64,000 nt of DNA from Peredibacter starrii. Lineage in GTDB: Bacteria > Bdellovibrionota > Bacteriovoracia > Bacteriovoracales > Bacteriovoracaceae. The stretch covers positions 3,658,001 through 3,722,000 of the forward strand of contig NZ_CP139487.1 in NCBI RefSeq assembly GCF_034259205.1, given 5' to 3'. The translations under genes and the position numbers were made by a program. The notes beneath the pieces are model-generated. The model saw only the letters and a program-made list of their open reading frames with translations, had not been told where the DNA came from and ran no database searches. Positions 1-64,000 of this stretch are shown here, in pieces; within the stretch, counting starts at the first letter, position 1, and each line of letters starts with the position of its first letter.

Positions 1-552
1 TTGATGGGCTTTTCGGAGCATTCGGAAGGAAAGATCAAGTTCGACAATCTCCTGGTGGATGATGTCGATATCGGAGAAGTAAGAAACCACATCATGATCG
101 TTCGTCATGATCAGTTTTTCGCTGGGACGGTAAAAGAAAATCTCATTGGCCTTGGAAACAAGAAGTTCACAGCGACTGAGATTGATGATGTCCTTGCTCG
201 AGTGGGACTTACGGAAAATATCGCCAAGTTACCATTAGGCATTGATACCCCTATTCGTCCAAATGGATTTCCATTTTCAAAGTCTCAGCTCCTCGCGATT
301 CAATTTGCCCGAGCACTTCTTTTGAAACCAAAGATTCTATTGGTGACACCTGACTTTGAGCAGATTTCAACCTTCAAACGTAAACTGGTTTATAAAGAGC
401 TGGTTGACCGCAAGCATGACTGGACTCTCCTCTTTTTCACTCAGCGTTTTTACAAGGGTGACTTCGATCGCTACACCGTTTTTGAAAGGTCTTCTATGAG
501 AGACATTAAGGGCGAAAGCGAGCTTCTGAAGGAGATTGAAAACTATGGCTAA
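1..552 (+). CDS. ABC transporter ATP-binding domain, C-terminal part (partial, degenerate)
   Basis: This is the 3' end of a gene that begins before the window; only the last 183 codons are visible. It resembles the second half of the nucleotide-binding domain of type I secretion ABC exporters: a Q-loop-like stretch followed by FFAGTVKENL (39-48) and a helical domain. The signature region reads FSKSQ (92-96) instead of LSGGQ. The Walker B region reads ILLVTPDFE (112-120) where the family has ILILDEATS, so both acidic residues at the usual places are missing, and the H-loop position is TQR (147-149) rather than AHR. It is therefore probably a catalytically weak or inactive ATPase domain. The stop overlaps the start of the HlyD-type gene by 8 bases, which points to one operon with the adaptor and the TolC-type gene. 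The Walker A motif would lie upstream and cannot be judged. Confidence 0.75.
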   Translation: MMGFSEHSEGKIKFDNLLVDDVDIGEVRNHIMIVRHDQFFAGTVKENLIGLGNKKFTATEIDDVLARVGLTENIAKLPLGIDTPIRPNGFPFSKSQLLAIQFARALLLKPKILLVTPDFEQISTFKRKLVYKELVDRKHDWTLLFFTQRFYKGDFDRYTVFERSSMRDIKGESELLKEIENYG

Positions 553-1648
553 ATTAGAAAAGAAAAATACTGATCCGGTCTCGGCATACGCCAATATACC
601 GGACACGTATGAAGAAATTTATGCTGAAACTCCGAAGAAAATGCTTCAGCTTCATGATTTACCTGAACCCGCAAAACTAGTCACACGTCTGATTGTTGTG
701 TTCTTTCTGTTCATGATGGTGTTTTTGATCGCCATTCCCTGGCAGCAAACTTCAGATGGCTCAGGCAAGGTGATGGCCTACCTTCCTCAAGACCGTGTTC
801 AAAACATTCACGCCACAGTAACGGGACGAATTAAAAAGTGGTTTGTGAAAGAAGGTTCATTCGTTAAGCAAGGTGACCCAGTCATGGAACTGGTGGACAT
901 CGATCCAAACTATATGTCTCGCTTGAAAGTTGAATTTGAGGCCGCGAAAAGTCAGTACGAAGCGGCCCAGGCAGTGGTGAAGACAGCAAAGTTTGATTAT
1001 GACCGACAGACTGATCTTTATAACAAAGGCATCAGTTCACGTAAGGACATGGAACAAGCAATCATTGCTTATAAGACGGCCCAATCTGAAGAGGCCCAGG
1101 CACTTGCTAATTTCACCCAGATGCAATCCCGCTTCTCACGTCAGGAATCGCAGCTTGTTCTGGCACCTACTGACGGAACAATCGTCAGACTCCTAGTCGG
1201 AACCAGCTCAGTGGTAGTCAATCAAGGTCAAGTGGTCGCCATTTTCGTTCCGAAGAGCAGCCAACTTTCTGCTCATATTTTCATCCGCGGTAACGATCTT
1301 CCTCTTGTGTATGAAGGCCGTAAAGTGCGCTTACAGTTTGAAGGATGGCCCGCCATTCAATTCTCCGGCTGGCCTTCGGTGGCAGTTGGAACTTTCGGTG
1401 GTGTTGTGAGTTTTGTGGATCAGACAGCTACTCCAGAAGGACTGTTCCGCGTAATTGTTCTTCCTGAAAAGGGAGAGAAGTGGCCCGAGTCCCGCTTTAT
1501 TCGCCAAGGAACAAGAGTCAATGGCTGGATCCTTCTTAACAACGTAGCTCTAGGTTACGAGTTATGGAGACAGTTCAATGGTTTCCCTCCATCTCTGGAT
1601 GCGGCACCAGGAGCGCTTGAAACCTCGACCCAAGAGATTCCGGAGTAA
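545..1648 (+). CDS. HlyD/MFP-family periplasmic adaptor
   Basis: Membrane fusion protein that should join an inner membrane ABC exporter to an outer membrane TolC-type channel. A short cytoplasmic N-terminus is followed by one membrane helix (about 46-65). Next come a lipoyl/biotinyl half-motif with GRIKKWFVKEGSFVKQGD, a coiled-coil hairpin (about 122-185), a second lipoyl half starting LAPTDGTIV, and a beta-barrel domain. ATG at 545 is preferred over TTG at 536 because GGAG lies at 531-534, ten bases upstream. The length of 367 residues is normal for the family. The gene overlaps the end of the ABC gene and is followed 5 bases after its stop by the outer membrane component, so all three parts of a type I system are co-transcribed. 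The substrate is unknown and is not obvious in the window. Confidence 0.88.
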   Translation: MAKLEKKNTDPVSAYANIPDTYEEIYAETPKKMLQLHDLPEPAKLVTRLIVVFFLFMMVFLIAIPWQQTSDGSGKVMAYLPQDRVQNIHATVTGRIKKWFVKEGSFVKQGDPVMELVDIDPNYMSRLKVEFEAAKSQYEAAQAVVKTAKFDYDRQTDLYNKGISSRKDMEQAIIAYKTAQSEEAQALANFTQMQSRFSRQESQLVLAPTDGTIVRLLVGTSSVVVNQGQVVAIFVPKSSQLSAHIFIRGNDLPLVYEGRKVRLQFEGWPAIQFSGWPSVAVGTFGGVVSFVDQTATPEGLFRVIVLPEKGEKWPESRFIRQGTRVNGWILLNNVALGYELWRQFNGFPPSLDAAPGALETSTQEIPE

Positions 1649-1653
1649 GTACC

Positions 1654-3045
1654 ATGAAGTATTTTTTTATTTTGATGATAAGTGTTCCGGCCTTCGGGGC
1701 CATCTCCCCTACTGTAGTTAAAGATAGCGCACTTAAATATCATCCCACAGTTATTGCAGCACTCGAGAAAATGCGTGCAGGAGAAGAGGCCGTCAGAGGT
1801 GCACGTGGTGCCTTCGATACGCGAATTGTTTCAGATTATAGAAGACAAACGAAACATGATTGGAACAGCACCGTCTCGAGAACTTTCCTCGAGAAACCTT
1901 TAAGGGTCGCCAATTCCAAAATCTACGCTGGCTCTGAGCAAATCAGCAATGCCAACGGTAAATTTTCTCCCGTCTACAATACCGGAAACCCGGTCTCTAC
2001 TGGCCAGGTTGGAAATTACTCTGTTCTCGGTTTGAAATTATCTTTGTGGAAAAACTTCTTACTCGATCCCGATCGCGCCCGATTTAAAAATGCTAAGTAC
2101 GAAGCGAAAAGAGTTGAGGCCGAAAAAAGATTGACCGATCTCGACATTGGAAGACTGGGTCAACTTGCCTATTGGGAATGGGTCACGGCCAACAAAGTGA
2201 AGAACGTTTACGAGGAACTTCTTAAGAATGGTGAAACTCGTAATGAGTATCTGATGGACCGTAGTGCTAAAGGCGACACCGCAAAAATCGTTGTGACTGA
2301 AAATGAGCAATACGTGGCCAATCGGAAAGGCTCACTTCAGGCTGCAAAAGAACGTCTGCTTCGTGCTGAGTATGCTCTTTCTCTTTTTTACCGAGATGAA
2401 AATGCTCTACCAATCATTCCAAGTTCAACTGAGGCCTATGAAGATTATCCAATCAAGCTCTCTGCGCTCATGGAAAATCTTGATCTGAATTCCAACATTG
2501 ATGAGCTGATGAACAAGCGACCTGATTTGAAAAATCTTGCACTGAATGTTGAAAAAACTGACGTAGACCTTGAACTCGCCAAACAAGACTTAAAACCGCA
2601 GATTGATGTCACCACTGAATACTATCAAAGAACTCAGGCCAACATCACAATGCCTCGAGATTATTTGATGGTACTGGCACAAATCAATGTCCCTATCGAA
2701 AGAAATTTGGGTAATGGTAATATTGCCGCCGCTCGCGCTCGTAAGATGGTGGCACAAAGTGAAATGACTCTTGGACAACAGTCTTACAAATTTGAAGTCA
2801 TGGCCCTGAGGCAATCACTTCATTTGCGTTTAGAGCAAGTCGCCCAATCAGAAATTGAATTCACCAAGGCAAAAGAACTCGTGGTCTCTGAGACCTACAA
2901 GTTTAAGTCTGGTGGAGGAAATTTGTATTTAGTGAATCTAAGAGAAGAGGCCCAGGCAAATGCGGAAGCTTCTTTTCATGAATCCCGTCTCGCCTTCATG
3001 GACACATTGTTAAGCTATCAAGCTCTGGTGAGCACAGCAGAATAA
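1654..3045 (+). CDS. TolC-family outer membrane efflux/secretion protein
   Basis: Outer membrane channel of a tripartite secretion or efflux system. The first 15-16 residues form a signal peptide ending in PAFGA. The rest has the two long helical repeats and short strands expected for TolC-type proteins, with the conserved alkyl features RPDL (about 292) and KQDLKPQIDVTTEY (about 312-325), where a new protomer repeat begins. Its length of 463 residues matches the family. It is the last gene of the ABC-HlyD-TolC operon and is followed directly by a strong hairpin terminator. Whether the system exports proteins, as in type I secretion, or small molecules cannot be told from the sequence. Confidence 0.85.
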   Translation: MKYFFILMISVPAFGAISPTVVKDSALKYHPTVIAALEKMRAGEEAVRGARGAFDTRIVSDYRRQTKHDWNSTVSRTFLEKPLRVANSKIYAGSEQISNANGKFSPVYNTGNPVSTGQVGNYSVLGLKLSLWKNFLLDPDRARFKNAKYEAKRVEAEKRLTDLDIGRLGQLAYWEWVTANKVKNVYEELLKNGETRNEYLMDRSAKGDTAKIVVTENEQYVANRKGSLQAAKERLLRAEYALSLFYRDENALPIIPSSTEAYEDYPIKLSALMENLDLNSNIDELMNKRPDLKNLALNVEKTDVDLELAKQDLKPQIDVTTEYYQRTQANITMPRDYLMVLAQINVPIERNLGNGNIAAARARKMVAQSEMTLGQQSYKFEVMALRQSLHLRLEQVAQSEIEFTKAKELVVSETYKFKSGGGNLYLVNLREEAQANAEASFHESRLAFMDTLLSYQALVSTAE

Positions 3046-3075
3046 AAAAAGGCCCTCGAAAGAGGGCCTTTTTTT
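3044..3075 (+). terminator. Rho-independent terminator, GAAA-loop type (bidirectional)
   Basis: Perfect 7-bp stem GGCCCTC/GAGGGCC with a GAAA loop on the plus strand, then seven T. A run of seven A precedes it, so it can also stop the convergent gene at 3083-4033. The same hairpin recurs at 7873, 8288 and 21508. Confidence 0.93.
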
Positions 3076-3082
3076 ATGGCGT

Positions 3083-4033
3083 TTATTTAATTTGATAAGA
3101 GATCCAAGCTCCGGCCCAGAAAGACTGATCTGAGAAAGGAACGTCGTTCACGTAGGCACCGATGTAAGGGAACACGTTGAACTTAGGCGTGATGTCTTTT
3201 GAGTAACCCACGAATACGTTCTGCCAGTAATCTTTAAACACAGGCTCTTTTCCGTTAAGTGATTTCCAACGACGGTCGTTCTCTAGCATGTTCTCGTAAT
3301 AAACCTGAACACGTGAAGTATCATCGATCGTGTACTGAACGAAAGGAGCAGTATAGATACGCATACGAGTGTAGTTATAGCGGTCATCGTAGATCCAGTT
3401 ACGGAATTGACCGAAGATACCAACCTGCCACTTCTTATTGATGTCATATGTAGGAAGGTAACCAAGTTCAATTTGGTGAGTTGTTGAACCTAGACCACGG
3501 TTCCCAGAGTTACGAGAAGCACGGCTCACCGGCATACGCATACCAGGACGAATCCATAGATTGAATTTTTTATCTGTTGATGAGTAAACCACACCTTGGA
3601 AACCCACGAGGAAGTCTTCAAGCTCAATAAAAGATCTGTCTTCCGGAGCTTTCATATCAGTAGGAGACGCAAGCGGAGTCATGAAACGTGGGTTAACCAC
3701 GAAATTCATTCTCGCACCAAAGTTATAGTTGAAGCTGATTTGATGCCATAAGTTAGTTGGCCACGTATCTTGGTTTTTCTTCTCACCGCTTGGTGCTTGT
3801 CCCCACTCAGGAGAAATAGCAGCGTTTCTCCACTGCCCCTTACCCATATCACGGAAGGTTGGAGTTGTTAGAACTCCGAAGTAACCAATACGAAGACGAT
3901 CTGAGAACTTTTTGAAACTAGTTTTCTCGATGACCTCTGTAGTAGAGATCACAGAAGTCTGCTTGTTTTGTGCCGAGGCAACAGAGACCATCAGGACAAA
4001 AAATGAGAGCCCAAAGAGAAAAGAACTTTTCAT
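3083..4033 (-). CDS. Predicted outer membrane beta-barrel protein
   Basis: Family not recognised. A clear signal peptide (1-21, ending SVASA) precedes a mature part with alternating aromatic/polar strands such as SFNYNFGARMNFVVNPRF and WQVGIFGQFRNWIYDD. It ends in WAGAWISYQIK. That pattern suggests a beta barrel of about 12-14 strands, although the last residue is Lys rather than the Phe usual for the BAM signal. It is a single-gene unit with its own promoter (4082-4110) and shares a bidirectional terminator with the TolC-type gene. It may serve as a porin or as a surface protein; nothing in the sequence decides this. Confidence 0.7.
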   Translation of the reverse strand: MKSSFLFGLSFFVLMVSVASAQNKQTSVISTTEVIEKTSFKKFSDRLRIGYFGVLTTPTFRDMGKGQWRNAAISPEWGQAPSGEKKNQDTWPTNLWHQISFNYNFGARMNFVVNPRFMTPLASPTDMKAPEDRSFIELEDFLVGFQGVVYSSTDKKFNLWIRPGMRMPVSRASRNSGNRGLGSTTHQIELGYLPTYDINKKWQVGIFGQFRNWIYDDRYNYTRMRIYTAPFVQYTIDDTSRVQVYYENMLENDRRWKSLNGKEPVFKDYWQNVFVGYSKDITPKFNVFPYIGAYVNDVPFSDQSFWAGAWISYQIK

Positions 4034-4081
4034 AGTGATGTTGCCTTCCTTACAATCATTAAATTTTTTTCAATAACTTCG

Positions 4082-4110
4082 ATTCTAAGCAAATTTGTCT
4101 AGAATCTCAA
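4082..4110 (-). promoter_or_regulatory. Sigma-70-type promoter for the barrel protein at 3083-4033
   Basis: On the minus strand, TTGAGA (4105-4110), a 17-base spacer and TAGAAT (4082-4087). This places the transcript start roughly 40 bases upstream of the ATG at 4033. A match by eye, not tested. Confidence 0.55.
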
Positions 4111-4193
4111 AGTATATTCGATTCGTCTCATGTAGATTAAGGTATGACAATAATAATTTTTCGTGGTGCAAAATTGGCACCGGGAGATGTTAG

Positions 4194-4439
4194 ATGAGTA
4201 GTGAAAAGCAACAAATTCTTACTTCGTTTTTTCAGTCATTGGAGAAGATGGAGTCAGAGGACATGATGGCCATGGTAGAAAAACATCTTAAAGACGAAGA
4301 CGTTGAACTTTTCGTTCAGCACATCGAAACTTTCTACGGCATCACTGATGATGAAGAACTAGGAATGCTGGCCCAACTCATGGTGACTGGATACCTTGCT
4401 GCAAAACACGAAGAAAGTTTGAAGTCGACTCTTAATTAA
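4194..4439 (+). CDS. Small acidic protein of unknown function
   Basis: An 81-residue acidic protein, probably all helical, without signal peptide or membrane segment. GGGAG at 4181-4185 lies at a good distance before ATG 4194, which supports translation. The sequence is rich in Glu, Asp and Met (for example KMESEDMMAMVEKHL) and resembles no family I can name. It stands alone on the plus strand. Its stop codon lies within a TTAATTAAG sequence that also supplies the stop of the convergent gene, so the two coding regions overlap by 4 bases. Cytoplasmic location is assumed. Confidence 0.65.
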   Translation: MSSEKQQILTSFFQSLEKMESEDMMAMVEKHLKDEDVELFVQHIETFYGITDDEELGMLAQLMVTGYLAAKHEESLKSTLN

Positions 4440-5272
4440 GAATTAAGGTCGAACTGAATCTGGATCCAGAATCGACGCATAGCCGCTAGCTCTTGAAGAT
4501 AGAACCAAGTGGTCTGCAACGCCGATGCATCATTCGTTTGCTTCGAAAGAATCTTAAATAAGTCTGTCATGGTCTCAGTGATCACGCCAAACTCAAATAC
4601 ATCCTTTAGCTCCTCCAGAATGAACTCTTCGCAATCAGTAAACTGAACGCGATTAGTTTCGTTTTGGATGTTCATTTCAATTCCCGCTGAAGTCACAAGT
4701 GTTTCAAGGGATTGAAAGTTTCTGATGGCGAGCTCGCGATCCCCGAGAGGTCCAAGTTTAATTGTATCATCAGAAGCGACCGACATCGTGAAGGACAGTT
4801 GGAAGCCTTTTTGTTTCTTCGTCAGCCACCAACTAAACCCCGGATCAGAGATATTGCACATCATTTCCTCATACATAGGGAAACGACGGTTATGAATCTG
4901 ATCATGAATGATTTCCGCCTGAGAGGCCTCTTCAACAATGAAGAACTTCAAGCGATGACTCAAATCTTCTACTCCACCTTCTAAAAGGCGAAGGCTCGGG
5001 TAATCTTCCGGCTTTTCTAAAATCTGAATATAGTCTTGGCGGATGTTTTGCGAAACGAAGGTACGTACCACGAAAACCGATTTGGTTTTCTGAACGTGAT
5101 AAATGATCCCCGGCCCTTCCGGAAACTCACTTCCCTCTTCTTGAGGAAGTTCTTCCTGGAAATACCCTTGCATCTCTTCAATAGAGACAGGATCCATCAA
5201 CTCCCGGTCGGAACCGAAGTTTGTGTCAAAATGCTTGAACGTTTCGTTCACTAAAAGTTCGATCTCATCCAT
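4436..5272 (-). CDS. Hypothetical cytoplasmic protein, 278 residues
   Basis: Not recognised. The protein has no signal peptide or membrane helix and is acidic. The N-terminal part (about 1-60) is strongly charged; the middle holds beta-rich segments such as GIIYHVQKTKSVFVVRTFV (about 55-73), and the C-terminal third is helical (FILEELKDVFEFGVITETMTDLF). It is the last gene of a minus-strand series that begins with pepD, 7 bases after the end of the yggT-family gene. Its stop codon overlaps the stop of the small acidic gene on the other strand. No catalytic motif is evident, and a role as a regulator or chaperone would be a guess. Confidence 0.6.
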   Translation of the reverse strand: MDEIELLVNETFKHFDTNFGSDRELMDPVSIEEMQGYFQEELPQEEGSEFPEGPGIIYHVQKTKSVFVVRTFVSQNIRQDYIQILEKPEDYPSLRLLEGGVEDLSHRLKFFIVEEASQAEIIHDQIHNRRFPMYEEMMCNISDPGFSWWLTKKQKGFQLSFTMSVASDDTIKLGPLGDRELAIRNFQSLETLVTSAGIEMNIQNETNRVQFTDCEEFILEELKDVFEFGVITETMTDLFKILSKQTNDASALQTTWFYLQELAAMRRFWIQIQFDLNS

Positions 5273-5279
5273 GAAGACC

Positions 5280-5501
5280 TCACAGTAAGTACATTAGTAT
5301 TTGAACCAAAATAATGATGATCATCGGAGAAGGATCAAGCGGAATGTCCTTCGGAAGCATTTCACGAATGGGTCTCTGAGGAGCATCTGCAATTTTATGC
5401 AGGATCTGCGCCCACTGCTGACGACGTACATCTGGGAAGTAACTCAAGATGACATCGGCAATAATGATGTAAATGAAAAGCTGTAGTAAATGATGAATCA
5501 T
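5280..5501 (-). CDS. YggT-family membrane protein
   Basis: A 73-residue protein with two membrane helices, one at each end (about 3-22 and 58-73). Between them is the loop typical of the YggT family: HKIADAPQRPIREMLPKDIPLDPSPM, in which P-x-RP-R-x-LP and the SP before the second helix are the hallmark. Family members often have two such units or sit near cell division or pyrroline reductase genes; here there is a single unit. The function is not established, although roles in osmotic stress and membrane organisation have been proposed. It lies between a four-helix membrane protein and the 278-residue unknown. A terminator hairpin lies upstream at 5541-5569. Confidence 0.8.
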   Translation of the reverse strand: MIHHLLQLFIYIIIADVILSYFPDVRRQQWAQILHKIADAPQRPIREMLPKDIPLDPSPMIIIILVQILMYLL

Positions 5502-5540
5502 TACTTAACATTTTGAAGTGAAGAGAGAGGAATGAAAAGA

Positions 5541-5569
5541 AAAAAGATGAGAGAGTTTTCTCTCTCATC
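5541..5569 (-). terminator. Rho-independent terminator after the four-helix membrane protein
   Basis: Minus-strand stem GATGAGAGAG/CTCTCTCATC (10 bp, 5546-5569) with a four-base loop, followed by T5 (complement of 5541-5545). It separates the pepD/membrane protein transcript from the yggT-family gene, at least in part. Confidence 0.85.
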
Positions 5570-5573
5570 TTCG

Positions 5574-5924
5574 TTATTCGAATTTGTAGTTTGCCATGAT
5601 CGAAGCGATCGCGAAGAGAACCAAAGATGCGAAGTAGGCCGGCTTTCCATATTTTGGAAAACGACGAGCAACAACTGCGCCACCGATACCGATAATAAAC
5701 CAAATTCCCATCTTCACTTGAACCCAAAGTGGCCAGCCACCAGTGTGACCGATTCCCATACGGGCCATCAGTCCCATGCCACCTACCAGAGTGAAAAGGG
5801 TCGCAATTCCAGTTAAAATCTTGATGTGTCTGGCGGTTCCGCCATAAAAACTGATCGCAAGTCCTGTGAACAAGATCACAATCGATGTTAGGTGAATAAT
5901 TTTATAATTTTCGTAAGTAATCAC
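5574..5924 (-). CDS. Small four-helix membrane protein (SirB2/CopD-like topology)
   Basis: 116 residues with four predicted membrane helices (about 9-27, 35-53, 66-85 and 93-111). His-11 is in the first helix, and [17 protein letters not shown] leads into the third. The layout, with K-M-x-x-W near the third helix, recalls SirB2 and CopD/HemJ-like integral membrane proteins, but the match is not firm. The gene follows pepD by 11 bases on the same strand and ends at a strong terminator. It probably sits in the inner membrane. Heme or copper handling is possible through the family resemblance, but no ligand pair is clear enough to claim it. Confidence 0.6.
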
Positions 5925-5935
5925 TGTTTCTCCTC

Positions 5936-7384
5936 TTAAAGCGCTTTCAATACTTCTTTAAATAATGTCCAAAAAGTTTCAACCGATGGGATGTGGACTC
6001 TTTCCTGCGGTGAATGGGCACCCATGATCGTTGGACCAAATGAGACCGCATCGATCGGGCCAATTTTATCTCTTAAAATCCCACACTCAAGGCCCGCGTG
6101 AATGGCAGTGACCTTGGCCTTTTTCTGGAAAAGGGCCTGGTATTTATCCGCTACGAGGTCCAAAAGTTTGTTCTCACGAACCGGTTTCCAGCTCGGATAC
6201 TCGCCATTTTTTGAAAATTCGAGACCAAAACCCAGTGCCAGTGCTTGAACCTGATTTTCTAGACCCACGCACTCTCCGCGATCGAAGAATCGAAGTGAAC
6301 TTTGAAGATAGAATTGTCCGCGAACCATAAGAGAGATTGCAAGGTTGTTACTAAGTGAAACGAGTTCCTTATTGCTTGCCAGATCATAAGCATGAGCGCC
6401 ATGAGGGAAGGCCACCAGGAAACTTAACAGAAGCTTAAGATCATGAGCATCCACTACTTCTGAGATCGCTTCAACTTCTTCAACTTTAGTGAAGAAACCA
6501 CGATCATTTTCCGGCATGAAAGCACGCCATCGGCCCTCAACTTTTTTCGCCACTTCTTCTGCTGCTTTGGCGTCTTTTAAAACCACCAAGGCAAAAGCAT
6601 CACGCGGAATAATATTGTGGGCCTTGCCACCTCTCCACTCTGAAAGCTCGAATGAATCGGCCGGAATTGAGGTGATCCAATCCATCAAAAACTTAATGGC
6701 ATTTCCTCTTTGTTCGTGAATATCCACGCCAGAGTGACCACCAAGGAATCCACCAACTGTTAGTTTGTAGCTCTTGCCTTTAAGTTTTGCAGGAACCATT
6801 TTCACAGTTTTCTTGAATTCGTAATCGATACCACCAGCACAACCAATATAAAGACTGCCCCACTCTTCTGTGTCGAGGTTCAGCATCTTTTTACCTTTAA
6901 GGTAGTTGGCATCAACTCCCCAAGCACCTTTTAAACCAGTCTCTTCATCAATCGTGAAAAGAAGTTCAAGTGGCGGGTGAGAAACTGTCTTGTCATACAT
7001 AAGAGCGAGAGCGGCGGCACAACCGATGCCATTATCAGCACCAAGAGTTGTACGATCTGCTTTGATCCAATCTCCTTCTCTGAAAGTGATGATAGGATCT
7101 TGAGCGAAGTTGATATTTCTATCCGGAGTTGCGTCCGTCACCATGTCCATGTGATTTTGAATGATCACAGTTTCATGATTTTCATAACCAACTGTGGCCG
7201 GAACATAAACAATCACATTCCCCACTTCATCTGTGTGAGTTTTAAGTTTTAAAGTTTCCGCTTCTTTCAAAATAAATTCACGGAACTTGTCTTCCTTGCG
7301 AGAAGGTCTAGGTAATTGATTGATGGTGTGGAAAAGACTCCAAAGGGCCTTTGGTTCGGCCGGAAAATGCTCTGGGATATACAT
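5936..7384 (-). CDS. pepD: Aminoacyl-histidine dipeptidase (cytosol non-specific dipeptidase)
   Basis: Zinc dipeptidase of family M20C, which hydrolyses a wide range of dipeptides including Xaa-His in the cytoplasm. The metal and catalytic features are visible: NHMD (77-80), GADNGIG (116-121), the acidic pair in TIDEETG (144-150) and the LNLDTEE region (169-174). A late His in [11 protein letters not shown] follows. The length of 482 residues fits the PepD family. It has no signal peptide. The start at 7384 is the first Met and gives the usual N-terminus. For a bacterium living on peptides this would be a normal housekeeping peptidase. It leads a minus-strand series with the small membrane protein. 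Confidence 0.95.
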
Positions 7385-7483
7385 GCTCTACCTCCCGATA
7401 AGTCAGTAATTTTTATAGTCTTTTACCCCCAGCTTCCCCCTTTGTCAGCTGTGAGAATTGACAATCTGCCCAATCAATTTTAA

Positions 7484-7522
7484 AAGGAGGCACTTTTATG
7501 TAAAAAATTGGAGGTTTCCGTG
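7484..7522 (+). promoter_or_regulatory. Start-stop minimal ORF (AUG-UAA) ahead of the GTG-started gene
   Basis: The leader holds a perfect ribosome-binding site AAGGAGG (7484-7490), a 7-base spacer, ATG (7498-7500) and at once TAA (7501-7503). Five bases on is a second Shine-Dalgarno, GGAGG (7510-7514), then GTG (7520-7522), the start of the secreted protein. A TTGACA box lies at 7458-7463 but with a poor -10. The arrangement could tune translation by holding or recycling ribosomes. Confidence 0.55.
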
Positions 7523-7846
7523 AAACTTAAGACTCTTGTTGTAGCTGCGCTCATGGCCCTTTTCACAAGTTCTGCTTTCGCTCAATGGTTCCCAGGAATC
7601 GTTCAGGTTTCAGTTCTTCCAGGACAAGTTGCTTTTGTAGTTTCGAACCCGCATCCTCAACCGATTATCTGTAGTGGCCAGGTTTATGGTCAGACTGTTT
7701 ACGGACAAGTTTTTACAACTTTCTTCATTGAACAAGTTCTTCCAATTGGTGGCTACCGTTATGCATACGTGAACGCAATTCCATATGCTCCCTTCGCTCG
7801 TGGATGGGCAAACATCAACTGTCGTTTTACGGTTTGGCCTTATTAA
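7520..7846 (+). CDS. Small secreted protein, paralogue 1 of a pair
   Basis: A 108-residue protein starting with GTG, chosen because GGAGG (7510-7514) lies just upstream and gives the N-terminus KLKTLVVAALMALFTSSAFA, a clear signal peptide. The mature part is beta-rich and aromatic, with two cysteines (in IICSGQ and NINCRF) likely to form a disulfide. It shares the pattern C-x-G-x-V-x-G-x-T, then F-x-x-V-x-P-x-G-x-YR-x-AYV, then PF and a final I-x-C with the next gene, so the two are tandem paralogues. Family and function are unknown. Each copy has its own terminator, which suggests separately made, possibly abundant, periplasmic or secreted products. Confidence 0.75.
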   Translation: MKLKTLVVAALMALFTSSAFAQWFPGIVQVSVLPGQVAFVVSNPHPQPIICSGQVYGQTVYGQVFTTFFIEQVLPIGGYRYAYVNAIPYAPFARGWANINCRFTVWPY

Positions 7847-7872
7847 GAATCAAACAAATTTTTTTCATTGAA

Positions 7873-7895
7873 GGCCCTCGAAAGAGGGCCTTTTT
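7873..7895 (+). terminator. Rho-independent terminator, GAAA-loop type
   Basis: GGCCCTC-GAAA-GAGGGCC (7873-7890) followed by TTTTTATTTT, 27 bases after the stop of the first secreted paralogue. It is the same hairpin as at 3051-3068. Confidence 0.93.
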
Positions 7896-7980
7896 ATTTT
7901 AATTTTTCTTGAGTGTGCATCGTTTGTTGGTCTTGTTATAAGCGCCCTCCAAACTTTTTTAAACACACACAGGAGTTCTC

Positions 7981-8277
7981 ATGAAACTAAAAGTTTTAGT
8001 TGTTGCCGCTGCACTTTCACTCTCAACTGGAGCATTCGCTCAAGCCTTTGCAAACGCTCAGATGTTTGTTAATCCAACTGTTGCTATTGCTCGTATTTAC
8101 AATGTTTGGGGTCGCCCAGTTCTTTGCGAAGGACGTGTAATTGGTCTAACTGCTCAGTTCCCAATCTTCGCTAACTTCAGAGATGTTATTCCTGCTGGTC
8201 AGTACCGTGAGGCCTATGTTTATACAAACGCCTACAACCCATTCATTAACGCGAGCTCAGAAATCTACTGTCAGTAA
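7981..8277 (+). CDS. Small secreted protein, paralogue 2 of a pair
   Basis: 98 residues beginning KLKVLVVAAALSLSTGAFA, a signal peptide almost the same as in the preceding gene. The mature region carries VLCEGRVIGLT, VIPAGQYREAYVY and a final IYCQ, so the two cysteines and the P-x-G-x-YR-x-AYV core of paralogue 1 are kept. AGGAG (7970-7974) precedes the ATG. The divergence between the copies outside these motifs is large, so the duplication is old. No known family. The protein is probably periplasmic, with one disulfide. Confidence 0.75.
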   Translation: MKLKVLVVAAALSLSTGAFAQAFANAQMFVNPTVAIARIYNVWGRPVLCEGRVIGLTAQFPIFANFRDVIPAGQYREAYVYTNAYNPFINASSEIYCQ

Positions 8278-8281
8278 AAAT

Positions 8282-8305
8282 AAAAAAGGCCCTCTTTCGA
8301 GGGCC
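8282..8305 (-). terminator. Rho-independent terminator, GAAA-loop type (mainly minus strand)
   Basis: Read on the minus strand: GGCCCTC-GAAA-GAGGGCC followed by six T (complement of 8282-8287). It serves the rhodanese-like gene 8334-8654. On the plus strand the loop is TTTC and the tail TTCTATT is weak, yet it may also stop the secreted paralogue ending at 8277. Confidence 0.88.
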
Positions 8306-8333
8306 TTCTATTCAAAAAATCTTTGAAAATTTC

Positions 8334-8654
8334 TTAGTTTAGACCTTTATCCAGAACGATATCGTCCGCAGTCCCGCTGTAATAATAAACGAAATTATAT
8401 CCAGCTTCTGAAAGATCATTTGCAGCTTTTGCTGGAGCATCGTCGCCTTTTTGAAGGCTATAAAGAACTACGTTCTGGTTTTTATTTGGGAATTTTGAAG
8501 AGAACTCGCTCATAAAATTAGAGCTGTAGTTCATGTGCTCAACGTCCTTATACTGAACCGGAGTGCGGTCAGCAGGAAGAAGATCGACGAAAACAAAGTT
8601 AAGACGGTCTTCAAGACGTTGTTTAAAAGCTTCGCGAGGAATTTCGTATTTCAT
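8334..8654 (-). CDS. Rhodanese-like domain protein without the catalytic cysteine
   Basis: A single-domain 106-residue protein with the rhodanese topology: FVFVDLLPADRTPVQYKDVEHMNY corresponds to the usual D-(V/L)-R...F..GHI..A region, and NVVLYSLQKGDDAPAKAANDLSEAGY to the active-site loop and next helix. In active rhodaneses this loop starts with Cys (VxYC-x-x-G); here it reads LYSLQKG, so the sulfur-carrying cysteine is replaced by Ser. Sulfurtransferase activity is therefore unlikely; such inactive domains often act in binding or regulation. It is monocistronic, cytoplasmic, and ends at the GAAA-loop terminator. Confidence 0.65.
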   Translation of the reverse strand: MKYEIPREAFKQRLEDRLNFVFVDLLPADRTPVQYKDVEHMNYSSNFMSEFSSKFPNKNQNVVLYSLQKGDDAPAKAANDLSEAGYNFVYYYSGTADDIVLDKGLN

Positions 8655-8745
8655 AAGTACCTTTCATTGACAGTTTTGGACCCTTTAAAGATACTGCGAA
8701 CTCACCAAAAAGTTTAGATTTTTTTCTTCGATGAGGCCGCGTCAT

Positions 8746-9273
8746 ATGGACCAAAAAGTGAACTTTCTACCTGTCAGTTCGCACCTAAATTGGGACGAAT
8801 ACTTCATGTTTCAAGCGATGATGGCATCGTTTAAAAGCAAAGACCCGAATACTAAAGTCGGATGTGTCTTCGTGGACGACAATAACCATCAGCTATCCAT
8901 GGGTTACAACGGTCAAATTGCCGGAATAGATGAAACTCAAATTCCGTGGGGAAATGTTAAATCTGTCCCGCTTGATCAACAAAAATACGCTTATGTCGTG
9001 CACTCGGAGGCAAATGCTATTCTTCACGCGAAAGCGGACCTTGCCCATTCTCGTTGTTACGTGACTCTTTTCCCATGTCACGAATGCGCAAAAATGATCG
9101 CAACGGTTAAAGTAAAAGAAGTGATTTACCTTTCGGACAAATATCAGGACACGGTTGAGAATGCCATCGCCAAGAAAATCTTTGATATGTCGGGTGTAAA
9201 ATATCGTGAAATGAAAATCCGTAAGGACATTGTGAACGATCTCTTTAAATACTTTGAGACAGTTATTCCTTAA
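8746..9273 (+). CDS. Deoxycytidylate (dCMP) deaminase-family protein
   Basis: Zinc-dependent cytidine/deoxycytidylate deaminase fold. The motif HSEANAI supplies the His zinc ligand and the catalytic Glu (86-88), and PCHEC supplies the two Cys ligands (about 111 and 114). The lead-in DPNTKVGCVFVDD is also typical of dCMP deaminases, which turn dCMP into dUMP for dTMP synthesis. The start at 8746 is chosen because GAGG lies about 9 bases upstream; an in-frame ATG at 8731 has no ribosome site and would add five residues. Its end overlaps the convergent methyltransferase gene by 11 bases. The similar ComEB proteins cannot be excluded as the closest relatives. Confidence 0.88.
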   Translation: MDQKVNFLPVSSHLNWDEYFMFQAMMASFKSKDPNTKVGCVFVDDNNHQLSMGYNGQIAGIDETQIPWGNVKSVPLDQQKYAYVVHSEANAILHAKADLAHSRCYVTLFPCHECAKMIATVKVKEVIYLSDKYQDTVENAIAKKIFDMSGVKYREMKIRKDIVNDLFKYFETVIP

Positions 9274-9895
9274 ATAGGAATAAATCATCACCAATTTTTT
9301 CGGGCCCGGTCATTTTCATCAACTGGGCCAAAAACTCAAAAGACTTCTGATTAAAAAATTGAACATGGGTAATGTCCCGTTTGTAAAACCAGTTAGGAAA
9401 CTGACTTTTTTGCGGATACATTTTTGTTTTAATAAATATTTTCCCTGCGGGATTTAAGATTGAACTTAATCGCTTCATGACTGTCTCCGGTTCACCCAGA
9501 TGTTCAATCACTTCGGATAAAATAATAAAATCGTACTTCTTGTCCCAGATACTTTGATCCGGATGATAATAGAGATCAAATGAATCGACTGAGTGGCCCC
9601 TTTGTTCAAAAAAGCTCCCAAGAATTTTGGTGGCCCCACATCCAAAGTCCAACCCTCTCTCACTTTTTAAAAGATGAGGCAGGACTTCCTGAGAAATATT
9701 TTGGAGATAATGGTGATAACCCGGATCTTGATCAGAATTTTGATGGGAGTCGTAGCGCTTTTTTTCTTCGGTTGGTGAAATCAAGGCCTCGCGAGGAACA
9801 AACACCAGCTCACAGTTTCCACATAAATAGTAAGAACGAATTTTGTCCTGATCAAAGATCGTGCTGCTTTGGTGCTGGCACAGCGGACAGGTCAT
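9263..9895 (-). CDS. SAM-dependent methyltransferase with N-terminal zinc ribbon
   Basis: The N-terminus carries two CxxC pairs (CPLC at 3-6 and CGNC at about 26-29), forming a zinc ribbon. A class I methyltransferase follows: motif I reads GLDFGCGATKILGSFF (about 80-95), then SFDLYY, then FIILSEVIEHLGEPE (about 124-138), typical of Methyltransf_11/23 proteins. The combination resembles 3-demethylubiquinone-type methyltransferases and sugar methyltransferases, but the substrate cannot be read from the sequence. It follows the DUF502 gene, overlapping it by 4 bases, and is convergent with the deaminase gene. Confidence 0.8.
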   Translation of the reverse strand: MTCPLCQHQSSTIFDQDKIRSYYLCGNCELVFVPREALISPTEEKKRYDSHQNSDQDPGYHHYLQNISQEVLPHLLKSERGLDFGCGATKILGSFFEQRGHSVDSFDLYYHPDQSIWDKKYDFIILSEVIEHLGEPETVMKRLSSILNPAGKIFIKTKMYPQKSQFPNWFYKRDITHVQFFNQKSFEFLAQLMKMTGPEKIGDDLFLFKE

Positions 9896-10485
9896 TCTTT
9901 TTCTTTATCGCCGGCCTTAATCCAGGCCGTTACTGAAAGTTTCAGGGCCTGATCAACTGGCATATCTACTTTCTTCACTTTTTCACGCTCAATCAGGATC
10001 GTAATCCCGCCCAGCATGTAGCTAAGGGGAATATAAACAGAAATAAGTCCTGAACCTGGCAGCTCTTCCGAAAGATCTTCGCGAGTCACCAAACCCAGAA
10101 CATCCACACCCATGGCGGGCATCGGAACCAAAACCACTCTTTGCGGTTTATTTTTATCTGAACGACCCGGAATGAGGGCCATCAAATCTTTTAGAGGATT
10201 GTAGATCACTTTAATCAGCGGAACTTTCTCCATGGTGTTGGTTAACCATGAGAAAAACTGACCTGTGATGTAATTGTTGACCAATAAACCAACTAAAAAA
10301 ATCAGGGCAACGGTTACAACAATACCAAGCCCAGGAATATACAGCCATTGTCCCAGCAAATACTCGAGGGTCGATCCGAAAATCGACTCAACTTTTTCAA
10401 TTGCCCAAAAGAGTAAGTAAAAAGTCAGAGTAATAGGAAGAAGAACAATGAGGCCTTTAAAAAAAATCTGATTTAGGTATTTCAT
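9892..10485 (-). CDS. DUF502-family membrane protein
   Basis: 197 residues from the ATG at 10485, the start that gives the standard N-terminus of the family (KYLNQIFFKGLIVLLPITLTFYLL). The longer reading from 10626 would run into the divergent MFS gene and has no support. Two membrane helices (about 8-30 and 50-72) are followed by a soluble domain with IPLIKVIYNPLKDLM-like and GLVTREDL-type segments, in which the G-P/S-x-Y-I-P motif (SVYIPLSYMLGG) is characteristic of DUF502. Members are widespread inner membrane proteins without an assigned role. It is probably transcribed with the methyltransferase, and 55 bases separate it from the divergent MFS start. Confidence 0.82.
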   Translation of the reverse strand: MKYLNQIFFKGLIVLLPITLTFYLLFWAIEKVESIFGSTLEYLLGQWLYIPGLGIVVTVALIFLVGLLVNNYITGQFFSWLTNTMEKVPLIKVIYNPLKDLMALIPGRSDKNKPQRVVLVPMPAMGVDVLGLVTREDLSEELPGSGLISVYIPLSYMLGGITILIEREKVKKVDMPVDQALKLSVTAWIKAGDKEKE

Positions 10486-10540
10486 GGAAGAAGGATTATC
10501 CGCTATGCTGTTTTTACAAAGAATAGCATAGGCGCGCTCG

Positions 10541-11872
10541 ATGAGCAAAACGGCATCTGTCTCCACAAAAGAACATGTTCGGGCCTCTTTTAAGGACGCC
10601 ACTTTCACAAGCCTTAACATCGGCATGTGTGAAAGTTATTTTTGTGCTTATATGCTCGCCCTGGGCATTCCGGGAGTCATCGCCGGACTCGGAACAGTCA
10701 TCCCACAATTTATTGGGGTCATCTTCCAGCTCTTTTCTATTAGAAGTTTCTTTACACGCTTCTCTTTAAAGAAAAGGCTGATGCTTTTTTTAACTCTTCA
10801 GGCCTTTTCTATGGTCCCGTTGATCATGGCGGGAATCTTTAAGATTAATTCGCCAGTATTCATCATCAGTATCCTGGGCATCTACTGGGCCTGTTTGCTT
10901 TCTTTGAACCCACCTTGGAACAGATTAATGGGTCACACCATCCCGACCCGCTTTCGCCTTCGATTTTTTTCCATCCGAAGTCAATTTTCTCAGTTCTCTG
11001 TGTTCGTGGGCCTCATCACTAGTGGCCTGATCCTTTACTGGGCCCGAGGTCATGGGCTTGAGATGCCATTTTATGTTGGCATTTTTATCATTGGCTTCGG
11101 ATTGAAGTGCCTTTCATGGTTTCAAATCAAAAATCATCACATCGATTACACTTTAGAACCCGGATCGGAGCCGCGACTTAGGCTGCGCGACTTCTTAAAG
11201 CGCCTTCGTCAAACCGATCAGGGCAAACTCATCACCTTTTTGTTTCTCTTTTACGTTTCTGTGTACTTTGCTGCCCCCTACTTCAACCCTTTCATGCTGA
11301 AGAGGCTCCAATTTAACTATCTGGAGTACATGGCGATCACTTCCATTTCTTATTTCGGCCGGGTTCTGATGTTCCGGATCCTTCAAAAGAAGGCAAAGGC
11401 CCGTCATGTGGACAAAATTCTCCTGTTTTCAACGATTGGAATCTCAACATCGCCACTTTTGTGGGCACTTTCACAGAACTACTGGTGGATTGCGGGGGTG
11501 GAATTCATGTCAGGATGTTATTGGGCGGGGTTTGAACTCTCCACCATCCTCCTTTATTTCCAAAAGATCGATGATCGGGAACGAACCAGTGTAATTACCT
11601 ACATTGCCCTCCTTAATACCACCGGGATGCTACTCGGTTCATTACTTGGGGCGAGCTTCATGAAAGTTTTGCCGCCTGGTTGGGATCAGTACCTCACCTT
11701 GTTTACCGTCGCGACCTTATTAAGAATCGGCCTAGTGATGTTTGCACCACAGGTAAATTTCAAGGGCCAGATACCAAAACTTATCGCCTCAAGAAGAGTT
11801 CTAAATGTGATGGTTCCATCAGGACTATTATCGCGACCGTTGTTAGAAAAATCGAAGAAGAAAAAGAAGTAA
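10541..11872 (+). CDS. Major facilitator superfamily transporter
   Basis: 443 residues with about 11-12 membrane helices. The N-terminal helix pair, the loop FTRFSLKKRLMLF (about 72-84, the A-motif position between helices 2 and 3) and the central charged loop (about 205-225, EPRLRLRDFLKRLRQ) fit the MFS layout. The C-terminal tail is very basic (KSKKKKK). No substrate motif is clear; similar orphan MFS proteins occur in many predatory deltaproteobacterial-type genomes. The gene is monocistronic and divergent from the DUF502 gene, and its transcript probably ends at the hairpin 11912-11929. Confidence 0.78.
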   Translation: MSKTASVSTKEHVRASFKDATFTSLNIGMCESYFCAYMLALGIPGVIAGLGTVIPQFIGVIFQLFSIRSFFTRFSLKKRLMLFLTLQAFSMVPLIMAGIFKINSPVFIISILGIYWACLLSLNPPWNRLMGHTIPTRFRLRFFSIRSQFSQFSVFVGLITSGLILYWARGHGLEMPFYVGIFIIGFGLKCLSWFQIKNHHIDYTLEPGSEPRLRLRDFLKRLRQTDQGKLITFLFLFYVSVYFAAPYFNPFMLKRLQFNYLEYMAITSISYFGRVLMFRILQKKAKARHVDKILLFSTIGISTSPLLWALSQNYWWIAGVEFMSGCYWAGFELSTILLYFQKIDDRERTSVITYIALLNTTGMLLGSLLGASFMKVLPPGWDQYLTLFTVATLLRIGLVMFAPQVNFKGQIPKLIASRRVLNVMVPSGLLSRPLLEKSKKKKK

Positions 11873-11901
11873 GAGAAATGTGATTTTCAGAGGGAAAATG
11901 G

Positions 11902-11929
11902 GCAAAAAAAAAGCCACCCGAAGGTGGCT
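11902..11929 (-). terminator. Rho-independent terminator, UUCG-loop, for the Lys/Ala repeat gene
   Basis: On the minus strand AGCCACC-TTCG-GGTGGCT followed by nine T (complement of the A run ending at 11911). It has a very stable cUUCGg loop. In plus orientation it has four T and may also stop the MFS transcript. Confidence 0.9.
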
Positions 11930-11943
11930 TTTAGCAAGTCGAA

Positions 11944-12057
11944 TTACTTCTTCTTAGCTGCTTTTTTTGTAGCTTTTTTTGCTACTTTTTTTGTTGCTTT
12001 CTTAGCTACTTTCTTAGTTGCTTTTTTTGTAGCTTTTTTTGCTGCTTTCTTAGCCAT
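11944..12057 (-). CDS. Lys/Ala tetrapeptide-repeat protein, histone H1-tail-like (37 residues)
   Basis: A very short but convincing gene. ATG at 12057 is preceded on the minus strand by GGGAGG (12063-12068), and the gene ends 15 bases before a strong dedicated terminator. The whole protein consists of nine x-x-K-K units (x being Ala, Thr or Val) after the initial Met-Ala, closing with an extra Lys; about half its residues are lysine, with no acidic or aromatic residue. This is the composition of histone H1 C-terminal tails and of bacterial H1-like proteins (Hc1, AlgP, KA-repeat tails), so binding to DNA or RNA is likely. The repeat length may vary between strains by slippage. It lies between the MFS gene and clpA. 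Confidence 0.85.
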   Translation of the reverse strand: MAKKAAKKATKKATKKVAKKATKKVAKKATKKAAKKK

Positions 12058-12212
12058 AATTTCCTCCCAGGAAATAGTTGGTTAACATTAATTGACCTTT
12101 CTTATTTAAAGCTTAATCAGATTTTTTACTTAACGCAAATAAAAAATACAAATTTTATTCAACTGATACTTTTTTTTATTCAATTGGTGGGTGCTGATGG
12201 TTTTTTTGACGG

Positions 12213-12256
12213 CCTTCATGCACTTCAATTGTTGTTTCAATTGTTATGCATGAAGG
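12213..12256. repeat. Nested inverted repeat between clpA and the Lys/Ala repeat gene
   Basis: Outer arms CCTTCATGCA (12213-12222) and TGCATGAAGG (12247-12256) are perfect 10-bp complements. Inside them CAATTG occurs twice (12226-12231 and 12238-12243), itself palindromic. No T tract follows on the minus strand, so it is not a standard terminator of clpA. It could be an RNA stem at the clpA 3' end or a protein-binding site upstream of the repeat gene. Confidence 0.6.
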
Positions 12257-12279
12257 ATCGGAAGGTTTAAAAAAGATAT

Positions 12280-14622
12280 TTAGGAAAAAATGAAATCGAG
12301 TTCATCGTTTTTAACTTCAACGATGACCTTGCCACCTTTTTCGAGCTTACCAAAAAGGATCTCATGGGCCAAAGGCTTCTTGATCTTCTCATTGATAAGA
12401 CGAGCAATTGGTCTCGCTCCAAGCTTATCATCGTAACCGTTCTTCGATAGCCAAGCCTTGGCTTTTTCAGAGACTTCGAGCTCTACTTTTTTCTCAACCA
12501 ACTGGTTCTCAAGCTCCATCAAGAACTTCGAAACCACCATCTCGATGTTCTTATTATCGAGCTTGTTGAAGCTGATCACAGCATCCAGACGGTTTCTGAA
12601 CTCAGGGGTGAAATAATTTTTAATGGCCTGGTCGCGCTTAGAGGAATTTATTTCCCCATCGCTCAATACTTTGGCACCCAGACCGATTGATCCGGCGTCC
12701 ATTTCTTTAGCACCAGCATTTGAAGTCATGATCAGGACCACATTTCTGAAATCAGAGGTGCGGCCGTTGGAGTCAGTCAGCGCTCCATGGTCCATAACTT
12801 GCAATAGGATGTTGAAAACGTCCGGATGGGCCTTCTCAATCTCATCTAATAACAGAACTGAGTATGGGGTCTTGTTGATGGCGTCGGTTAAAACTCCACC
12901 CTGTTCAAAGCCCACATAACCCGGAGGCGCCCCGATTAATTTAGAGACCGTATGTTTCTCCATGAACTCAGACATATCGATGCGGACGAAATTAATGCCC
13001 ATAATATGTGCCAGTTGTTTCGCAAGTTCGGTCTTACCAACACCAGTTGGACCGGTGAAAAGGAAGCTCGCGATCGGCTTATCAACATTACCAAGGCCCG
13101 ATCTGTTCAAGATAATCGCATTTGAGACCTTATCGATGGCCTGATCTTGACCATAGATCATCATTTTCAGATCACGATCAAGATAACGAAGCTTCTCTTT
13201 TTCGTTCATTGAGATAGATTTCTGCGGAATTCGCGCGATCTTCGAAATAATGAACTCAATATCCTGAAGATTGACCTCTGAACCTGTTCCACGATCCGGT
13301 TTCAAGCGGATGTAGGCACCTACTTCATCGATCACATCAATGGCCTTATCAGGCAGTTTTCTGTCGGCCACGTGCTTGTGTGACAGCTCAACTGCTGCAC
13401 GAATAACTTGGTCTGGATACGTTACCTGATGGTGCTCCTCAAATTTCGATTTAAGACCTGATAAAATCTGAATCGAGTCTTCAATTGAAGGTTCAAGCAC
13501 ATCAATTTTCTGGAATCGACGATTGAGGGCCTGATCTTTCTCAAAATATTTGCGGTATTCATCAAAAGTGGTCGACCCCATACAACGGATCTGACCTTTT
13601 GAAAGGGCCGGTTTCAATAAGTTTGAAGCATCCAAGCTTCCACCTGAAGTGGCACCAGCACCAATGATGGTGTGAATTTCGTCGATAAAGAGAATTGACC
13701 CTTTTTCTTCATTTTCTTTTTCCAGGGCCTGAAGAACTAACTTTAAACGTTCCTCAAAGTCCCCGCGGAACTTAGTACCCGCCAAAAGTGAGGCCATATC
13801 AAGTGCGTAGACTGTGGTATTGGCCAGGGCACTTGGTACTCTATTTTCAACAATTGCTTTGGCGAGACCTTCTGCAATGGCAGTTTTACCAACACCGGAG
13901 TCCCCCACCAGAATTGGATTGTTTTTACGGCGACGACAAAGAATCTGAATGATTCGTTGAATTTCATCCTCACGTCCAATTATTGGATCGATCTTACCCT
14001 GGCGGGCAAGATTATTTAGATTGGTTGTGAATTCACTAAGGGCCTTCTCATACTTTTCTTCTTTGCGAAAAGTTTCGCCCGGAGCTTCGATAGTTGATTC
14101 TTCCTGAGAATTTACCGGACGGTCAGTTGAATGGGCGATTTTCTCAACCACATCAATTCTTGTTACACCCTGGCGCTCAAGGAAATAAGTGGCATGAGAT
14201 TCTTTTTCACTAAACATCGCCACTAAAAGGTTAATGGCCTGGATTGATTTCTTACCAGAGCTTTGAATGTGGATGGCCGCACGCTGGATCACGCGCTGAA
14301 GGCTCAAAGAAATCTCTGGTTGATAAAGAATTCCATTATCTTTAGCGATATCGCGAAGCTGTTCATTACCAAACTGCTTGCGGTTTAATTCCTGAATTTC
14401 TTCTTCACTTAATAATGAGAAGTTTGAATCTTCATCCAGAAACCCCGATAGATCTTTTTTAAGGTCACCAAGATTGGCACCACAATCTACCAGTATTTCT
14501 ATCACCGTTTCATCTTCGAGCATTGAAAGGAGCACGTTCTCAAGGGTAAGAAACTCATGTTTCTTTTCATTTGCCCGGCGGATGGCCCGGTTTAATATCT
14601 GTTCTAATTTTTGGCTAATCAT
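12280..14622 (-). CDS. clpA: ATP-dependent Clp protease, ATPase subunit ClpA
   Basis: Hexameric AAA+ unfoldase that feeds substrates to ClpP. It has an N-terminal Clp repeat domain (1-150) that docks ClpS, a first AAA+ module with Walker A GDSGVGKT (240-247) and Walker B LFIDE (311-315), and a second with GPTGVGKT (524-531) and LLLDE (590-594). The ClpP-docking tripeptide IGL (646-648) is present. The spacing without a long middle coiled-coil domain tells ClpA from ClpB/ClpC. The length of 780 residues matches E. coli ClpA (758). It has its own -10 element (14644-14649) and lies just after clpS. ClpP is not in the window. Confidence 0.97.
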
Positions 14623-14643
14623 ATTATTTTTCCTCTCACTCTC

Positions 14644-14649
14644 ATTATA
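14644..14649 (-). promoter_or_regulatory. Consensus -10 box upstream of clpA
   Basis: TATAAT on the minus strand, 21 bases before the clpA ATG. No good -35 box is visible at 16-18 bases (TTCCCA at best), so it is a candidate promoter only. It would allow clpA transcription apart from clpS. Confidence 0.45.
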
Positions 14650-14701
14650 CTAGAAGATGGTGACGGTTGGGAAAATGGCAAGGTAATGTAAGGAACTTTA
14701 A

Positions 14702-15025
14702 TTAAGAATCACAAGGCTCAGTACTGCACTTTAATGGGTGACCATTTTCTCGGGCATACTTAGTTACTTTGGCAACTTTTGACTCGGCGACTTCGAATGT
14801 ATACATGCCACAGATGGCAAATCCACGGGTATGAACTTCAAGCATAATTGCTTGAGCTTCATCCGAACTCTTACTGAAATATTTTTGCAGCACAAGAATC
14901 ACAAATTCCATAGTGGTATAGTCATCATTATGCATGAGGACTTTATACTTACGGGGCGCTTGCAGCTTCTCTTTTTTGGCCGTTGCTACGCCGGATTGTT
15001 CATCTTTATCGGTTTCTGAAGACAT
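14702..15025 (-). CDS. clpS: ATP-dependent Clp protease adaptor ClpS
   Basis: Adaptor that delivers N-degron substrates to ClpA. After a flexible N-terminal segment of about 27 residues comes the folded core: [17 protein letters not shown] (about 27-43) with the HNDD that lines the N-degron pocket, and [19 protein letters not shown] (about 63-81). The length (107) and the order clpS then clpA on the same strand are the classical arrangement. The start codon at 15025 leaves only 30 bases to the divergent RlmK-like gene, so the control regions of the two must overlap. Confidence 0.97.
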
Positions 15026-15055
15026 AGGTATTCATCAGTTGTTAATATTGAGAGG

Positions 15056-16042
15056 ATGCACCAAATCCCCATGAAAGGCAATACTGTGACAGCTGATCCA
15101 ACCGCACTAAAAAATCGTCTCACTAAAAATGTGAAAAAATTAAAGTCTTATCTTAATAAAAACCAAATTGAAGCTTACCGGTTGTATAATAAAGATATTC
15201 CGGAATATCCCTATCTGATTGATGTTTACGGCAAACAGGCCGTTATTTATGAGCAAGGTAAAAAATTAAATGATGAGGAACAAGCAATTCGCGAAAATCA
15301 CCAACGTGATATCGAAATTGCCATTGAAGAAGTTCTAAAAATTCCAAAAGCTGATCAGCATTTTAAAATTCGTGAGAAACAAAAAGGAAAAGAGCAGTAT
15401 CAATCACTTGATGCGAAATCTACGGAGTTCTTTGAAGTGAAGGAACCACCTTTCAAGTTTCTCGTAAATCTTGAGCGCTACCTAGATACGGGTCTATTTC
15501 TCGACCATCGCCCTCTTCGCCAATATCTTTACAATAATTCTAAAGATAAAAGAGTATTGAATCTCTTTTGTTACACAGGTTCAATCAGCGTTGCTGCTGC
15601 TAAGGGCGGCGGTAAAGTTACATCTATTGATATGTCGAATACCTATTTAGATTGGGCCTATGAAAATTTCCTCATCAATGACCTTAATCCTAAGGAACAT
15701 GTCTTTTATCAGGCCGATGTTCTAAAAGAACTTATTGTTCGCAAAGAGAAAGGTGAACTCTTTGATATCATCGTGCTGGATCCACCAAGCTTTTCAAACT
15801 CTAAGAGAATGGAAGAAGACCTGGATATCGAACGCGATCACCCGATCCTTATCCGCGATACGATGCAATTACTTGCTCCGGGTGGAACATTGTTCTTTTC
15901 TACTAATAAGAGAAAGTTTGAGCTTCACAGAATTATCGGCGACAACTATAAAGTAAAAGAAATCTCACAATGGACCATCCCTCAGGACTTCCACCAGAGC
16001 AATATCCACCGCGCTTTTACTATTGAACGTCACCAATCTTAA
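15056..16042 (+). CDS. Class I rRNA (guanine) methyltransferase, RlmK-like
   Basis: Resembles the C-terminal (RlmK) half of the fused E. coli RlmKL enzyme, which makes 7-methylguanine at G2069 of 23S rRNA. Visible features are the N-terminal NRLTKNVKKLKSYLNK and AYRLYNKDIPEYPYLID segments, then GLFLDHRPLR, motif I LNLFCYTGSISVAAAKGG (about 165-182), and the catalytic-site motif LDPPSFSNSKRM. The THUMP/RlmL half is absent, so this is a stand-alone enzyme. ATG 15056 has its purine-rich GAGAGG directly adjacent, which is unusually close; ATG 15071 is an alternative giving a five-residue shorter protein. It is divergent from clpS with 30 bases between starts. Confidence 0.85.
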   Translation: MHQIPMKGNTVTADPTALKNRLTKNVKKLKSYLNKNQIEAYRLYNKDIPEYPYLIDVYGKQAVIYEQGKKLNDEEQAIRENHQRDIEIAIEEVLKIPKADQHFKIREKQKGKEQYQSLDAKSTEFFEVKEPPFKFLVNLERYLDTGLFLDHRPLRQYLYNNSKDKRVLNLFCYTGSISVAAAKGGGKVTSIDMSNTYLDWAYENFLINDLNPKEHVFYQADVLKELIVRKEKGELFDIIVLDPPSFSNSKRMEEDLDIERDHPILIRDTMQLLAPGGTLFFSTNKRKFELHRIIGDNYKVKEISQWTIPQDFHQSNIHRAFTIERHQS

Positions 16043-16090
16043 CCAAAACTAATACCTACTATTAGACACACTTATTATTTTGCGATTTTC

Positions 16091-16108
16091 AGGGGGCCTC
16101 AGCCCCCT
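16091..16108. other. GC-rich hairpin in the 16043-16278 spacer
   Basis: AGGGGGC-CTCA-GCCCCCT, a 7-bp all but GC stem 50 bases after the methyltransferase stop. It has no T tract on either side; it may still end or protect the 3' end of that transcript. The rest of the 236-base spacer holds a leader hairpin next to the following gene and no ORF with a ribosome site. Confidence 0.55.
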
Positions 16109-16229
16109 CAGAAACCTGTAATAAATACCCAAATTTCCACTGAAATCGCCCCGAGTACCGTAAAATTTTCCAAGTTTTCACAATTCATTGACCTAATGTT
16201 TCAAAAACTGATACAAGAGCCCAAATTTT

Positions 16230-16266
16230 TTTGATTCATACGAATGGATCACTAATTGGAATCAAA
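16230..16266 (+). promoter_or_regulatory. Leader inverted repeat just upstream of the ribosome site of the Gly-rich gene
   Basis: TTTGATTC (16230-16237) pairs with GAATCAAA (16259-16266); the ribosome-binding GGGGGC starts four bases later (16270). In RNA this would form an 8-bp stem directly before the Shine-Dalgarno, or in DNA an operator. Confidence 0.45.
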
Positions 16267-16278
16267 TTAGGGGGCAAT

Positions 16279-17139
16279 ATGAAAAAGCTATTATTACTCG
16301 CGACTGTGGCCGTCTCTACTTCTCTTATGGCCGCTCCAAACATCCCGGCAAGCCAACAACTAGGCAACATCGAGATTCGCGAAATTTCTGCTGATCAATT
16401 CAAAGCATTCAATGGTGCCGGCATCCCAGCTGGTCTAAATAATCCAGGTCCTATTCCTGGTGGTTTCGTTGGCGGCGGTATCAACGGTGGTTTCACTGGT
16501 GGTGATCCGAACCAACCTCAGGGTGGCGCTCAAGGCGGCGGTCAAGGTGGTTATAACGGCGGTGGATACACTGGCGGTGGTTATTATAACGGTTCAGGCG
16601 ACAGAATCGAAACTGCAGGTCGAGTGATTCAAACTGCTCGTGACTTCGTAGCTCTTGGTGAAGCGATCTACGAACTAGTTCAGAAAGGTAAACCAAAGAA
16701 CCAAACTGAATACGCTCCAATCAGCGTTGTTCCTCGTGATCCAATGACAAAAGAATATGTAGATGTTTTCGATCTTGAAGGCTTCTCAATGCCGGTTGAA
16801 AAGAACTACGTTGCTAACATTACAAACAAGGCCGGAGCTCCTGCTGTAACATTCACATACAAAGTTATGTACTCTTACGGTGGTTCTTATAACGGTGCTG
16901 GTAAATACTTAACTAACGTTATCATCATCCCTGGTTCTGTTAAGACTCAATACGGTTGGGACTTCAACGCTACAATGAAACTTTCTGGTATGATGAACCA
17001 CGGAACAAGAGCTGAACCAGTTGCAGGTATCATGGTTACTCTTAAGTACCAAATGAACTCTTGGTCTGCTGCTTACGAGCGTAACGACACAATTCACATC
17101 ACTGGTAACGGTGAACTTAAGAGCTTCCTAGGTCAATAA
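16279..17139 (+). CDS. Secreted protein with Gly-rich linker, unknown family
   Basis: The start at 16279 is chosen because GGGGGC lies at 16270-16275 and it gives a typical signal peptide (KKLLLLATVAVSTSLMAAP). The first mature segment (to about residue 47) is followed by a low-complexity Gly/Gln/Asn stretch (about 50-105, GGGQGGYNGGGYTGGGYY-like). A C-terminal domain of about 175 residues begins GRVIQTARDFVALGEAIYELVQKG and is then rich in beta strands with YAPISVVPRDP and VTFTYKVMYSYGG. The codons are the set favoured in strongly expressed genes. Its own leader hairpin and terminator mark a single-gene unit. It is probably periplasmic or on the cell surface; the function is unknown. Confidence 0.75.
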   Translation: MKKLLLLATVAVSTSLMAAPNIPASQQLGNIEIREISADQFKAFNGAGIPAGLNNPGPIPGGFVGGGINGGFTGGDPNQPQGGAQGGGQGGYNGGGYTGGGYYNGSGDRIETAGRVIQTARDFVALGEAIYELVQKGKPKNQTEYAPISVVPRDPMTKEYVDVFDLEGFSMPVEKNYVANITNKAGAPAVTFTYKVMYSYGGSYNGAGKYLTNVIIIPGSVKTQYGWDFNATMKLSGMMNHGTRAEPVAGIMVTLKYQMNSWSAAYERNDTIHITGNGELKSFLGQ

Positions 17140-17168
17140 TCTCTCTAAAATTTGATTCGAAATATCAA

Positions 17169-17197
17169 GGCCACCTTCCCCGGGTGGCCTTTTTATT
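17169..17197 (+). terminator. Rho-independent terminator after the Gly-rich secreted protein
   Basis: Stem GGCCACC/GGTGGCC (7 bp) around a 7-base loop (17169-17189), then TTTTTATTTTT. It sits between two convergent genes and serves the plus strand. Confidence 0.9.
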
Positions 17198-17198
17198 T

Positions 17199-19010
17199 TT
17201 AGAAGTAAAACATCACGCGAAGACCGAGATTCTGAACCCCGTCGATGAGATAGGTCTGCTGGTAAGCACCTACTCCGTATGTTCTTTCCGAGTATCTGAT
17301 CTCATTAAAAAATCGAGAATCGTCCCAAGGGTATGCCCGCCATTCAAGGGCGGTCTGAAACTTTAAACGATCACTGAAATCAAAAATAAATCCCGCGTCT
17401 GCTCCGTAGGCAAATTTGCCCTGGTGGTACTTTTCACTTACGTACGAGGCCTCGCCGTGGGCAAGAACATAAGGGGAAACAATCGAAAACTGAGAGCTAA
17501 TCCCGTAGCCTACTTGTAACCCTTGAGTGGAAAGATCATGCTGATCACGGCGTGTTTGCCACTGACCCAGCTTGGCCTTCCAGGAAGATACTTTGTTTAG
17601 GACGTTCCATTTCCCCAAAGTCATGACATCAATAAAAGAAAAATCCCGGAGCTGATGATTATTGCCATCAGTACGATAGATGGCCTTCACGACTTCCATA
17701 CGGGTCGCAGGAGGGTAACCAATACTGTTGTCCAAGTAATCATGGAAAGCAAATCGCCATTCAAAATCAGCGAGATTCTTTCCTTCCTGATTTACACCAG
17801 TCACCATCAATCGTTTCTGGCCATGGCCCAAATGAGGGGGAGATTTTAATTTATCCGAATAATCTAGCTCGGAACTTCTAACAGGAATTTTAGAGCGTGC
17901 CACCAGTAGAGGTCGCTTGATACTTTGAGCACTCTCTTCACCCTTCAGAATTTCCTTCGCAAATTTATAATCCACTAAACTGATGGCCGTATCATAAATG
18001 AGCGCTTTCTTCGCAGGATCGGCTTCGATCACTTCTTTGTGATCATAAACCAGGTCAATGACGGATTGACGTTCACTCTTCTTTAAAAGATTTAACTGAT
18101 GATAAAACTGAGTACTGGATGAAGGCCTGAAAGTAATCTTCTCGACCAGGTTTTCCGCCTCTAGGGCCTTGAGAGTTTCGGAAGGAATTGTGTACAGCCG
18201 AGGCATATGCCGATGAAGATTCAAAGATGGTCTGGCGGCTTCAAGAATACTTAGAACGTGATAAGAACAATTCTCAGTTAGAAAATAATAATCAAATCGT
18301 GTATGTCCAAGCTCCCAGATATGATCCACCATAAGATCAATTTCATCTTGGGTAAGGTCTAATTGATAACTCCAAAGATCACGCGTTTCAAAGTCGTTAT
18401 ACTCGCGAACTTTGTAATAATAAGGAATCGCATTGTAGTTTCCTGAGAAGAAACCGGTTAAACCGCCGATGGCGAAAAGAACAGGATTTGCATCTCCGGT
18501 GAGTGCTCCGTAATTGATTCCAGTGTCCAATAATTCTGTTGAAGAAGAGTCCTGGTTTCTTTCACTGTAAGACTGTTTTCCCAGACGGATGAATGTATGC
18601 CCGAAACTTGAACCTGGATTGTTGAGATAATATGAGGAAAAAACCACAGAAACCGATTTGGCCGCAAGACGATTTACAAAGGTTTTATACTCCTTACATT
18701 CTACAATTGGCCCAGGAACAGACCTATGTTTCTTGAGCCATCTGACTCGCGCTGGGAAACGGCAAAAAACATTTTTTTTAGGATCTGGATCCTGAAAGTC
18801 TACACTTTTTACCAGAGCTTTAAGTTCATTTTCAGGACTGTATTTACCTTCATGGCTGGCAAAAAAACTTTGGTCATCTGCTTCGGACTCATAACCGAAA
18901 AGCGTTTCCCGGTAATCACCTAAGCGGAGCCATTGAGGATCTTGCCAATTTTGAGCAAGAGCGTGCAGGGAGCAAAAAAAAAGGACACCCGTAAGGGTGC
19001 CCTTCTTCAT
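17199..19010 (-). CDS. DUF4105 (Lnb-type) domain protein with beta-rich C-terminal half
   Basis: The DUF4105 domain is the periplasmic domain found in the lipoprotein N-acyltransferase Lnb of Bacteroides. The likely catalytic residues are present: His in SSFGHTF (about 138) and Cys and His in ENCSYHVL (about 248 and 251), a papain-like arrangement. ATG 19010 gives the signal peptide KKGTLTGVLFFCSLHALA; ATG 19028 would add six residues and overlap the preceding gene. The C-terminal half (about 390-603) alternates aromatic and polar residues and ends in RVMFYF, a typical outer membrane barrel ending, rather than the membrane helices of Bacteroides Lnb. It is the third gene of an operon after two DUF3015 genes. 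Acyl transfer to lipoproteins is an inference. Confidence 0.75.
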   Translation of the reverse strand: MKKGTLTGVLFFCSLHALAQNWQDPQWLRLGDYRETLFGYESEADDQSFFASHEGKYSPENELKALVKSVDFQDPDPKKNVFCRFPARVRWLKKHRSVPGPIVECKEYKTFVNRLAAKSVSVVFSSYYLNNPGSSFGHTFIRLGKQSYSERNQDSSSTELLDTGINYGALTGDANPVLFAIGGLTGFFSGNYNAIPYYYKVREYNDFETRDLWSYQLDLTQDEIDLMVDHIWELGHTRFDYYFLTENCSYHVLSILEAARPSLNLHRHMPRLYTIPSETLKALEAENLVEKITFRPSSSTQFYHQLNLLKKSERQSVIDLVYDHKEVIEADPAKKALIYDTAISLVDYKFAKEILKGEESAQSIKRPLLVARSKIPVRSSELDYSDKLKSPPHLGHGQKRLMVTGVNQEGKNLADFEWRFAFHDYLDNSIGYPPATRMEVVKAIYRTDGNNHQLRDFSFIDVMTLGKWNVLNKVSSWKAKLGQWQTRRDQHDLSTQGLQVGYGISSQFSIVSPYVLAHGEASYVSEKYHQGKFAYGADAGFIFDFSDRLKFQTALEWRAYPWDDSRFFNEIRYSERTYGVGAYQQTYLIDGVQNLGLRVMFYF

Positions 19011-19017
19011 AAGAGAC

Positions 19018-19482
19018 TTATAGAGCATGAGTACAAGTAGAATTCAGAGAAGCTGAATCTTCAATCACTTTATTCACGTTAACCATAACATGAGTAGCAT
19101 TTTCTTTAGCTGGAGTGATCATCTCGTAGTTAGATTTCATTTCAGTTGCAAAAGCATCTGTATCACAACCGTAGAATTTCGAAAGTGTGTTCAGAGTATC
19201 GCCCTGACCTTTCGCCATGTCTGTAACTAGCGAAGCATAATTTGCTTCAATGTAGTTTTTAATCATTGCTGTTTGTTCAGAAGCAGTTACACAGTTTGAT
19301 GTTCCTGAAGAGATACCAAAAGTTTGAGTTCCTGATGTGCCGTTTGTAGTAGCAGCTAGAACCTGGTTACCTTCTTTGCCCATCATTTGAGAACCCCAAC
19401 CGCAACCGGCCATACCATATGGTTTTGCTGCAAGTGCAATTGAACTCATAAGAATTGCAGAAATTACAAGAATGAATTTCAT
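19018..19482 (-). CDS. DUF3015-family secreted protein, copy 2
   Basis: 154 residues with signal peptide KFILVISAILMSSIALAA. The mature part shows the DUF3015 pattern: YGMAGCGWGSQMMG, then QVLAATTNGTSGTQTFGISSGTSNC (about 41-65) and a later FYGCDTDAF. The cysteines of these three motifs are probably disulfide bonded. It is a diverged copy of the next gene upstream in the operon (19500-20078), 17 bases away, and the DUF4105 gene follows directly. DUF3015 and DUF4105 genes are known neighbours in many proteobacteria, which suggests a joint envelope role, still unassigned. Confidence 0.85.
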   Translation of the reverse strand: MKFILVISAILMSSIALAAKPYGMAGCGWGSQMMGKEGNQVLAATTNGTSGTQTFGISSGTSNCVTASEQTAMIKNYIEANYASLVTDMAKGQGDTLNTLSKFYGCDTDAFATEMKSNYEMITPAKENATHVMVNVNKVIEDSASLNSTCTHAL

Positions 19483-19499
19483 ATATCTTTGTCCTTAAA

Positions 19500-20078
19500 T
19501 TATAGTTTACAGTTTTCAACAAGGTAACGATCAGAAGTTACAGTGTTGTACATATTGTCAGAAACTTTCATGTCTTCTTTTGAAGCGAAAATTGACTCGT
19601 AACGAGACTGAAGTTTTGAACCAAGATAAGCTGAATCTTTACAGCCCATGATGTTTGACATGGTAACGATTGTTTCGCCGTTTGATTTAGCGATGTCGTT
19701 TGCAAGAGCTTCACGGTTTGCAGCAATGAACTTATCCATGTTCTTTTTAACTTCTGCAGAAGTTTCAGATTTTTCTTGAACACAATTTGAAGTTCCCGAA
19801 GACATACCAAAAGTATTATTACCGTATGTGCTGTTAGTTGTAGCAGCCAGAATTTGTCCGCCGCGGCTCTCAGATTCGCCAAATAATACAGAGCCTAATC
19901 CACAACCGGCCATTCCATAATAGCCGGAATCTGCCTTATCAACAGCAGCGCCAATCAAACCTTTATTTTTCTTTTTTGCCTGTTGCTGAGACTGCTTGGG
20001 TTGTTGTGGCTTTTTCGTTTGAGCAAACGCAGACATCGACACGCACAACGCGATACCGATTACGAGTAATCGTTTCAA
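19500..20078 (-). CDS. DUF3015-family secreted protein, copy 1
   Basis: 192 residues. The signal peptide (KRLLVIGIALCVSMSAFA) is followed by an extra Lys/Gln/Pro-rich linker (about 20-40, KKPQQPKQSQQQAKKKNK) absent from its paralogue. The core then has YYGMAGCGLGSVLFG, QILAATTNSTYGNNTFGMSSGTSNC and a conserved MGC before the last third. It leads the DUF3015-DUF3015-DUF4105 operon; AAGGAGG lies 7-13 bases before the ATG on the minus strand. The basic linker might tether it to peptidoglycan or an anionic surface. The function is unknown. Confidence 0.85.
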   Translation of the reverse strand: MKRLLVIGIALCVSMSAFAQTKKPQQPKQSQQQAKKKNKGLIGAAVDKADSGYYGMAGCGLGSVLFGESESRGGQILAATTNSTYGNNTFGMSSGTSNCVQEKSETSAEVKKNMDKFIAANREALANDIAKSNGETIVTMSNIMGCKDSAYLGSKLQSRYESIFASKEDMKVSDNMYNTVTSDRYLVENCKL

Positions 20079-20152
20079 AACTTCCTCCTTGAAGGTAAAT
20101 AATCTGTAACTAAAAGCTTAAGGAGGAATTAAGATTTTGCAAACTTAAGTTA

Positions 20153-21475
20153 GTGGTATTTATCTTCCTCATGATAGGGGCACTTTCACGGCCAATTGAT
20201 AAGGCCATCTTAATCTACTTCCGAATTTGCACCGGCATTCTGATGTCTCAGGAACTCATTAATAGTCTGATCATTGGAAAATATCGCGAATATACTGATC
20301 CCCAATTTCATTTTTCCTACCAGTTTTTCGAATGGGTAAAACCATGGCCCTATCATGGTATGATCCTTCAATATTTGGTCACAATATTCGCTGGGTTTAT
20401 GGTGGCCGCTGGAATTGGTTATCGCTTTTTTGCCATCGTACTTTTTCTTGGAAACACTTCATTCTTTTTAATGGAAATGTCGGAATACATTAACCATCAC
20501 TATCTCTACTGTCTCTTGAGTTTTTGGATGATCTTTCTTCCTTTGAAAAATGACGGTAAATCAACTGCTCCGGCCTGGGCGCTCTATTTAATTCTTTTCC
20601 ATATGGCACTCGCCTATTTCTTTGGAGGAATTGCAAAGCTAAATTCAGATTGGTTAAACGGAACACCGATGGATTTATTTTTGGCAGCAAGAGCAAATTA
20701 TCCATTGGGATTTCTCTATTCTCAGAGCTGGGCACCGTTATTTTTTAGTTATGGCGGGGTCGCCTTTGATCTTTTAATCGTACCAATGATGATTTTTCCG
20801 AGAACGAGAAAAATTGGTCTCGCTGCTTCTGTTGTTTTCCATTTATCAAATGTCATGATGTTCGGACTTGCAACTTTTCCGTGGTTCTCGCTACTTCTCA
20901 CAAGTATGTTCTTTGATCCCTCATGGCCTAGAAAAATTCCGTACCTCAATCAATTTATCGCACCTAAAAAAGATGAAGCGGTAAAACCAATTGGTCCTGT
21001 GTTGGCAGGACTTTTGGCAATCTATGCCCTCGTTCACGTTACTCTCCCCCTTCGTCATTTTGTGCTTTATCCAGAAAGTCCAAATTGGAGCGAAGAAGGA
21101 CACATGTTCTCGTGGAGAATGATGCTTCGATCGAAATCCGGGAATGTGTATTTCACAGTAATGAGTGGGGATAAGAAATTAATTATTTCTCCCAAGGAAT
21201 ATCTTACTCAGAGGCAAATCAATGATCTCTTAGGTAATCCGGAGATGATTCTTCAATTCTCCCACTTTTTGCGCGATCGTTTTCAAATGGAATGGAAAAT
21301 GCCGGTAGAAGTGTATGCCTCTTCAAGAGTGAGTTTAAACGGAAGACCGGCAGTTGAGATCATTAAACCGGGAACGAATTTGGCAAAGATTGAACGATCA
21401 GTGAAGGCCTATGACTGGATCATGCCTTTGAATCAAGAACTTCTAAGCTCAAGTGATGAAGGTCAGAAGCGATAA
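20153..21475 (+). CDS. Vitamin K-dependent gamma-carboxylase (GGCX/HTTM-type) homologue
   Basis: An integral membrane protein of 440 residues. Its helices carry two signatures of gamma-glutamyl carboxylases: NHHYLYCLLSF (114-124), matching the NHxY segment with the His that is essential in the human enzyme (His-160), and GGIAKLNSDWLNG (158-170), whose Lys aligns with the catalytic base Lys-218. The C-terminal 110 residues are soluble and beta-rich. Homologues are scattered in bacteria, including Leptospira, where the substrates are unknown. The start is uncertain: GTG 20153 and ATG 20171 both lack a good ribosome site, while AAGGAGGA lies 26 bases upstream at 20120-20127. It is divergent from the DUF3015/DUF4105 operon and ends near the terminator 21508-21527. 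Confidence 0.75.
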   Translation: MVFIFLMIGALSRPIDKAILIYFRICTGILMSQELINSLIIGKYREYTDPQFHFSYQFFEWVKPWPYHGMILQYLVTIFAGFMVAAGIGYRFFAIVLFLGNTSFFLMEMSEYINHHYLYCLLSFWMIFLPLKNDGKSTAPAWALYLILFHMALAYFFGGIAKLNSDWLNGTPMDLFLAARANYPLGFLYSQSWAPLFFSYGGVAFDLLIVPMMIFPRTRKIGLAASVVFHLSNVMMFGLATFPWFSLLLTSMFFDPSWPRKIPYLNQFIAPKKDEAVKPIGPVLAGLLAIYALVHVTLPLRHFVLYPESPNWSEEGHMFSWRMMLRSKSGNVYFTVMSGDKKLIISPKEYLTQRQINDLLGNPEMILQFSHFLRDRFQMEWKMPVEVYASSRVSLNGRPAVEIIKPGTNLAKIERSVKAYDWIMPLNQELLSSSDEGQKR

Positions 21476-21501
21476 GTTCAGCGACCAACACTTGCTTAAA
21501 A

Positions 21502-21527
21502 TAAAAAGGGCCCTCTTTCGAGGGCCC
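21502..21527 (-). terminator. Rho-independent terminator of rpsA, GAAA-loop type
   Basis: Minus strand GGGCCCTC-GAAA-GAGGGCCC (8-bp stem) followed by TTTTTATTTT. This is the same core hairpin as at 3051, 7873 and 8288, again with GAAA on the transcribed strand. It lies between two convergent genes. Confidence 0.93.
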
Positions 21528-21568
21528 TAGTCATTCATAAACAGCGGAATGGGAATTTTTAAAGTTTA

Positions 21569-23308
21569 TTAAACTTTGAAGCCTTTAAGCTTATCAGCAA
21601 GTGTAGAAGGCTGAGCAATTTCTGCTTTATAGCTAGATTTGTACTCGCCTGAAGCTACCGCTTTCATAGAAAGGGCGATCTTCTTAGCTTGCTTATCGAT
21701 AGAGATAACGATTGCCTTAACTTTGTCACCTTTAGCAACTTTGTCAGACGGCTTCTCTACGCGCTCTTCAGAGATTTCAGAGATGTGAACTAGGCCTTCG
21801 ATACCTGTCTCAAGTTCAACGAATACGCCGAACTCAGTGATACGAACAGCTTCACCTTCAACAGCTGAACCTACTGGCATACGCTCTTCGATACGCTTCC
21901 AAGGATCTTCCTCAAGTTGCTTAAGACCTAGACAGAATTTTTGGTTTTCTTTGTCTACAGTTACAACAGCAGCTTTAACTTTCTGGCCAACTTTGAACTC
22001 TTCAGAAGGGTTCACGTTTTTCTTAGTCCAAGAAAGGTCAGATACGTGAATTAGAGCATCTACTTCTTCGCCAAGGTCAAGGAATAGACCGAAATCTACG
22101 ATTGCCTTAACTGTACCTTCAACAACTTTACCAACAGTATATTTGTTAGCTAGATCGTCCCAAGGATTTGGCATAAGTTGCTTAAGACCAAGAGAGATTC
22201 TCTTGTTCTCAACGTCTACTTCAAGAACAACAGCTTCAACTTTTTCACCTACGTTGTAAGTTTTGTTTGTAGCTTTTTTGTTCGTCCAGCTCATTTCTGA
22301 AACGTGGATTAGACCTTCGATACCGTCAGAAAGCTCAACGAAGATACCGTAGTCTTTAACAGATACGATTTCTCCAGATACTTTTGAACCTGGCATATAC
22401 TTATCTTTAGCAGATTCCCAAGGGTTAGCTTGAACTTGCTTAAGACCTAGAGATACGCGCTCTTTAGAAGCGTCATACTTAAGGATTTTAACATCTACTT
22501 CATCACCAACGTTAAGAAGGTTAGAAGGATGCTTCACGCGGCCCCAAGACATATCTGTGATATGTAGTAGACCATCAACACCACCAAGATCGATGAACGC
22601 ACCGTAATCAGTAATGTTCTTCACAATACCTTTCACGATCATGCCTTCTTGGATCTGAGTAAGTGTCTCATCTCTCATCTTACCGCGCTCTTCAGCTAGA
22701 ATTGCACGACGAGAAAGAACGATGTTTCCACGTTTCTTGTTGAACTTAATAACTTTGAATTCCATTGTTTTACCAATGTACTTATCAAGGTTCTTAACAG
22801 GACGGATATCGATTTGCGAACCAGGAAGGAACGCTTTAACACCGATATCAACAGAAAGACCGCCCTTAACTTTTGCGATAACAGTACCTTCAACAGGCTC
22901 ACCTTTTTCGCAAGCTTCTGAGATTTTATCCCAAGCTTTAAGGATTTCAGCTTTGTCTTTAGAGAGAACTAGGTTCCCCATTTGAGACTCAAGCTTCTCA
23001 AGATAAACTTGGATTTCATCTCCAACTTTAACTTTCATTGTACCGTCGTAGTTACGGAATTCGCGAGCAAGTACAAGACCTTCTTGCTTATATCCGATGT
23101 CGACAGTTACGAATTCGTCGTTCATAGCAACTACGCGGCCCATGAAAACTTCGCCTTCAGCAAAGTTTTTAGCGCCAGCAGAGTTGATCATCTCGCTGAA
23201 TTCAGTTTTAGCTTTTTGTTCTGGAACGTCTCCCATTTCGAAGTCGAACCCTTTGATCCAAGCTGGGATTTCAAAGTTAGTTTTAGAGGCAGTTTTTGTG
23301 GTGGCCAT
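21569..23308 (-). CDS. rpsA: 30S ribosomal protein S1
   Basis: The RNA-binding protein that brings mRNA to the 30S subunit. Six S1 (OB-fold) domains follow one another. The first two are diverged (FMGRVVAMNDEFVTVDIGYK; VEGTVIAKVKGGLSVDIGVKAFLPGS). The last four are canonical, each with the G-x-V-x-x-(I/V)-x-(D/E)-(F/Y)-G-x-F-(V/L) pattern and a closing (I/V)SLGLKQ or similar. The length of 579 residues fits the six-domain type of E. coli (557). A consensus-like promoter and a leader hairpin precede it. The minus-strand ribosome site is the G-rich run AAAAAGGGGGGC before ATG 23308. Confidence 0.97.
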   Translation of the reverse strand: MATTKTASKTNFEIPAWIKGFDFEMGDVPEQKAKTEFSEMINSAGAKNFAEGEVFMGRVVAMNDEFVTVDIGYKQEGLVLAREFRNYDGTMKVKVGDEIQVYLEKLESQMGNLVLSKDKAEILKAWDKISEACEKGEPVEGTVIAKVKGGLSVDIGVKAFLPGSQIDIRPVKNLDKYIGKTMEFKVIKFNKKRGNIVLSRRAILAEERGKMRDETLTQIQEGMIVKGIVKNITDYGAFIDLGGVDGLLHITDMSWGRVKHPSNLLNVGDEVDVKILKYDASKERVSLGLKQVQANPWESAKDKYMPGSKVSGEIVSVKDYGIFVELSDGIEGLIHVSEMSWTNKKATNKTYNVGEKVEAVVLEVDVENKRISLGLKQLMPNPWDDLANKYTVGKVVEGTVKAIVDFGLFLDLGEEVDALIHVSDLSWTKKNVNPSEEFKVGQKVKAAVVTVDKENQKFCLGLKQLEEDPWKRIEERMPVGSAVEGEAVRITEFGVFVELETGIEGLVHISEISEERVEKPSDKVAKGDKVKAIVISIDKQAKKIALSMKAVASGEYKSSYKAEIAQPSTLADKLKGFKV

Positions 23309-23337
23309 AATTATAGCCCCCCTTTTTAGACATTAAT

Positions 23338-23351
23338 TCTCCTACTGGAGA
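23338..23351 (-). promoter_or_regulatory. Hairpin at the 5' end of the rpsA leader
   Basis: TCTCC-TACT-GGAGA, a 5-bp stem lying right at the predicted transcript start, about 30 bases before the ATG. In E. coli the rpsA leader hairpins mediate autoregulation by S1; whether this short stem does so is unknown. Confidence 0.35.
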
Positions 23352-23357
23352 GCGGTA

Positions 23358-23386
23358 AATATAAGTGAGAGACCCCAAAAAAGCAA
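23358..23386 (-). promoter_or_regulatory. Sigma-70-type promoter of rpsA
   Basis: Minus strand TTGCTT (23381-23386), 17-base spacer, TATATT (23358-23363). The transcript would start near 23351, giving a leader of about 43 bases. Confidence 0.6.
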
Positions 23387-23416
23387 ATAATTCGAATGAC
23401 TTATCCCTCTTCCATC

Positions 23417-23437
23417 GCTCAGGCTAGCTGGCTGAGC
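23417..23437. repeat. Inverted repeat upstream of the HExxH gene, possible activator site
   Basis: GCTCAG (23417-23422) and CTGAGC (23432-23437) with nine bases between, about 120-140 bases upstream of the candidate sigma-54 promoter. That is the distance at which enhancer-binding proteins of sigma-54 promoters usually sit. It is also inside the region upstream of rpsA. Confidence 0.4.
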
Positions 23438-23552
23438 CTAGTTTCAGGTAGTTATAGGGGTGAAATGATCAATTTTTACACAGCTCCTTGAAGCATGTGT
23501 TCCTTTTGATCAGTCAGAACCATCCAAGTTCCTAAAAATCTTATCTACTGGT

Positions 23553-23568
23553 TGGCACTCATTCTGCA
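23553..23568 (+). promoter_or_regulatory. Candidate sigma-54 (RpoN) promoter
   Basis: TTGGCAC-TCATT-CTGCA: the invariant GG (23554-23555) and GC (23566-23567) are separated by exactly 10 bases, and the consensus TGGCAC-N5-TTGCA is met except for one base (C for the first T of TTGC). A start near 23579 would leave a very short leader before AGGAG (23580-23584) and ATG 23593. Confidence 0.55.
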
Positions 23569-23592
23569 GATGAGGGGCGCAGGAGATTTAAA

Positions 23593-24570
23593 ATGAAGCA
23601 TCTATTCGCCAGTATTCTAGTGCTAACATTTTCTATTTTTGCTCATGCTACTGATGAGGCCTGCATGAATAGAATTAGAGAGCTTATCAAAACAGATAGC
23701 GAAAAATACTTATTTGAAAATAGGCCTGAGGTACTAGGCGTATTTAATATTAATTGTTCTTCGAATGAATTTGGAGAAAGCATTGTTAATAACGGAGCTG
23801 TTATTTTCGTTCATGAAGCCGCTCATTTCGAAGACCTCGATCTTGATCTATCCGGAACCAGCTCTAAAGAAACTAATATTTATACTGTTAACAACGAACA
23901 TATTGGCACGGTTAAGAATGTGACAGAATTGCCGATAGTCAGAGAAATCGTGACTCCTTATTTGCAGGCCAAGAGACCTTATCTTTTAAGTAATGAGGTT
24001 TTTATGCACTTGCATGGCATCTACTTGGCAGCAGATGATTCAATGGCGGCAGAATTTATTACAGGAATAGCTACAGAGCTCAATGCGTATACACATGGTT
24101 CTGTTATCCAGGCCAGAATGCAGGCACTTATTCCTCAGAAGCTCATCGTTCGCAATGGAGAACATGAATATCAATTAGAAAATCCTTTAAAAAACAAAAT
24201 TACTCAACTGGATGGCATTCTTTACTTTATCTACAACATGAATCTCTATTTAAAAGTTATCAAAGCTGAGCGACCTGAAATCTGGAAAGAATTTGATATT
24301 GATCAAAATAGAGTTTTCTTAGATAAGTTGCTGTCCTCATCTTTGGGAGTTCTAAAAGATTTAGATCATTGCTCTCTCAGTAAATCGAAAGAAAATTCGA
24401 ATCTAGAGTTCTATATCGAAGAACTTAAAAAAGAAGATTTGAGTGTTTTAAAAGAAATCTTAGGGGACGACAAAATAGCAGATCTAGTCTGCTCACACAA
24501 AGAGGATTTGAGTGTTTTAAAAGACATCTTAGGAGACAACAAAACAGCAGATCTAGTCTGCTCACACTAA
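23593..24570 (+). CDS. Secreted HExxH protein with duplicated C-terminal tail
   Basis: 325 residues, signal peptide 1-19 (KHLFASILVLTFSIFAHA). The segment VHEAAHFED (73-81) holds an HExxH zinc motif with both histidines and the Glu, and EFITGIATELNAYTHG (154-169) supplies candidate third-ligand glutamates (154, 162), the pattern of gluzincin-type metallopeptidases. Overall family not recognised, so the protease role is an inference. The C-terminus ends with two 23-residue units differing at three positions, each ending CSH. AGGAG at 23580-23584 supports the ATG. The gene is AT-richer than its neighbours. It is a single-gene unit, convergent with the glycosyltransferase gene with a 4-base overlap. 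Confidence 0.72.
   Translation: MKHLFASILVLTFSIFAHATDEACMNRIRELIKTDSEKYLFENRPEVLGVFNINCSSNEFGESIVNNGAVIFVHEAAHFEDLDLDLSGTSSKETNIYTVNNEHIGTVKNVTELPIVREIVTPYLQAKRPYLLSNEVFMHLHGIYLAADDSMAAEFITGIATELNAYTHGSVIQARMQALIPQKLIVRNGEHEYQLENPLKNKITQLDGILYFIYNMNLYLKVIKAERPEIWKEFDIDQNRVFLDKLLSSSLGVLKDLDHCSLSKSKENSNLEFYIEELKKEDLSVLKEILGDDKIADLVCSHKEDLSVLKDILGDNKTADLVCSH
24430..24567 (+). repeat. Tandem 69-bp duplication at the 3' end of the HExxH gene
   Basis: Two in-frame units, 24430-24498 and 24499-24567, differ at 5 of 69 bases and 3 of 23 residues. The second unit runs straight into the stop codon. A recent duplication is the simplest explanation. Confidence 0.95.
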
Positions 24571-25742
24571 GCCAGCTTCTTTTGCTTTTGGGTATATCTC
24601 AAACGTTGCGTATAAAGCTTTTCATAATGAGCGTAGAGTTCCTCGGCGTAGCGCTCGAAATGGTGCTGTTCCTGAAGCTCCAGTTCGACCCCGTTAAGTT
24701 CCTCTAAGTAGTTAGGATAATTGGTGAGAATCTTGATCATTTTGTCCCGAAGCTCCCTTCCGTCCTCAGGATGGTAGGTCTCTCCGAATTTCCCCTGCTT
24801 CACCAGATGGTGGCGGGTCGATGTCCGAGGCAGAAGGACCGGGGTCTGAGTTACCAGGGCATAGAGGTCCTGATCTGAGAAAAGTTCGTGCATCGGAAGA
24901 CCCACGAAAATATCACAGTCCTGGAAGCTCGAAGATGCCAGAGGTCGGGTCTCAAAACTAATGTGCATTTCGAGATGGCGCTCAAGAATCATGCGCTTCA
25001 GACCATCATATATAGGATGGGTGTACCAGGAGATATCAGTTAAAAAAGTGAAGATCAGACGCTGCTTAAAATTCAGCTCACTCAGGTGATGGAGCAGTGG
25101 CGGAATCGCATCCACAAATAGTCTTAGATTTTTTAGATCATCCTCTGTGCGAGGAATGAAGGTCATGATCTTTTTCTTCTCATCTGCGTGAACAGAGCGA
25201 ATGATCTTGGCCGGGAAATCAATCCCTGCTCCCGTCACATGAATCTTTCTTGGATTCACCGGAAGGTTCTCTGCCGCGAGTTCTCGAATATTGGGAGAGA
25301 AAGTAAAAATAGAATCCGTCCGGGAGATGAACCATCGATCGAAGATGCTGTTTTTCTTCCAGGGAATGTCTTCGTTAAAAGTAAATACCATTGGAATATG
25401 AGGCATGCCTTTTAAAATCATCCCTAGAGGCAGAAGTGAATCGTAGTTATACGAGTGAATGATATCCACTTGTTGCTTCTGAAGGATATGCTGAATCTGG
25501 AAATAAAAATTTAATTTCGGGCGCCAGCCATTCAAATCATTCTGAAAGTACAAACGAGGAATGTCTTCTTTCTCAGCTTCCCGATCTATCAAAGATTTTT
25601 CGTGACAAAGAATGAATGATGCCCCACCAATGTTACGAAAGTAGCTCGCGTCCGCGATACAACGGCGTTCAATTGTCCCCCACTCTTCAGAGAGACAAAC
25701 ATAAAGAATTGTAAGATCGGAGAGACGAACCTTTTCCCGCAT
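24567..25742 (-). CDS. GT-B fold glycosyltransferase (group 1 type)
   Basis: 391 residues with the two-domain layout of family 4-type glycosyltransferases. The N-terminal half has DIIHSYNYDSLLPLGMILK (about 93-111) and a NEDIPW loop. The linker gives KIHVTGAGIDFP, the common V-x-G-x-G-(I/V)-D signature, and the second half has FQDCDIFVGLPMHELFSDQDLYAL (about 290-313), which stands for the usual nucleotide-sugar E-x7-E region. No signal peptide. It is the last gene of the long envelope operon and overlaps the DUF3108 gene by one base, so a role in lipid A or core sugar addition is plausible. Donor and acceptor are unknown. Confidence 0.78.
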   Translation of the reverse strand: MREKVRLSDLTILYVCLSEEWGTIERRCIADASYFRNIGGASFILCHEKSLIDREAEKEDIPRLYFQNDLNGWRPKLNFYFQIQHILQKQQVDIIHSYNYDSLLPLGMILKGMPHIPMVFTFNEDIPWKKNSIFDRWFISRTDSIFTFSPNIRELAAENLPVNPRKIHVTGAGIDFPAKIIRSVHADEKKKIMTFIPRTEDDLKNLRLFVDAIPPLLHHLSELNFKQRLIFTFLTDISWYTHPIYDGLKRMILERHLEMHISFETRPLASSSFQDCDIFVGLPMHELFSDQDLYALVTQTPVLLPRTSTRHHLVKQGKFGETYHPEDGRELRDKMIKILTNYPNYLEELNGVELELQEQHHFERYAEELYAHYEKLYTQRLRYTQKQKKLA

Positions 25743-26800
25743 TACTTATCCACAATATCGGCCGTGACCGAACCAATTTTAATTTTAGCCTGGGCCTTTA
25801 AAAGTGTGCGGTGCTGATCATCGCTGAACCAGAAATAGAGGTCACCACTCTTAAGTGTTTCACCGGTATATTTTGTAGTGGCGTGAACGCGAATGGCGTT
25901 CTTCTTGCCCTTTTCGGTTTCAAGTTTCTCTCGCCCTTCAACCACTGATTTTAAAACCAGTATTTTGGTCTTGTTGATGATTGGGATTTCATAAACGTCC
26001 CCATCTTTAAGCGGCAGCCCTTGATAGAAGTATAGAACTGAGAAAGGATCGATACTGAAGAATGGAATATATTTTTCCTGCTTCTTGTCCTTCACGTCTC
26101 CATTGGATTTTTTCTGATGATAAAACCAGAATGTTTTGAATTGTTCGCGATCGTGAAGTTGAAGATCGTCTACGTCTTGCTTTGTTTCTCTTTGAATCAG
26201 ACTGTATTTCGTGGAAAGAAATTGATCAGTCGTCACATAAGTATCAACAGTATCATCCAATTCATAGATGTTGCTATAGAAGGGAGCTGACTTGAAGCGA
26301 GCATGAAAATGCCAGACTTCTTTGTTATTCATCATCTCCTTGCCCTTATTCAAGACCATGATTTTACCAACGGTCATACCAAGGTAATGAATATCAAGAT
26401 ACGTTTTCTCATTCACAAAATGATTTGGTTTATACAAATCCCAGACCTTCTTCGCCTTCTCATTTAGCGTGAGTAATTCAGGGGGATAGTCTTGAGGAAG
26501 AGATTTTACTTTTGCTTTTTCGACAACTGGTTTGGCCGGGGCCTTTTCAGCCACTACCTTGGGAGCTGGAGTTTTTGATGCGCTCTTTTTTACTTCAGGT
26601 GATTTGGTAACAGGTTTTGAAGTCGCAACAGGAGCTACCGGTTTAGTTTCAAACTTTTCTAGTAACTTTTCCTCGGCCTTCGTTGTTTCAACTTTTGGCT
26701 GAGCTTCTTCAGTTGGTTTATTAATGTCTTTTTCGAAGTCTTTTTGCTTCCAAGTGGCGCAGCCACTGATTAAAAGAATCGACAACAATGCAATTTTCAA
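25742..26800 (-). CDS. DUF3108-family lipoprotein
   Basis: 352 residues with a lipoprotein signal (IALLSILLISGCATW, lipid-bearing Cys-14). A Lys/Ala/Pro/Val-rich linker (about 25-105) is followed by the DUF3108 domain (about 125-352), with YLDIHYLGMTVGKIMV, PFYSNIYELDDTVDTYV and SDDQHRTLLKAQAKIKIGSV. DUF3108 proteins are periplasmic and often lie with LPS or outer membrane genes. The linker is long enough to cross the periplasm from a membrane anchor. It lies 36 bases after lpxK and is followed by the glycosyltransferase. Function unknown. Confidence 0.82.
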   Translation of the reverse strand: MKIALLSILLISGCATWKQKDFEKDINKPTEEAQPKVETTKAEEKLLEKFETKPVAPVATSKPVTKSPEVKKSASKTPAPKVVAEKAPAKPVVEKAKVKSLPQDYPPELLTLNEKAKKVWDLYKPNHFVNEKTYLDIHYLGMTVGKIMVLNKGKEMMNNKEVWHFHARFKSAPFYSNIYELDDTVDTYVTTDQFLSTKYSLIQRETKQDVDDLQLHDREQFKTFWFYHQKKSNGDVKDKKQEKYIPFFSIDPFSVLYFYQGLPLKDGDVYEIPIINKTKILVLKSVVEGREKLETEKGKKNAIRVHATTKYTGETLKSGDLYFWFSDDQHRTLLKAQAKIKIGSVTADIVDK

Positions 26801-26836
26801 ATCATGTCCTTCGTAAACTACTAATAAGATTGTAGT

Positions 26837-27937
26837 TTACTGGACCGGAGAATCAAGACGGAGAACTTTGCTGAGTGATTTAAGAAGCTCCGCTTCCCCA
26901 CTCATGAACTCAACTTTTACCTTGGTGAAAAGAATGCGGCTGTCCAACGATACGCGCTTCATCTTAACCATGTCTTTTTCAGAGCAAAGAATCACTGCCG
27001 ATTGTTGTGAGGCCTTAATTAGAAGTTCGTTAACGTCTTCAGGAGTAAAGAAATAGTGGTCCGGGAAGCTCACCTTTTCAGTGATTTCAACCCCAAAGCT
27101 CTCTAAATAGCGATAGAAAGAATCCGGACCTGCAATTGCGGTAACGGCAATCGCTCTCAGACCTTTTAGCTCGTGTATTGAGAAGATGTATTTATCATGC
27201 ACGTCAAACACACCCAGGGGCTGATAACGAGTCAGCGCCAATGGCGGCCTGTGGTGGAAATGCTCTGAAAGAGTGCCAATCAATTTATCCAATTTCTCTT
27301 TGGTCACCATGTCAGCACGGGAAATGATAATCGCGTCTGCGTCTTTTAAGGCGGAAAGACCTTCTCTGAGGTAACCCAGAGGTGCAACTTTATACAGATT
27401 CAGTGCCATGGTGGCATCGAATAAAACCAGATTGAATGAACGGAAGATTTGCAGATGTTGAAAGCCGTCGTCCAAAAGAACGACATCCGGATGAACTTCA
27501 GAGAAATATTTCATCAGGTTTTCAGCGCGCTTCTTACCAACGATGACTGCACCTTTCTTCATCTTGTTTGAAATCATGAGTGGTTCGTCACCATAGTCGA
27601 ATGGATTTAGACGGAACTTCTGACCTGATTTTAGTAGACCAGATGAGTGCTCAAGTTGCCCTTTGTATCCACGAGTAAGAACAACCGGAGTTAGACCATT
27701 CTCGATTAACCAGTCGGCGAGCCACACAATCGTAGGTGTTTTGCCGGTACCGCCGAAAGAAATATTTCCAACTGAAATGACAGGAACTTTGAAAGTTGCC
27801 TTCTTGAATACGCCATACTCATAGAATGAGCGACGAACACGGTAGACCCACTCCCAAAGCATACTGAGAGGAGTAAAGGCAGTGCCTTTAATCAGCGATT
27901 TTAATCGCACACGGTTCTTTTGGAGTGACTCATTCAT
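26837..27937 (-). CDS. lpxK: Tetraacyldisaccharide 4'-kinase
   Basis: Inner membrane kinase that phosphorylates the 4' position of lipid A disaccharide-1-phosphate. The N-terminal segment includes the membrane-associated helix and the P-loop in VGNISFGGTGKTP (about 56-68). The sequences LTRGYKG, GDEPLMI and VLLDDGFQH are the usual LpxK landmarks, the last holding the catalytic Asp region. The length of 366 residues is somewhat above the common 330. It overlaps lpxB by 8 bases. Bdellovibrio lipid A is described as phosphate-free with mannose instead, so the presence of an intact-looking LpxK is of interest if this organism is a relative. Confidence 0.94.
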   Translation of the reverse strand: MNESLQKNRVRLKSLIKGTAFTPLSMLWEWVYRVRRSFYEYGVFKKATFKVPVISVGNISFGGTGKTPTIVWLADWLIENGLTPVVLTRGYKGQLEHSSGLLKSGQKFRLNPFDYGDEPLMISNKMKKGAVIVGKKRAENLMKYFSEVHPDVVLLDDGFQHLQIFRSFNLVLFDATMALNLYKVAPLGYLREGLSALKDADAIIISRADMVTKEKLDKLIGTLSEHFHHRPPLALTRYQPLGVFDVHDKYIFSIHELKGLRAIAVTAIAGPDSFYRYLESFGVEITEKVSFPDHYFFTPEDVNELLIKASQQSAVILCSEKDMVKMKRVSLDSRILFTKVKVEFMSGEAELLKSLSKVLRLDSPVQ

Positions 27938-29054
27938 GGATGACCCCGGCCATATATTCAGGGACCGAGAAATTTTCTCCGGAAAGAAGATTCTTCGTCT
28001 CTTTAAGGGTGGCCTTTAGCTCATTATAGACCTTTTCGTTCATAGTCCAAGTTCTAATTACCCGGGCCAGACGTTGTGGGTCGATCTGATGCTGTACATA
28101 CTCAGGAAACACCATTTTCCCGTGAATAATATTCGTAAGGGAAATAGGGCCCTGATAATTGATGAAATTATAAAAAATAAATTCGTTAAGAAGTGAGGCA
28201 CGATAACAAACCACAGTTGGTAGTTCGAAGAGGCCTGTACTTAGAGTTACTGTTCCACTTGCGGCAAGTGAAAAATGACACTCGCGCATAGCACGGGTCA
28301 AATCTTCTGATTCGTACCACACATCCACGTCTTTTTTGAAGTAATCATAGATCGCAGGATTTAAGTGATTCACTTTCACTAAGTGCACTTCAACCGGGAA
28401 ACTCTCTTTCAAGATTCTCACTGTTTTCATGAACTCTGGGAGAAGTTCGTGCACTTCAAAACGACGGCTCCCAGGCAGAAGAAGAAGTTTTACTTTCTTC
28501 TGAATGCTATCGAACGGTTTGGCCGGGATTGAATTCAATTGATCTTTATAAGTCAGCATGAGCGGATGAGGGATCGACTTCACCTGCTCTACACCTCGCG
28601 AATGAAACCATTCTTTTTCGAAGGGAAGAATGGTGAAAAGCGTGTGAACCGTTTCAGCTAGAACCTGGGCACGGTGTGCTTTCCAGGCCCATGCTTGGGG
28701 TGCAACGTAATAAAGGACCTTCACTCCACGCTTTTTAAGGCGCTTGGCGAGTCTCATGTTGAAGTCTTGAAAATCGATCAGAATCGCGGTCTTTGTTCCA
28801 CGTCTCACCACTTCATTTTCAAGTTCTTTGAGAGCACGAAAATAGAAAGGAATTTTTCCGATGACTTCTGAGAAGCCCATGCTTGAGAAATCTCTCAAGT
28901 GATGAACAAGTTCCATTCCATGCTTTTTAAGATCATCGCCACCGACGCCATAGAACTGAACGTCCGGACAAAGCTTAGAAAGCTCCGGAAAAAAACTCAT
29001 TGCATGTTCTTCACCGGATTTTTCACCGGCGATCAGAAGACAACTCTTAAGCAA
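27930..29054 (-). CDS. lpxB: Lipid A disaccharide synthase
   Basis: Glycosyltransferase family 19 enzyme that joins UDP-diacyl-sugar and lipid X into the lipid A disaccharide. The N-terminal LIAGEKSGEEHA region (about 7-18) and FYGVGGDDLKKHGMEL are typical, as are SSMGFSEVIGKIPF (about 57-70), YYVAPQAWAWK, LPGSRRFEV and SLAASGTVTLSTGLFELPTVVCYR. The 374 residues match the family. It overlaps the GnnA-like gene by 8 bases upstream and lpxK downstream, so the operon order lpxA-gnnA-lpxB-lpxK is translationally coupled. Confidence 0.95.
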   Translation of the reverse strand: MLKSCLLIAGEKSGEEHAMSFFPELSKLCPDVQFYGVGGDDLKKHGMELVHHLRDFSSMGFSEVIGKIPFYFRALKELENEVVRRGTKTAILIDFQDFNMRLAKRLKKRGVKVLYYVAPQAWAWKAHRAQVLAETVHTLFTILPFEKEWFHSRGVEQVKSIPHPLMLTYKDQLNSIPAKPFDSIQKKVKLLLLPGSRRFEVHELLPEFMKTVRILKESFPVEVHLVKVNHLNPAIYDYFKKDVDVWYESEDLTRAMRECHFSLAASGTVTLSTGLFELPTVVCYRASLLNEFIFYNFINYQGPISLTNIIHGKMVFPEYVQHQIDPQRLARVIRTWTMNEKVYNELKATLKETKNLLSGENFSVPEYMAGVIHE

Positions 29055-30009
29055 GGTTTACCTGAACTTTAGAATTCGTTTCCATCGACTTAAGAGCGCT
29101 ATCAACTAAATGAACGGCATTCATACCATCGTTAAGACCGATGATTGCTGGTTTATTTTGAAGAACTGACTCATAAAAGTGCTTATGCTCAAGAAGGAGG
29201 TGATCACGTTTTCCGTATCCCTCTTCTTTGACAAAAGTATCATCTGGAAATTTTGAATTAGTCGCATGGTGAATCTTATTTGTGAATAGATCCACAGTAT
29301 AAGTTCCTGCGGCCGAAATCACTTCCAGCTCGCGAATTTCTTTGGTCGCATTTCTGCCAACAGAAACGTAAGCGTTACACTTATCTTGAAGTTCCACGTG
29401 AATATTAGCGTGGTCCCATTTTGAAGTTCTGATTTTGAAACCGTGAGCATCGATACTTACTGGTTTTTGTTTGAATAAGTGAAGAACCAGATCAAGGTCA
29501 TGAATCGCAAGATCCTGAACCACATCAACATCAGTCGCTCTACCTTTAAAAGGTGCCACCCGATTGATTTTTACAGTGAAAGGAACTGGAGTGCTTTTGA
29601 AGATGTCACGTAGTTTGTCCCATGCTTCGTGAAATCTTTCCGAGTGACCGACTTGCAGAACTACGTTCTTGCCAGTCGCCACGGCCTTAAGCTTCTTCGC
29701 CTCATCATCATTAGAACAAACAGGCTTCTCACAGAAAACGTGCTTATTGTTTTCCAGAAGATATTTAACCAATTCAAAGTGAGTTGAAGTTGGTGTTACC
29801 ACAAAGGCAGCATCAATATCATTAATCACTTCGCTGATATCATTTACGATTTTAACATTTGGGTGATTTGCTTTCGCCGCTTCCTGGCCAGCAGGAAATT
29901 TTTCAACGATGGCCACGAAGTCGGCCATATCTTTATGGGCCTCAACTTTCTGGCAGTGCCACTTACCTAAATGACCATATCCTAATACTGCGACTCTTAC
30001 TTTTTTCAT
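29047..30009 (-). CDS. Gfo/Idh/MocA-family oxidoreductase, probable GnnA (UDP-GlcNAc 3-dehydrogenase)
   Basis: 320 residues: an N-terminal Rossmann domain with VAVLGYGHLGKWH (7-19), the family signature CEKPVCSN (about 93-100) and the active-site stretch QDLAIHDLDLV (about 166-176) with its catalytic His-Asp. Its place between lpxA and lpxB matches gnnA of Acidithiobacillus, where GnnA oxidises the 3-position of UDP-GlcNAc and GnnB then transaminates it, giving lipid A with amide-linked chains at C-3. The GnnB partner is not in this window. A generic sugar dehydrogenase is the alternative. Inference from position plus family; the substrate is unproven. Confidence 0.72.
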   Translation of the reverse strand: MKKVRVAVLGYGHLGKWHCQKVEAHKDMADFVAIVEKFPAGQEAAKANHPNVKIVNDISEVINDIDAAFVVTPTSTHFELVKYLLENNKHVFCEKPVCSNDDEAKKLKAVATGKNVVLQVGHSERFHEAWDKLRDIFKSTPVPFTVKINRVAPFKGRATDVDVVQDLAIHDLDLVLHLFKQKPVSIDAHGFKIRTSKWDHANIHVELQDKCNAYVSVGRNATKEIRELEVISAAGTYTVDLFTNKIHHATNSKFPDDTFVKEEGYGKRDHLLLEHKHFYESVLQNKPAIIGLNDGMNAVHLVDSALKSMETNSKVQVNLA

Positions 30010-30033
30010 ATGATTTACCTATTTCTTAGACGG

Positions 30034-30059
30034 AGTACGCCGCAGTTAAGCGACGTACT
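30034..30059 (-). other. Intercistronic stem-loop between lpxA and the gnnA-like gene
   Basis: AGTACG (30034-30039) and CGTACT (30054-30059) extend with inner pairs to a stem of about 10 bp around a 6-base loop. It has no T tract and so is not a classical terminator. It may set the mRNA ratio of the two parts of the operon or mark a processing site. Confidence 0.55.
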
Positions 30060-30080
30060 TGTAGGTCAAAATTCGATGAA

Positions 30081-30884
30081 TTAATCGGCCATGAATGGCG
30101 CGATACCAATTTCTGATTTCTTGATGAATGCTGCGATTTCTTGAACGATTGCATTGTTCTTGAACTCATCCATTAGCTCAGGATGAGAAACGAAAGCTCT
30201 TGGCGAAAGAGCAGAAGCTTCCATCGTACGGTAGAAATCTACAACTTCAGAAACGATCTCTTTTGAGTTGCCCTGACGTTTAAGTCCGATGATGTTGATC
30301 CCTTTAAGCTTCACACGGTTACCCATTGCTGTACAAAAGTTAGGAACATCACGATCAATCCCTGCACCACCACCGATATAAGCTCCGCGACCAAGAGTCA
30401 CGAATTGAGAAATACCAGTGTTACCACCGATGATCACACGGTCACCGATATTGACGTGACCAGCAAGGTTTACTGAGTTTGCGAAAGTCAGGTTATTACC
30501 AAGTGTACAGTCGTGAGCGATGTGACAGTAGGCCATGAAGAGTGAGTTAGAACCAATCACGGTCTTCTTATCTTGCTTCAAAGTACCACGGTGAATAGAA
30601 ACATATTCACGGAAAGTATTGTTGTCTCCAATGATTGTTTCAGTTGGCTCACCTTTATAAGAGTTATCTTGAGGAGGAGCACCGATTGAACCGAATTGGA
30701 AAAACTTGTTACCTTTACCAATTGTCGTGTGACCATCAACCACAACGTTTGAGTGGAAGATACAATCGTCACCGATTGTAACGTTTGGGCCAATTACGCA
30801 GAAAGGACCGATTTGTACATTGTTACCGATCTTAGCTTCTGGATGAACAAAGGCCATTGGGTGGGCCGTGTAATTCTTTGACAT
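30081..30884 (-). CDS. lpxA: UDP-sugar O/N-acyltransferase of lipid A synthesis
   Basis: First committed acyl transfer of lipid A synthesis, a left-handed parallel beta-helix built from hexapeptide repeats (about 12-190). The sequence begins with HPMAFVHPEAKIGNNVQIGPFC. The catalytic histidine is in CHIAHDC (about 121-127), after FREYVSIHRGT. The C-terminal helical part (about 190-267) is normal. 267 residues matches E. coli (262). With the GnnA-like gene next to it, this enzyme may use the 3-amino sugar and form an amide; the sequence alone does not decide. Confidence 0.95.
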   Translation of the reverse strand: MSKNYTAHPMAFVHPEAKIGNNVQIGPFCVIGPNVTIGDDCIFHSNVVVDGHTTIGKGNKFFQFGSIGAPPQDNSYKGEPTETIIGDNNTFREYVSIHRGTLKQDKKTVIGSNSLFMAYCHIAHDCTLGNNLTFANSVNLAGHVNIGDRVIIGGNTGISQFVTLGRGAYIGGGAGIDRDVPNFCTAMGNRVKLKGINIIGLKRQGNSKEIVSEVVDFYRTMEASALSPRAFVSHPELMDEFKNNAIVQEIAAFIKKSEIGIAPFMAD

Positions 30885-30895
30885 ATATATCTCTC

Positions 30896-31396
30896 TTATT
30901 TGTAAGTGATCTTCAGCGAGGCCATTACGCTACACTGGGACATTAATTCGCCATTATTATAAAGTTCGCATTCATACATTTGGATTGGCCCTCTGACCTT
31001 GTTCAAAGTGGCATGAATTTCCAGATCCATTACTGGAGTAATTGGTTTTCTGAATTTAGCGTTCTCTACTCCTAGAAGTTGAACATCTAATTTTGCTTCA
31101 GAGATTGGTTTTTCTAAACAATGAATAACAAGAAACGAAGCGGCCTGGGCCATCATCTCAACTTGCACAACACCTGGAAGAATTGGGAAACCTGGGAAAT
31201 GTCCTTCTAGAACTTTTACCGAATTATCCACTCTGAATGTGCAGATACTTTTTCCGCCAATAATGTCCTGGGGCTTAAAAGGACCCGTTTTGTCTTTAAG
31301 ACTTTCAGGAAGGATCACTTCTTTCACTGTATCAATGAATAGAAAAGGATCACGGTGAGGAAGAAAATTCATTACCTGTTGCTTGTCCATTAACAT
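30896..31396 (-). CDS. fabZ: 3-hydroxyacyl-ACP dehydratase
   Basis: Hot-dog fold dehydratase of fatty acid elongation, also balancing hydroxyacyl-ACP supply for lipid A. The catalytic His is in GHFPGFPILPGVVQVE and the Glu closes the same motif; LPHRDPFLFID is the family N-terminus. ATG 31396 is chosen because AAGGGA lies just upstream and the longer reading to 31462 would overlap lpxD in another frame. ATG 31390 is also possible. 166 residues. Order lpxD-fabZ-lpxA is the usual arrangement in Gram-negative bacteria. Confidence 0.95.
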   Translation of the reverse strand: MLMDKQQVMNFLPHRDPFLFIDTVKEVILPESLKDKTGPFKPQDIIGGKSICTFRVDNSVKVLEGHFPGFPILPGVVQVEMMAQAASFLVIHCLEKPISEAKLDVQLLGVENAKFRKPITPVMDLEIHATLNKVRGPIQMYECELYNNGELMSQCSVMASLKITYK

Positions 31397-31410
31397 AAAA
31401 CGTTTCCCTT

Positions 31411-32448
31411 TTATTTCTCTTTGAGTGACATCGTACGGAGATAGGCCACGCCTCTCATCCACTCTTTAAGATCTTTTGCCGGATGTCCGCCCAGTTTAGA
31501 ACCAGGAGGCCAAATGGCACTTTCATTAACTTTTGCACCACCAGCGATCTGAGACCCCATACCAATATGAGAATCAGGACCAACTGCTGCTCTACCACCC
31601 ATGACAACGTAGTCTTCAAGAACCACACTTCCTGCAAGTCCACACTGGCCGCAAATCACACAGCCTTTGCCGATTTTACAGTTGTGAGCAATCTGAACCA
31701 GGTTATCGATGCGAGTTCCAGCACCAATGATTGTTGGAGAGAAAGTTCCCATATCAACTGATGAATTAGAACCGATCTCAACATCATCATGGATAACAAC
31801 GCCACCCATGTGCCAGATTTTTACGTGCTGACCTTGATGGAATGTATAACCAAAACCATCACTACCAATCACTGTCCCAGAATGAATGCGACAGTTACGA
31901 CCAATTTTAGTGAAGGCATAGATTGTAACGTTCGAGTGAATCTTGGTGTTCTCACCAATTTCCGAGAATGAATGAATAACTGCACCCGGCTGGATCTCAA
32001 CATTGGCACCGATCTTCACGTTTTCACCGATGAAAACATTCTGAGCGATGTGAGCCGTTGGGTGGATATCAGTTGTTCCCATCTGACGTCCGTCGACCTG
32101 TGTGTTCACACCCTTCATTTTTTGATCGAAGAAAGGTTTCGACAATAAAGTCAGGGCCATTGGAACCTGAGTTGAAGTCGCAATCCAAGGAAGCTTATTC
32201 AATTCTGCCTTCAATTCTGCGTTTACGAGATTGAAGAACTTCTCATCAACCACTGCTCCGACTTTTAAAGTCACTGCCTGATCGATGACCGGAACTAATT
32301 TTTGCAAGAACTTGGCGTTCTTAATGAAAATCATCCCGCCGCTTGTTAAAGCGTCTAAAGTACAAATGGCCAGAATCTCTTCTGGCCACTCGGAATTCTT
32401 AACTAACTTTATGCTTGGATCGAATTTAGATAAATCGTGGAGTTTCAT
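31411..32448 (-). CDS. lpxD: UDP-3-O-acylglucosamine N-acyltransferase
   Basis: Adds the second acyl chain to the lipid A precursor. An N-terminal uridine-binding domain (1-105) is followed by hexapeptide repeats of the left-handed beta-helix (about 110-300), with [24 protein letters not shown]-type sequence near residue 200 and the catalytic His in [10 protein letters not shown]. The C-terminal [16 protein letters not shown] region is typical. 345 residues as in E. coli (341). It sits between skp and fabZ. Confidence 0.96.
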
Positions 32449-32467
32449 TTACTACTCCCTAAAGGGA

Positions 32468-32977
32468 TTATTTCCCTGGGTGTTTTTTGTCGTAAGCTTT
32501 GATTACGTCGTCAGTTAAATCTTTCTTTGCTTCAGCATAAACAATTGGAGCTGCTGAAAGTTCGAAAGTCATTGCTACATTGTTGGCCTTAGAAACTTCA
32601 TCGATGATAGGACGTAGCTTATCAAGGATTGGTTTCTTCATATCTTGCTCCATCTTTTGGATTTCGCGCTGATATTCCATCGTTTTATTTTGAAGCTTCA
32701 TCATCATTTCCTGCATTTCGCGCTCTTTGTTTGCACGAGCAGCTTCAGCAAGAACCATGCTTTGCTTTTTATAGTCTTCTTGTGCCTTCTTGATTTTATC
32801 CTCGTCTTTTTTCAACATACCTTTTTTGTCGTTGAAAGACTTCTCAAGGGCCTTCTGAACGTTTTTACCTTCTTTAATTGTCGTGATGATCTTTTGGATA
32901 TCAACAAGACCAACAAGAACTTCAGCGAAAGAAGAGAAACTGAAAGTCAAAAGCATCAAGCCAAGTACTAATTTCAT
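32468..32977 (-). CDS. skp: OmpH/Skp-family periplasmic chaperone
   Basis: Periplasmic chaperone that holds outer membrane proteins on their way to BamA. Signal peptide KLVLGLMLLTFSFSSFAE (1-19), then VLVGLVDIQKIITTI, the beta core, a long charged coiled coil (about 45-120, lysine- and glutamate-rich) forming the tentacles, and a C-terminal core strand. 169 residues, standard length. It is directly downstream of bamA and upstream of lpxD, the classical bamA-skp-lpxD-fabZ-lpxA order. Confidence 0.93.
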   Translation of the reverse strand: MKLVLGLMLLTFSFSSFAEVLVGLVDIQKIITTIKEGKNVQKALEKSFNDKKGMLKKDEDKIKKAQEDYKKQSMVLAEAARANKEREMQEMMMKLQNKTMEYQREIQKMEQDMKKPILDKLRPIIDEVSKANNVAMTFELSAAPIVYAEAKKDLTDDVIKAYDKKHPGK

Positions 32978-33010
32978 ATGAACTCCTTAGAGTCAAAACT
33001 CTATCATTGA

Positions 33011-35362
33011 TTAGAATAATTGTCCTATGTCAAAGTTGAATTGGTTGCCGGCCTCGTTATCGCCTTTCACACCAAGTCGATCTTTTCTAGGGTTAACAGG
33101 GAAACCAAACTCAAATCGTAGGACACCAATTGGTGAGAACCAACGGAATCCGAAACCATAGTTAGCACGAAGAGAATAATCGTTGTTAATACCAGGACGC
33201 GTGTCCCAAACGTTACCAGTATCGTAGAAGACAACCCATTTAAGTCCTGCTTCTTTTACGATCGGGTGTTCAAGTTCAACTGTTGTCAGGAAGCTGAAAA
33301 GACCACCGAAGTTGAACGCTTCCAACTGCTTTGTATCAGTGTTACGAGCAAGACGACGTGGACCGATATCTTCCAGGTTAAAACCACGCATGTTACGAGC
33401 ACCACCCATCGAGAATCTCTCTACACGAGGAATATCACGAGATGTAGTTTTGAAAAGCTGCTGCCCGTTGACACGTGTTCTTAGAACAAGGTCCCCGATG
33501 ATTGGACGGTAATAACGCCCTTCAACTTCAGCTTTCATCCAGCGCATTGTACCGCCAAGACCAGTGTATTCAAGGGCCCCGGAAGTATAATAACCATTCG
33601 TTGGTTCGAAGATGTTGTTACGTTTATCGCGAATAATTGATGCCTGAAGCGATGAGGCAGAGCCGTTCTCAACTTTAGGATCGATACCTTCGTTAATAAC
33701 GTCATCAACTCTGTTGTCTTCGTAACGATAAGTTAAGAATAAACGAGTGTATTCGAAGATTGGGTGACCAACTCGAACGTCTCCCCCGTGCTTCTTATAA
33801 ACGAATGAACGGATGAAGTATGAAACTGTTTGGTAGTAGTCAGCACCGGCCGTCCATTTCGTGTCGAATAGGTATGGCTCAGTGAAACCTACGTTATAGA
33901 TTTGCTGACGATTCGAGTAAGAAAGGTTCATGTTGATGTTCTGACCCAAACCGCGGAAGTTGTTCTGAGCAACTGAGGCCTGAACGAAACCTTTCGTGGC
34001 AGTTGAGTAACCGGCACCTAATGAGATCTGACCCGTCGGACGTTCTTTAATTGAAACTTCAACATCCAGGACGTTATCAGTACCTTTTCTCGTAATCGTA
34101 TTGAAAATAACACTTTCCTGCTGGAAGAAACCCAGACGGTTCACGTTCTCTTTCGAGATACGAAGCTTCGAACCGGAATACATCTCACCTTCGTGAATTC
34201 GAAGTTCTCGTCTGATAACCTTATCACGGGTCTTGGTGTTACCTTTCATCGTGATCTTACCGAAGTAAGCAATCACACCTTTCTCGAAAGAGAAGACCAC
34301 GTCTACTTTGTTTTCACCTGGAACAACTTCAAGTGTTCGAAGTACGTTGGCGAAGGCGTAACCTTTATCCTGGTACATTTCAGTCAGGGTCTGGATGTCT
34401 TGACGAAGATTTTCTTCGTTATAGATATCGCCTGACTTAAGCTTCAGCTTTTGCATCATTTCTTCTTCAGTGAAGAGTAATTCACCGTTGAATGAAATGT
34501 TGTTTACTGAGAACTGAGGGCCCTCTTGCATACGAACCGTAATGAAGATCCATTTCTTATCTTCAGAGGCCGTAACTTCAGGGTTTTGAATATTGATTTG
34601 GAGATAACCGCGAGTCTTATAGTAGTACTTAAGACGTTCTACGTCGGTCTGGAAGTTAATCTCTTTGAAATTCCCTGATCCTGAAAGGAACGAGAAATAA
34701 GATTCTTCGCGGGTCTGCATGAAGTTCTTAAGTTCATCATCCTTAATGTCCTTGTTACCAAGGAAGGTGATTTTCTTAACACGAACTTTGTCCCATTCTT
34801 TAATTTTGAACTTAACTTCCACCGAACCATTCTGAGCATCGTTGATGGTATAAGAGGCCAGGGCAAGGAAGTACCCCTTCTCCTCGTAGTGCTTTTGAAG
34901 CAAGAGCACGTCGTTTTTAAGAGTCGAGATATCAAGGATGTTAAATTCCTTGGTCTTAATCTGCTCTTTCAAATCATCATCATTGATTTCATCGTTACCA
35001 GAGAACGTGATCTTCGAGATGATGGGCTTTTCTTTTAATTTAAAGAGGAGGATGTTTTTGTCGGCCGTAATTTTGTGATAGGCTTCTACCTCTTCGAAAT
35101 ACTTCATCTCATAAATACGAGAGAGATCTTTTCTGAGTAAGTAGTTATCAAGCATCATGTCCTGGCGAGTACCGATTTTTTCCAGGATCGCTTCTGATTC
35201 AACTTTTCTGTTACCAGTGAACTCAATTGAATCTACGCGGAACATCTCACGGATAGGACCAATAATTTCTTGTGCGAGAGCTGAATTAACTCCGATGAAA
35301 AAACTAAAAATGAAAAAAAGAAGCTGAGCTTTTTTCAACCCGAATATCCTTCGACTAACCAT
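33011..35362 (-). CDS. bamA: Outer membrane protein assembly factor BamA
   Basis: Essential outer membrane insertase. Signal peptide 1-30, five POTRA domains (about 40-425), each opening with the V-x-x-I-x-(F/V)-x-G-(N/L) strand such as VDSIEFTGNRKV, VKKITFLGNKDI and FGKITMKGNTKTRD, then a 16-strand barrel with SLGAGYSTATKGF and the VRGF-like motif NMRGFNLEDIGPR (about 660). It ends FDIGQLF, with the C-terminal Phe of barrel proteins. 783 residues is usual. The gene lies after lolD in the operon, 44 bases from it. Confidence 0.97.
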   Translation of the reverse strand: MVSRRIFGLKKAQLLFFIFSFFIGVNSALAQEIIGPIREMFRVDSIEFTGNRKVESEAILEKIGTRQDMMLDNYLLRKDLSRIYEMKYFEEVEAYHKITADKNILLFKLKEKPIISKITFSGNDEINDDDLKEQIKTKEFNILDISTLKNDVLLLQKHYEEKGYFLALASYTINDAQNGSVEVKFKIKEWDKVRVKKITFLGNKDIKDDELKNFMQTREESYFSFLSGSGNFKEINFQTDVERLKYYYKTRGYLQINIQNPEVTASEDKKWIFITVRMQEGPQFSVNNISFNGELLFTEEEMMQKLKLKSGDIYNEENLRQDIQTLTEMYQDKGYAFANVLRTLEVVPGENKVDVVFSFEKGVIAYFGKITMKGNTKTRDKVIRRELRIHEGEMYSGSKLRISKENVNRLGFFQQESVIFNTITRKGTDNVLDVEVSIKERPTGQISLGAGYSTATKGFVQASVAQNNFRGLGQNINMNLSYSNRQQIYNVGFTEPYLFDTKWTAGADYYQTVSYFIRSFVYKKHGGDVRVGHPIFEYTRLFLTYRYEDNRVDDVINEGIDPKVENGSASSLQASIIRDKRNNIFEPTNGYYTSGALEYTGLGGTMRWMKAEVEGRYYRPIIGDLVLRTRVNGQQLFKTTSRDIPRVERFSMGGARNMRGFNLEDIGPRRLARNTDTKQLEAFNFGGLFSFLTTVELEHPIVKEAGLKWVVFYDTGNVWDTRPGINNDYSLRANYGFGFRWFSPIGVLRFEFGFPVNPRKDRLGVKGDNEAGNQFNFDIGQLF

Positions 35363-35406
35363 AACGCAAAAAGCTATGTAATTAATTTTATTTGCAGTCG
35401 GAAATT

Positions 35407-36066
35407 CTAGCCAATTATCTGACCATCTTCAATGACTATTTTGCGAGGAAAGTGTGAAGCAACTTTATCATCGTGAGTCACAACTAAGAGTGTGGCACCG
35501 AAATCAGCTGCAAGATTTTTGAGTAAGGTCGCAACCTTCTCCGAGTTGATGGAATCCAAGTTACCAGTAGGTTCATCACAAAGAAGGATCTTCGGACGAA
35601 GTGAAAGAGCACGAATGATGTTGATGCGTTGCTGCTCTCCTCCCGAGATTTCGAAAGGAAACTTCTTAAGACAGTGAGTAACTCCCAGAATTTGCGCCAA
35701 TTCTTTAGCATCTTTTTCTACCGGAGCGAGGTCTTTACCACCGATTCTCGCTGGAAGAAGAATATTGTCCCAACATGTCATTGATGGCAAAAGAAAGTGA
35801 AATTGAAAAACGAACCCTACATTTGAGTTACGAAACTTGGCCATCTCCTCATCAGACATGGATGTAAGATTTTTTTGATCAATGATTACTTTTCCAGAAG
35901 TCGGGTGATCAAGGCCACCTAGAAGATAAAGCAAGGTCGATTTACCCGATCCCGAAGCACCACGGATCGCCACCAGCTCCTTCGCCCCAATGTCTAAATT
36001 AAGACCACGCAAGACCTTGGTCTTACCGAAAGTTTTTTCGACATGTTCGAGACGAATGAAACTCAT
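35407..36066 (-). CDS. lolD: Lipoprotein-release ABC transporter ATPase (LolD)
   Basis: ATPase that powers release of lipoproteins from the inner membrane to the carrier LolA. Walker A GASGSGKST (about 34-42), Q-loop FVFQFHFLLPSMTCWDN, signature ISGGEQQR (about 139-146), Walker B ILLCDEPTGNLD (about 159-170) and H-loop VTHD. The FQFHxLLP and EPTGNLD sequences place it in the LolD/MacB/FtsE group. It overlaps the permease gene by 4 bases (ATGA), as expected for a coupled pair. Confidence 0.92.
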   Translation of the reverse strand: MSFIRLEHVEKTFGKTKVLRGLNLDIGAKELVAIRGASGSGKSTLLYLLGGLDHPTSGKVIIDQKNLTSMSDEEMAKFRNSNVGFVFQFHFLLPSMTCWDNILLPARIGGKDLAPVEKDAKELAQILGVTHCLKKFPFEISGGEQQRINIIRALSLRPKILLCDEPTGNLDSINSEKVATLLKNLAADFGATLLVVTHDDKVASHFPRKIVIEDGQIIG

Positions 36067-37262
36067 GAACTAAACTCCTGCCTTAATCCCTGGATGATTG
36101 GTTTATTTCTCATCCGGAGATATCCACCAAATGCTGCAATCAGAATCCACAACAAGGATACCGCATAGACCGTGACATACGCCATAAGATCAAGTCGGAT
36201 ATTGAGCGAAGAGAGCACATAAATCTCTCCCGGAATCTGAAGGAACCAAAGATTTTGAAGACCCCAATTAAAAATATGGGAAGCAATATAAGCACCCACA
36301 CATGAAACGGCCCAAATGATAATGACTGAGATAAACCAGAAGCGCGTGAGACTAGAAAGAGACATCCCCACCGCACGTAAAAAGAAAAAGTCCTGCGCCT
36401 TTTTCTCCATAATGTAGATCACGAAAGCGATGATATTAAAGACCGCCACCACCACGATTAATTGAAGGATAAGAGAAATGGAAAACTTCTCCACTTTCAC
36501 GGCCTCGATAAGGAACGAATACTCATTCCAAAAAGGACGCACAAGATAATCTGAACTCACTTCCAGACGCAGTTTTTGTCTAGAGGCCTCGATATCATCT
36601 AAGTTTTCGAGCGGCTTATTAACATCTTTCACTGACAGGATAACCTGATTGACTTTGTTTCCAAGACCCAGGAGTTCCGCCAGATCAGCACGATTGAGAT
36701 ATACGAATCTCAAATCTTTTTGATAAATGCCGTGTTTAACTAACGAACTAATCTGAAATAATTTAATCGTGGGAAGTGAAGATGCGGCCTCATTTCCTCT
36801 GCCAAAGGTAAGGGCGATCTCATCCCCGACTTTTACTTTGAATTGCTTAGCAAGTTCTTCACCAATCACAACCGAGCCGGAAGGAACTTTTACTTTTAGA
36901 CCTGTCGTTTTAGAAAAACTGTCCTCTTCAATTCCACGAACCAAAACACCCTTACTGCTATCTCCGTGAAGTGCGAAGGCCTCAGTTTGAATCACCGGAG
37001 TGACGGCAATGGGTTTAACACTATCGATTTTTTCCTTCAATTCAGCAGTTACCGGAAAGAAACCACGACGATTCGTCAGGATGATGTCTCCTGAAGAATG
37101 ACGTAGACCTGATTTCAACAAATGATCGAAACCATCCATCAAACCAAAAGTACAAAGAATAACGGCGATAGAGAAAGTGAAACTAAAAACGGTCGCCAGC
37201 AGGATTTTTCCTGCCGAGCGACCGTGTAGAACGATTTTTAAAATCGATAGATAAGAATTCAT
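36063..37262 (-). CDS. lolC: Lipoprotein-release ABC transporter permease (LolC/LolE family)
   Basis: 399 residues, FtsX-like fold: one N-terminal membrane helix (about 20-42), a large periplasmic domain (about 45-260) and three C-terminal helices (about 265-390). The N-terminus and the HSSGDIILTNRRGFFP stretch agree with LolC/E proteins. Only one permease gene is present here, so it may work as a homodimer (LolF-type) or pair with a second subunit elsewhere. Its start touches the lysS stop (TAATG, one shared base). The neighbourhood bamA-lol-lpx makes an envelope role almost certain. Confidence 0.85.
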   Translation of the reverse strand: MNSYLSILKIVLHGRSAGKILLATVFSFTFSIAVILCTFGLMDGFDHLLKSGLRHSSGDIILTNRRGFFPVTAELKEKIDSVKPIAVTPVIQTEAFALHGDSSKGVLVRGIEEDSFSKTTGLKVKVPSGSVVIGEELAKQFKVKVGDEIALTFGRGNEAASSLPTIKLFQISSLVKHGIYQKDLRFVYLNRADLAELLGLGNKVNQVILSVKDVNKPLENLDDIEASRQKLRLEVSSDYLVRPFWNEYSFLIEAVKVEKFSISLILQLIVVVAVFNIIAFVIYIMEKKAQDFFFLRAVGMSLSSLTRFWFISVIIIWAVSCVGAYIASHIFNWGLQNLWFLQIPGEIYVLSSLNIRLDLMAYVTVYAVSLLWILIAAFGGYLRMRNKPIIQGLRQEFSS

Positions 37263-38827
37263 TACTCTTCTTCAGAGAAGAAATGTTCTTTCTTAAGAAG
37301 TGGGAAAAGGATTACTTCGCGGATCGTAGGCGAGTCAGTAAGGATCATCACAAGACGATCGATACCAATACCTTGACCGGCCGTAGGTGGCATACCGTAC
37401 TCAAGTGCACGTACGAAGTCATAATCTACTTCAGAAGCTTCATCGTCCCCTGCTTCTTTCGCCATTGCCTGGTCGGCAAAACGATCAAGCTGATCAGTTG
37501 GGTTGTTAAGCTCAGAGAAGGCGTTACCAACTTCCCATCCATTCATGAAGAACTCGAAACGATCTACGAACTCTGGGTTCTCATCATTACGACGAGAAAG
37601 AGGAGAAACTTCAGTTGGGTATTCAGTGATGAATGTCGGCTGAATAAGTTTTGCTTCTACTTTTTCCTCGAAGGCCAGAACCAGAAGTTTGCCCCACGAA
37701 AGTGAGTTAAGTTTCTTCGGATCCATATCGATGCCTTTTAGAAGACCTAAAAGGTGCGTGCGATCATTAACTTGATCCATCGTTGAATTTGTATACTTAG
37801 CAACCGCTTCTCTCATCGTTAGACGAGCGTAAGGGCCTTTAAGATTGATTTCGTGCTCACCGAATTTCACCACATCAGACTTGATTACGTGAGTAGCAAG
37901 ACCAGTGATAAGTTGTTCAGTGAAGTCCATAAGATCGTGGTAAGTAGCATATGCCCAGTAGAACTCAATTGTTGTGAACTCAGGGTTGTGCTTAAGAGAA
38001 AGACCTTCGTTACGGAAACAACGGTTCATCTCAAATACTTTATTATATCCACCAACGATCAGACGCTTAAGATGAAGCTCAGGTGCGATTCGCATGAAGA
38101 GTTCCATATCAAGTGCATTGTGGTGAGTATTGAACGGTCTAGCTGCCGCTCCACCTGCCACTGAATGCATCATCGGAGTTTCTACTTCAAGGAAATCATT
38201 CTCGTAGAAGTATTCACGGATATAACGAACGATTTGTGAGCGCATTTTTAGTTTCGCGCGCACTTCAGCGTCCATGATCATATCCACGTAGCGCATACGA
38301 TAACGAAGTTCTGCATCAGTCAGACCGTGGAACTTCTCAGGAAGTGGACGAATGGATTTTGTAAGAATAGTCAGTTCGCGAGCATTAAGTGCTAACTCAC
38401 CTTTCATTGTTTTGAATACGTCACCTTCAGCGTAAACGATATCGCCAGTGTCCAAAAGTTTGTATTCAGCGAAGCCCTTCTCTGAAGTAACTTGCTTATT
38501 AACATAAAGTTGGAAACGAGAAGAACCATCATCCACTTGAAGGAATGCGGCCTTACCGAAATCGCGCACCATCATTACACGGCCAGCAACTTTATATCTT
38601 GGAGTTTCGCCAATTTCTTCTTTTGCCTTCTCGCCGTATTGCTCTGTTAAATATTTAAACGAAGTATTCGGCTTATAGCCGTTCTTATAAGGATTAGATC
38701 CTGATTCTTCGAGTTTCTTACGTTTTTCAAGACGAACTTCCATTTGTTCAGGGAAGAGTTCGGTCCAGCGGCGTACGTGTTTGTCTTTCATAATTTTTCC
38801 TGAGGAAGTTAATTTGTCGTCGTTCAT
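37262..38827 (-). CDS. lysS: Lysyl-tRNA synthetase, class II
   Basis: Charges tRNA-Lys. An N-terminal OB-fold anticodon-binding domain (about 75-185) with AGRVMMVRDFGKAAFLQVDDG is followed by the class II catalytic core. Motif 2 is in FEMNRCFRNEGLSLKHNPEFTTIEFYWAY (about 270-298), and motif 3 in GQGIGIDRLVMILTD near the C-terminus. The length of 521 residues is normal. Its start codon overlaps the prfB stop (ATGA). The prfB-lysS pair is conserved in E. coli and many other bacteria. Confidence 0.97.
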   Translation of the reverse strand: MNDDKLTSSGKIMKDKHVRRWTELFPEQMEVRLEKRKKLEESGSNPYKNGYKPNTSFKYLTEQYGEKAKEEIGETPRYKVAGRVMMVRDFGKAAFLQVDDGSSRFQLYVNKQVTSEKGFAEYKLLDTGDIVYAEGDVFKTMKGELALNARELTILTKSIRPLPEKFHGLTDAELRYRMRYVDMIMDAEVRAKLKMRSQIVRYIREYFYENDFLEVETPMMHSVAGGAAARPFNTHHNALDMELFMRIAPELHLKRLIVGGYNKVFEMNRCFRNEGLSLKHNPEFTTIEFYWAYATYHDLMDFTEQLITGLATHVIKSDVVKFGEHEINLKGPYARLTMREAVAKYTNSTMDQVNDRTHLLGLLKGIDMDPKKLNSLSWGKLLVLAFEEKVEAKLIQPTFITEYPTEVSPLSRRNDENPEFVDRFEFFMNGWEVGNAFSELNNPTDQLDRFADQAMAKEAGDDEASEVDYDFVRALEYGMPPTAGQGIGIDRLVMILTDSPTIREVILFPLLKKEHFFSEEE

Positions 38828-39976
38828 AAATCATCCGTTCCTGTATCTTGTACCTCGCCTCCAAGTGATTTCCACTGGAGATAAGCTTTCATAAATTCAT
38901 CTAAGTCACCTTCAAGCACGGTCTCCGCTTGGGAAGACGTGAAACCTGTACGGTGATCTTTAACTAGTTTGTAAGGGTGAAGAACATAAGATCTGATTTG
39001 AGATCCCCATGCGATATCTTTTTTCCCTGCTTCGATCTTGTCCTGAGCTTCCTGACGCTTCTTCATTTCATAGTCATAGAGACGAGATTTTAGAATCTTC
39101 ATCGCCATGGCACGGTTTTGAATTTGAGAGCGCTCGTTCTGACAGGCAACCACAATTCCCGTAGGAAAGTGGGTCAATCGAACAGCAGAGTCAGCAGTGT
39201 TTACTGATTGTCCGCCTGCTCCACCTGAACGGTAGATATCAACGCGTAGATCTTTATCCAATACTTCAATTTCAATCGAGTCGTCGATTTCCGCACTGAC
39301 GAAAATTGAAGAGAAAGATGTGTGTCTGCGAGCATTCGAATCAAATGGAGAAATTCGAACCAGACGGTGAACGCCAGATTCTGATTTTAATAAACCGTAA
39401 GCGTAGTTACCTTGAACCATCAGGGTCGCAGATTTAATTCCTGCAGAATCACCATACTGGAAATCAGTAACCGTGGCCTTGAAACCATGGGCCTCACACC
39501 AACGTTGAACCATACGAAGAAGCATTCCTGCCCAGTCACATGACTCAGTTCCACCGGCACCGGCGTTGATCGTTACGATGGCATTGTTTGGATCAGTCTC
39601 ACCAGCAAGAAGCGCTTTCTTTTCAGCTTCTGATAAAGCGGTCTGCAATTTGGGAAACAGATCAAGTGCCTCTTGTGCTGAAGAAGCATCTCCGGCGTCA
39701 CTCATTTCACAAAGGACTTCAAAATCATCCGCAAGTGTCTTCACGTTGCTGTAGAGTTTGATCACTTCTTCAATGAGAGAGCGTTCTTTTTGAATTTTGG
39801 TGGCGTTAGTTGAATCATTCCAGAAGCCATCAAGGGCCTCCAGTTCTGAAATCTCTTTTAGTCGATTTTGTTTACGATCGACGTCAAAGCGACCTCCGAA
39901 TAGTTTCGAGGGTGGCCTTGATCTCAGAGAATTGAGATTTATAATCCGCTAATTTTAGAAACAGTGAGTCATCCAT
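38824..39976 (-). CDS. prfB: Peptide chain release factor 2, with programmed +1 frameshift
   Basis: Release factor for UAA and UGA stop codons. Translation starts at ATG 39976 and runs 30 codons to an in-frame TGA (39884-39886). A +1 shift at CTT-TGA-C then continues as LDVDRKQNRLKEISELEALDG-type sequence to the stop at 38824, 353 codons further. An ATG at 39765 lies in the second frame and would give a protein lacking the N-terminal 70 residues, so it should not be used. The SPF motif (ISPFD), which reads the stop codon, and the GGQ motif in SGGAGGQSVN, which releases the peptide, are both present. 383 residues in all, a little above E. coli (365). Confidence 0.96.
39883..39898 (-). promoter_or_regulatory. 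prfB recoding site (+1 frameshift)
   Basis: Minus strand CGGAGG (39893-39898), three bases TCG, then CTTTGAC (39883-39889). This reproduces the E. coli site AGGGGG-TAT-CTTTGAC, in which the internal Shine-Dalgarno pushes the ribosome forward at the UGA. When RF2 is scarce, UGA is read slowly and the shift is favoured, so the gene is autoregulated. Confidence 0.97.
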
Positions 39977-40025
39977 AAATGGCCTTTGGAAGAAATCACT
40001 GTAACAAAGGGTAATAAGCTTTGAA

Positions 40026-40057
40026 AAGAGGTTCTTACCCCGAATGGAGTAAGAACC
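40026..40057 (-). terminator. Probable terminator after the EF-hand-like lipoprotein gene
   Basis: Stem GGTTCTTAC/GTAAGAACC (9 bp; 40030-40038 with 40049-40057), 10-base loop, followed on the minus strand by CTCTTTTC. The short T run makes it moderate. It separates the lipoprotein unit from prfB. Confidence 0.7.
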
Positions 40058-40064
40058 TTATGAA

Positions 40065-42434
40065 TTAATTTGCAAGATGTAGATATGGAGTCAGGATTGA
40101 GCTGAAATCTTGGCGATTATCAACCAGCGGTTGAACTGTGTTTGAGTTTCTCGGAATGTTGTCCGGATCTCTTAGAAGGTTACAGTCAAACGAAGGCGTC
40201 GTTCTGTTTTTCGCGTTTTGCTCACTGATCGCCACAAGGAGAGATGCAATTGTCTTACGGTGTGCTGGTGCTTTTTTGTCGAAGCTCAAAAGGAACTTCA
40301 CGAACTTCCAGATACTACCGAAATCTTTTTCATCAGGAACTTGCTCGTACTTAATCATGTACTGATAGATTTGCTTCTGGAACTTTTTGATAATCGGATT
40401 CTTATCTTTCAAGAAGCCATCCAGCGCACCAGAATAAATCGTATAAGCATTGTTCACTTCATCCGAATCAAGGAAATTATTCCCATTGGTATCCCAACGA
40501 AGGATCGTGGTTTCAATGTGCATAAGAGCAATCATGGTCGTCATGATGTCACCCTTTGCAAATGGAACTTGTTCTTTAGCGCCATCAGAATAGAAGTTAC
40601 AAGAACGAGCTGCGTCGATTGTAGTTTCTAAGAACTTCTGGGCGGCCTCATTTGGAACGAATTCTTCACAGTTTTTAGGAGCGCCCATTGATTCAAACAT
40701 CAGCGGGAAATAACCGCGATAGTCCTTACAAACACCCTGCCAGAAGTTCGCTTTGAAACATTCTGGGAGAAGTCTTCCGAACTCATCTTTAGCGCATGAC
40801 TTATCTTCTTCAAGATAAGTGAAAAGATCATCTTGAATGTTAAGCGCAGAGAAAAGTGTCACACCAAACTCTGTCATTTCATTTACATCAAGCTTGTTAT
40901 TTGTATCTGACTGGTATTGGAAAAGTGTTCCAAGTAATGAAACGTTGTCCGCTGTACCTTCAATCTTTCCTGGAAGGATAAGATCCATATCAATCAGTTC
41001 TTGCTCGAATTTTTTAAGCAGGGCCTGCATTTGCTTCTGATCCATTGAGAAGCCGCCAACTGCGTCAGGATTCGGGCTTGGACTACCATAAACCTGGAAC
41101 ACAAGTTTGATGGCATATTCAAATAGAGCAATTTCAAACACTGCGTCCGCATTACGACGGTAACCGCGAGTGTAATATGGGGCCAGGAACTCCCCTTTCA
41201 TGAAACGGTATTTCTTCACAATTCTTTCGAACTGATCAAGCTCTTTCTGGTGCTCAGGATAAGTGTGGCGATATTCATCGAAGTCAATCGCTACCGGCTG
41301 AGAACTCTCCAACTGAACCTTGAACTTGTCATAGATTCTGTGGAAGATCGTACCACTCTGAAGAAGCGTTTTAGCGTGAGCGAAAAGGTTCTTTAATTCG
41401 ATACCTTTCACTTCATCCGCGTTACCGTTCATCAAAATCTTTTTACCTTCAGCAATCAGACTGCGGTACTTCTCAACATCGAAATCTTCTTTATTAACGA
41501 ACTCTTTAATCGCATCGTAGGCCTGATCCATTGTAAATAGAACTTCCTGATCGCGGTTATTCAAATCACCTTGAGTCACGATGTCGTAAAGGTCATTTAC
41601 GTCACGTTTTAGAAGTTGAAGGATCGACTCCTGATTCAGAATAATGTACTTGTAGCGAACAGCATCCAGACCAATCAAAAGAAGGTGGTCAAAGTTAAGG
41701 ATAAGCTTCTCTAGTTCAATGTGAGTTAAGTGATCTTCGTCACCACCAAGCATAAGCTTCTTAACAAAAAGAACCTTCTTTACACCTTCGATGTCTTCAC
41801 GTGTATCTTCAGTCGTGAAGCTTTCTAGGAGATCCATAATGTTTAGCTTATGGATATTTCCGCCACGATCAGATTTAAAGATTTTACGAAGTGACTGAAC
41901 GATCGCCTTGTTGGCAGTTGAAACTCGGTCACGGTGGTTTTGGTGAAGAGCATATGTAACTTCAGATTCGTTCTGAAAAATCGGTCCGAAGTTTAAAGAG
42001 GCCTCACGGTTAAATACCACGGCAAAGTTAATGACCTTATCTACTGTTTCTTTCGAAATATAATCAGGATCTTCACCCGCAATTAAGTGACCAAGGTCAA
42101 ATACGGCCTTAAGGGCCTTCACTACTTCCGGCTGAACGTCTGGACGGAAAACGCGAAGATATTCTTCCAGTTGAACTCGAGATAAGTGACCTGGTTTTCC
42201 AGATTTTACCACGCGGATGAACAAGTGAAGGTTTTCACCAAGACATTGAATCTGAGACTCAATGTTTCTATTCATGATCTCTGAAAACTCATTCATATCG
42301 AGTTCGCAGTTCACTTCGAATTGAGATGTCGAAAGCTCTTTCTTCTTAACTTTACTGCCTAATAAATCTCCGCAACCACTAAGTGAAAGCATCAATACAG
42401 CAAGCAGAAGAATGAATTTCATCTTAAAAAACAT
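40065..42434 (-). CDS. Large lipoprotein with EF-hand-like calcium motifs
   Basis: 789 residues; lipoprotein signal KFILLLAVLMLSLSGCG with the lipid-bearing Cys at 21. The family is not recognised. The mature part is mainly helical with repeated blocks of about 60-100 residues (for example SRVQLEEYLRVF, THIELEKLILNF, KGIELKNLFAHA), each resembling a helix-loop-helix. Two loops match EF-hands well: DTNGNNFLDSDE (about 647-658) and DTNNKLDVNE (about 508-517). Start 42434 is backed by TGGAG 9 bases upstream inside the preceding gene, so translation is coupled to the outer membrane protein (11-base overlap). The pair probably acts together at the outer membrane, perhaps with calcium. Confidence 0.72.
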   Translation of the reverse strand: MFFKMKFILLLAVLMLSLSGCGDLLGSKVKKKELSTSQFEVNCELDMNEFSEIMNRNIESQIQCLGENLHLFIRVVKSGKPGHLSRVQLEEYLRVFRPDVQPEVVKALKAVFDLGHLIAGEDPDYISKETVDKVINFAVVFNREASLNFGPIFQNESEVTYALHQNHRDRVSTANKAIVQSLRKIFKSDRGGNIHKLNIMDLLESFTTEDTREDIEGVKKVLFVKKLMLGGDEDHLTHIELEKLILNFDHLLLIGLDAVRYKYIILNQESILQLLKRDVNDLYDIVTQGDLNNRDQEVLFTMDQAYDAIKEFVNKEDFDVEKYRSLIAEGKKILMNGNADEVKGIELKNLFAHAKTLLQSGTIFHRIYDKFKVQLESSQPVAIDFDEYRHTYPEHQKELDQFERIVKKYRFMKGEFLAPYYTRGYRRNADAVFEIALFEYAIKLVFQVYGSPSPNPDAVGGFSMDQKQMQALLKKFEQELIDMDLILPGKIEGTADNVSLLGTLFQYQSDTNNKLDVNEMTEFGVTLFSALNIQDDLFTYLEEDKSCAKDEFGRLLPECFKANFWQGVCKDYRGYFPLMFESMGAPKNCEEFVPNEAAQKFLETTIDAARSCNFYSDGAKEQVPFAKGDIMTTMIALMHIETTILRWDTNGNNFLDSDEVNNAYTIYSGALDGFLKDKNPIIKKFQKQIYQYMIKYEQVPDEKDFGSIWKFVKFLLSFDKKAPAHRKTIASLLVAISEQNAKNRTTPSFDCNLLRDPDNIPRNSNTVQPLVDNRQDFSSILTPYLHLAN

Positions 42435-43755
42435 ATCTTAGTGCTCCAAAAACAGCGTCATTGTTCTTATAGGGAGACCAGTAAGACTTCCCGTCACCTG
42501 GTGTTCCAATCATATTCACGCCAAAATTCATAAGTAGTTCTTGAGTGACTTTATAACTCGCTCGGAGCATGACCAGACGATCAGTCGTCAGCATGTCGAA
42601 CTTGCCATCTGCCGAAAGAGTCAGGAAACGGCCAAAGTTTCGAGAAGCAAAAATATTAACTGCCTGGTTCCAACGTGGATCTAAAGCGAGATCGTCTTTA
42701 TCTCTATCGAACGGGCTCAAACGAGCAACGTAGTTCATAGCAATAGTGTAAAGATCGTTCGATCTAGAGATACCACCACCAACGTAATCTTCACGACGCT
42801 TTTGGTTTTTGATCTCTGTATACTTCACATCTTCCTGAACATCAGGATTCGTCTGAGGTCTTACTGCAATACCAGAAACGTACATTTCAAAATCGAGGTT
42901 TCTGTACTTCAAAGTCGAACCGTATACATCGTGGTAATAGAACTTTGGGGCGACGTTGGCGTTAATAACTTTTCCAACGATATCCACGTTTACATCTACG
43001 TCGGCCGTAAGTTGGTTCTCCGGCTTACGCATAATAAATGTGTCCGCTACCCAGTGCTTTGATTCGTAACCAAGATTGGCACCAATTGTATAACGATAAA
43101 TCACTTCATTAATTTGTGGGTAATCAACATCATAGTTGATCTTCATCGGAACACCCTGATAGACCGTGCTACTTGCAGGAGGATCTGCCCATGGGCTTCG
43201 AGAAGTGATTGTTTTATCTTTCTTATCGATATCAAGAGGTGGGTTCGTTTCAGGAACATAAAGACCTGAAAGGAAAGTTCTGTATCTCATACCGTTTGAA
43301 GATTTTCTTTCGTAAGCAAGACCAATGAGACCTTCTTGACCTGGAAGAAAATAATCAAAGTTACGACGGTTATTAACTTTACCGAATCCCCAGACTGCAT
43401 CCACGGTTGACCACGGAACAATCTGACGACCAACTTTTAGTGAATCTTTCGATGTAAGATTTCCACCAACATAGGCCTCTTGAAGAGAGTACTGAGTTAA
43501 GCTTTGATCGTTAACTTGTGCCGCTGCTGTGAAGCGAGTTTCTAATCCACGAGTGTATGTTGTGTTGTTGTTCTTATAATAATCAAATTCAAAGTCTGCG
43601 TTATAACGGTTACCTGGAACGTTACCAACATTACCGTGGGCCTGGTTACTCATGGCACCTAAGTGGCCATTAATATAGGAATTAGTCGCCGCGTGACCCA
43701 TACTAGTCACTAAAATCATGCTCCCTAATGTCCAGTTGCGATAGCTTCTAAGCAC
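42424..43755 (-). CDS. Predicted outer membrane barrel protein paired with the lipoprotein
   Basis: 443 residues with a signal peptide (about 1-22, ending TSMGHA). The mature part is a strand-rich barrel: YNADFEFDYYKNNN, LETRFTAAAQVND, DSLKVGRQIVPWSTVDAVWGFGKV (about 103-126) and a final VFGALRYVF with C-terminal Phe. The GRQ-x-x-PW motif recalls DUF1302-like and alginate/porin-type barrels, but the identity is not secure. It is the first gene of the pair and ends inside the lipoprotein start. A role as a channel helped by the lipoprotein is a guess from gene order. Confidence 0.72.
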   Translation of the reverse strand: MLRSYRNWTLGSMILVTSMGHAATNSYINGHLGAMSNQAHGNVGNVPGNRYNADFEFDYYKNNNTTYTRGLETRFTAAAQVNDQSLTQYSLQEAYVGGNLTSKDSLKVGRQIVPWSTVDAVWGFGKVNNRRNFDYFLPGQEGLIGLAYERKSSNGMRYRTFLSGLYVPETNPPLDIDKKDKTITSRSPWADPPASSTVYQGVPMKINYDVDYPQINEVIYRYTIGANLGYESKHWVADTFIMRKPENQLTADVDVNVDIVGKVINANVAPKFYYHDVYGSTLKYRNLDFEMYVSGIAVRPQTNPDVQEDVKYTEIKNQKRREDYVGGGISRSNDLYTIAMNYVARLSPFDRDKDDLALDPRWNQAVNIFASRNFGRFLTLSADGKFDMLTTDRLVMLRASYKVTQELLMNFGVNMIGTPGDGKSYWSPYKNNDAVFGALRYVF

Positions 43756-43929
43756 TGAGTAAACCTTCCTTAAACAAATATGATTACTTACATTATCCCT
43801 AAAATTTAAACTTTCTATTTACGCATTGTATCAAGGCAAGACCTATCACTCGCCTCACTGTGTAAACCTTACCTGCCCCTGTCACCACAGCAGTCACCTG
43901 TAAACAGTTCAAAAGACAGAACTTTTTAT

Positions 43930-43958
43930 TTGCCCAGGATTAAGTAAGGGAATACTAT
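43930..43958 (+). promoter_or_regulatory. Sigma-70-type promoter of the subtilase
   Basis: TTGCCC (43930-43935), 17-base spacer, TACTAT (43953-43958), about 40 bases before ATG 43997. The rest of the 241-base spacer (43756-43996) shows no ORF or strong hairpin. Confidence 0.5.
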
Positions 43959-43996
43959 GCGGCTGACCTTTTCACTCAAATAAAGGAAAACCTCTG

Positions 43997-45352
43997 ATGA
44001 AAAAGCTAAGTACTGGAATTTTAATGGGTTTTTTCGCTGTTATGGGTCTTGCCCATGCAGATAGCAGCCGCTACCACCCAAATCACCTCTTCGTAAAAAT
44101 GAAGGCCGGTGAATCTCTTGTTCAATCACCTCTTATCAAAAGCTCTAAGAAACTATTTGGAAGCCTATACCTTGTTAAAACAACAAGCGCTGACAAATTG
44201 GCCGAAACTCTAGCATCTGATGAGTCAATTGAATACGTTCAAAAAGACTTCTATGCTGGAAAATCAGCAATGCCTAAGCACGAAGTTCTAAATGAAGGTG
44301 GCCTTCTTATGAAGCAACTTCAAAATTTCGACTTTTCTGTAACTTTCAACGATCCATATACAAGCAGACTATGGGCCTTCCAAGCTAAAAATGGTCTAGA
44401 TGTTATTGGTGCTTACGATTCACTTCCAGCTCGCGCTCCTCAACAAGTAATTGTTGCTGTTGCTGATACTGGTGTTGATCATAACCACGAAGATCTTAAA
44501 GATGTTATGTGGACAAACTCTCGTGAAATCCCAGGTAACGGAATCGATGACGATAACAACGGTTATATCGATGATATCCACGGTATCAACACTCTAGTAA
44601 GAGATGCTCAAGGCCGTGCGACTATGAATACAATGGCGTCTCACTGGCACGGTACTCACGTTGCCGGTACGATCGCAGCTACTCAGAACAACGGTGTAGG
44701 TATTTCTGGTGTTGCTAACAACGTAAAAATCATGGCCCTTCGTGTAGTTCCTGACGATGCGGACGAACTAGATTCAAACATTGTCGAAGCTTACCTATAT
44801 GCTGCTAACAACGGTGCTAAAATCATCAACTGTTCATTCGGTAAGAAAAATAACGAAGGTGGAATGGTTGTTAGAGACACAATCAACAAGATCGCTTCAA
44901 AAGGTGTTCTAGTTGTTGTTTCTGCTGGTAACGATTCATACGGTCCAATGTCTTGGCACGATATCGATGCTAACCGCAAATACCCTGCTTCTTTCGATTC
45001 TCAAAACATGATCGTTATCGCTTCTACTCAAGCTGATGGCGCTATGTCTTCTTTCTCGAACGTTGGTAAAATTGGTGTAGACGTTGCTTCTCCAGGATCA
45101 AACATCTACTCAACAATCAACAACGGCCAATACTCAATGGCATCTGGTACATCAATGGCGGCTCCGAACGCTTCTGGTGTGGCAGCAATGGTTCTTGGAT
45201 ACTACCCACAAATCAAAGGTGTAGGTCTTAAGAAACTTCTTATGGACACTGTAACTCCAGTTCCAGCGTTCAAAAATCTAACTGTTACTGGTGGTCGTTT
45301 AAATCTTAAAACGGCACTTGAAGCAGCTAAGAAAGCAACTCAAAGACGTTAA
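43997..45352 (+). CDS. Secreted subtilisin-like serine protease (family S8)
   Basis: 451 residues: signal peptide (1-21), an inhibitor I9-like prodomain (about 25-90, NHLFVKMKAGESL...SIEYVQKDFYAG) and the protease domain. The catalytic triad is Asp-157 in VADTGVDH, His-218 in HWHGTHVAG and Ser-386 in GTSMAAPNASG; the oxyanion Asn is in VVSAGND. Calcium-binding-like DDDNNGYIDD (about 189-198) follows the Asp. There is no C-terminal anchor. It is a single gene with its own promoter and terminator, flanked by divergent and convergent neighbours. In a predatory organism it could degrade prey protein, but ordinary nutrition is equally possible. Confidence 0.95.
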   Translation: MKKLSTGILMGFFAVMGLAHADSSRYHPNHLFVKMKAGESLVQSPLIKSSKKLFGSLYLVKTTSADKLAETLASDESIEYVQKDFYAGKSAMPKHEVLNEGGLLMKQLQNFDFSVTFNDPYTSRLWAFQAKNGLDVIGAYDSLPARAPQQVIVAVADTGVDHNHEDLKDVMWTNSREIPGNGIDDDNNGYIDDIHGINTLVRDAQGRATMNTMASHWHGTHVAGTIAATQNNGVGISGVANNVKIMALRVVPDDADELDSNIVEAYLYAANNGAKIINCSFGKKNNEGGMVVRDTINKIASKGVLVVVSAGNDSYGPMSWHDIDANRKYPASFDSQNMIVIASTQADGAMSSFSNVGKIGVDVASPGSNIYSTINNGQYSMASGTSMAAPNASGVAAMVLGYYPQIKGVGLKKLLMDTVTPVPAFKNLTVTGGRLNLKTALEAAKKATQRR

Positions 45353-45363
45353 TTAAAAAGAAA

Positions 45364-45388
45364 GGGGCCTTAACGGGCCCCTTTTTTT
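45364..45388 (+). terminator. Rho-independent terminator of the subtilase
   Basis: GGGGCC-TTAACG-GGCCCC followed by seven T. It overlaps the last bases of ybeY on the other strand, which ends at 45370. Confidence 0.9.
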
Positions 45389-45906
45389 ATTTCACTAATT
45401 TTATCTAATCCAATCTTCTCCCACTTCTCCATCAACTTTTCTTCCACTCGACTGACCTCATGATCGTACCCCATGAGATGAATCATTCCGTGAATCATGA
45501 GATGGATGAATTCATCCCAGTAGCCGATCTTAAATTCCTTCGCCTGACGTTTGGTTTGTTGGTGGCAAATGGCAAGATCACCTAAAAAGAGTTCCGGCAT
45601 TTTGTATGAGGCCTTTCGAAGATCCTCGTGGGCCGGAAATGAAAGCACATCTGTGACTTTATCTTTATGACGGTGCTCACGATTGAGTTCACGGATTCGA
45701 GCATCACCACAAATCATGAGGGAAACCTGAACCGTCTTTACTGATTTGAACTTTGCCTTAGGAAGAACTCCCTCTTGAAAGAGATATTCCAGGGCCTCTG
45801 AGGCATAATTCAACCATTTTGCGAGCTGTTTCTTGTCGGAGTCACTCAACTTAACTGTAGAATGATAATCGACTTGTAGGAAAGGATGTTTCTTCATAAA
45901 GGCCAT
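45370..45906 (-). CDS. ybeY: Endoribonuclease YbeY (16S rRNA maturation)
   Basis: Zinc endoribonuclease for rRNA 3' maturation and ribosome quality control. The metal site HLMIHGMIHLMGYDHE (HGxLHLxGYDH) lies near the C-terminus, preceded by the substrate motif NREHRHKDKVTDVLSFP. ATG 45906 is chosen because CAGGA precedes it and the longer reading to 46116 would run through the divergent mazG start. The resulting 178 residues are slightly longer than the usual 150-160, with a short extra N-terminus. It is divergent from mazG, 42 bases between starts. Confidence 0.93.
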   Translation of the reverse strand: MAFMKKHPFLQVDYHSTVKLSDSDKKQLAKWLNYASEALEYLFQEGVLPKAKFKSVKTVQVSLMICGDARIRELNREHRHKDKVTDVLSFPAHEDLRKASYKMPELFLGDLAICHQQTKRQAKEFKIGYWDEFIHLMIHGMIHLMGYDHEVSRVEEKLMEKWEKIGLDKISEIKKGAR

Positions 45907-45948
45907 GTTATCCTGTAACAGAATCTTCTGCAATATAAGGAGCTGACG

Positions 45949-46734
45949 GTGAGTCATCCGGAACTTGAACGTTGTATTGAGGTCATCAGGGCCCTTCGCC
46001 ATCCAAAAACAGGATGCCCGTGGGATCTGGAACAGACCCATGAGACTTTGCTTAAATATTTGATCGAAGAGGCCTATGAATTTGTGGAGGCCGTGGAAAA
46101 CGGTGATCCAAAACACATGGAAGAAGAAATTGGAGATGTGCTATTTCAGGTGATTCTTCACACTACCATCGGTGAGGAGAAGAAGGCCTTCTCACTAGAA
46201 TCTGCCGCCAAAAATCTCGCCGATAAATTAGTTCGCAGACACCCTCATGTTTTCACGCAAAAAGATATGAAGCTCACTTCTGATGAAGTGCTGGAGAATT
46301 GGGCAAAGATCAAGGTCACTGAAAAAGGTGAACGAAAGTATACAATTGATGAAAAGTACCTTCACGCTCCTGCTCTGGAGTCGTCGTTTAAAATTGGCAA
46401 GAAATCCACAACTGTGAACTTTGATTGGCAAGATCATCAACAAGTGATGATGAAAGTCGAAGAAGAATGGCAGGAAGTAAAAGAAGAGCTGCCACCCACG
46501 GGCCAATATAATAAAGAGCGTGTGAAAGAAGAGATTGGTGATCTTCTTTTCAGTGTTGCTCAGCTTGCTCGTCATTTAGATTTGAATCCAGAAGAGTGCT
46601 TAAGAGACGCCAATAAAAAATTCATCAAGCGCTTCCAGAAAGTGGAAGACATGGTGAAGGCATCTGGCCGGAAACTAGAAGATACTCCGCAGGAAGAGCT
46701 GGAAGAATACTGGGTTAAAGTAAAAAAAGTATGA
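45949..46734 (+). CDS. mazG: Nucleoside triphosphate pyrophosphohydrolase MazG
   Basis: Hydrolyses NTPs and dNTPs to the monophosphates, limiting mutagenic or stress nucleotides. Two MazG domains: the first with CPWDLEQTHETLLKYLIEEAYEFVEAVENGD (about 22-52) and EEEIGDVLFQVILH, the second with EEEWQEVKEELPP (about 171-183) and EEIGDLLFSVAQLARHL. All acidic magnesium-ligating residues of the EExxE...ExxD type are there. The start is GTG 45949 with AGGAG (45938-45942) six bases upstream. It overlaps coaE by 4 bases. 261 residues as in E. coli (263). Confidence 0.95.
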   Translation: MSHPELERCIEVIRALRHPKTGCPWDLEQTHETLLKYLIEEAYEFVEAVENGDPKHMEEEIGDVLFQVILHTTIGEEKKAFSLESAAKNLADKLVRRHPHVFTQKDMKLTSDEVLENWAKIKVTEKGERKYTIDEKYLHAPALESSFKIGKKSTTVNFDWQDHQQVMMKVEEEWQEVKEELPPTGQYNKERVKEEIGDLLFSVAQLARHLDLNPEECLRDANKKFIKRFQKVEDMVKASGRKLEDTPQEELEEYWVKVKKV

Positions 46735-47369
46735 AGTTGAAGTCAAAATTCATCAAACTTAACGAGGCCCAAAGACTATATGGTTTGGATAAACCCATCA
46801 TCGGTCTTACGGGGGGAATTGCAACAGGTAAAAGTACTGTGACCAAACTCCTTGAGGCCCAGGGTCTGGTGGTACTGGACGCTGATCGTTTAGTGAAATC
46901 AATCTATCAGACCCAAGAAGCAAAAGATTTCATCAAAACAAACTTCCCGGAAACTTGGGTAAACAGTGAAATTAATTTTCAGAAGCTAAGGGAACTCTTT
47001 TTCCATAATCCTAAAACGAAAGAAGCAGTTGAAGGCTTTATCTATGCTCGCCTCCCTCAGGCATTTGCAAATGCGGCCGCTCAGAATACCAAGCAACCTT
47101 TCTATATTTATGATGTCCCTCTTCTCTTTGAGAAAGGTCTGGATCAGAAAATGGATCTTTCCGTTCTTGTGTACGCTCCAAGGAAAATTCAAAGAGCAAG
47201 ACTGATGGATCGGGACGGACATATCGAAGAAATGGCAGAAAAAATTCTTACTCATCAGCTAGATATCGAAGATAAGAAACTAAAAGCGAATTTTGTGATT
47301 GATAACTCTGCGGGAATGGAAGAACTTGCAGCAGAAGTTAAACAATTTCTGCTACAAGTCTTTGAATAA
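46731..47369 (+). CDS. coaE: Dephospho-CoA kinase
   Basis: Last step of coenzyme A synthesis, phosphorylating the 3'-OH of dephospho-CoA. P-loop GGIATGKST (28-36), the DADR substrate motif (about 53-56), and the lid sequence RKIQRARLMDRDG with its catalytic arginine region. An N-terminal extension of about 20 residues precedes the usual first strand. ATG overlaps the mazG stop (ATGA). It is convergent with the Cys-rich secreted gene, abutting without a gap. Confidence 0.94.
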   Translation: MKLKSKFIKLNEAQRLYGLDKPIIGLTGGIATGKSTVTKLLEAQGLVVLDADRLVKSIYQTQEAKDFIKTNFPETWVNSEINFQKLRELFFHNPKTKEAVEGFIYARLPQAFANAAAQNTKQPFYIYDVPLLFEKGLDQKMDLSVLVYAPRKIQRARLMDRDGHIEEMAEKILTHQLDIEDKKLKANFVIDNSAGMEELAAEVKQFLLQVFE

Positions 47370-48821
47370 TTACTTTTTAATTGGCATGCACTTACCTCTG
47401 GCCGGACTTAGAAACCCCGCCTCTTCGGTCTGCACACATCTAAGACCTTTGTCACAAGTGTATTCCTGATTGCCGCTCGAAAGACGCTTTCCTTTGGCGT
47501 CCAGAACGATACAGCTTTGTCCTTGTTGACCTCTGAGCTCACATTGCATGAACTTTTCTCTGGTGTTCTCCACACAGCGGGCCTTGTTATTATTTTTTGC
47601 CAGTGTGATCACTTCTTTTTTAAACCAATCGCCACAGTGGGCATCCGTAGCGCATTTATTTTTTGGATGGGTGAAACGAAGACTTGCCACCATGTTCTTC
47701 ATCATCACATTAAGCGCACCTTTTACAGTGAGATTATTTGTTACACGCGCATTTAAGAAATCATTATGACAAAGCTCGACCATTGAGTTCATCGTTACTT
47801 TCTTTCCAGCGATTTGTTCCGGAAGGAGTAAGCGTCGAGAAGCGATATTCACTGAATTAGAAAATTTCTTGGATACACCGGTAGAACCACCAATTCCCGC
47901 AAAAGTAAAACCACCCGCACCGGCGTATTCAGTTTCAAACTCTAGATCAGCATCACAGTTAAAGCTAATGAAGCGTCTTTTGTTTTTTACCACTCTTCCC
48001 ATGCGGTCATAAGTCGTGAAGTCAAAAGAACCATCAGATTTAAGGGCCGGCTGCATGCCTTCCGTATTAACCGTCACATTTGTTTTATATTCACGTCTAA
48101 AAGCAATGGCGGGACCTGCTTCCACACCGATTCCCATGAACTCAACTCTAACTTGTAGAGAAATTTTTGAATCTACCTTACGACTATCAACCGATTTCAT
48201 GGTATTGCCAGCGGAACTGATCCAATCAACACTTTCTCTGTCTGAAGTAAGTGATTCAAGAATATCGGCTTTTTTAGTGTAATTAAGTCTGCGGTTATCA
48301 CTGGTTGCCATGGCCGGCGGAAGCATGTCCACACCTTCTTCGTTCAAGAAGTTAGATCGCTCCTCCACTCCCTGCATTAAGGCCATTTGAAGATTTGATA
48401 GATCTAAATCAGCAGAAACGGCCCCTCTTTGAAGAGCTTCCAGTGTATCAAGAGAGATTTTTCTCATTTCATCCTGAAGATCAGGTGAAACAAGCATAAG
48501 GTCTTTTTCAACAGCATTGCGAATCTCTTCGGCGGCCTCGTCAGCATTGCCCGATGACTCAAGTGCGGCCTCATAGGCCTTGATGATTTGAATTTTTACT
48601 TTTTCAGCGAGTAACTGCGCTTCATTCTCGGCACGCTTTTCTAATGATAGGTTGAGCTTCTCGTAATTAAGTTCACGATGGAAGGCCTCAACACCTAGAG
48701 ATGTTGATTTGGTGAGCTCTTCAAGGAACTCCACTCGGTTCTTCTTTTCTTCGAAACTTACCGATCCCATGGCGGAAAATGAAAAGAGAGCTGCCATAAA
48801 GATCCAACGCGTATTCAACAT
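47370..48821 (-). CDS. Secreted protein with Cys-rich C-terminal tail, unknown family
   Basis: 483 residues; signal peptide about 1-19 (FMAALFSFSAMGS). A helical, Glu/Ala-rich N-terminal region (about 24-180) is followed by a beta-rich middle (about 205-370) with a Gly-rich segment AGAGGFTFAGIGGSTG. The tail (about 393-483) carries eight cysteines in CATDAHC, RCVEN, QCELRG, SCIVLD, TCDKGLRCV and GKCMP, a spacing reminiscent of small disulfide-knotted domains of the Dickkopf/colipase kind. No enzyme motif is visible. A single-gene unit, abutting coaE. Probably periplasmic or extracellular, needing DsbA-type folding. Confidence 0.72.
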   Translation of the reverse strand: MLNTRWIFMAALFSFSAMGSVSFEEKKNRVEFLEELTKSTSLGVEAFHRELNYEKLNLSLEKRAENEAQLLAEKVKIQIIKAYEAALESSGNADEAAEEIRNAVEKDLMLVSPDLQDEMRKISLDTLEALQRGAVSADLDLSNLQMALMQGVEERSNFLNEEGVDMLPPAMATSDNRRLNYTKKADILESLTSDRESVDWISSAGNTMKSVDSRKVDSKISLQVRVEFMGIGVEAGPAIAFRREYKTNVTVNTEGMQPALKSDGSFDFTTYDRMGRVVKNKRRFISFNCDADLEFETEYAGAGGFTFAGIGGSTGVSKKFSNSVNIASRRLLLPEQIAGKKVTMNSMVELCHNDFLNARVTNNLTVKGALNVMMKNMVASLRFTHPKNKCATDAHCGDWFKKEVITLAKNNNKARCVENTREKFMQCELRGQQGQSCIVLDAKGKRLSSGNQEYTCDKGLRCVQTEEAGFLSPARGKCMPIKK

Positions 48822-48921
48822 AGATACTCCTCACTATTGAGGACATTGTATGAGGAATCGATGATCCAATCTTTAGGTTTCGAAAGGGCAGTAAAGTTTA
48901 CAACTGGCCCTTGTCAAAAAT

Positions 48922-49749
48922 TTAGACAGTGAGCTTACTTGGGTATTGGAAGTTCTGGATTTTTTTAAGCCACGGATCCTGGAATGAAAGAGCGACCGCT
49001 ACGAGTTTTAGACCCTCTCTATTCTTATTTCCTTTACCGTACTTGGGATCACCCATAATCGGATGACCTATATGATCCAGGTGGCGTCGAATCTGATGAA
49101 GCCTACCGGTTTCGATGGTGACTTTTAAGTGACTTTGATTGTTTCTCGAGGCCAGAACTTCAATGTGCGTAATCGCCTCTTTATCGTCGAGAGAGGCATT
49201 GATCGTTTGCTTTGAACCTACTTCCATCTCACCCAAGACCACGGCTTCGTAGGTCTTAGAAATAAGGTTCTTTTGAAAGAGGTCACCCAGCATTCCGGCT
49301 GCCTTTGAATTGTAGCCGACGATCATGGGACCTTGGGTCTCACGATCAAGGCGGTGAACGAGAAACACTTCTTTCTTTCGGGCGACTTCTACATAACGAA
49401 GTAATGAAGCATGATCTCCGGCTTGTGAACCTTGTGGAACCACACCTGCGGCCTTAATCCAGACTCCATAGTTCTGGTCTTCATATAGACACTCTGATTC
49501 TGTTACGGCCGGAAGTTTTAGAACTTTCGGGTCATAGAAACATTGCACGAGATCCTGCGGACCAACCTGTTCTTTAAGACCACGAATGCGAAGGGTCTTG
49601 CCCTTGGCATTTCGTTGAATCCAGACCGCACCCTTCTGGGCGGCATCTGCTAGTTCTTGTTCAGGGAGTTTAGTGAGCTTTTGAAGAAATTCTCCCAGCG
49701 TAGTTCGCTGGGAGAAGAATTTACTTACGGGAGCTTTAAAAATTCTCAT
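48922..49749 (-). CDS. RluA-family RNA pseudouridine synthase
   Basis: Converts uridine to pseudouridine in rRNA or tRNA. The active-site motif HRLDRETQG (about 131-139) holds the catalytic Asp. Downstream are SKTYEAVVLGEM, THIEVLASRNNQSHLKVTIETGRLHQIRRHLDHIGHPIMGDPKYG, all typical of the RluA/RluD group. The N-terminal 80 residues stand where RluD has an S4 domain, here diverged. 275 residues. It ends a minus-strand pair with the coiled-coil membrane protein; its ATG directly follows that gene's stop. The exact target position is unknown. Confidence 0.9.
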   Translation of the reverse strand: MRIFKAPVSKFFSQRTTLGEFLQKLTKLPEQELADAAQKGAVWIQRNAKGKTLRIRGLKEQVGPQDLVQCFYDPKVLKLPAVTESECLYEDQNYGVWIKAAGVVPQGSQAGDHASLLRYVEVARKKEVFLVHRLDRETQGPMIVGYNSKAAGMLGDLFQKNLISKTYEAVVLGEMEVGSKQTINASLDDKEAITHIEVLASRNNQSHLKVTIETGRLHQIRRHLDHIGHPIMGDPKYGKGNKNREGLKLVAVALSFQDPWLKKIQNFQYPSKLTV

Positions 49750-52053
49750 TTAAGAAAGGAACGACTCAAGGGTCTCAGTCGACATTGCCTTGGCCTCATG
49801 GACCTTATTCAGGTCTTTTTTCATCAGAACATGAAGGCACTTGAAGCTTTCGATGATCTTGGCCTCATCAGTAGATTGTGCTTTCTGAATTCCAAGAAGA
49901 GCTTCTTTCATTTCGTGTTCTTTTTGAGAAGTCGTGAAATTGAAGTTGGTCTGCTCAACTGGTGATTTCTCATGCATCATGTGAAGCTTATTAAGAAGTA
50001 CATCCAGCTGAGAAAGCTTCTTATCAAGTGTGTGAACATTGAAATCTAGTCTCGCCAGTTCATCTTTATATCTCATGGCAAGCTTCTGTTGGGCCTCATC
50101 AAGCGGCGGAAGTTGCCCGAATAGTGAGTTATTGATCGAAATAAGTTTGGCCTTAACTTCCATCAATTCAAACTTCAGCTTCTTATAATCAGTTTTAACG
50201 CCTTCAAGTTGAGTCATGATGTCCATGGTGTCCTTGGTCTTCTTGGTTAGTTCAAGGGTCACTTGCTGCATTTTCTGTGCATCTGTCTTTAAATCATCAT
50301 TGTGCTGAAGGATCGACTTATTAATGTGCATAAGTGATTCCATTCTTTCTACTGAACCAAGGAAGGTATCGCGTAGATCGTTTGCAAGCTGGAACTCCTG
50401 CTTAATGATGTCTTTCTTTTCTTCTTCGATTTCTCTCATGCCTTCGATTGTCTCAACATACGATTCATTTTCTTTCTCAAGATTACGAATGGTATGAAGG
50501 CATTCATTTTTTTCACCATTTAATCTTTCAAATAGAGTGACCAGTGTCTTATAAAGATCATTCAGATCATTGTTCTTAAAGTCTTTTTCAAGAAGACGAA
50601 TTTGATCCTCATCCAGGCTATCTTCATTCCAGTGAGTGATGAAACGGTTGAGAGCTTCACGAGAAAGGTTCACTTGCTCATTGATCGCCTCTTTCACCGA
50701 AACCAGAGGATAGAAGAAAACCATTACGCGGTCTTCACGGTTCACATTGATGGGAGTTACATACATCTCGTAAGGTTGAGAGGGAGCGTACTCGTCTTGC
50801 TTAACTTTCACAGGATAGATGCCAGCAATCTTGTTTACCAGGGCCTGATAGATTGGATCTTCATCAAGATTCAGGTAATCACGAAGATAATCCCAATTAA
50901 AAGCATCACTTCTAACTTCTTCTTCGCTTAGGTAGAACTGCTCAAGGAAAAGGTGGTTGAACCAAGTTAGTTTGAAATTAGTATCAATCATACACCCACC
51001 GAACGGCAGACCAGTATGAAGCATTGAACCCAGGTTCAATTTGATTTTCAATTCATCTAAAAGACGAACGATATCGTCACGAGTAAGATCTGAGTAATGG
51101 TCCATCATGAAACGCTGATCGCCCATGATGCCTTTCTCGATCACACCTTTAACTTCCATCTCAACTTGTTCGCCCATTTTCACTTTCTGCCAACGGAACA
51201 AGTAGGCCAGACCCATCCAAGCAATCACGAGGAAGCCCACCATTCCAGCCAGCATCAGCACGAGTTGGTTTTGTTTTTGGAAGCGCATGCCTTGGATGTC
51301 AGAGGCCTTCTTTTCTACATCAATCATCCATTGCGAGAGAGCGAGTGAAGCTTGAGTAACATGGGCCTTAACATCACGAGATTGTGAACTTAGACTTCCA
51401 AGAAGCTCAAGTTCATTATTCATAGATGTGAAACGATCCAGAAGAGCTTGTTTTTCACCATCAGTCAAAGAAGAACCACTTACAAGATTTTCCAGACGCT
51501 TAAGATCAGTGCGAAGGTAGCTTACTTGAACAGAACCACTTACATTTTTTGGATTGAGTTGATCCAGACGTTCTTTCATTCTTTCAGCGAGAAGTTCAAC
51601 GTTGCTATATTTTTTGCTTTTAGCAACATCGTAAAGCGAAGCAACTTTATTGCGAAGGACTTTAAGGGCATCAGAAGGATCTGACATTCCGCTGGTGTTG
51701 TTGATGAGACGATTAAAAGTACGCATACCAAGGCTTAAATCTTTGCTCGATTTAATCTCTAGTAGCTCTTCGGTCTCAGCAATTTTTTGCGAGAGTTCGC
51801 GAATCTTATCGTTGGCCTTGTCGGGTTGTGCCCATGACAAGTGCTTTCCGATTTTCTCGAAGCTCATATCTTTCTTAAAGTGATTAATAAGAGAGTTTAT
51901 TTTGAGGCCACGCTCTTCTTCCGTACTTTGCAAATGATTTAATCTCAAAGCAAAGAGAGTCGAGCCCACGCCAATTATGACAGCAATAACAAATATTCCG
52001 TGTATTACCCACTGTCCGCGATTAAAGGTCTTTTTCCAATCCATTGAAGTCAC
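49750..52053 (-). CDS. Membrane-bound coiled-coil protein with PAS-like domain (sensor-like, no output domain)
   Basis: 767 residues. Two membrane helices (about 15-36 and 263-287) enclose a helical periplasmic domain (about 38-260), as in chemoreceptors and histidine kinases. The cytoplasmic part has a PAS-like domain (about 340-450: MLHTGLPFGGCMIDTNFKLTWFN, then QPYEMYVTPINVNREDRVMVFF) and a long coiled coil (about 460-740). No kinase, GGDEF, EAL or MCP signalling hairpin is found. It follows fliA after a terminator, so it has its own promoter, perhaps in 52054-52123. It may be a scaffold or receptor that signals through partners; function unknown. Confidence 0.7.
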   Translation of the reverse strand: MTSMDWKKTFNRGQWVIHGIFVIAVIIGVGSTLFALRLNHLQSTEEERGLKINSLINHFKKDMSFEKIGKHLSWAQPDKANDKIRELSQKIAETEELLEIKSSKDLSLGMRTFNRLINNTSGMSDPSDALKVLRNKVASLYDVAKSKKYSNVELLAERMKERLDQLNPKNVSGSVQVSYLRTDLKRLENLVSGSSLTDGEKQALLDRFTSMNNELELLGSLSSQSRDVKAHVTQASLALSQWMIDVEKKASDIQGMRFQKQNQLVLMLAGMVGFLVIAWMGLAYLFRWQKVKMGEQVEMEVKGVIEKGIMGDQRFMMDHYSDLTRDDIVRLLDELKIKLNLGSMLHTGLPFGGCMIDTNFKLTWFNHLFLEQFYLSEEEVRSDAFNWDYLRDYLNLDEDPIYQALVNKIAGIYPVKVKQDEYAPSQPYEMYVTPINVNREDRVMVFFYPLVSVKEAINEQVNLSREALNRFITHWNEDSLDEDQIRLLEKDFKNNDLNDLYKTLVTLFERLNGEKNECLHTIRNLEKENESYVETIEGMREIEEEKKDIIKQEFQLANDLRDTFLGSVERMESLMHINKSILQHNDDLKTDAQKMQQVTLELTKKTKDTMDIMTQLEGVKTDYKKLKFELMEVKAKLISINNSLFGQLPPLDEAQQKLAMRYKDELARLDFNVHTLDKKLSQLDVLLNKLHMMHEKSPVEQTNFNFTTSQKEHEMKEALLGIQKAQSTDEAKIIESFKCLHVLMKKDLNKVHEAKAMSTETLESFLS

Positions 52054-52122
52054 CCTTTTTAAGTAAAATCCTGTACTTAATTTTCTGACAAATTGCGACG
52101 GATTGGCTACCAGCTTTAAAAA

Positions 52123-52152
52123 ATAAAAAAAGCCCGAGTTGTTAACTCGGGC
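52123..52152 (-). terminator. Rho-independent terminator of the flagellar operon (after fliA)
   Basis: Minus strand GCCCGAGTT-AAC-AACTCGGGC (9-bp stem, 52132-52152), followed by TTTTTTTATTTT. A strong stop between fliA and the sensor-like gene. Confidence 0.95.
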
Positions 52153-52180
52153 TTCGTTTTTAAAAACTTTGTTTGGGAAA

Positions 52181-52966
52181 TTAGCTGGCGAGATCTTCGT
52201 AAGACTCGAACTGGTTACGAAGCTTGGCCTTAAGCTTTAGGATCGCCTGAGTGTGAAGCTGAGACACACGTGACTCAGTTACATCCAGAACCTGGCCAAT
52301 TTCTTTCAGGTTAAGGTCTTCGAAGTAGTAAAGAGAAAGAACCAGGCGCTGCTTTTCAGGAAGGGCCTTAATACCTTCTTTGATGATCTCCTGAGCGCGC
52401 TTATAACCAACAGCTGTCTGAGGGTTGGCACCACGAGAAGTCTCCATAAGAGAGACCATGAGCTTCTTATCACCTTTACTCATTGCCGCTGCATCTTCGA
52501 TATTCAGAAGAGAGACCGACTTTGATTTATTGATAAGCTCATGGAACTCATCCATCGAACACTGTAAGTGTTCGCACATTTCTTCATCTGTAGCTGGACG
52601 GCCCAGGTCTTTTTCAAGCTTGGCATACGCCTTCTCTACTAGCTTGGCCTTTTCACGAACTGAACGAGGTACCCAGTCCTGAGAGCGAAGTTCATCAAGA
52701 ATCGCTCCGCGGATACGGAATTCAGCATATGTTTTAAATTTGTTATCACGTGATGGATCGAATTTCTCAATGGCATCCATAAGACCGATAACACCACATG
52801 AGATCATGTCATCAAGTTCAATATTTGGTGGAAGACGAGAAGCGATCTTCTGGGCGATATAACGAACGAGTGGAGCGTATTCAAGAATAATTTCATCTTT
52901 GACCTTAGGGTCAACAGTTGAACGGTAGTCTTTTAAATTTTTAAGTTTGGCCGTGAGTGATGACAT
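52181..52966 (-). CDS. fliA: RNA polymerase sigma factor for flagellar genes (FliA/WhiG)
   Basis: Sigma-28 factor that directs late flagellar and chemotaxis genes. Region 2 is seen in LVRYIAQKIASRLPPNIELDDMISCGVIGLMDAIEKFDP (about 32-70) and TYAEFRIRGAILDELRSQDWVPRSVREK, region 3 around 115-160, and region 4 in LPEKQRLVLSLYYFEDLNLKEIGQVLDVTESRVSQLHTQAI (about 203-243), the helix-turn-helix for the -35 box. 261 residues. It is last in the fliL-fliA series, before a strong terminator. An anti-sigma factor FlgM is not in the window. Confidence 0.94.
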   Translation of the reverse strand: MSSLTAKLKNLKDYRSTVDPKVKDEIILEYAPLVRYIAQKIASRLPPNIELDDMISCGVIGLMDAIEKFDPSRDNKFKTYAEFRIRGAILDELRSQDWVPRSVREKAKLVEKAYAKLEKDLGRPATDEEMCEHLQCSMDEFHELINKSKSVSLLNIEDAAAMSKGDKKLMVSLMETSRGANPQTAVGYKRAQEIIKEGIKALPEKQRLVLSLYYFEDLNLKEIGQVLDVTESRVSQLHTQAILKLKAKLRNQFESYEDLAS

Positions 52967-52991
52967 TTTTGAGCTCTCCTGCTTTTACCGT

Positions 52992-53870
52992 TTAGTGAAC
53001 ATCGTGTTCATAGGCCAACTGACTTGTCCCATTCAGAGGAGAAGTCAGCGGTCCACCTACTTTTTCGGTGAACCCATATAAAAGTTTAACGAAGTTTTTA
53101 TTCCATTCATTTTTGTTTTCAGAGAGGAAAAAAGTATCAAATCCTGAGGCATCTACATCGAATTTCTGGATCCCTCCAAGGATATGCGTGCGAGCACCAA
53201 GGAAATTCTCGATAGTTTCACTCAGGGTCATCACCACTTTCTGGAACTGTTTCTCGCTCTGATACATGTTCACCAGAAGATGGTTCTCTTTGATCCCGAA
53301 GCGGGTCGCAAGAAGCTTCACCAGTGAGTATGAATCAGTGATTGATGATTTATCCGGAGTCACAATCACCCAACGGTGATCGCAATAAGCGTTTAACGTA
53401 AGGATTTCTCTAGACACCCCTGCCGGGCAATCAAGCAGGATGAAATCGTATTCATGCTCATGTGAAGCGATAATATCGATGATGATTTCGTCGAAGTTTA
53501 GTTTTGATTCAAAGACCGAGATTGAACCGTTACATGCCGGAAGCAAGTGGAAGTTTCCTTGCTGAATCAGGCAATCTTCGAAATTCGCCTCTGCAGAGAG
53601 AAGTTTTTCGAATTTATTATCAAGGGGAAGACCCATCTTGATCGCTGTATTTGAAAGATTTGAATCGCAATCAATCAAGAGTGTGCGGTGACCAGCGAGT
53701 GCCAGTTCTTTTGCAGTCTTTAATGCGATTGAGGTTTTACCTACTCCGCCCTTTCCACCCGTGATGGAAATTTTAGTACAGGCGAAATCACTAGCTCGTC
53801 TTAGTTCTGACTTCTTGGTGGGATTGTTCGTGGTCGAAAACGATTGAAGCCACTCGCTAGTTTTGTGCAT
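52992..53870 (-). CDS. flhG: FlhG/FleN, MinD-like ATPase controlling flagellar number
   Basis: 292 residues. Deviant Walker A KGGVGKT (40-46), switch I-type DCDSNLSN (about 68-75) and switch II DCPAG (about 147-151) are all intact. The family normally carries a short N-terminal motif DQAxxLR that stimulates the GTPase of FlhF; the N-terminus here (KTSEWLQSFSTTNN) has no such motif. In other bacteria FlhG limits the number of flagella and regulates FliM/FliN assembly and transcription. It lies between flhF and fliA, the usual polar flagellum order, so the identity is firm. Confidence 0.9.
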   Translation of the reverse strand: MHKTSEWLQSFSTTNNPTKKSELRRASDFACTKISITGGKGGVGKTSIALKTAKELALAGHRTLLIDCDSNLSNTAIKMGLPLDNKFEKLLSAEANFEDCLIQQGNFHLLPACNGSISVFESKLNFDEIIIDIIASHEHEYDFILLDCPAGVSREILTLNAYCDHRWVIVTPDKSSITDSYSLVKLLATRFGIKENHLLVNMYQSEKQFQKVVMTLSETIENFLGARTHILGGIQKFDVDASGFDTFFLSENKNEWNKNFVKLLYGFTEKVGGPLTSPLNGTSQLAYEHDVH

Positions 53871-53956
53871 AAACCTCCTGTTAATTGCACATCATTGAAG
53901 CTTTAGATCTTGCCTAACATCCTGTCGGGCCTAAATAGAGCTAGAGCTTTGAGAAC

Positions 53957-55528
53957 TTAGAACTGAAAGAGACCTGACATCAGTCTTTCAGCTGTCGCAC
54001 CTTCGATATCATCCGGAACTACTGGTCCTGTTCCGAAGAATTTGAGAGGAAGCTTGTTGTGGGCCTTATGAACGTTGAAGAGAGCTCCGAAGTTCATACA
54101 GAGGTCCACATGAGAAATGATAACACCGTCTACAATCTCCTTGTATCGGGCAATTATTTTTCGGTTATATAATTCAGAGTGAATCGCCGAAAGTGTGCAT
54201 AGAACTTCTACGTGCTGGAAACCACGTTTCAAAGTCTCAACGAATTTTTTTGTTTCATCCGTGTATTTGCTATTCAGGCGTACATCCACCAGGACAGATT
54301 TGCCGGCTTCCACCGCTTTACGAGATAGGCCTACTACTTCTGAGAAGTTTTGCACCTTCTCGACCTTGATTCCAAACACCTGGGCGGCAAAGTCCGTAGA
54401 AGCGTTATTTTGAGCGTCTTGTGAGTACTGGATAAGAACCACGTCCTTCTTCAGAACCGCGATTTTAGTGCCCATTGTGCTTTGACCAGAGGCCGCTTCA
54501 GAAACCAGAACCGTCACTACCGGCTCGCCTGATTCGATTTTTGCAAATAGAGGAATCGAAGTATTAATTGAGCTCGCCATTTCCTGCAGAGCAAATTCGA
54601 AAATCACATCTGGATTCTCAAGATCTTCTTTCGAAAGTTCGTAGTTGGCCTTCTTGATGAGCTCAAGAATATGGGCCTCATCAACATCCAAAGTTTTAAG
54701 TGTTGTACGAAGCTGGAAAATCCCCTTCGCTTCATTCAGGTGCTTTTGATTGAACTGATAATTTTGTGAAAGCTCCATGATCTTTTGCTCAAGGAGTTCC
54801 ATCTTATGCTGAGTCGTTCTTAGTTCTTGTTTTAGTTCATTATAAGCTTCACGGCTTACTGTCGAACCCGCTGGTGCTGCCGGAGCTTGTGGCTCACGAA
54901 GAGGATTTCTTGTGATCTCAACTGTGTCTTCCGTCATCTGTGGCTGAGGAACTGGACGCTCTTGACGAGGTCTCGCCTGCTGAACCGGACGGGCCTGTTC
55001 ACGGCTTTGAGGTGGCTCAGCATATTTACCACGATTCGATGGACGAACCGGCGCCGGTGTATCATCGGCGGAATCAATATCAAATCCAGAATCATCTCCG
55101 TCAGTCAAAAAATCATCCAGACTGCTTTTGATGAGTGAAGAAGTTTTTGTCGTCATGTCCGCCAGGCCAGCAGAACCTTTAGCAAGTGTATTCACCACTT
55201 TGTTAAGTCCCATGCTGCCGTAGCCGGCCTGACCTGCACCTTGTGCATCCTGACCGTTATATTTTGTAATTGTTTCTTTAATGGTAGAGGCGGGCTTTTG
55301 GTAAAAAGCTTCTTTTTGTTCTGTGTTCAAAACTTTATCCACCTTTGCCTTCTTCTCAAAGCTTCGCTCAGAGATGGCCGCTGTGATCTCAATGCGCTTT
55401 TTCTTAAAGGCACCTTTAAGACCATTGTTAGTGATGGTTTTCAGAATGATGGCATCAGGACCAAGTTCAACTTTTACCTGTTTTAAAGCTTCTTCTAATG
55501 TGTCAGCTTCGAACTTCTTGACGAACAT
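53957..55528 (-). CDS. flhF: FlhF, flagellar SRP-type GTPase homologue with lost nucleotide motifs
   Basis: 523 residues. The N-terminal B domain (MFVKKFEADTLEEALK) is standard, followed by a long Pro/Gln/Arg-rich region (about 155-225) and the NG-domain (about 230-523). The landmarks where FlhF binds GTP are changed: G1, normally GPTGVGKT, reads SEAASGQST (343-351); G3, normally DTAGR, reads DVRLNSK (415-421); G4, normally TKLD, reads SHVD (472-475). The G5-like end FGTGPVVPDDIE (498-509) and the general order of strands are kept, so the frame is right and this is a decayed or rebuilt GTPase, not a frameshift. FlhF normally places the flagellum at the pole; here it probably acts without GTP hydrolysis. 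Confidence 0.9.
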   Translation of the reverse strand: MFVKKFEADTLEEALKQVKVELGPDAIILKTITNNGLKGAFKKKRIEITAAISERSFEKKAKVDKVLNTEQKEAFYQKPASTIKETITKYNGQDAQGAGQAGYGSMGLNKVVNTLAKGSAGLADMTTKTSSLIKSSLDDFLTDGDDSGFDIDSADDTPAPVRPSNRGKYAEPPQSREQARPVQQARPRQERPVPQPQMTEDTVEITRNPLREPQAPAAPAGSTVSREAYNELKQELRTTQHKMELLEQKIMELSQNYQFNQKHLNEAKGIFQLRTTLKTLDVDEAHILELIKKANYELSKEDLENPDVIFEFALQEMASSINTSIPLFAKIESGEPVVTVLVSEAASGQSTMGTKIAVLKKDVVLIQYSQDAQNNASTDFAAQVFGIKVEKVQNFSEVVGLSRKAVEAGKSVLVDVRLNSKYTDETKKFVETLKRGFQHVEVLCTLSAIHSELYNRKIIARYKEIVDGVIISHVDLCMNFGALFNVHKAHNKLPLKFFGTGPVVPDDIEGATAERLMSGLFQF

Positions 55529-55531
55529 TCT

Positions 55532-57610
55532 TTACAACCTCACGGTACCGAGAGATCTGATATTGACTTCTGGACTAAGTTCATTATGGCTCACCACAAT
55601 CATGTTGGGAATGAATTTTTCAGTCAACTTCTTGAAATGACGGCGGATAACTGGTGAGCAAAGAATCACCATTTTCTCCCCTTGCGAAGTTGCTTCTTCA
55701 ATCTTCTCATTGAGTGAAGCCAGGATAGTTTGAGTCACTTTAGGATCGAGGTTTAACTGCGATCCATGATCAGTGTGGATAATTGAACGGGCAACGGCCT
55801 CCTCAAGACTACGATCCAACGTAAAGAGCGGAACGTCTCCCTGAGAGCCTTTAATTTTTTCTGTAATGGTCCTATAGAGGGCCTGACGAACGTATTCAGT
55901 AAGGGCCTCAGAATCTTTAGTTCCAGTACCGTATTCGGCCAGAGTTTCAAGAATTGTGCGAAGGTCTCGAACTGAAACGCCTTCACGCAACAGGGCCTGC
56001 ATAACTTTAAGCACAGTTCCCAGAGGCATAATGTCCGGAACAAGGTCTGAAACGATTTTCGGATTGTCTTCCTTGAAGTTATCAAGAATCTTAACCAGTT
56101 CCTGACGACCAAACATTTCAGAAAGGTTCGCTTTTAGAACTTCAGTTAAGTGAGTCGCCACAATTGTTGAAAGATCAACCACTGTATAACCATTGTATTG
56201 AGCTTCATCTTTACGATCATCAGTGATCCAGATCGCAGGAAGACCGAATACAGGTTCCTTCGTCTCGACTCCGTCCATCTGCTCAATCACCGTTCCCGGG
56301 TCCATTGCCATCATATGATCCGGCATAAGTTCACCGCGAGCGATCTCAATCCCTTTAAGTTTGATTGAGTAACCGCCTGGCTTAAGCTCCAGGTTATCCT
56401 TGATTCGAACTGAAGGAATGATCATCCCCCAATCAAGAGCAAATTGTTTTCTGATGTGTGAAATACGTTCAAGGAGATCACCGTTTTGTTCAGCATCTAC
56501 AATTGAAACAATTCCATACCCCACTTCAAGTTGCACAAGTTCAACCGGAAGAAGAGATTCAAGCGTTTCAGCTTTCGCTTTTGCTTCAGGAGCAAGAGCG
56601 GCCTTAACTTCAGCGGCCTTCGCCATTTCTTTGTTCTTCTCTACTTTGTGTCCAGCATAACCAATCAGACCACCGATCATCAGGAACGGGAAGGCCGGGA
56701 AACCTGGAATCAAACCGAAGACAGCGATTGAAGCCGCTGTGATATAGAAAGCTTTTGGATGGGCCGTGAATTCTTGATTCACCTGCTTACCAAGGGCCTC
56801 AGAGTTTGAGTTACGAGTTGTGATAATACCGGCAGCAGTCGAAATCACGAGTGCCGGAATCTGTGCAATAAGTCCATCACCCACAGTCAGGAGTGTGAAA
56901 GTTCTGGCCGCATCTGAAAATGCCATATCATTTTGGGCCACACCAACAATGATACCGCCTACGATGTTAATCGCTGTAATCAAAATACCGGCGATGGCAT
57001 CACCTCGAACGAACTTCGAAGCACCGTCCATTGACCCGTAAAAGTCTGCTTCTTGAGCAACTTCAGCACGACGGCGTTTCGCTTCTTTGTCATCAATCAG
57101 ACCAGCATTCAAGTCTGCATCGATCGCCATTTGTTTACCAGGCATTGCATCTAACGTGAATCGAGCACTTACTTCAGCTACTCGACCAGCACCTTTGGTG
57201 ATTACGATAAAGTTAATGACCACGAGGATCATGAAGATAATGATACCCACAGCATAGTTACCACCTACTACGAATTCACCGAAGGCCTCAATGATGTGAC
57301 CAGCGGCCTTTGTACCATCCGCTGCTCCGTGAAGAAGAATGTTTCTTGTTGAAGCAACGTTAAGTGAAAGACGTAGAAGTGTTGTAATGAGAAGCACTGA
57401 TGGAAAAGTCGAGAAATCCAGCGGCTTTCTCGCGTAAACCGACATCAAAAGAATTCCGATTGATGTTGCAATCGAGAATGCCAAAAACAAATCCAGAATA
57501 ATTGGAGGAAGTGGAACAACCATCACACCCAGGATTAGAATTAATCCTAGAGCAATTGCTAGTTCTGAATTTTGAGAAAAGACTTTGAGCTTTTCTAAAA
57601 ACCTGTCCAT
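55532..57610 (-). CDS. flhA: Flagellar export gate protein FlhA
   Basis: Core of the flagellar type III export apparatus. Eight membrane helices in the first 320 residues, with the FHIPEP-type loop PGKQMAIDADLNAGLIDDKEAKRRR (about 147-171) conserved, and a cytoplasmic domain (about 350-692) that docks export chaperones. ATG 57610 is chosen because AGAGG lies five bases before it; GTG 57616 overlaps that site. 692 residues as expected. The gene is followed by flhF with 3 bases between, and preceded by flhB. Confidence 0.97.
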   Translation of the reverse strand: MDRFLEKLKVFSQNSELAIALGLILILGVMVVPLPPIILDLFLAFSIATSIGILLMSVYARKPLDFSTFPSVLLITTLLRLSLNVASTRNILLHGAADGTKAAGHIIEAFGEFVVGGNYAVGIIIFMILVVINFIVITKGAGRVAEVSARFTLDAMPGKQMAIDADLNAGLIDDKEAKRRRAEVAQEADFYGSMDGASKFVRGDAIAGILITAINIVGGIIVGVAQNDMAFSDAARTFTLLTVGDGLIAQIPALVISTAAGIITTRNSNSEALGKQVNQEFTAHPKAFYITAASIAVFGLIPGFPAFPFLMIGGLIGYAGHKVEKNKEMAKAAEVKAALAPEAKAKAETLESLLPVELVQLEVGYGIVSIVDAEQNGDLLERISHIRKQFALDWGMIIPSVRIKDNLELKPGGYSIKLKGIEIARGELMPDHMMAMDPGTVIEQMDGVETKEPVFGLPAIWITDDRKDEAQYNGYTVVDLSTIVATHLTEVLKANLSEMFGRQELVKILDNFKEDNPKIVSDLVPDIMPLGTVLKVMQALLREGVSVRDLRTILETLAEYGTGTKDSEALTEYVRQALYRTITEKIKGSQGDVPLFTLDRSLEEAVARSIIHTDHGSQLNLDPKVTQTILASLNEKIEEATSQGEKMVILCSPVIRRHFKKLTEKFIPNMIVVSHNELSPEVNIRSLGTVRL

Positions 57611-57652
57611 GGTCACCTCTTAAAGAGTCGCTCATCCTGAGCTAAAAATTTG

Positions 57653-58729
57653 TTACTTCAAAGCTTTCTGTTTACGTTTAAGCTTATAAACGAAAGACAG
57701 AATTTCCGCGACCGCTTTATACAATGTTCGAGGAACTCCATGTCCCACTTTCACTGTTTTATATAACGTCCGCGCCAGCATGATGTTTTCCACGATCGGA
57801 ATATCATTTTCCTTCGCAATCTCACGAATTCGAAGGGCCAAATGATCGGCACCTTTTGCCATCACGGCCGGTGCTACCATCGTCTCTCCATCATACTTCA
57901 ATGCTACACTAATATGCGTTGGATTTGTAACAATTACGTCTGCCTTCTTTACATCATCCATCATCCGCTTTTGTGCCATCTGACGTTGGATCTGACGGAT
58001 CTTACTCTTTACTTCCGGGTTACCATCTTTCTCTTTAGCTTCTTCCTTCGCTTCTTGTTTGGTCATCATCATTTTTTGACGGTAGGACCACTTTTCCCAA
58101 CCAAAATCGGCCAGGGCCACAACTCCCAGACCTAAAAGAATCGAGAATCCAAGTTTCACCATCAGGTATTTACCAAACATCAAAGATTGTCCGGCATCTG
58201 AATGTAGGAAACCAAGGAAGGAACCAATGTTATCTTTCATCACACTGTAAGTGATCGCAATCACCACCGTGAACTTAAACACACCCTTAACTGCTTCAAC
58301 CAGAGACTTCTTCGAGAAGATTCGTCCGAAACCTTTAAGTGGGTTGATGCGTTCAATGTCAGCGTTCAGGATTTCCGGGGAATAAAGAAAACCGATTTGA
58401 ATAAATTGCGAAAGGACTCCTAAACAAACTGAAGCTCCAAACGATGGTGCTAAACATTTAACCAACGTCCACATGGTTTGAGCGATCACATCGGCGAACT
58501 TCTCTTTGGTGTAGATCATCTTAAAATCTAAGCGATACATCCAATCGATATATTCAGTGAACTGTTCATAGATGAACACACCACAGATAATTAATGTGAG
58601 AAGTGAGCCCGAAAGAAGCAATACAGATGAAAGCTCCTTTGAGGAAGCAACATCACCCTTTTTGCGAGATTCATCGATCTTATACTGGGAGGGCTCTTCG
58701 GTTTTTTCGTCGTCGTTCTCGTCGGCCAT
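57653..58729 (-). CDS. flhB: Flagellar export gate protein FlhB
   Basis: Switches the flagellar export machine between hook and filament substrates. Four membrane helices (about 33-56, 86-112, 145-165 and 188-210) are followed by the cytoplasmic domain with the self-cleaving motif NPTH (269-272). The N-terminal KTEEPSQYKIDESRKKGDVASSKEL is the common FlhB/SctU start. 358 residues. fliR is upstream by 15 bases, flhA downstream. Confidence 0.97.
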   Translation of the reverse strand: MADENDDEKTEEPSQYKIDESRKKGDVASSKELSSVLLLSGSLLTLIICGVFIYEQFTEYIDWMYRLDFKMIYTKEKFADVIAQTMWTLVKCLAPSFGASVCLGVLSQFIQIGFLYSPEILNADIERINPLKGFGRIFSKKSLVEAVKGVFKFTVVIAITYSVMKDNIGSFLGFLHSDAGQSLMFGKYLMVKLGFSILLGLGVVALADFGWEKWSYRQKMMMTKQEAKEEAKEKDGNPEVKSKIRQIQRQMAQKRMMDDVKKADVIVTNPTHISVALKYDGETMVAPAVMAKGADHLALRIREIAKENDIPIVENIMLARTLYKTVKVGHGVPRTLYKAVAEILSFVYKLKRKQKALK

Positions 58730-58744
58730 CCTATGCCTCTTAGA

Positions 58745-59524
58745 TTAGAATGAGAGGAATTGAAACCACTCACCTAGTTTTTCAATATATAAGTCATAAC
58801 TCACCTGGAAAAACTCCTCTGCTATTCCTAAGAAGAGAAGAAGTCCCATGCCGATGTTTACCACGAAGCTCACCATCAAAACGTTCATTTGCGGAACTGT
58901 TCTGGCGACGATTCCCATAACCAGGTTCATCAGCAAGTTAGCAAAAATCAGTGGTCCCCCCAGAAGGATGGAAGCACTAAATGCCGACTTAAAGAATAAC
59001 ACGAAATATTCCGGCGTTTTCAGCATTTTGTCCGCATTTAAGAAATTGACAGAAAAAAATGACTGAAACACTCCCTTGAACATTGGAACCAACGCTCCGG
59101 AGGAAAGAACTAAAATAAGCAGGGTCCACTCAATCAATCTTTCAAAAGGACCCACTTGCTGGCCCTGAGATGGATCGAAGTAACTGACACTGTTAAAGCC
59201 AATCTGCATAGTCAGAATGCTACCAGTTGCTACGAATAGACTCATAATACACTTCACCAGAAATCCAATAATTAGGCCGGTACATGTATGGAACATCATC
59301 AGAATCCAGATGTGATCCACCCCGACCATATTGATTTCTGCAACAAGCGTGCCGCGAAGATCAGGAAAGAAGGCAAATGAGATGGTGAATGCAGAGAGTA
59401 CTTTTACTAAGTTAGGAACGGCCACGTTATCAAATAGCGGAAGCTGCATTAAGACTGCAGACCAGCGAGCAAAGCTCAGCCAAAAGGCCAAGAAGGCAAC
59501 TTGATCAGAAATCGTTACGTTCAT
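58745..59524 (-). CDS. fliR: Flagellar export gate protein FliR
   Basis: Integral membrane part of the FliPQR export pore. 259 residues with six predicted helices; the stretch DHIWILMMFHTCTGLIIGFLVK and the conserved P-L-F region near the N-terminus (MQLPLFDNVAVPNLVKV) are typical. Its ATG shares one base with the fliQ stop (TAATG), so translation is coupled. The C-terminus faces flhB, to which it is fused in a few species but not here. Confidence 0.95.
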   Translation of the reverse strand: MNVTISDQVAFLAFWLSFARWSAVLMQLPLFDNVAVPNLVKVLSAFTISFAFFPDLRGTLVAEINMVGVDHIWILMMFHTCTGLIIGFLVKCIMSLFVATGSILTMQIGFNSVSYFDPSQGQQVGPFERLIEWTLLILVLSSGALVPMFKGVFQSFFSVNFLNADKMLKTPEYFVLFFKSAFSASILLGGPLIFANLLMNLVMGIVARTVPQMNVLMVSFVVNIGMGLLLFLGIAEEFFQVSYDLYIEKLGEWFQFLSF

Positions 59525-59796
59525 TAACGCCTAATCAATTCCGGGATGCTTGTGAAGTGATCGTGGGTGTAACTCACCATGGTTTCCATCATCCATGGAC
59601 TGAAGATTACAAGTGCCGCAATAACCACAAGGATTTTAGGAATAAAAGATAATGTTTGTTCGTTAATTTGAGTAACGGCCTGGAAAATCGAGACAAGTAC
59701 CCCGACTACCAGAGCGCCGATGAGCATAGGAGCAGAAAGCATCATAGTGACTTTGATCGCTTGATTCACTACCTCAATGGCAAATTCATTTTCCAT
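59524..59796 (-). CDS. fliQ: Flagellar export gate protein FliQ
   Basis: A 90-residue two-helix protein of the export pore (helices about 16-38 and 48-70). The sequence GVLVSIFQAVTQINEQTLSFIPKI between the helices is the family hallmark. Standard length. It follows fliP by 8 bases and precedes fliR with one shared base. Confidence 0.96.
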   Translation of the reverse strand: MENEFAIEVVNQAIKVTMMLSAPMLIGALVVGVLVSIFQAVTQINEQTLSFIPKILVVIAALVIFSPWMMETMVSYTHDHFTSIPELIRR

Positions 59797-59804
59797 GAGA
59801 TCTC

Positions 59805-60548
59805 CTAGGTATTAAATGATCTGAGGATTGCACCTGTCACCAGCTGCCAACCATCGACCAAAACAAAAAGTAATAACTTAAATGGCATTGAAACCAGCAT
59901 CGGCGGAAGCATCATCATCCCCATCGCCATCAGAACCGACGCCACCACCATATCCAGAACAATGAACGGGATATACAGGAGGAAGCCAATCTGGAACGCT
60001 GTTTTTAGCTCTGAAATAATGAAGGCCGGAATCAGATAATGAGTCGGAACTGCATTGATATCTGATGGTGCCGCTGCATTTGTTACATCATAAAAAAGAC
60101 CGATATCGGCCTTGCGAACATGCTTCTGCATAAAAGCACGAAGGTCTTTCTCCAGCCCTTCCAGCGCTTTAGTCGCATCAATTTGTTTTGCTTGATACGG
60201 TTTAAGACTGTTCTCATAAATCGATTTTCCAGTCGGCATCATCACGAAGATCGAAAGGAAAAGTGCGAACCCGATGAGGAGTTGGTTCGGTGGCATGTTC
60301 TGCGTTCCGAGAGCTTGTCTCATGAACGACAACACCACTACGATACGAGTAAAAGAAGTACAAAGAATAACAATTGCTGGGGCGAGGGTAAGGATTGTAA
60401 AGAGAAGTAATACTTCGAGTGTGTCGACAAGATTAGTTCCTTGGCCAAAGTTTACAGCGACTCCGGGTAGATTCGCCGATTGAGAAAATGCCGAACCCGC
60501 TGCGGCCAACAATACAAAACCTAAACCTAACTTAGAAAACTTATTCAT
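59805..60548 (-). CDS. fliP: Flagellar export gate protein FliP
   Basis: 247 residues with a cleaved signal peptide (about 1-22, ending AGSAFS) and four helices. Family sequences TSFTRIVVVLSFMRQALGTQNMPPNQLLIGFALFLS and PFIVLDMVVASVLMAMGMMMLPPMLVSMPFKLLLFVLVDGW are unmistakable; the latter carries the Met-rich loop that forms the gasket of the export pore. Start shares a base with the fliO stop. Confidence 0.97.
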   Translation of the reverse strand: MNKFSKLGLGFVLLAAAGSAFSQSANLPGVAVNFGQGTNLVDTLEVLLLFTILTLAPAIVILCTSFTRIVVVLSFMRQALGTQNMPPNQLLIGFALFLSIFVMMPTGKSIYENSLKPYQAKQIDATKALEGLEKDLRAFMQKHVRKADIGLFYDVTNAAAPSDINAVPTHYLIPAFIISELKTAFQIGFLLYIPFIVLDMVVASVLMAMGMMMLPPMLVSMPFKLLLFVLVDGWQLVTGAILRSFNT

Positions 60549-61702
60549 TAGTTGAACTCAATCGGCTTTAGCTTCTTGGCCTTCTTCTTGAGTTCATCTG
60601 AAAACTTCACGATGTCCTTTGCTGTAAGAGCTTGAATGCCCTTCTCTTCAGGAACCGGAGTTGATTCATTGATGTTTTCTTTGATTTTGAACACCGGCCC
60701 TTGTTCCTGAGTTTGGATTGAACCAAGATTTAAATCAAAGTTTGTCCCAGTAACTTCCTTCTCTCCTTCTTTGATAAGGCCCGTTGTATCAGTCATTTCT
60801 GAAAGAAACTGAATGCCGTTTTCAGAGTTAGAAACCAGGAAGATCTGTTTGTGTGCCTTCACCACCATAAGTGAACGCTTAGGCGCCACATACGTCGTTG
60901 AAAGAACCTGAATCATTTGTGAGTTGTTTAAGAAACCAAGTTTTCCACGACTGAATACGCCCTTCTTAAGAAGTTGAACAACGCCGTAGAACAGACCAAG
61001 AACCATCGCAAGGAACACTGTGAACTTCGCCGCATATCCAGCGAATGAAAAATTGTCCGCAGGTCTGGCAATCGGAGCCGGAGTTTCAGCAGGTACCGCT
61101 TCACGAGCGATACCGGCCTGCTTAGTATTTACTTCATCTTTCTTTGTTTCTGCTTTGGCCGCTTCTGCCTTCGCAGTACTTTCAACCATCAATTTATTGA
61201 GGTAGTCCTCATTCAACTGATCTTTTGAAACTTTGTTTTCAGCTTTCTTTTCAACTGCTGGTGCGACCGGAGCTGCTGGAGTTTTCGCAGGACGAGTGGC
61301 CTCTGCTTTCGCTGCTACAGGCTCTGCCTTCTCTACTTTTCCACGAGGGAAAACCACTTCGATATTTTTATTTTTCCAACCAAGGTTCACACCATCAGCA
61401 TCAACATTGTATGGAAGAACCGCTTTCACGATCGCCTTACCATTTAGAACATTTGCTGAAAGAACCGCACCACTTACTGTTTTAGAGAAGCCACTGAAAG
61501 CGTCGGCTTGAGTAAGTGTGATTTCGATTGTTTTACCGTAAACGCGCACATCAGGGAGTTCGTTAGAACGGCCGTCCAGAGCAATATTTACATATCCGTT
61601 GGCACCGCTAGTTTTAAGATCCACAGACGTCACTTTGACCCCAGCTTGGGCACCTAAAGTCACCATGGTTCCGAGTGCTAATGTAATGAACTTCCTATTC
61701 AT
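60548..61702 (-). CDS. fliO: Flagellar assembly protein FliO
   Basis: FliO helps FliP assemble into the export gate and is poorly conserved. ATG 61702 is chosen because AAGGA lies 8 bases upstream, inside the possible longer start at 61711. The protein (384 residues) is longer than usual: a signal peptide, an N-terminal periplasmic beta-rich AMIN-like domain (about 25-130), an Ala/Lys/Pro linker, one membrane helix (about 228-245) and the cytoplasmic FliO domain with KLGFLNNSQMIQVLSTTYVAPKRSLMVVKAHKQIFLV. An AMIN-like domain would suggest contact with peptidoglycan. It lies between fliN and fliP. Confidence 0.88.
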   Translation of the reverse strand: MNRKFITLALGTMVTLGAQAGVKVTSVDLKTSGANGYVNIALDGRSNELPDVRVYGKTIEITLTQADAFSGFSKTVSGAVLSANVLNGKAIVKAVLPYNVDADGVNLGWKNKNIEVVFPRGKVEKAEPVAAKAEATRPAKTPAAPVAPAVEKKAENKVSKDQLNEDYLNKLMVESTAKAEAAKAETKKDEVNTKQAGIAREAVPAETPAPIARPADNFSFAGYAAKFTVFLAMVLGLFYGVVQLLKKGVFSRGKLGFLNNSQMIQVLSTTYVAPKRSLMVVKAHKQIFLVSNSENGIQFLSEMTDTTGLIKEGEKEVTGTNFDLNLGSIQTQEQGPVFKIKENINESTPVPEEKGIQALTAKDIVKFSDELKKKAKKLKPIEFN

Positions 61703-61730
61703 AACCATCATCCTTTCTTATTTCCAGAAC

Positions 61731-62087
61731 TTACTTCAAAGACTCGATTCTCTCGAGTGGGCTAATGATATCTGTGAGACGGATCCCGAACTTCTCGTTC
61801 ACCACCACGACCTCACCTCTTGCAACCAGCTTGCCATTCACCAGAACTTCCAGTGGTTCACCGGCGAGCTTATCAAGTTCCAGTACTGAACCCTGACCTA
61901 GTTGAAGAAGATCTTTAATGATTACTTTTGCACGGCCTAGTTCCACACTCACTTTCAGTGGGATATCCAGGATGAAGTCAAGATTCTGAACCTTGAGCTT
62001 GTTTAGAGCATCATCACCCGCTTTAATCTGATCCGCTAATTCGCGAATAGCATCTTTGTTGTTGTCTGACATTTCAGTTGACGCCAT
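61731..62087 (-). CDS. fliN: Flagellar motor switch protein FliN
   Basis: C-ring protein that binds CheY-P and export substrates. The SpoA domain makes up residues about 38-115: [72 protein letters not shown] in pattern, with the conserved LVNG and ARGEVV segments. 118 residues. It follows fliM by 14 bases. No CheC/FliY extension, so it is the simple FliN type. Confidence 0.96.
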
Positions 62088-62101
62088 ATGAGTGTTTCCT
62101 T

Positions 62102-63109
62102 TTATGTAATTCTACGGGTGACTTGTACTGCTCGATTACCTTTGTAGACACCGATCAGGCATTTTAGTTTTTTTGACTCTTCAATCTCGAGATCCAGCTC
62201 ACCTGAAACTTCCTGGGCCAGAGGAATGATGTCTCCGACCTGAAGACCGATAAGATCTCCGATCGACATTTCCGTTTCACCCAGTTTTACAACTGCAGTG
62301 GCCTGAGCGTGCTGAACGTGTTCCTGCATTGAACGAGTCCACAGAGTGTCCACCACATCATTATCAGTCTGATAACTTGAAGAGAGTTTCTGTTTAATTG
62401 GTTCAATGGTTGAGTACGGGATCACCACCATGATGGTTCCCGAAGCAGATTCAAACTCAACTTCGAATGTTGTTGTGATAATTACATCTGAAGGTGGAAC
62501 CACACCCACGAACTGCGGGTTGATCTCAGTACGAACATACTGAGCATCGATTCTATGAACTGGTGCCCATGCTTCTTCAAGATCATTGATGGCCATATCC
62601 ATCACACGTCTCATGAATGAAAGCTCAATCGAAGTGAATTCCTTCCCTTCAATCTTTGTGAATGGACGGTCAGTACCACCGAAGTATGAATCGATGATGG
62701 CGTAAGCGAGCTTTGATTCAAATACGATCAGGGCAGGACCACGAAGTTCATTGAAACGCATGATACACATACACGAAGGAATCGGGAGTGTGTTCACGAA
62801 TTCACCGAACTTCAACAGATCTGTCGAGATCATTGAAATGGTAGAAATCTTACGAAGCGAGTTTGAAAGGGAAACTCGGAATTGACGAATGAATCGTTCG
62901 TAAATGATCTCCAAAATCGGCATTCGACCACGAATAACTCGGTCTTGGTTGGTGAGATCATACGGCTGAATGTTTGCATCGGATTCTTCTACTTCTCCGA
63001 AACCATCCATTCCACCAGAGCTTGCCTCTGATGCCGAACCAGAATCACCATCATCATTAACGGCATTAAGTAATGCGTCTACTTCGTCTTGGCTCAATAC
63101 TTGGGCCAT
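62102..63109 (-). CDS. fliM: Flagellar motor switch protein FliM
   Basis: Links CheY-P to the rotor. The N-terminal CheY-binding motif is recognisable as [13 protein letters not shown] (5-17). The middle CheC-like domain (about 55-235) includes [18 protein letters not shown]-like sequence, with GGTDRPF; the C-terminal SpoA domain (about 260-330) has [24 protein letters not shown]. 335 residues, standard. The start at 63109 has GGAGG close upstream on the minus strand (63115-63119). Confidence 0.97.
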
Positions 63110-63163
63110 GTTCCCCTCCTGGGACTTAACCGCGTTAGCGGCGACTAAAAAGCATCCTGCTAA

Positions 63164-63709
63164 TTAGTTGATTTGGAAGCTGATGTAGTAAATATCTTCC
63201 ACTCTTCCATCAACCAAAAATGAATTGATAGAAGCTTTAATCTCTTCTTTTAAATAGCTCTTCCCTTCTTTTTTAAGAAGGTCATCCGCTCTCTTGGTGT
63301 TCAGAATGCTGATGATAGTGTCGCGAATTTGCGGCTTACGAGCTTCAAACTCAGGAGCCTTAGCATCATCACTCATTTTAAGAACAGCATCGAGACGAAC
63401 ATAGCGACGTGGACCTTCACCTTGAGCAAGGTTCACAGTGAAACTATCAAGTGGAAGAAGGTTTTCTTTCTTCACTACTTCAGTGGGCTTTTGTTCACCA
63501 GCTGCTTCACCGTCTGCTGTTGCTGCAGGAGCATCTTTTTCTTTTAGGAGTTGAGTAAGGTCAGGGCGTTTCGCTTCCATTTCCATGAATTTCCACTGGA
63601 AGAATGCCACTGTTCCCATCGCAACGATGTTAACGATCATGAGGATAGTTAGTAATGGATTTTTACTACTAGAATTTGAAACCGGTCCTGGTTTATTTTC
63701 TTCAGCCAT
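63164..63709 (-). CDS. fliL: Flagellar basal body protein FliL
   Basis: Single-pass membrane protein around the stator (helix about 22-40), with an Ala/Glu/Lys linker and a periplasmic SPFH/stomatin-like domain (about 85-181) containing LLPLDSFTVNLAQGEGPRRYVRLDAVLKM-type sequence. FliL supports stator function and torque. 181 residues, typical. It leads the visible flagellar series, so a promoter is expected in 63710-63886; none is convincing. AAAGG lies five bases before the ATG. Confidence 0.92.
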   Translation of the reverse strand: MAEENKPGPVSNSSSKNPLLTILMIVNIVAMGTVAFFQWKFMEMEAKRPDLTQLLKEKDAPAATADGEAAGEQKPTEVVKKENLLPLDSFTVNLAQGEGPRRYVRLDAVLKMSDDAKAPEFEARKPQIRDTIISILNTKRADDLLKKEGKSYLKEEIKASINSFLVDGRVEDIYYISFQIN

Positions 63710-63886
63710 TGTTACCTTTAAAGGAAAATGCCCCTTCCTGGGGCCTTGTCAAAATTATAACTTCCATTGGGATTTGAATCAAGAATGTGGTGTTCTGTAA
63801 GGAATATTTTGCCGAAAATACCCGATTCATAGTTGGCACTTTGACCCCGGGTAAGAATTGCCTGTTTGTTTAGTCGGGTTTCAGAC

Positions 63887-63913
63887 AAAAAAAGCCCCGG
63901 CAATTGCCAGGGC
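63887..63913 (-). terminator. Rho-independent terminator of the gene upstream of fliL
   Basis: Minus strand GCCCTGGC-AATT-GCCGGGGC (8-bp stem with one G-U pair), then seven T. It stops the transcript of the partial gene that ends at 63938, so the flagellar operon beginning with fliL has its own promoter. Confidence 0.92.
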
Positions 63914-63937
63914 CCTTTATATCAATTTCTAAAAAGA

Positions 63938-64000
63938 TTAGATGTTGATTTTACCGCGCTTCTTAAGCTCTTCGATTAGACCATCGAAGTGACTTGTAGG
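63938..64000 (-). CDS. C-terminal end of an unidentified gene (partial)
   Basis: The last 20 codons and the TAA stop of a minus-strand gene that begins outside the window. The visible end reads SHFDGLIEELKKRGKINI. It is followed by a strong terminator. By position next to fliL a motor or other flagellar gene is possible (for example motB), but 20 residues are too few to identify it. Confidence 0.6.
   Translation of the reverse strand, partial: PTSHFDGLIEELKKRGKINI

Follow-up and report, generated by a model that had tools for sequence, protein, structure and literature searches.

FlhF has been described as a GTP switch that governs where the flagellum is placed, and species vary as to whether GTP binding, GTP hydrolysis or neither is essential. 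We know of no earlier pseudo-enzyme among Ffh, FtsY and FlhF, and in the open-access literature (subscription journals and preprints were outside the scope of the search) we found neither a published FlhF pseudo-GTPase nor a paper that treats FlhF together with Bacteriovorax. Eukaryotic pseudo-GTPases, for example the dynein light intermediate chain and CENP-M, use a G-protein fold without nucleotide motifs as a scaffold, but they belong to a different branch of the P-loop fold and are neither SRP-type nor bacterial. Ffh, FtsY and FlhF have been named as the sole members of the SRP GTPases (PMC12826062). The N-terminal FliG-interacting domain (FID) of FlhF binds FliG, and the binding of its NG domain to HubP is nucleotide-independent in Shewanella (PMC11236974); FlhG-stimulated hydrolysis is thought to let FliG proceed to FliM/N (PMC11236974, PMC12713375). 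The GTPase of FlhF is stimulated by the DQAxxLR stretch of FlhG (PMC12826062), and in B. subtilis the N-terminal part of FlhG has the NG domain of FlhF as its target (reviewed in PMC12826062). In V. alginolyticus the GTPase activity of FlhF is dispensable, as the GTPase-dead variant R334A is functional, and most point changes in G1, G3 and G4 reduce or abolish flagellation (PMC6092412). Here we describe the FlhF of the Bacteriovoracales, which has evidently given up GTP, and we infer that these bacteria probably place their flagellum without a GTP switch. They thus provide a natural experiment, extending across a whole order, in which the task of the fold, bringing FliG to the pole, is separated from the contribution of the nucleotide.

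The flhF locus and its distribution

The window, by which we mean the whole stretch of 64,000 nucleotides of Peredibacter starrii DNA that was analysed, contains the flagellar gene run fliL-M-N-O-P-Q-R-flhB-flhA-flhF-flhG-fliA (Table 1). The order flhA-flhF-flhG-fliA, which is expected of an FlhF orthologue and is common to Vibrio, Shewanella, Pseudomonas and Bacillus, is present around the gene at 53957-55528. With the FlhFs of these bacteria (structures 8R9R and 2PX0/2PX3/3SYN, and 9EN1 for the FID) the protein also has in common the plan of FID, linker and NG domain, the NG fold, the G5 loop and the Asp residues of G3 and G4. Judged from these comparisons, the gene is by ancestry a true flhF orthologue, but its product does not satisfy the motif criteria that define an SRP GTPase. 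A family profile matched 2PX0 and 9EN1 in the PDB, and the FID was recognised both by the match to 9EN1 and by alignment; influenza haemagglutinin matches in the same search were rejected as coiled-coil artefacts from the linker region. The SRP54 family PF00448 matches FlhF with E=4.6e-8, starting only at profile position 51, past G1, and the score with the FlhF equivalog model TIGR03499, a model of a GTPase in which the G1 region is included, is 56 bits and does not reach the cut-off of 174. The named relatives, with 75-90% identity, comprise Bacteriovorax stolpii and metagenome assemblies of Bacteriovoracaceae.

The fold itself was examined by structure prediction, a check that the first-pass annotation had proposed. 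In the AlphaFold2 prediction, made with 57 sequences, confidence is good for the FID and the NG domain and the closing-loop region at the C-terminus is poorly placed. The best PDB match found by Foldseek with this model was 8R9R, the GDP-bound FlhF of S. putrefaciens (TM 0.74 by target length), followed by NG structures of Ffh and FtsY. According to the model, the NG domain keeps the SRP-GTPase fold.

Table 1. Coordinates of flhF, its neighbours and their domains and motifs in the window
Feature	Position	Strand	Remarks
flhF, putative pseudo-GTPase version	53957..55528	(-)	523 aa, ATG start
flhA, upstream neighbour of flhF	55532..57616	(-)	
flhG (MinD-type ATPase)	52992..53870	(-)	Walker A intact, without DQAxxLR, N-terminal HKTSEWLQSF helix
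WLxSxN helix of FlhG	about 53811-53870	(-)	replaces DQAxxLR
fliA (sigma-28), downstream gene	52181..52966	(-)	Pfam sigma-70 regions 2, 3, 4
Candidate partner X, 767 aa	49750..52053	(-)	directly downstream of fliA
FliG-interacting domain (FID), residues 1-60	55349..55528	(-)	9EN1 match; pLDDT >90 over most
Disordered linker, residues 61-235	54824..55348	(-)	low pLDDT at 95-124 and 141-223
N domain, residues 270-335	54524..54721	(-)	helices 268-330, pLDDT 89-96
Putative pseudo-G domain, residues 336-523	53960..54523	(-)	predicted SRP-GTPase fold without canonical GTP site
Former P-loop (G1), residues 343-351, SEAASGQST vs GPTGVGKTT	54476..54502	(-)	Gln349 replaces catalytic Lys
Former G3, residues 415-421, DVRLNSK vs DTxGR	54266..54286	(-)	alignment
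Former G4, residues 472-475, SHVD	54104..54115	(-)	Asp kept, Cys477 new
Retained G5/closing loop GTGPVVPDD, residues 499-507	54008..54034	(-)	alignment

Only three SRP54-type GTPase domains are present in the single-contig genome of 4.15 Mb, namely FtsY, Ffh and the FlhF of the window. A second, intact flhF, set beforehand as the observation that would refute a loss of the GTP site, can be discarded, as searches with PF00448 and TIGR03499 gave only FtsY and Ffh besides. Moreover, none of the 129 genomes of the order Bacteriovoracales contains an FlhF above the TIGR03499 cut-off, a level reached in 102 of the 241 genomes sampled across the phylum, and an FlhF of the family type is present in 119 of the 129; the remaining 10 lack FlhA as well, with the exception of draft G008. 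In a tree calculated without the motif columns, the family forms one side of a branch with weak support (52) and a long stem. A single loss of the GTP site, in the ancestor of the family, would be consistent with this picture.

The flhF gene is under purifying selection. Within the genus, pN/pS is 0.041 for the FID, 0.14 for the N domain, 0.13 for the G domain, 0.12 for the G1 loop and 0.38 for the linker; these values are rough because synonymous sites are near saturation. The FID, the FliG-binding N-terminus, is the most conserved part of the protein. Selection had been inferred in the first-pass annotation from the full reading frame, and it is indeed supported by pN/pS, but an open frame alone is weak evidence for it. 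The pN/pS values and the invariant residues described below rule out a pseudogene. Even the linker carries two motifs specific to the family, GYGxxGLNK (residues ~102-110) and LDDFL (137-141), in which Y103, L108, N109, D138, F140 and L141 are invariant in 57 sequences; neither motif was found in the aligned linkers of outgroup FlhFs. One copy from a metagenome assembly (L019, genome G081) has an in-frame TGA within the last 60 codons, probably a sequencing or assembly fault.

The nucleotide site

We fixed the positions of the GTP-site motifs in two independent ways. One was a MAFFT alignment that included 45 phylum FlhFs from outside the family as well as the FtsY and Ffh of the same genome; the other was an alignment of the family profile with the solved structure of B. 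subtilis FlhF, 2PX0 (E=1e-6). Both put the motifs at the same places and bear out the assignment of SEAASGQST, DVRLNSK and SHVD to G1, G3 and G4 in the first-pass annotation: in the profile alignment 'lvseassgqssmllkiaa' lies beneath GSTGAGKTTTLAKLAA, 'vliDlklnek' beneath VFVDTAGRNF, and 'vishlDlClnfGalfn' beneath IFTKIDETTSLGSVFN. In the AlphaFold2 model the former P-loop has the expected architecture (pLDDT 81-88), with a strand at 338-343 leading through a loop into a helix at 349-359, exactly at the P-loop place. A G1 loop in another part of the protein, the second condition set beforehand for a refutation, can therefore be discarded as well. The sole GK[ST] triplet, AGKS at residues 407-410, was rejected as a relocated P-loop, since it lies between a helix (395-407) and a strand (411-417), the wrong order for such a loop, and is not conserved.

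The P-loop GxxGxGK[ST] of an active SRP-type GTPase is not met in the FlhF of the window. At the position of the G1 Lys, Gln is found in all 111 sampled FlhFs of the Bacteriovoracaceae, unlike the orthologous FlhFs of other families of the phylum (Bdellovibrio-like and others), where Lys, within GK[ST], is kept in 45 out of 45; this survey of G1 loops without Lys took in one phylum only. The same change is present in the records of Bacteriovorax sp. BSW11_IV and DB6_IX and of H. marinus 36_234_T64. Because the change is family-wide, and identical in 111 sequences, chance, sequencing or assembly error and a single-species oddity are ruled out, and the question of whether the loss extends across the Bacteriovoracales, raised with the first reading of the gene, is answered positively.

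As to the other motifs, the Asp/Arg motif of G2 (DTxR) has no counterpart in the alignment, and the DxxG of G3 is not met, its Asp (D415) being kept and its Gly lost. In G4 ([TS]KxD) the Asp is invariant and the Lys is replaced by His, Tyr or Asn in most sequences and kept in two of 55 representatives. The G5/closing loop GxG..PxD is met, in agreement with the G5-like residues noticed at the outset. The general claim that the GTP motifs are lost therefore holds for G1 and the G3 Gly, to which G2 can be added, but not for the G3 and G4 Asp residues D415 and D475, which are invariant. Likewise, the reported loss of TKLD was only partly right: the Lys of this motif is replaced and its Asp survives, and relatives that bear GKT often lack the G4 Lys too. 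On the alignments, the decisive losses are those of G1 (the Lys and two Gly), G2 and the G3 Gly.

Residue conservation was followed in a set of 55 family FlhFs less than 75% identical over NG. Gln349, Asp415, Asp475 and Lys355, the retained Lys of the G1 helix downstream of the loop, are invariant in all 55, and Gln349 is one of seven invariant residues of the NG domain. Ser343 (53/55) and Gly348 are conserved to 96-98%, residue 344 is Glu or Asp in 49 sequences, and in 52 there is no Lys or Arg at all between residues 341 and 353. Since Gln349 is invariant, the GTP site has been remodelled, not merely lost. Compared with the FlhFs of Vibrio, Shewanella, Pseudomonas and Bacillus, that of the Bacteriovoracales is without G1 Lys, G2 and DxxG, has Gln349, Ser343, Asn455 and Cys477 newly fixed and linker motifs of its own, and scores far under the TIGR03499 cut-off. 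As the residues that grip the phosphates are replaced (in G1, where two Gly have become Ser/Ala and position 2 is acidic, in G2 and at the G3 Gly), we infer, without biochemistry, that GTP-Mg is almost certainly no longer bound and hydrolysed in the canonical way; some residual or non-canonical binding of nucleotide is not excluded, since the G5 loop and the Asp residues of G3 and G4 are still there. The Vibrio mutants K305A, D377A, K437A, D439A and R334A (cited in PMC6092412) are changed at the same motif positions, and one change in a binding motif is enough there to impair or abolish flagellation, whereas in the Bacteriovoracales several such changes occur together in wild-type, polar-flagellated bacteria.

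Weaker departures were also seen among the relatives, several of which are already without the G4 Lys. In ten FlhFs of family f4 (L089, L096, L099, L101-L105, L107 and L187), GK[ST] is kept and the G4 motif reads SSLD, TGLD, TSLD, THLD or NHLD; their cognate FlhGs are without DQAxxLR, which makes this a half-way state. Five FlhFs of families f2 and f13 (L175-L179), of ~350-380 aa, keep GK[ST] and have a shortened G2-G3 region from which DxxG is absent; the GTPase may have been weakened a further time here, independently.

FlhG and the proposed mode of action of FlhF

The partner ATPase FlhG keeps its own KGGVGKT site. DQAxxLR was found in seven of eight FlhGs of families f5, f6, f7, f14 and f17, in none of 18 from families f4, f8, f11, f15, f18, f22 and f23, and in none of 102 from the Bacteriovoracaceae. 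The label Bdellovibrio-like, which we use for f4 and its neighbouring families, is inferred; the FlhFs of these families still have GK[ST]. In the Bacteriovoracaceae, the N-terminus of FlhG has in place of DQAxxLR a short helix with a conserved Trp, [S/D/E]WLxSxN, which occurs in 95 of the 102 by the strict pattern and in ~99 by eye and, within the phylum, in this family only. A stepwise history, with GTPase activation lost first and nucleotide binding later, fits these observations; it is an inference, and the deep branching order is unresolved. The FlhG of one genome (L024/L210, genome G104) has GSPGSGKT where GKGGVGKT is usual and is without the MinD signature lysine, which may be a peculiarity of the assembly or strain.

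We consider it rather likely, by inference, that FlhF in these bacteria works without nucleotide as an adaptor linking FliG to a site on the polar membrane, and that control has passed to FlhG. One point against such an adaptor is that the binding of GTP, though not its hydrolysis, matters in Vibrio and Pseudomonas. The inference was drawn because NG-HubP binding is independent of nucleotide in Shewanella, R334A is functional in V. alginolyticus, and single polar flagella are known in the order, namely one polar sheathed flagellum in B. stolpii and B. starrii (PMC7175336) and one polar flagellum in H. marinus (PMC5760749). The FID would hold FliG, and hence FliF, and the pseudo-NG domain would dock at an as yet unidentified site of the polar membrane, so that the pole becomes the place where the first basal body is assembled. 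Release of FliG for completion of the C-ring would then be driven by the binding of FlhG or by its ATPase cycle; the WLxSxN helix, whose replacement of DQAxxLR is observed, is only inferred to have a role in this release. Absence of GTP binding, adaptor role, polar docking and control by FlhG are all four inferences, and in the absence of genetics so is the need for FlhF in flagellum placement in the Bacteriovoracales.

A more specific form of this scaffold, which is possible but in our opinion doubtful, has the W-L helix of FlhG sitting constitutively near the old active site of FlhF, giving a standing FlhF-FlhG complex controlled by the FlhG ATPase alone. It would agree with the action of the N-terminal part of B. 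subtilis FlhG on the NG domain (PMC12826062) and with the fact that the FlhG N-terminus and the FlhF site changed in one and the same clade, where WLxSxN is new. However, DQAxxLR is also absent from the 18 Bdellovibrio-like FlhGs, with GK[ST] kept in their FlhFs, and from Pseudomonas FlhG (PMC12713375), and therefore its loss alone needs no pseudo-FlhF.

That the old active-site residues are among the most conserved of the domain, beyond what a mere scaffold needs, could instead point to a non-GTP switch, in which the invariant Gln349, Asp415 and Asp475 and the kept G5 loop form a pocket for some other molecule, be it a metabolite, a nucleoside or a second messenger of the dinucleotide type. 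Two elements that touch the base in SRP GTPases, the G4 Asp and the closing loop, are still present, but the phosphate-binding features are gone, most loops are acidic at residue 344, no family signature of another ligand is present, and the conserved residues could equally serve folding or protein contacts, so we regard this as unlikely. Weak GTP binding through the rest of the site, with Gln standing in for the P-loop Lys, seems very unlikely: a Ser/Thr still follows the Gln at the position of the Mg ligand, and G5 and the Asp residues of G3 and G4 remain, but there is no counterpart of G2, the two other glycines of G1 are replaced, the G3 Gly is lost, the loop is without a basic residue in 52 of 55 sequences, and in Vibrio a single substitution of the equivalent kind is enough to cripple FlhF (PMC6092412). 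Finally, a gene under relaxed selection that is being lost, while another factor has come to place the flagellum, is scarcely credible, for despite the long stem branch and the fast-evolving linker it is mostly refuted by conservation: pN/pS is low in the FID and in the N and G domains, there are residues that never vary in 57 sequences, and almost all flagellated genomes of the order have an FlhF.

The polar site and candidate partner X

For the adaptor that we favour, the docking site of the pseudo-NG domain is unknown, as the landmarks of gammaproteobacteria were not found in the genome. A search for the FimV/HubP C-terminus with TIGR03504 gave at best 16 bits, below the cut-off, and one for FipA (DUF2802) with PF10975 gave nothing above the cut-off; HubP/FimV and FipA were thus set aside as pole anchors, on evidence that is weak because the models are short. 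A candidate partner is the protein encoded directly after fliA, which we call X. In the model it consists of a membrane helix, a helical region, a second membrane helix, a PAS-like domain and a long coiled coil, and it matches no Pfam family. X follows fliA in all 58 family loci that extend this far and in none of 15 outgroup loci, and is present in 45 of 45 family genomes and in none of 99 others sampled. The link between X and FlhF is a lead that rests on gene order and co-distribution only. A bolder combination, in which FlhF would be the first pseudo-GTPase of the SRP family, with a non-GTP site centred on Gln349 (for another ligand or the W-L helix of FlhG), X replacing HubP, and FlhF-FlhG working as an ATP-only switch, seems to us rather improbable as a whole. 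X is also kept in a genome (G072, 99% complete) without an FlhA, FlhF or FlhG match, which rules it out as a purely flagellar partner; it must therefore also do something else, and a general polar organiser would fit.
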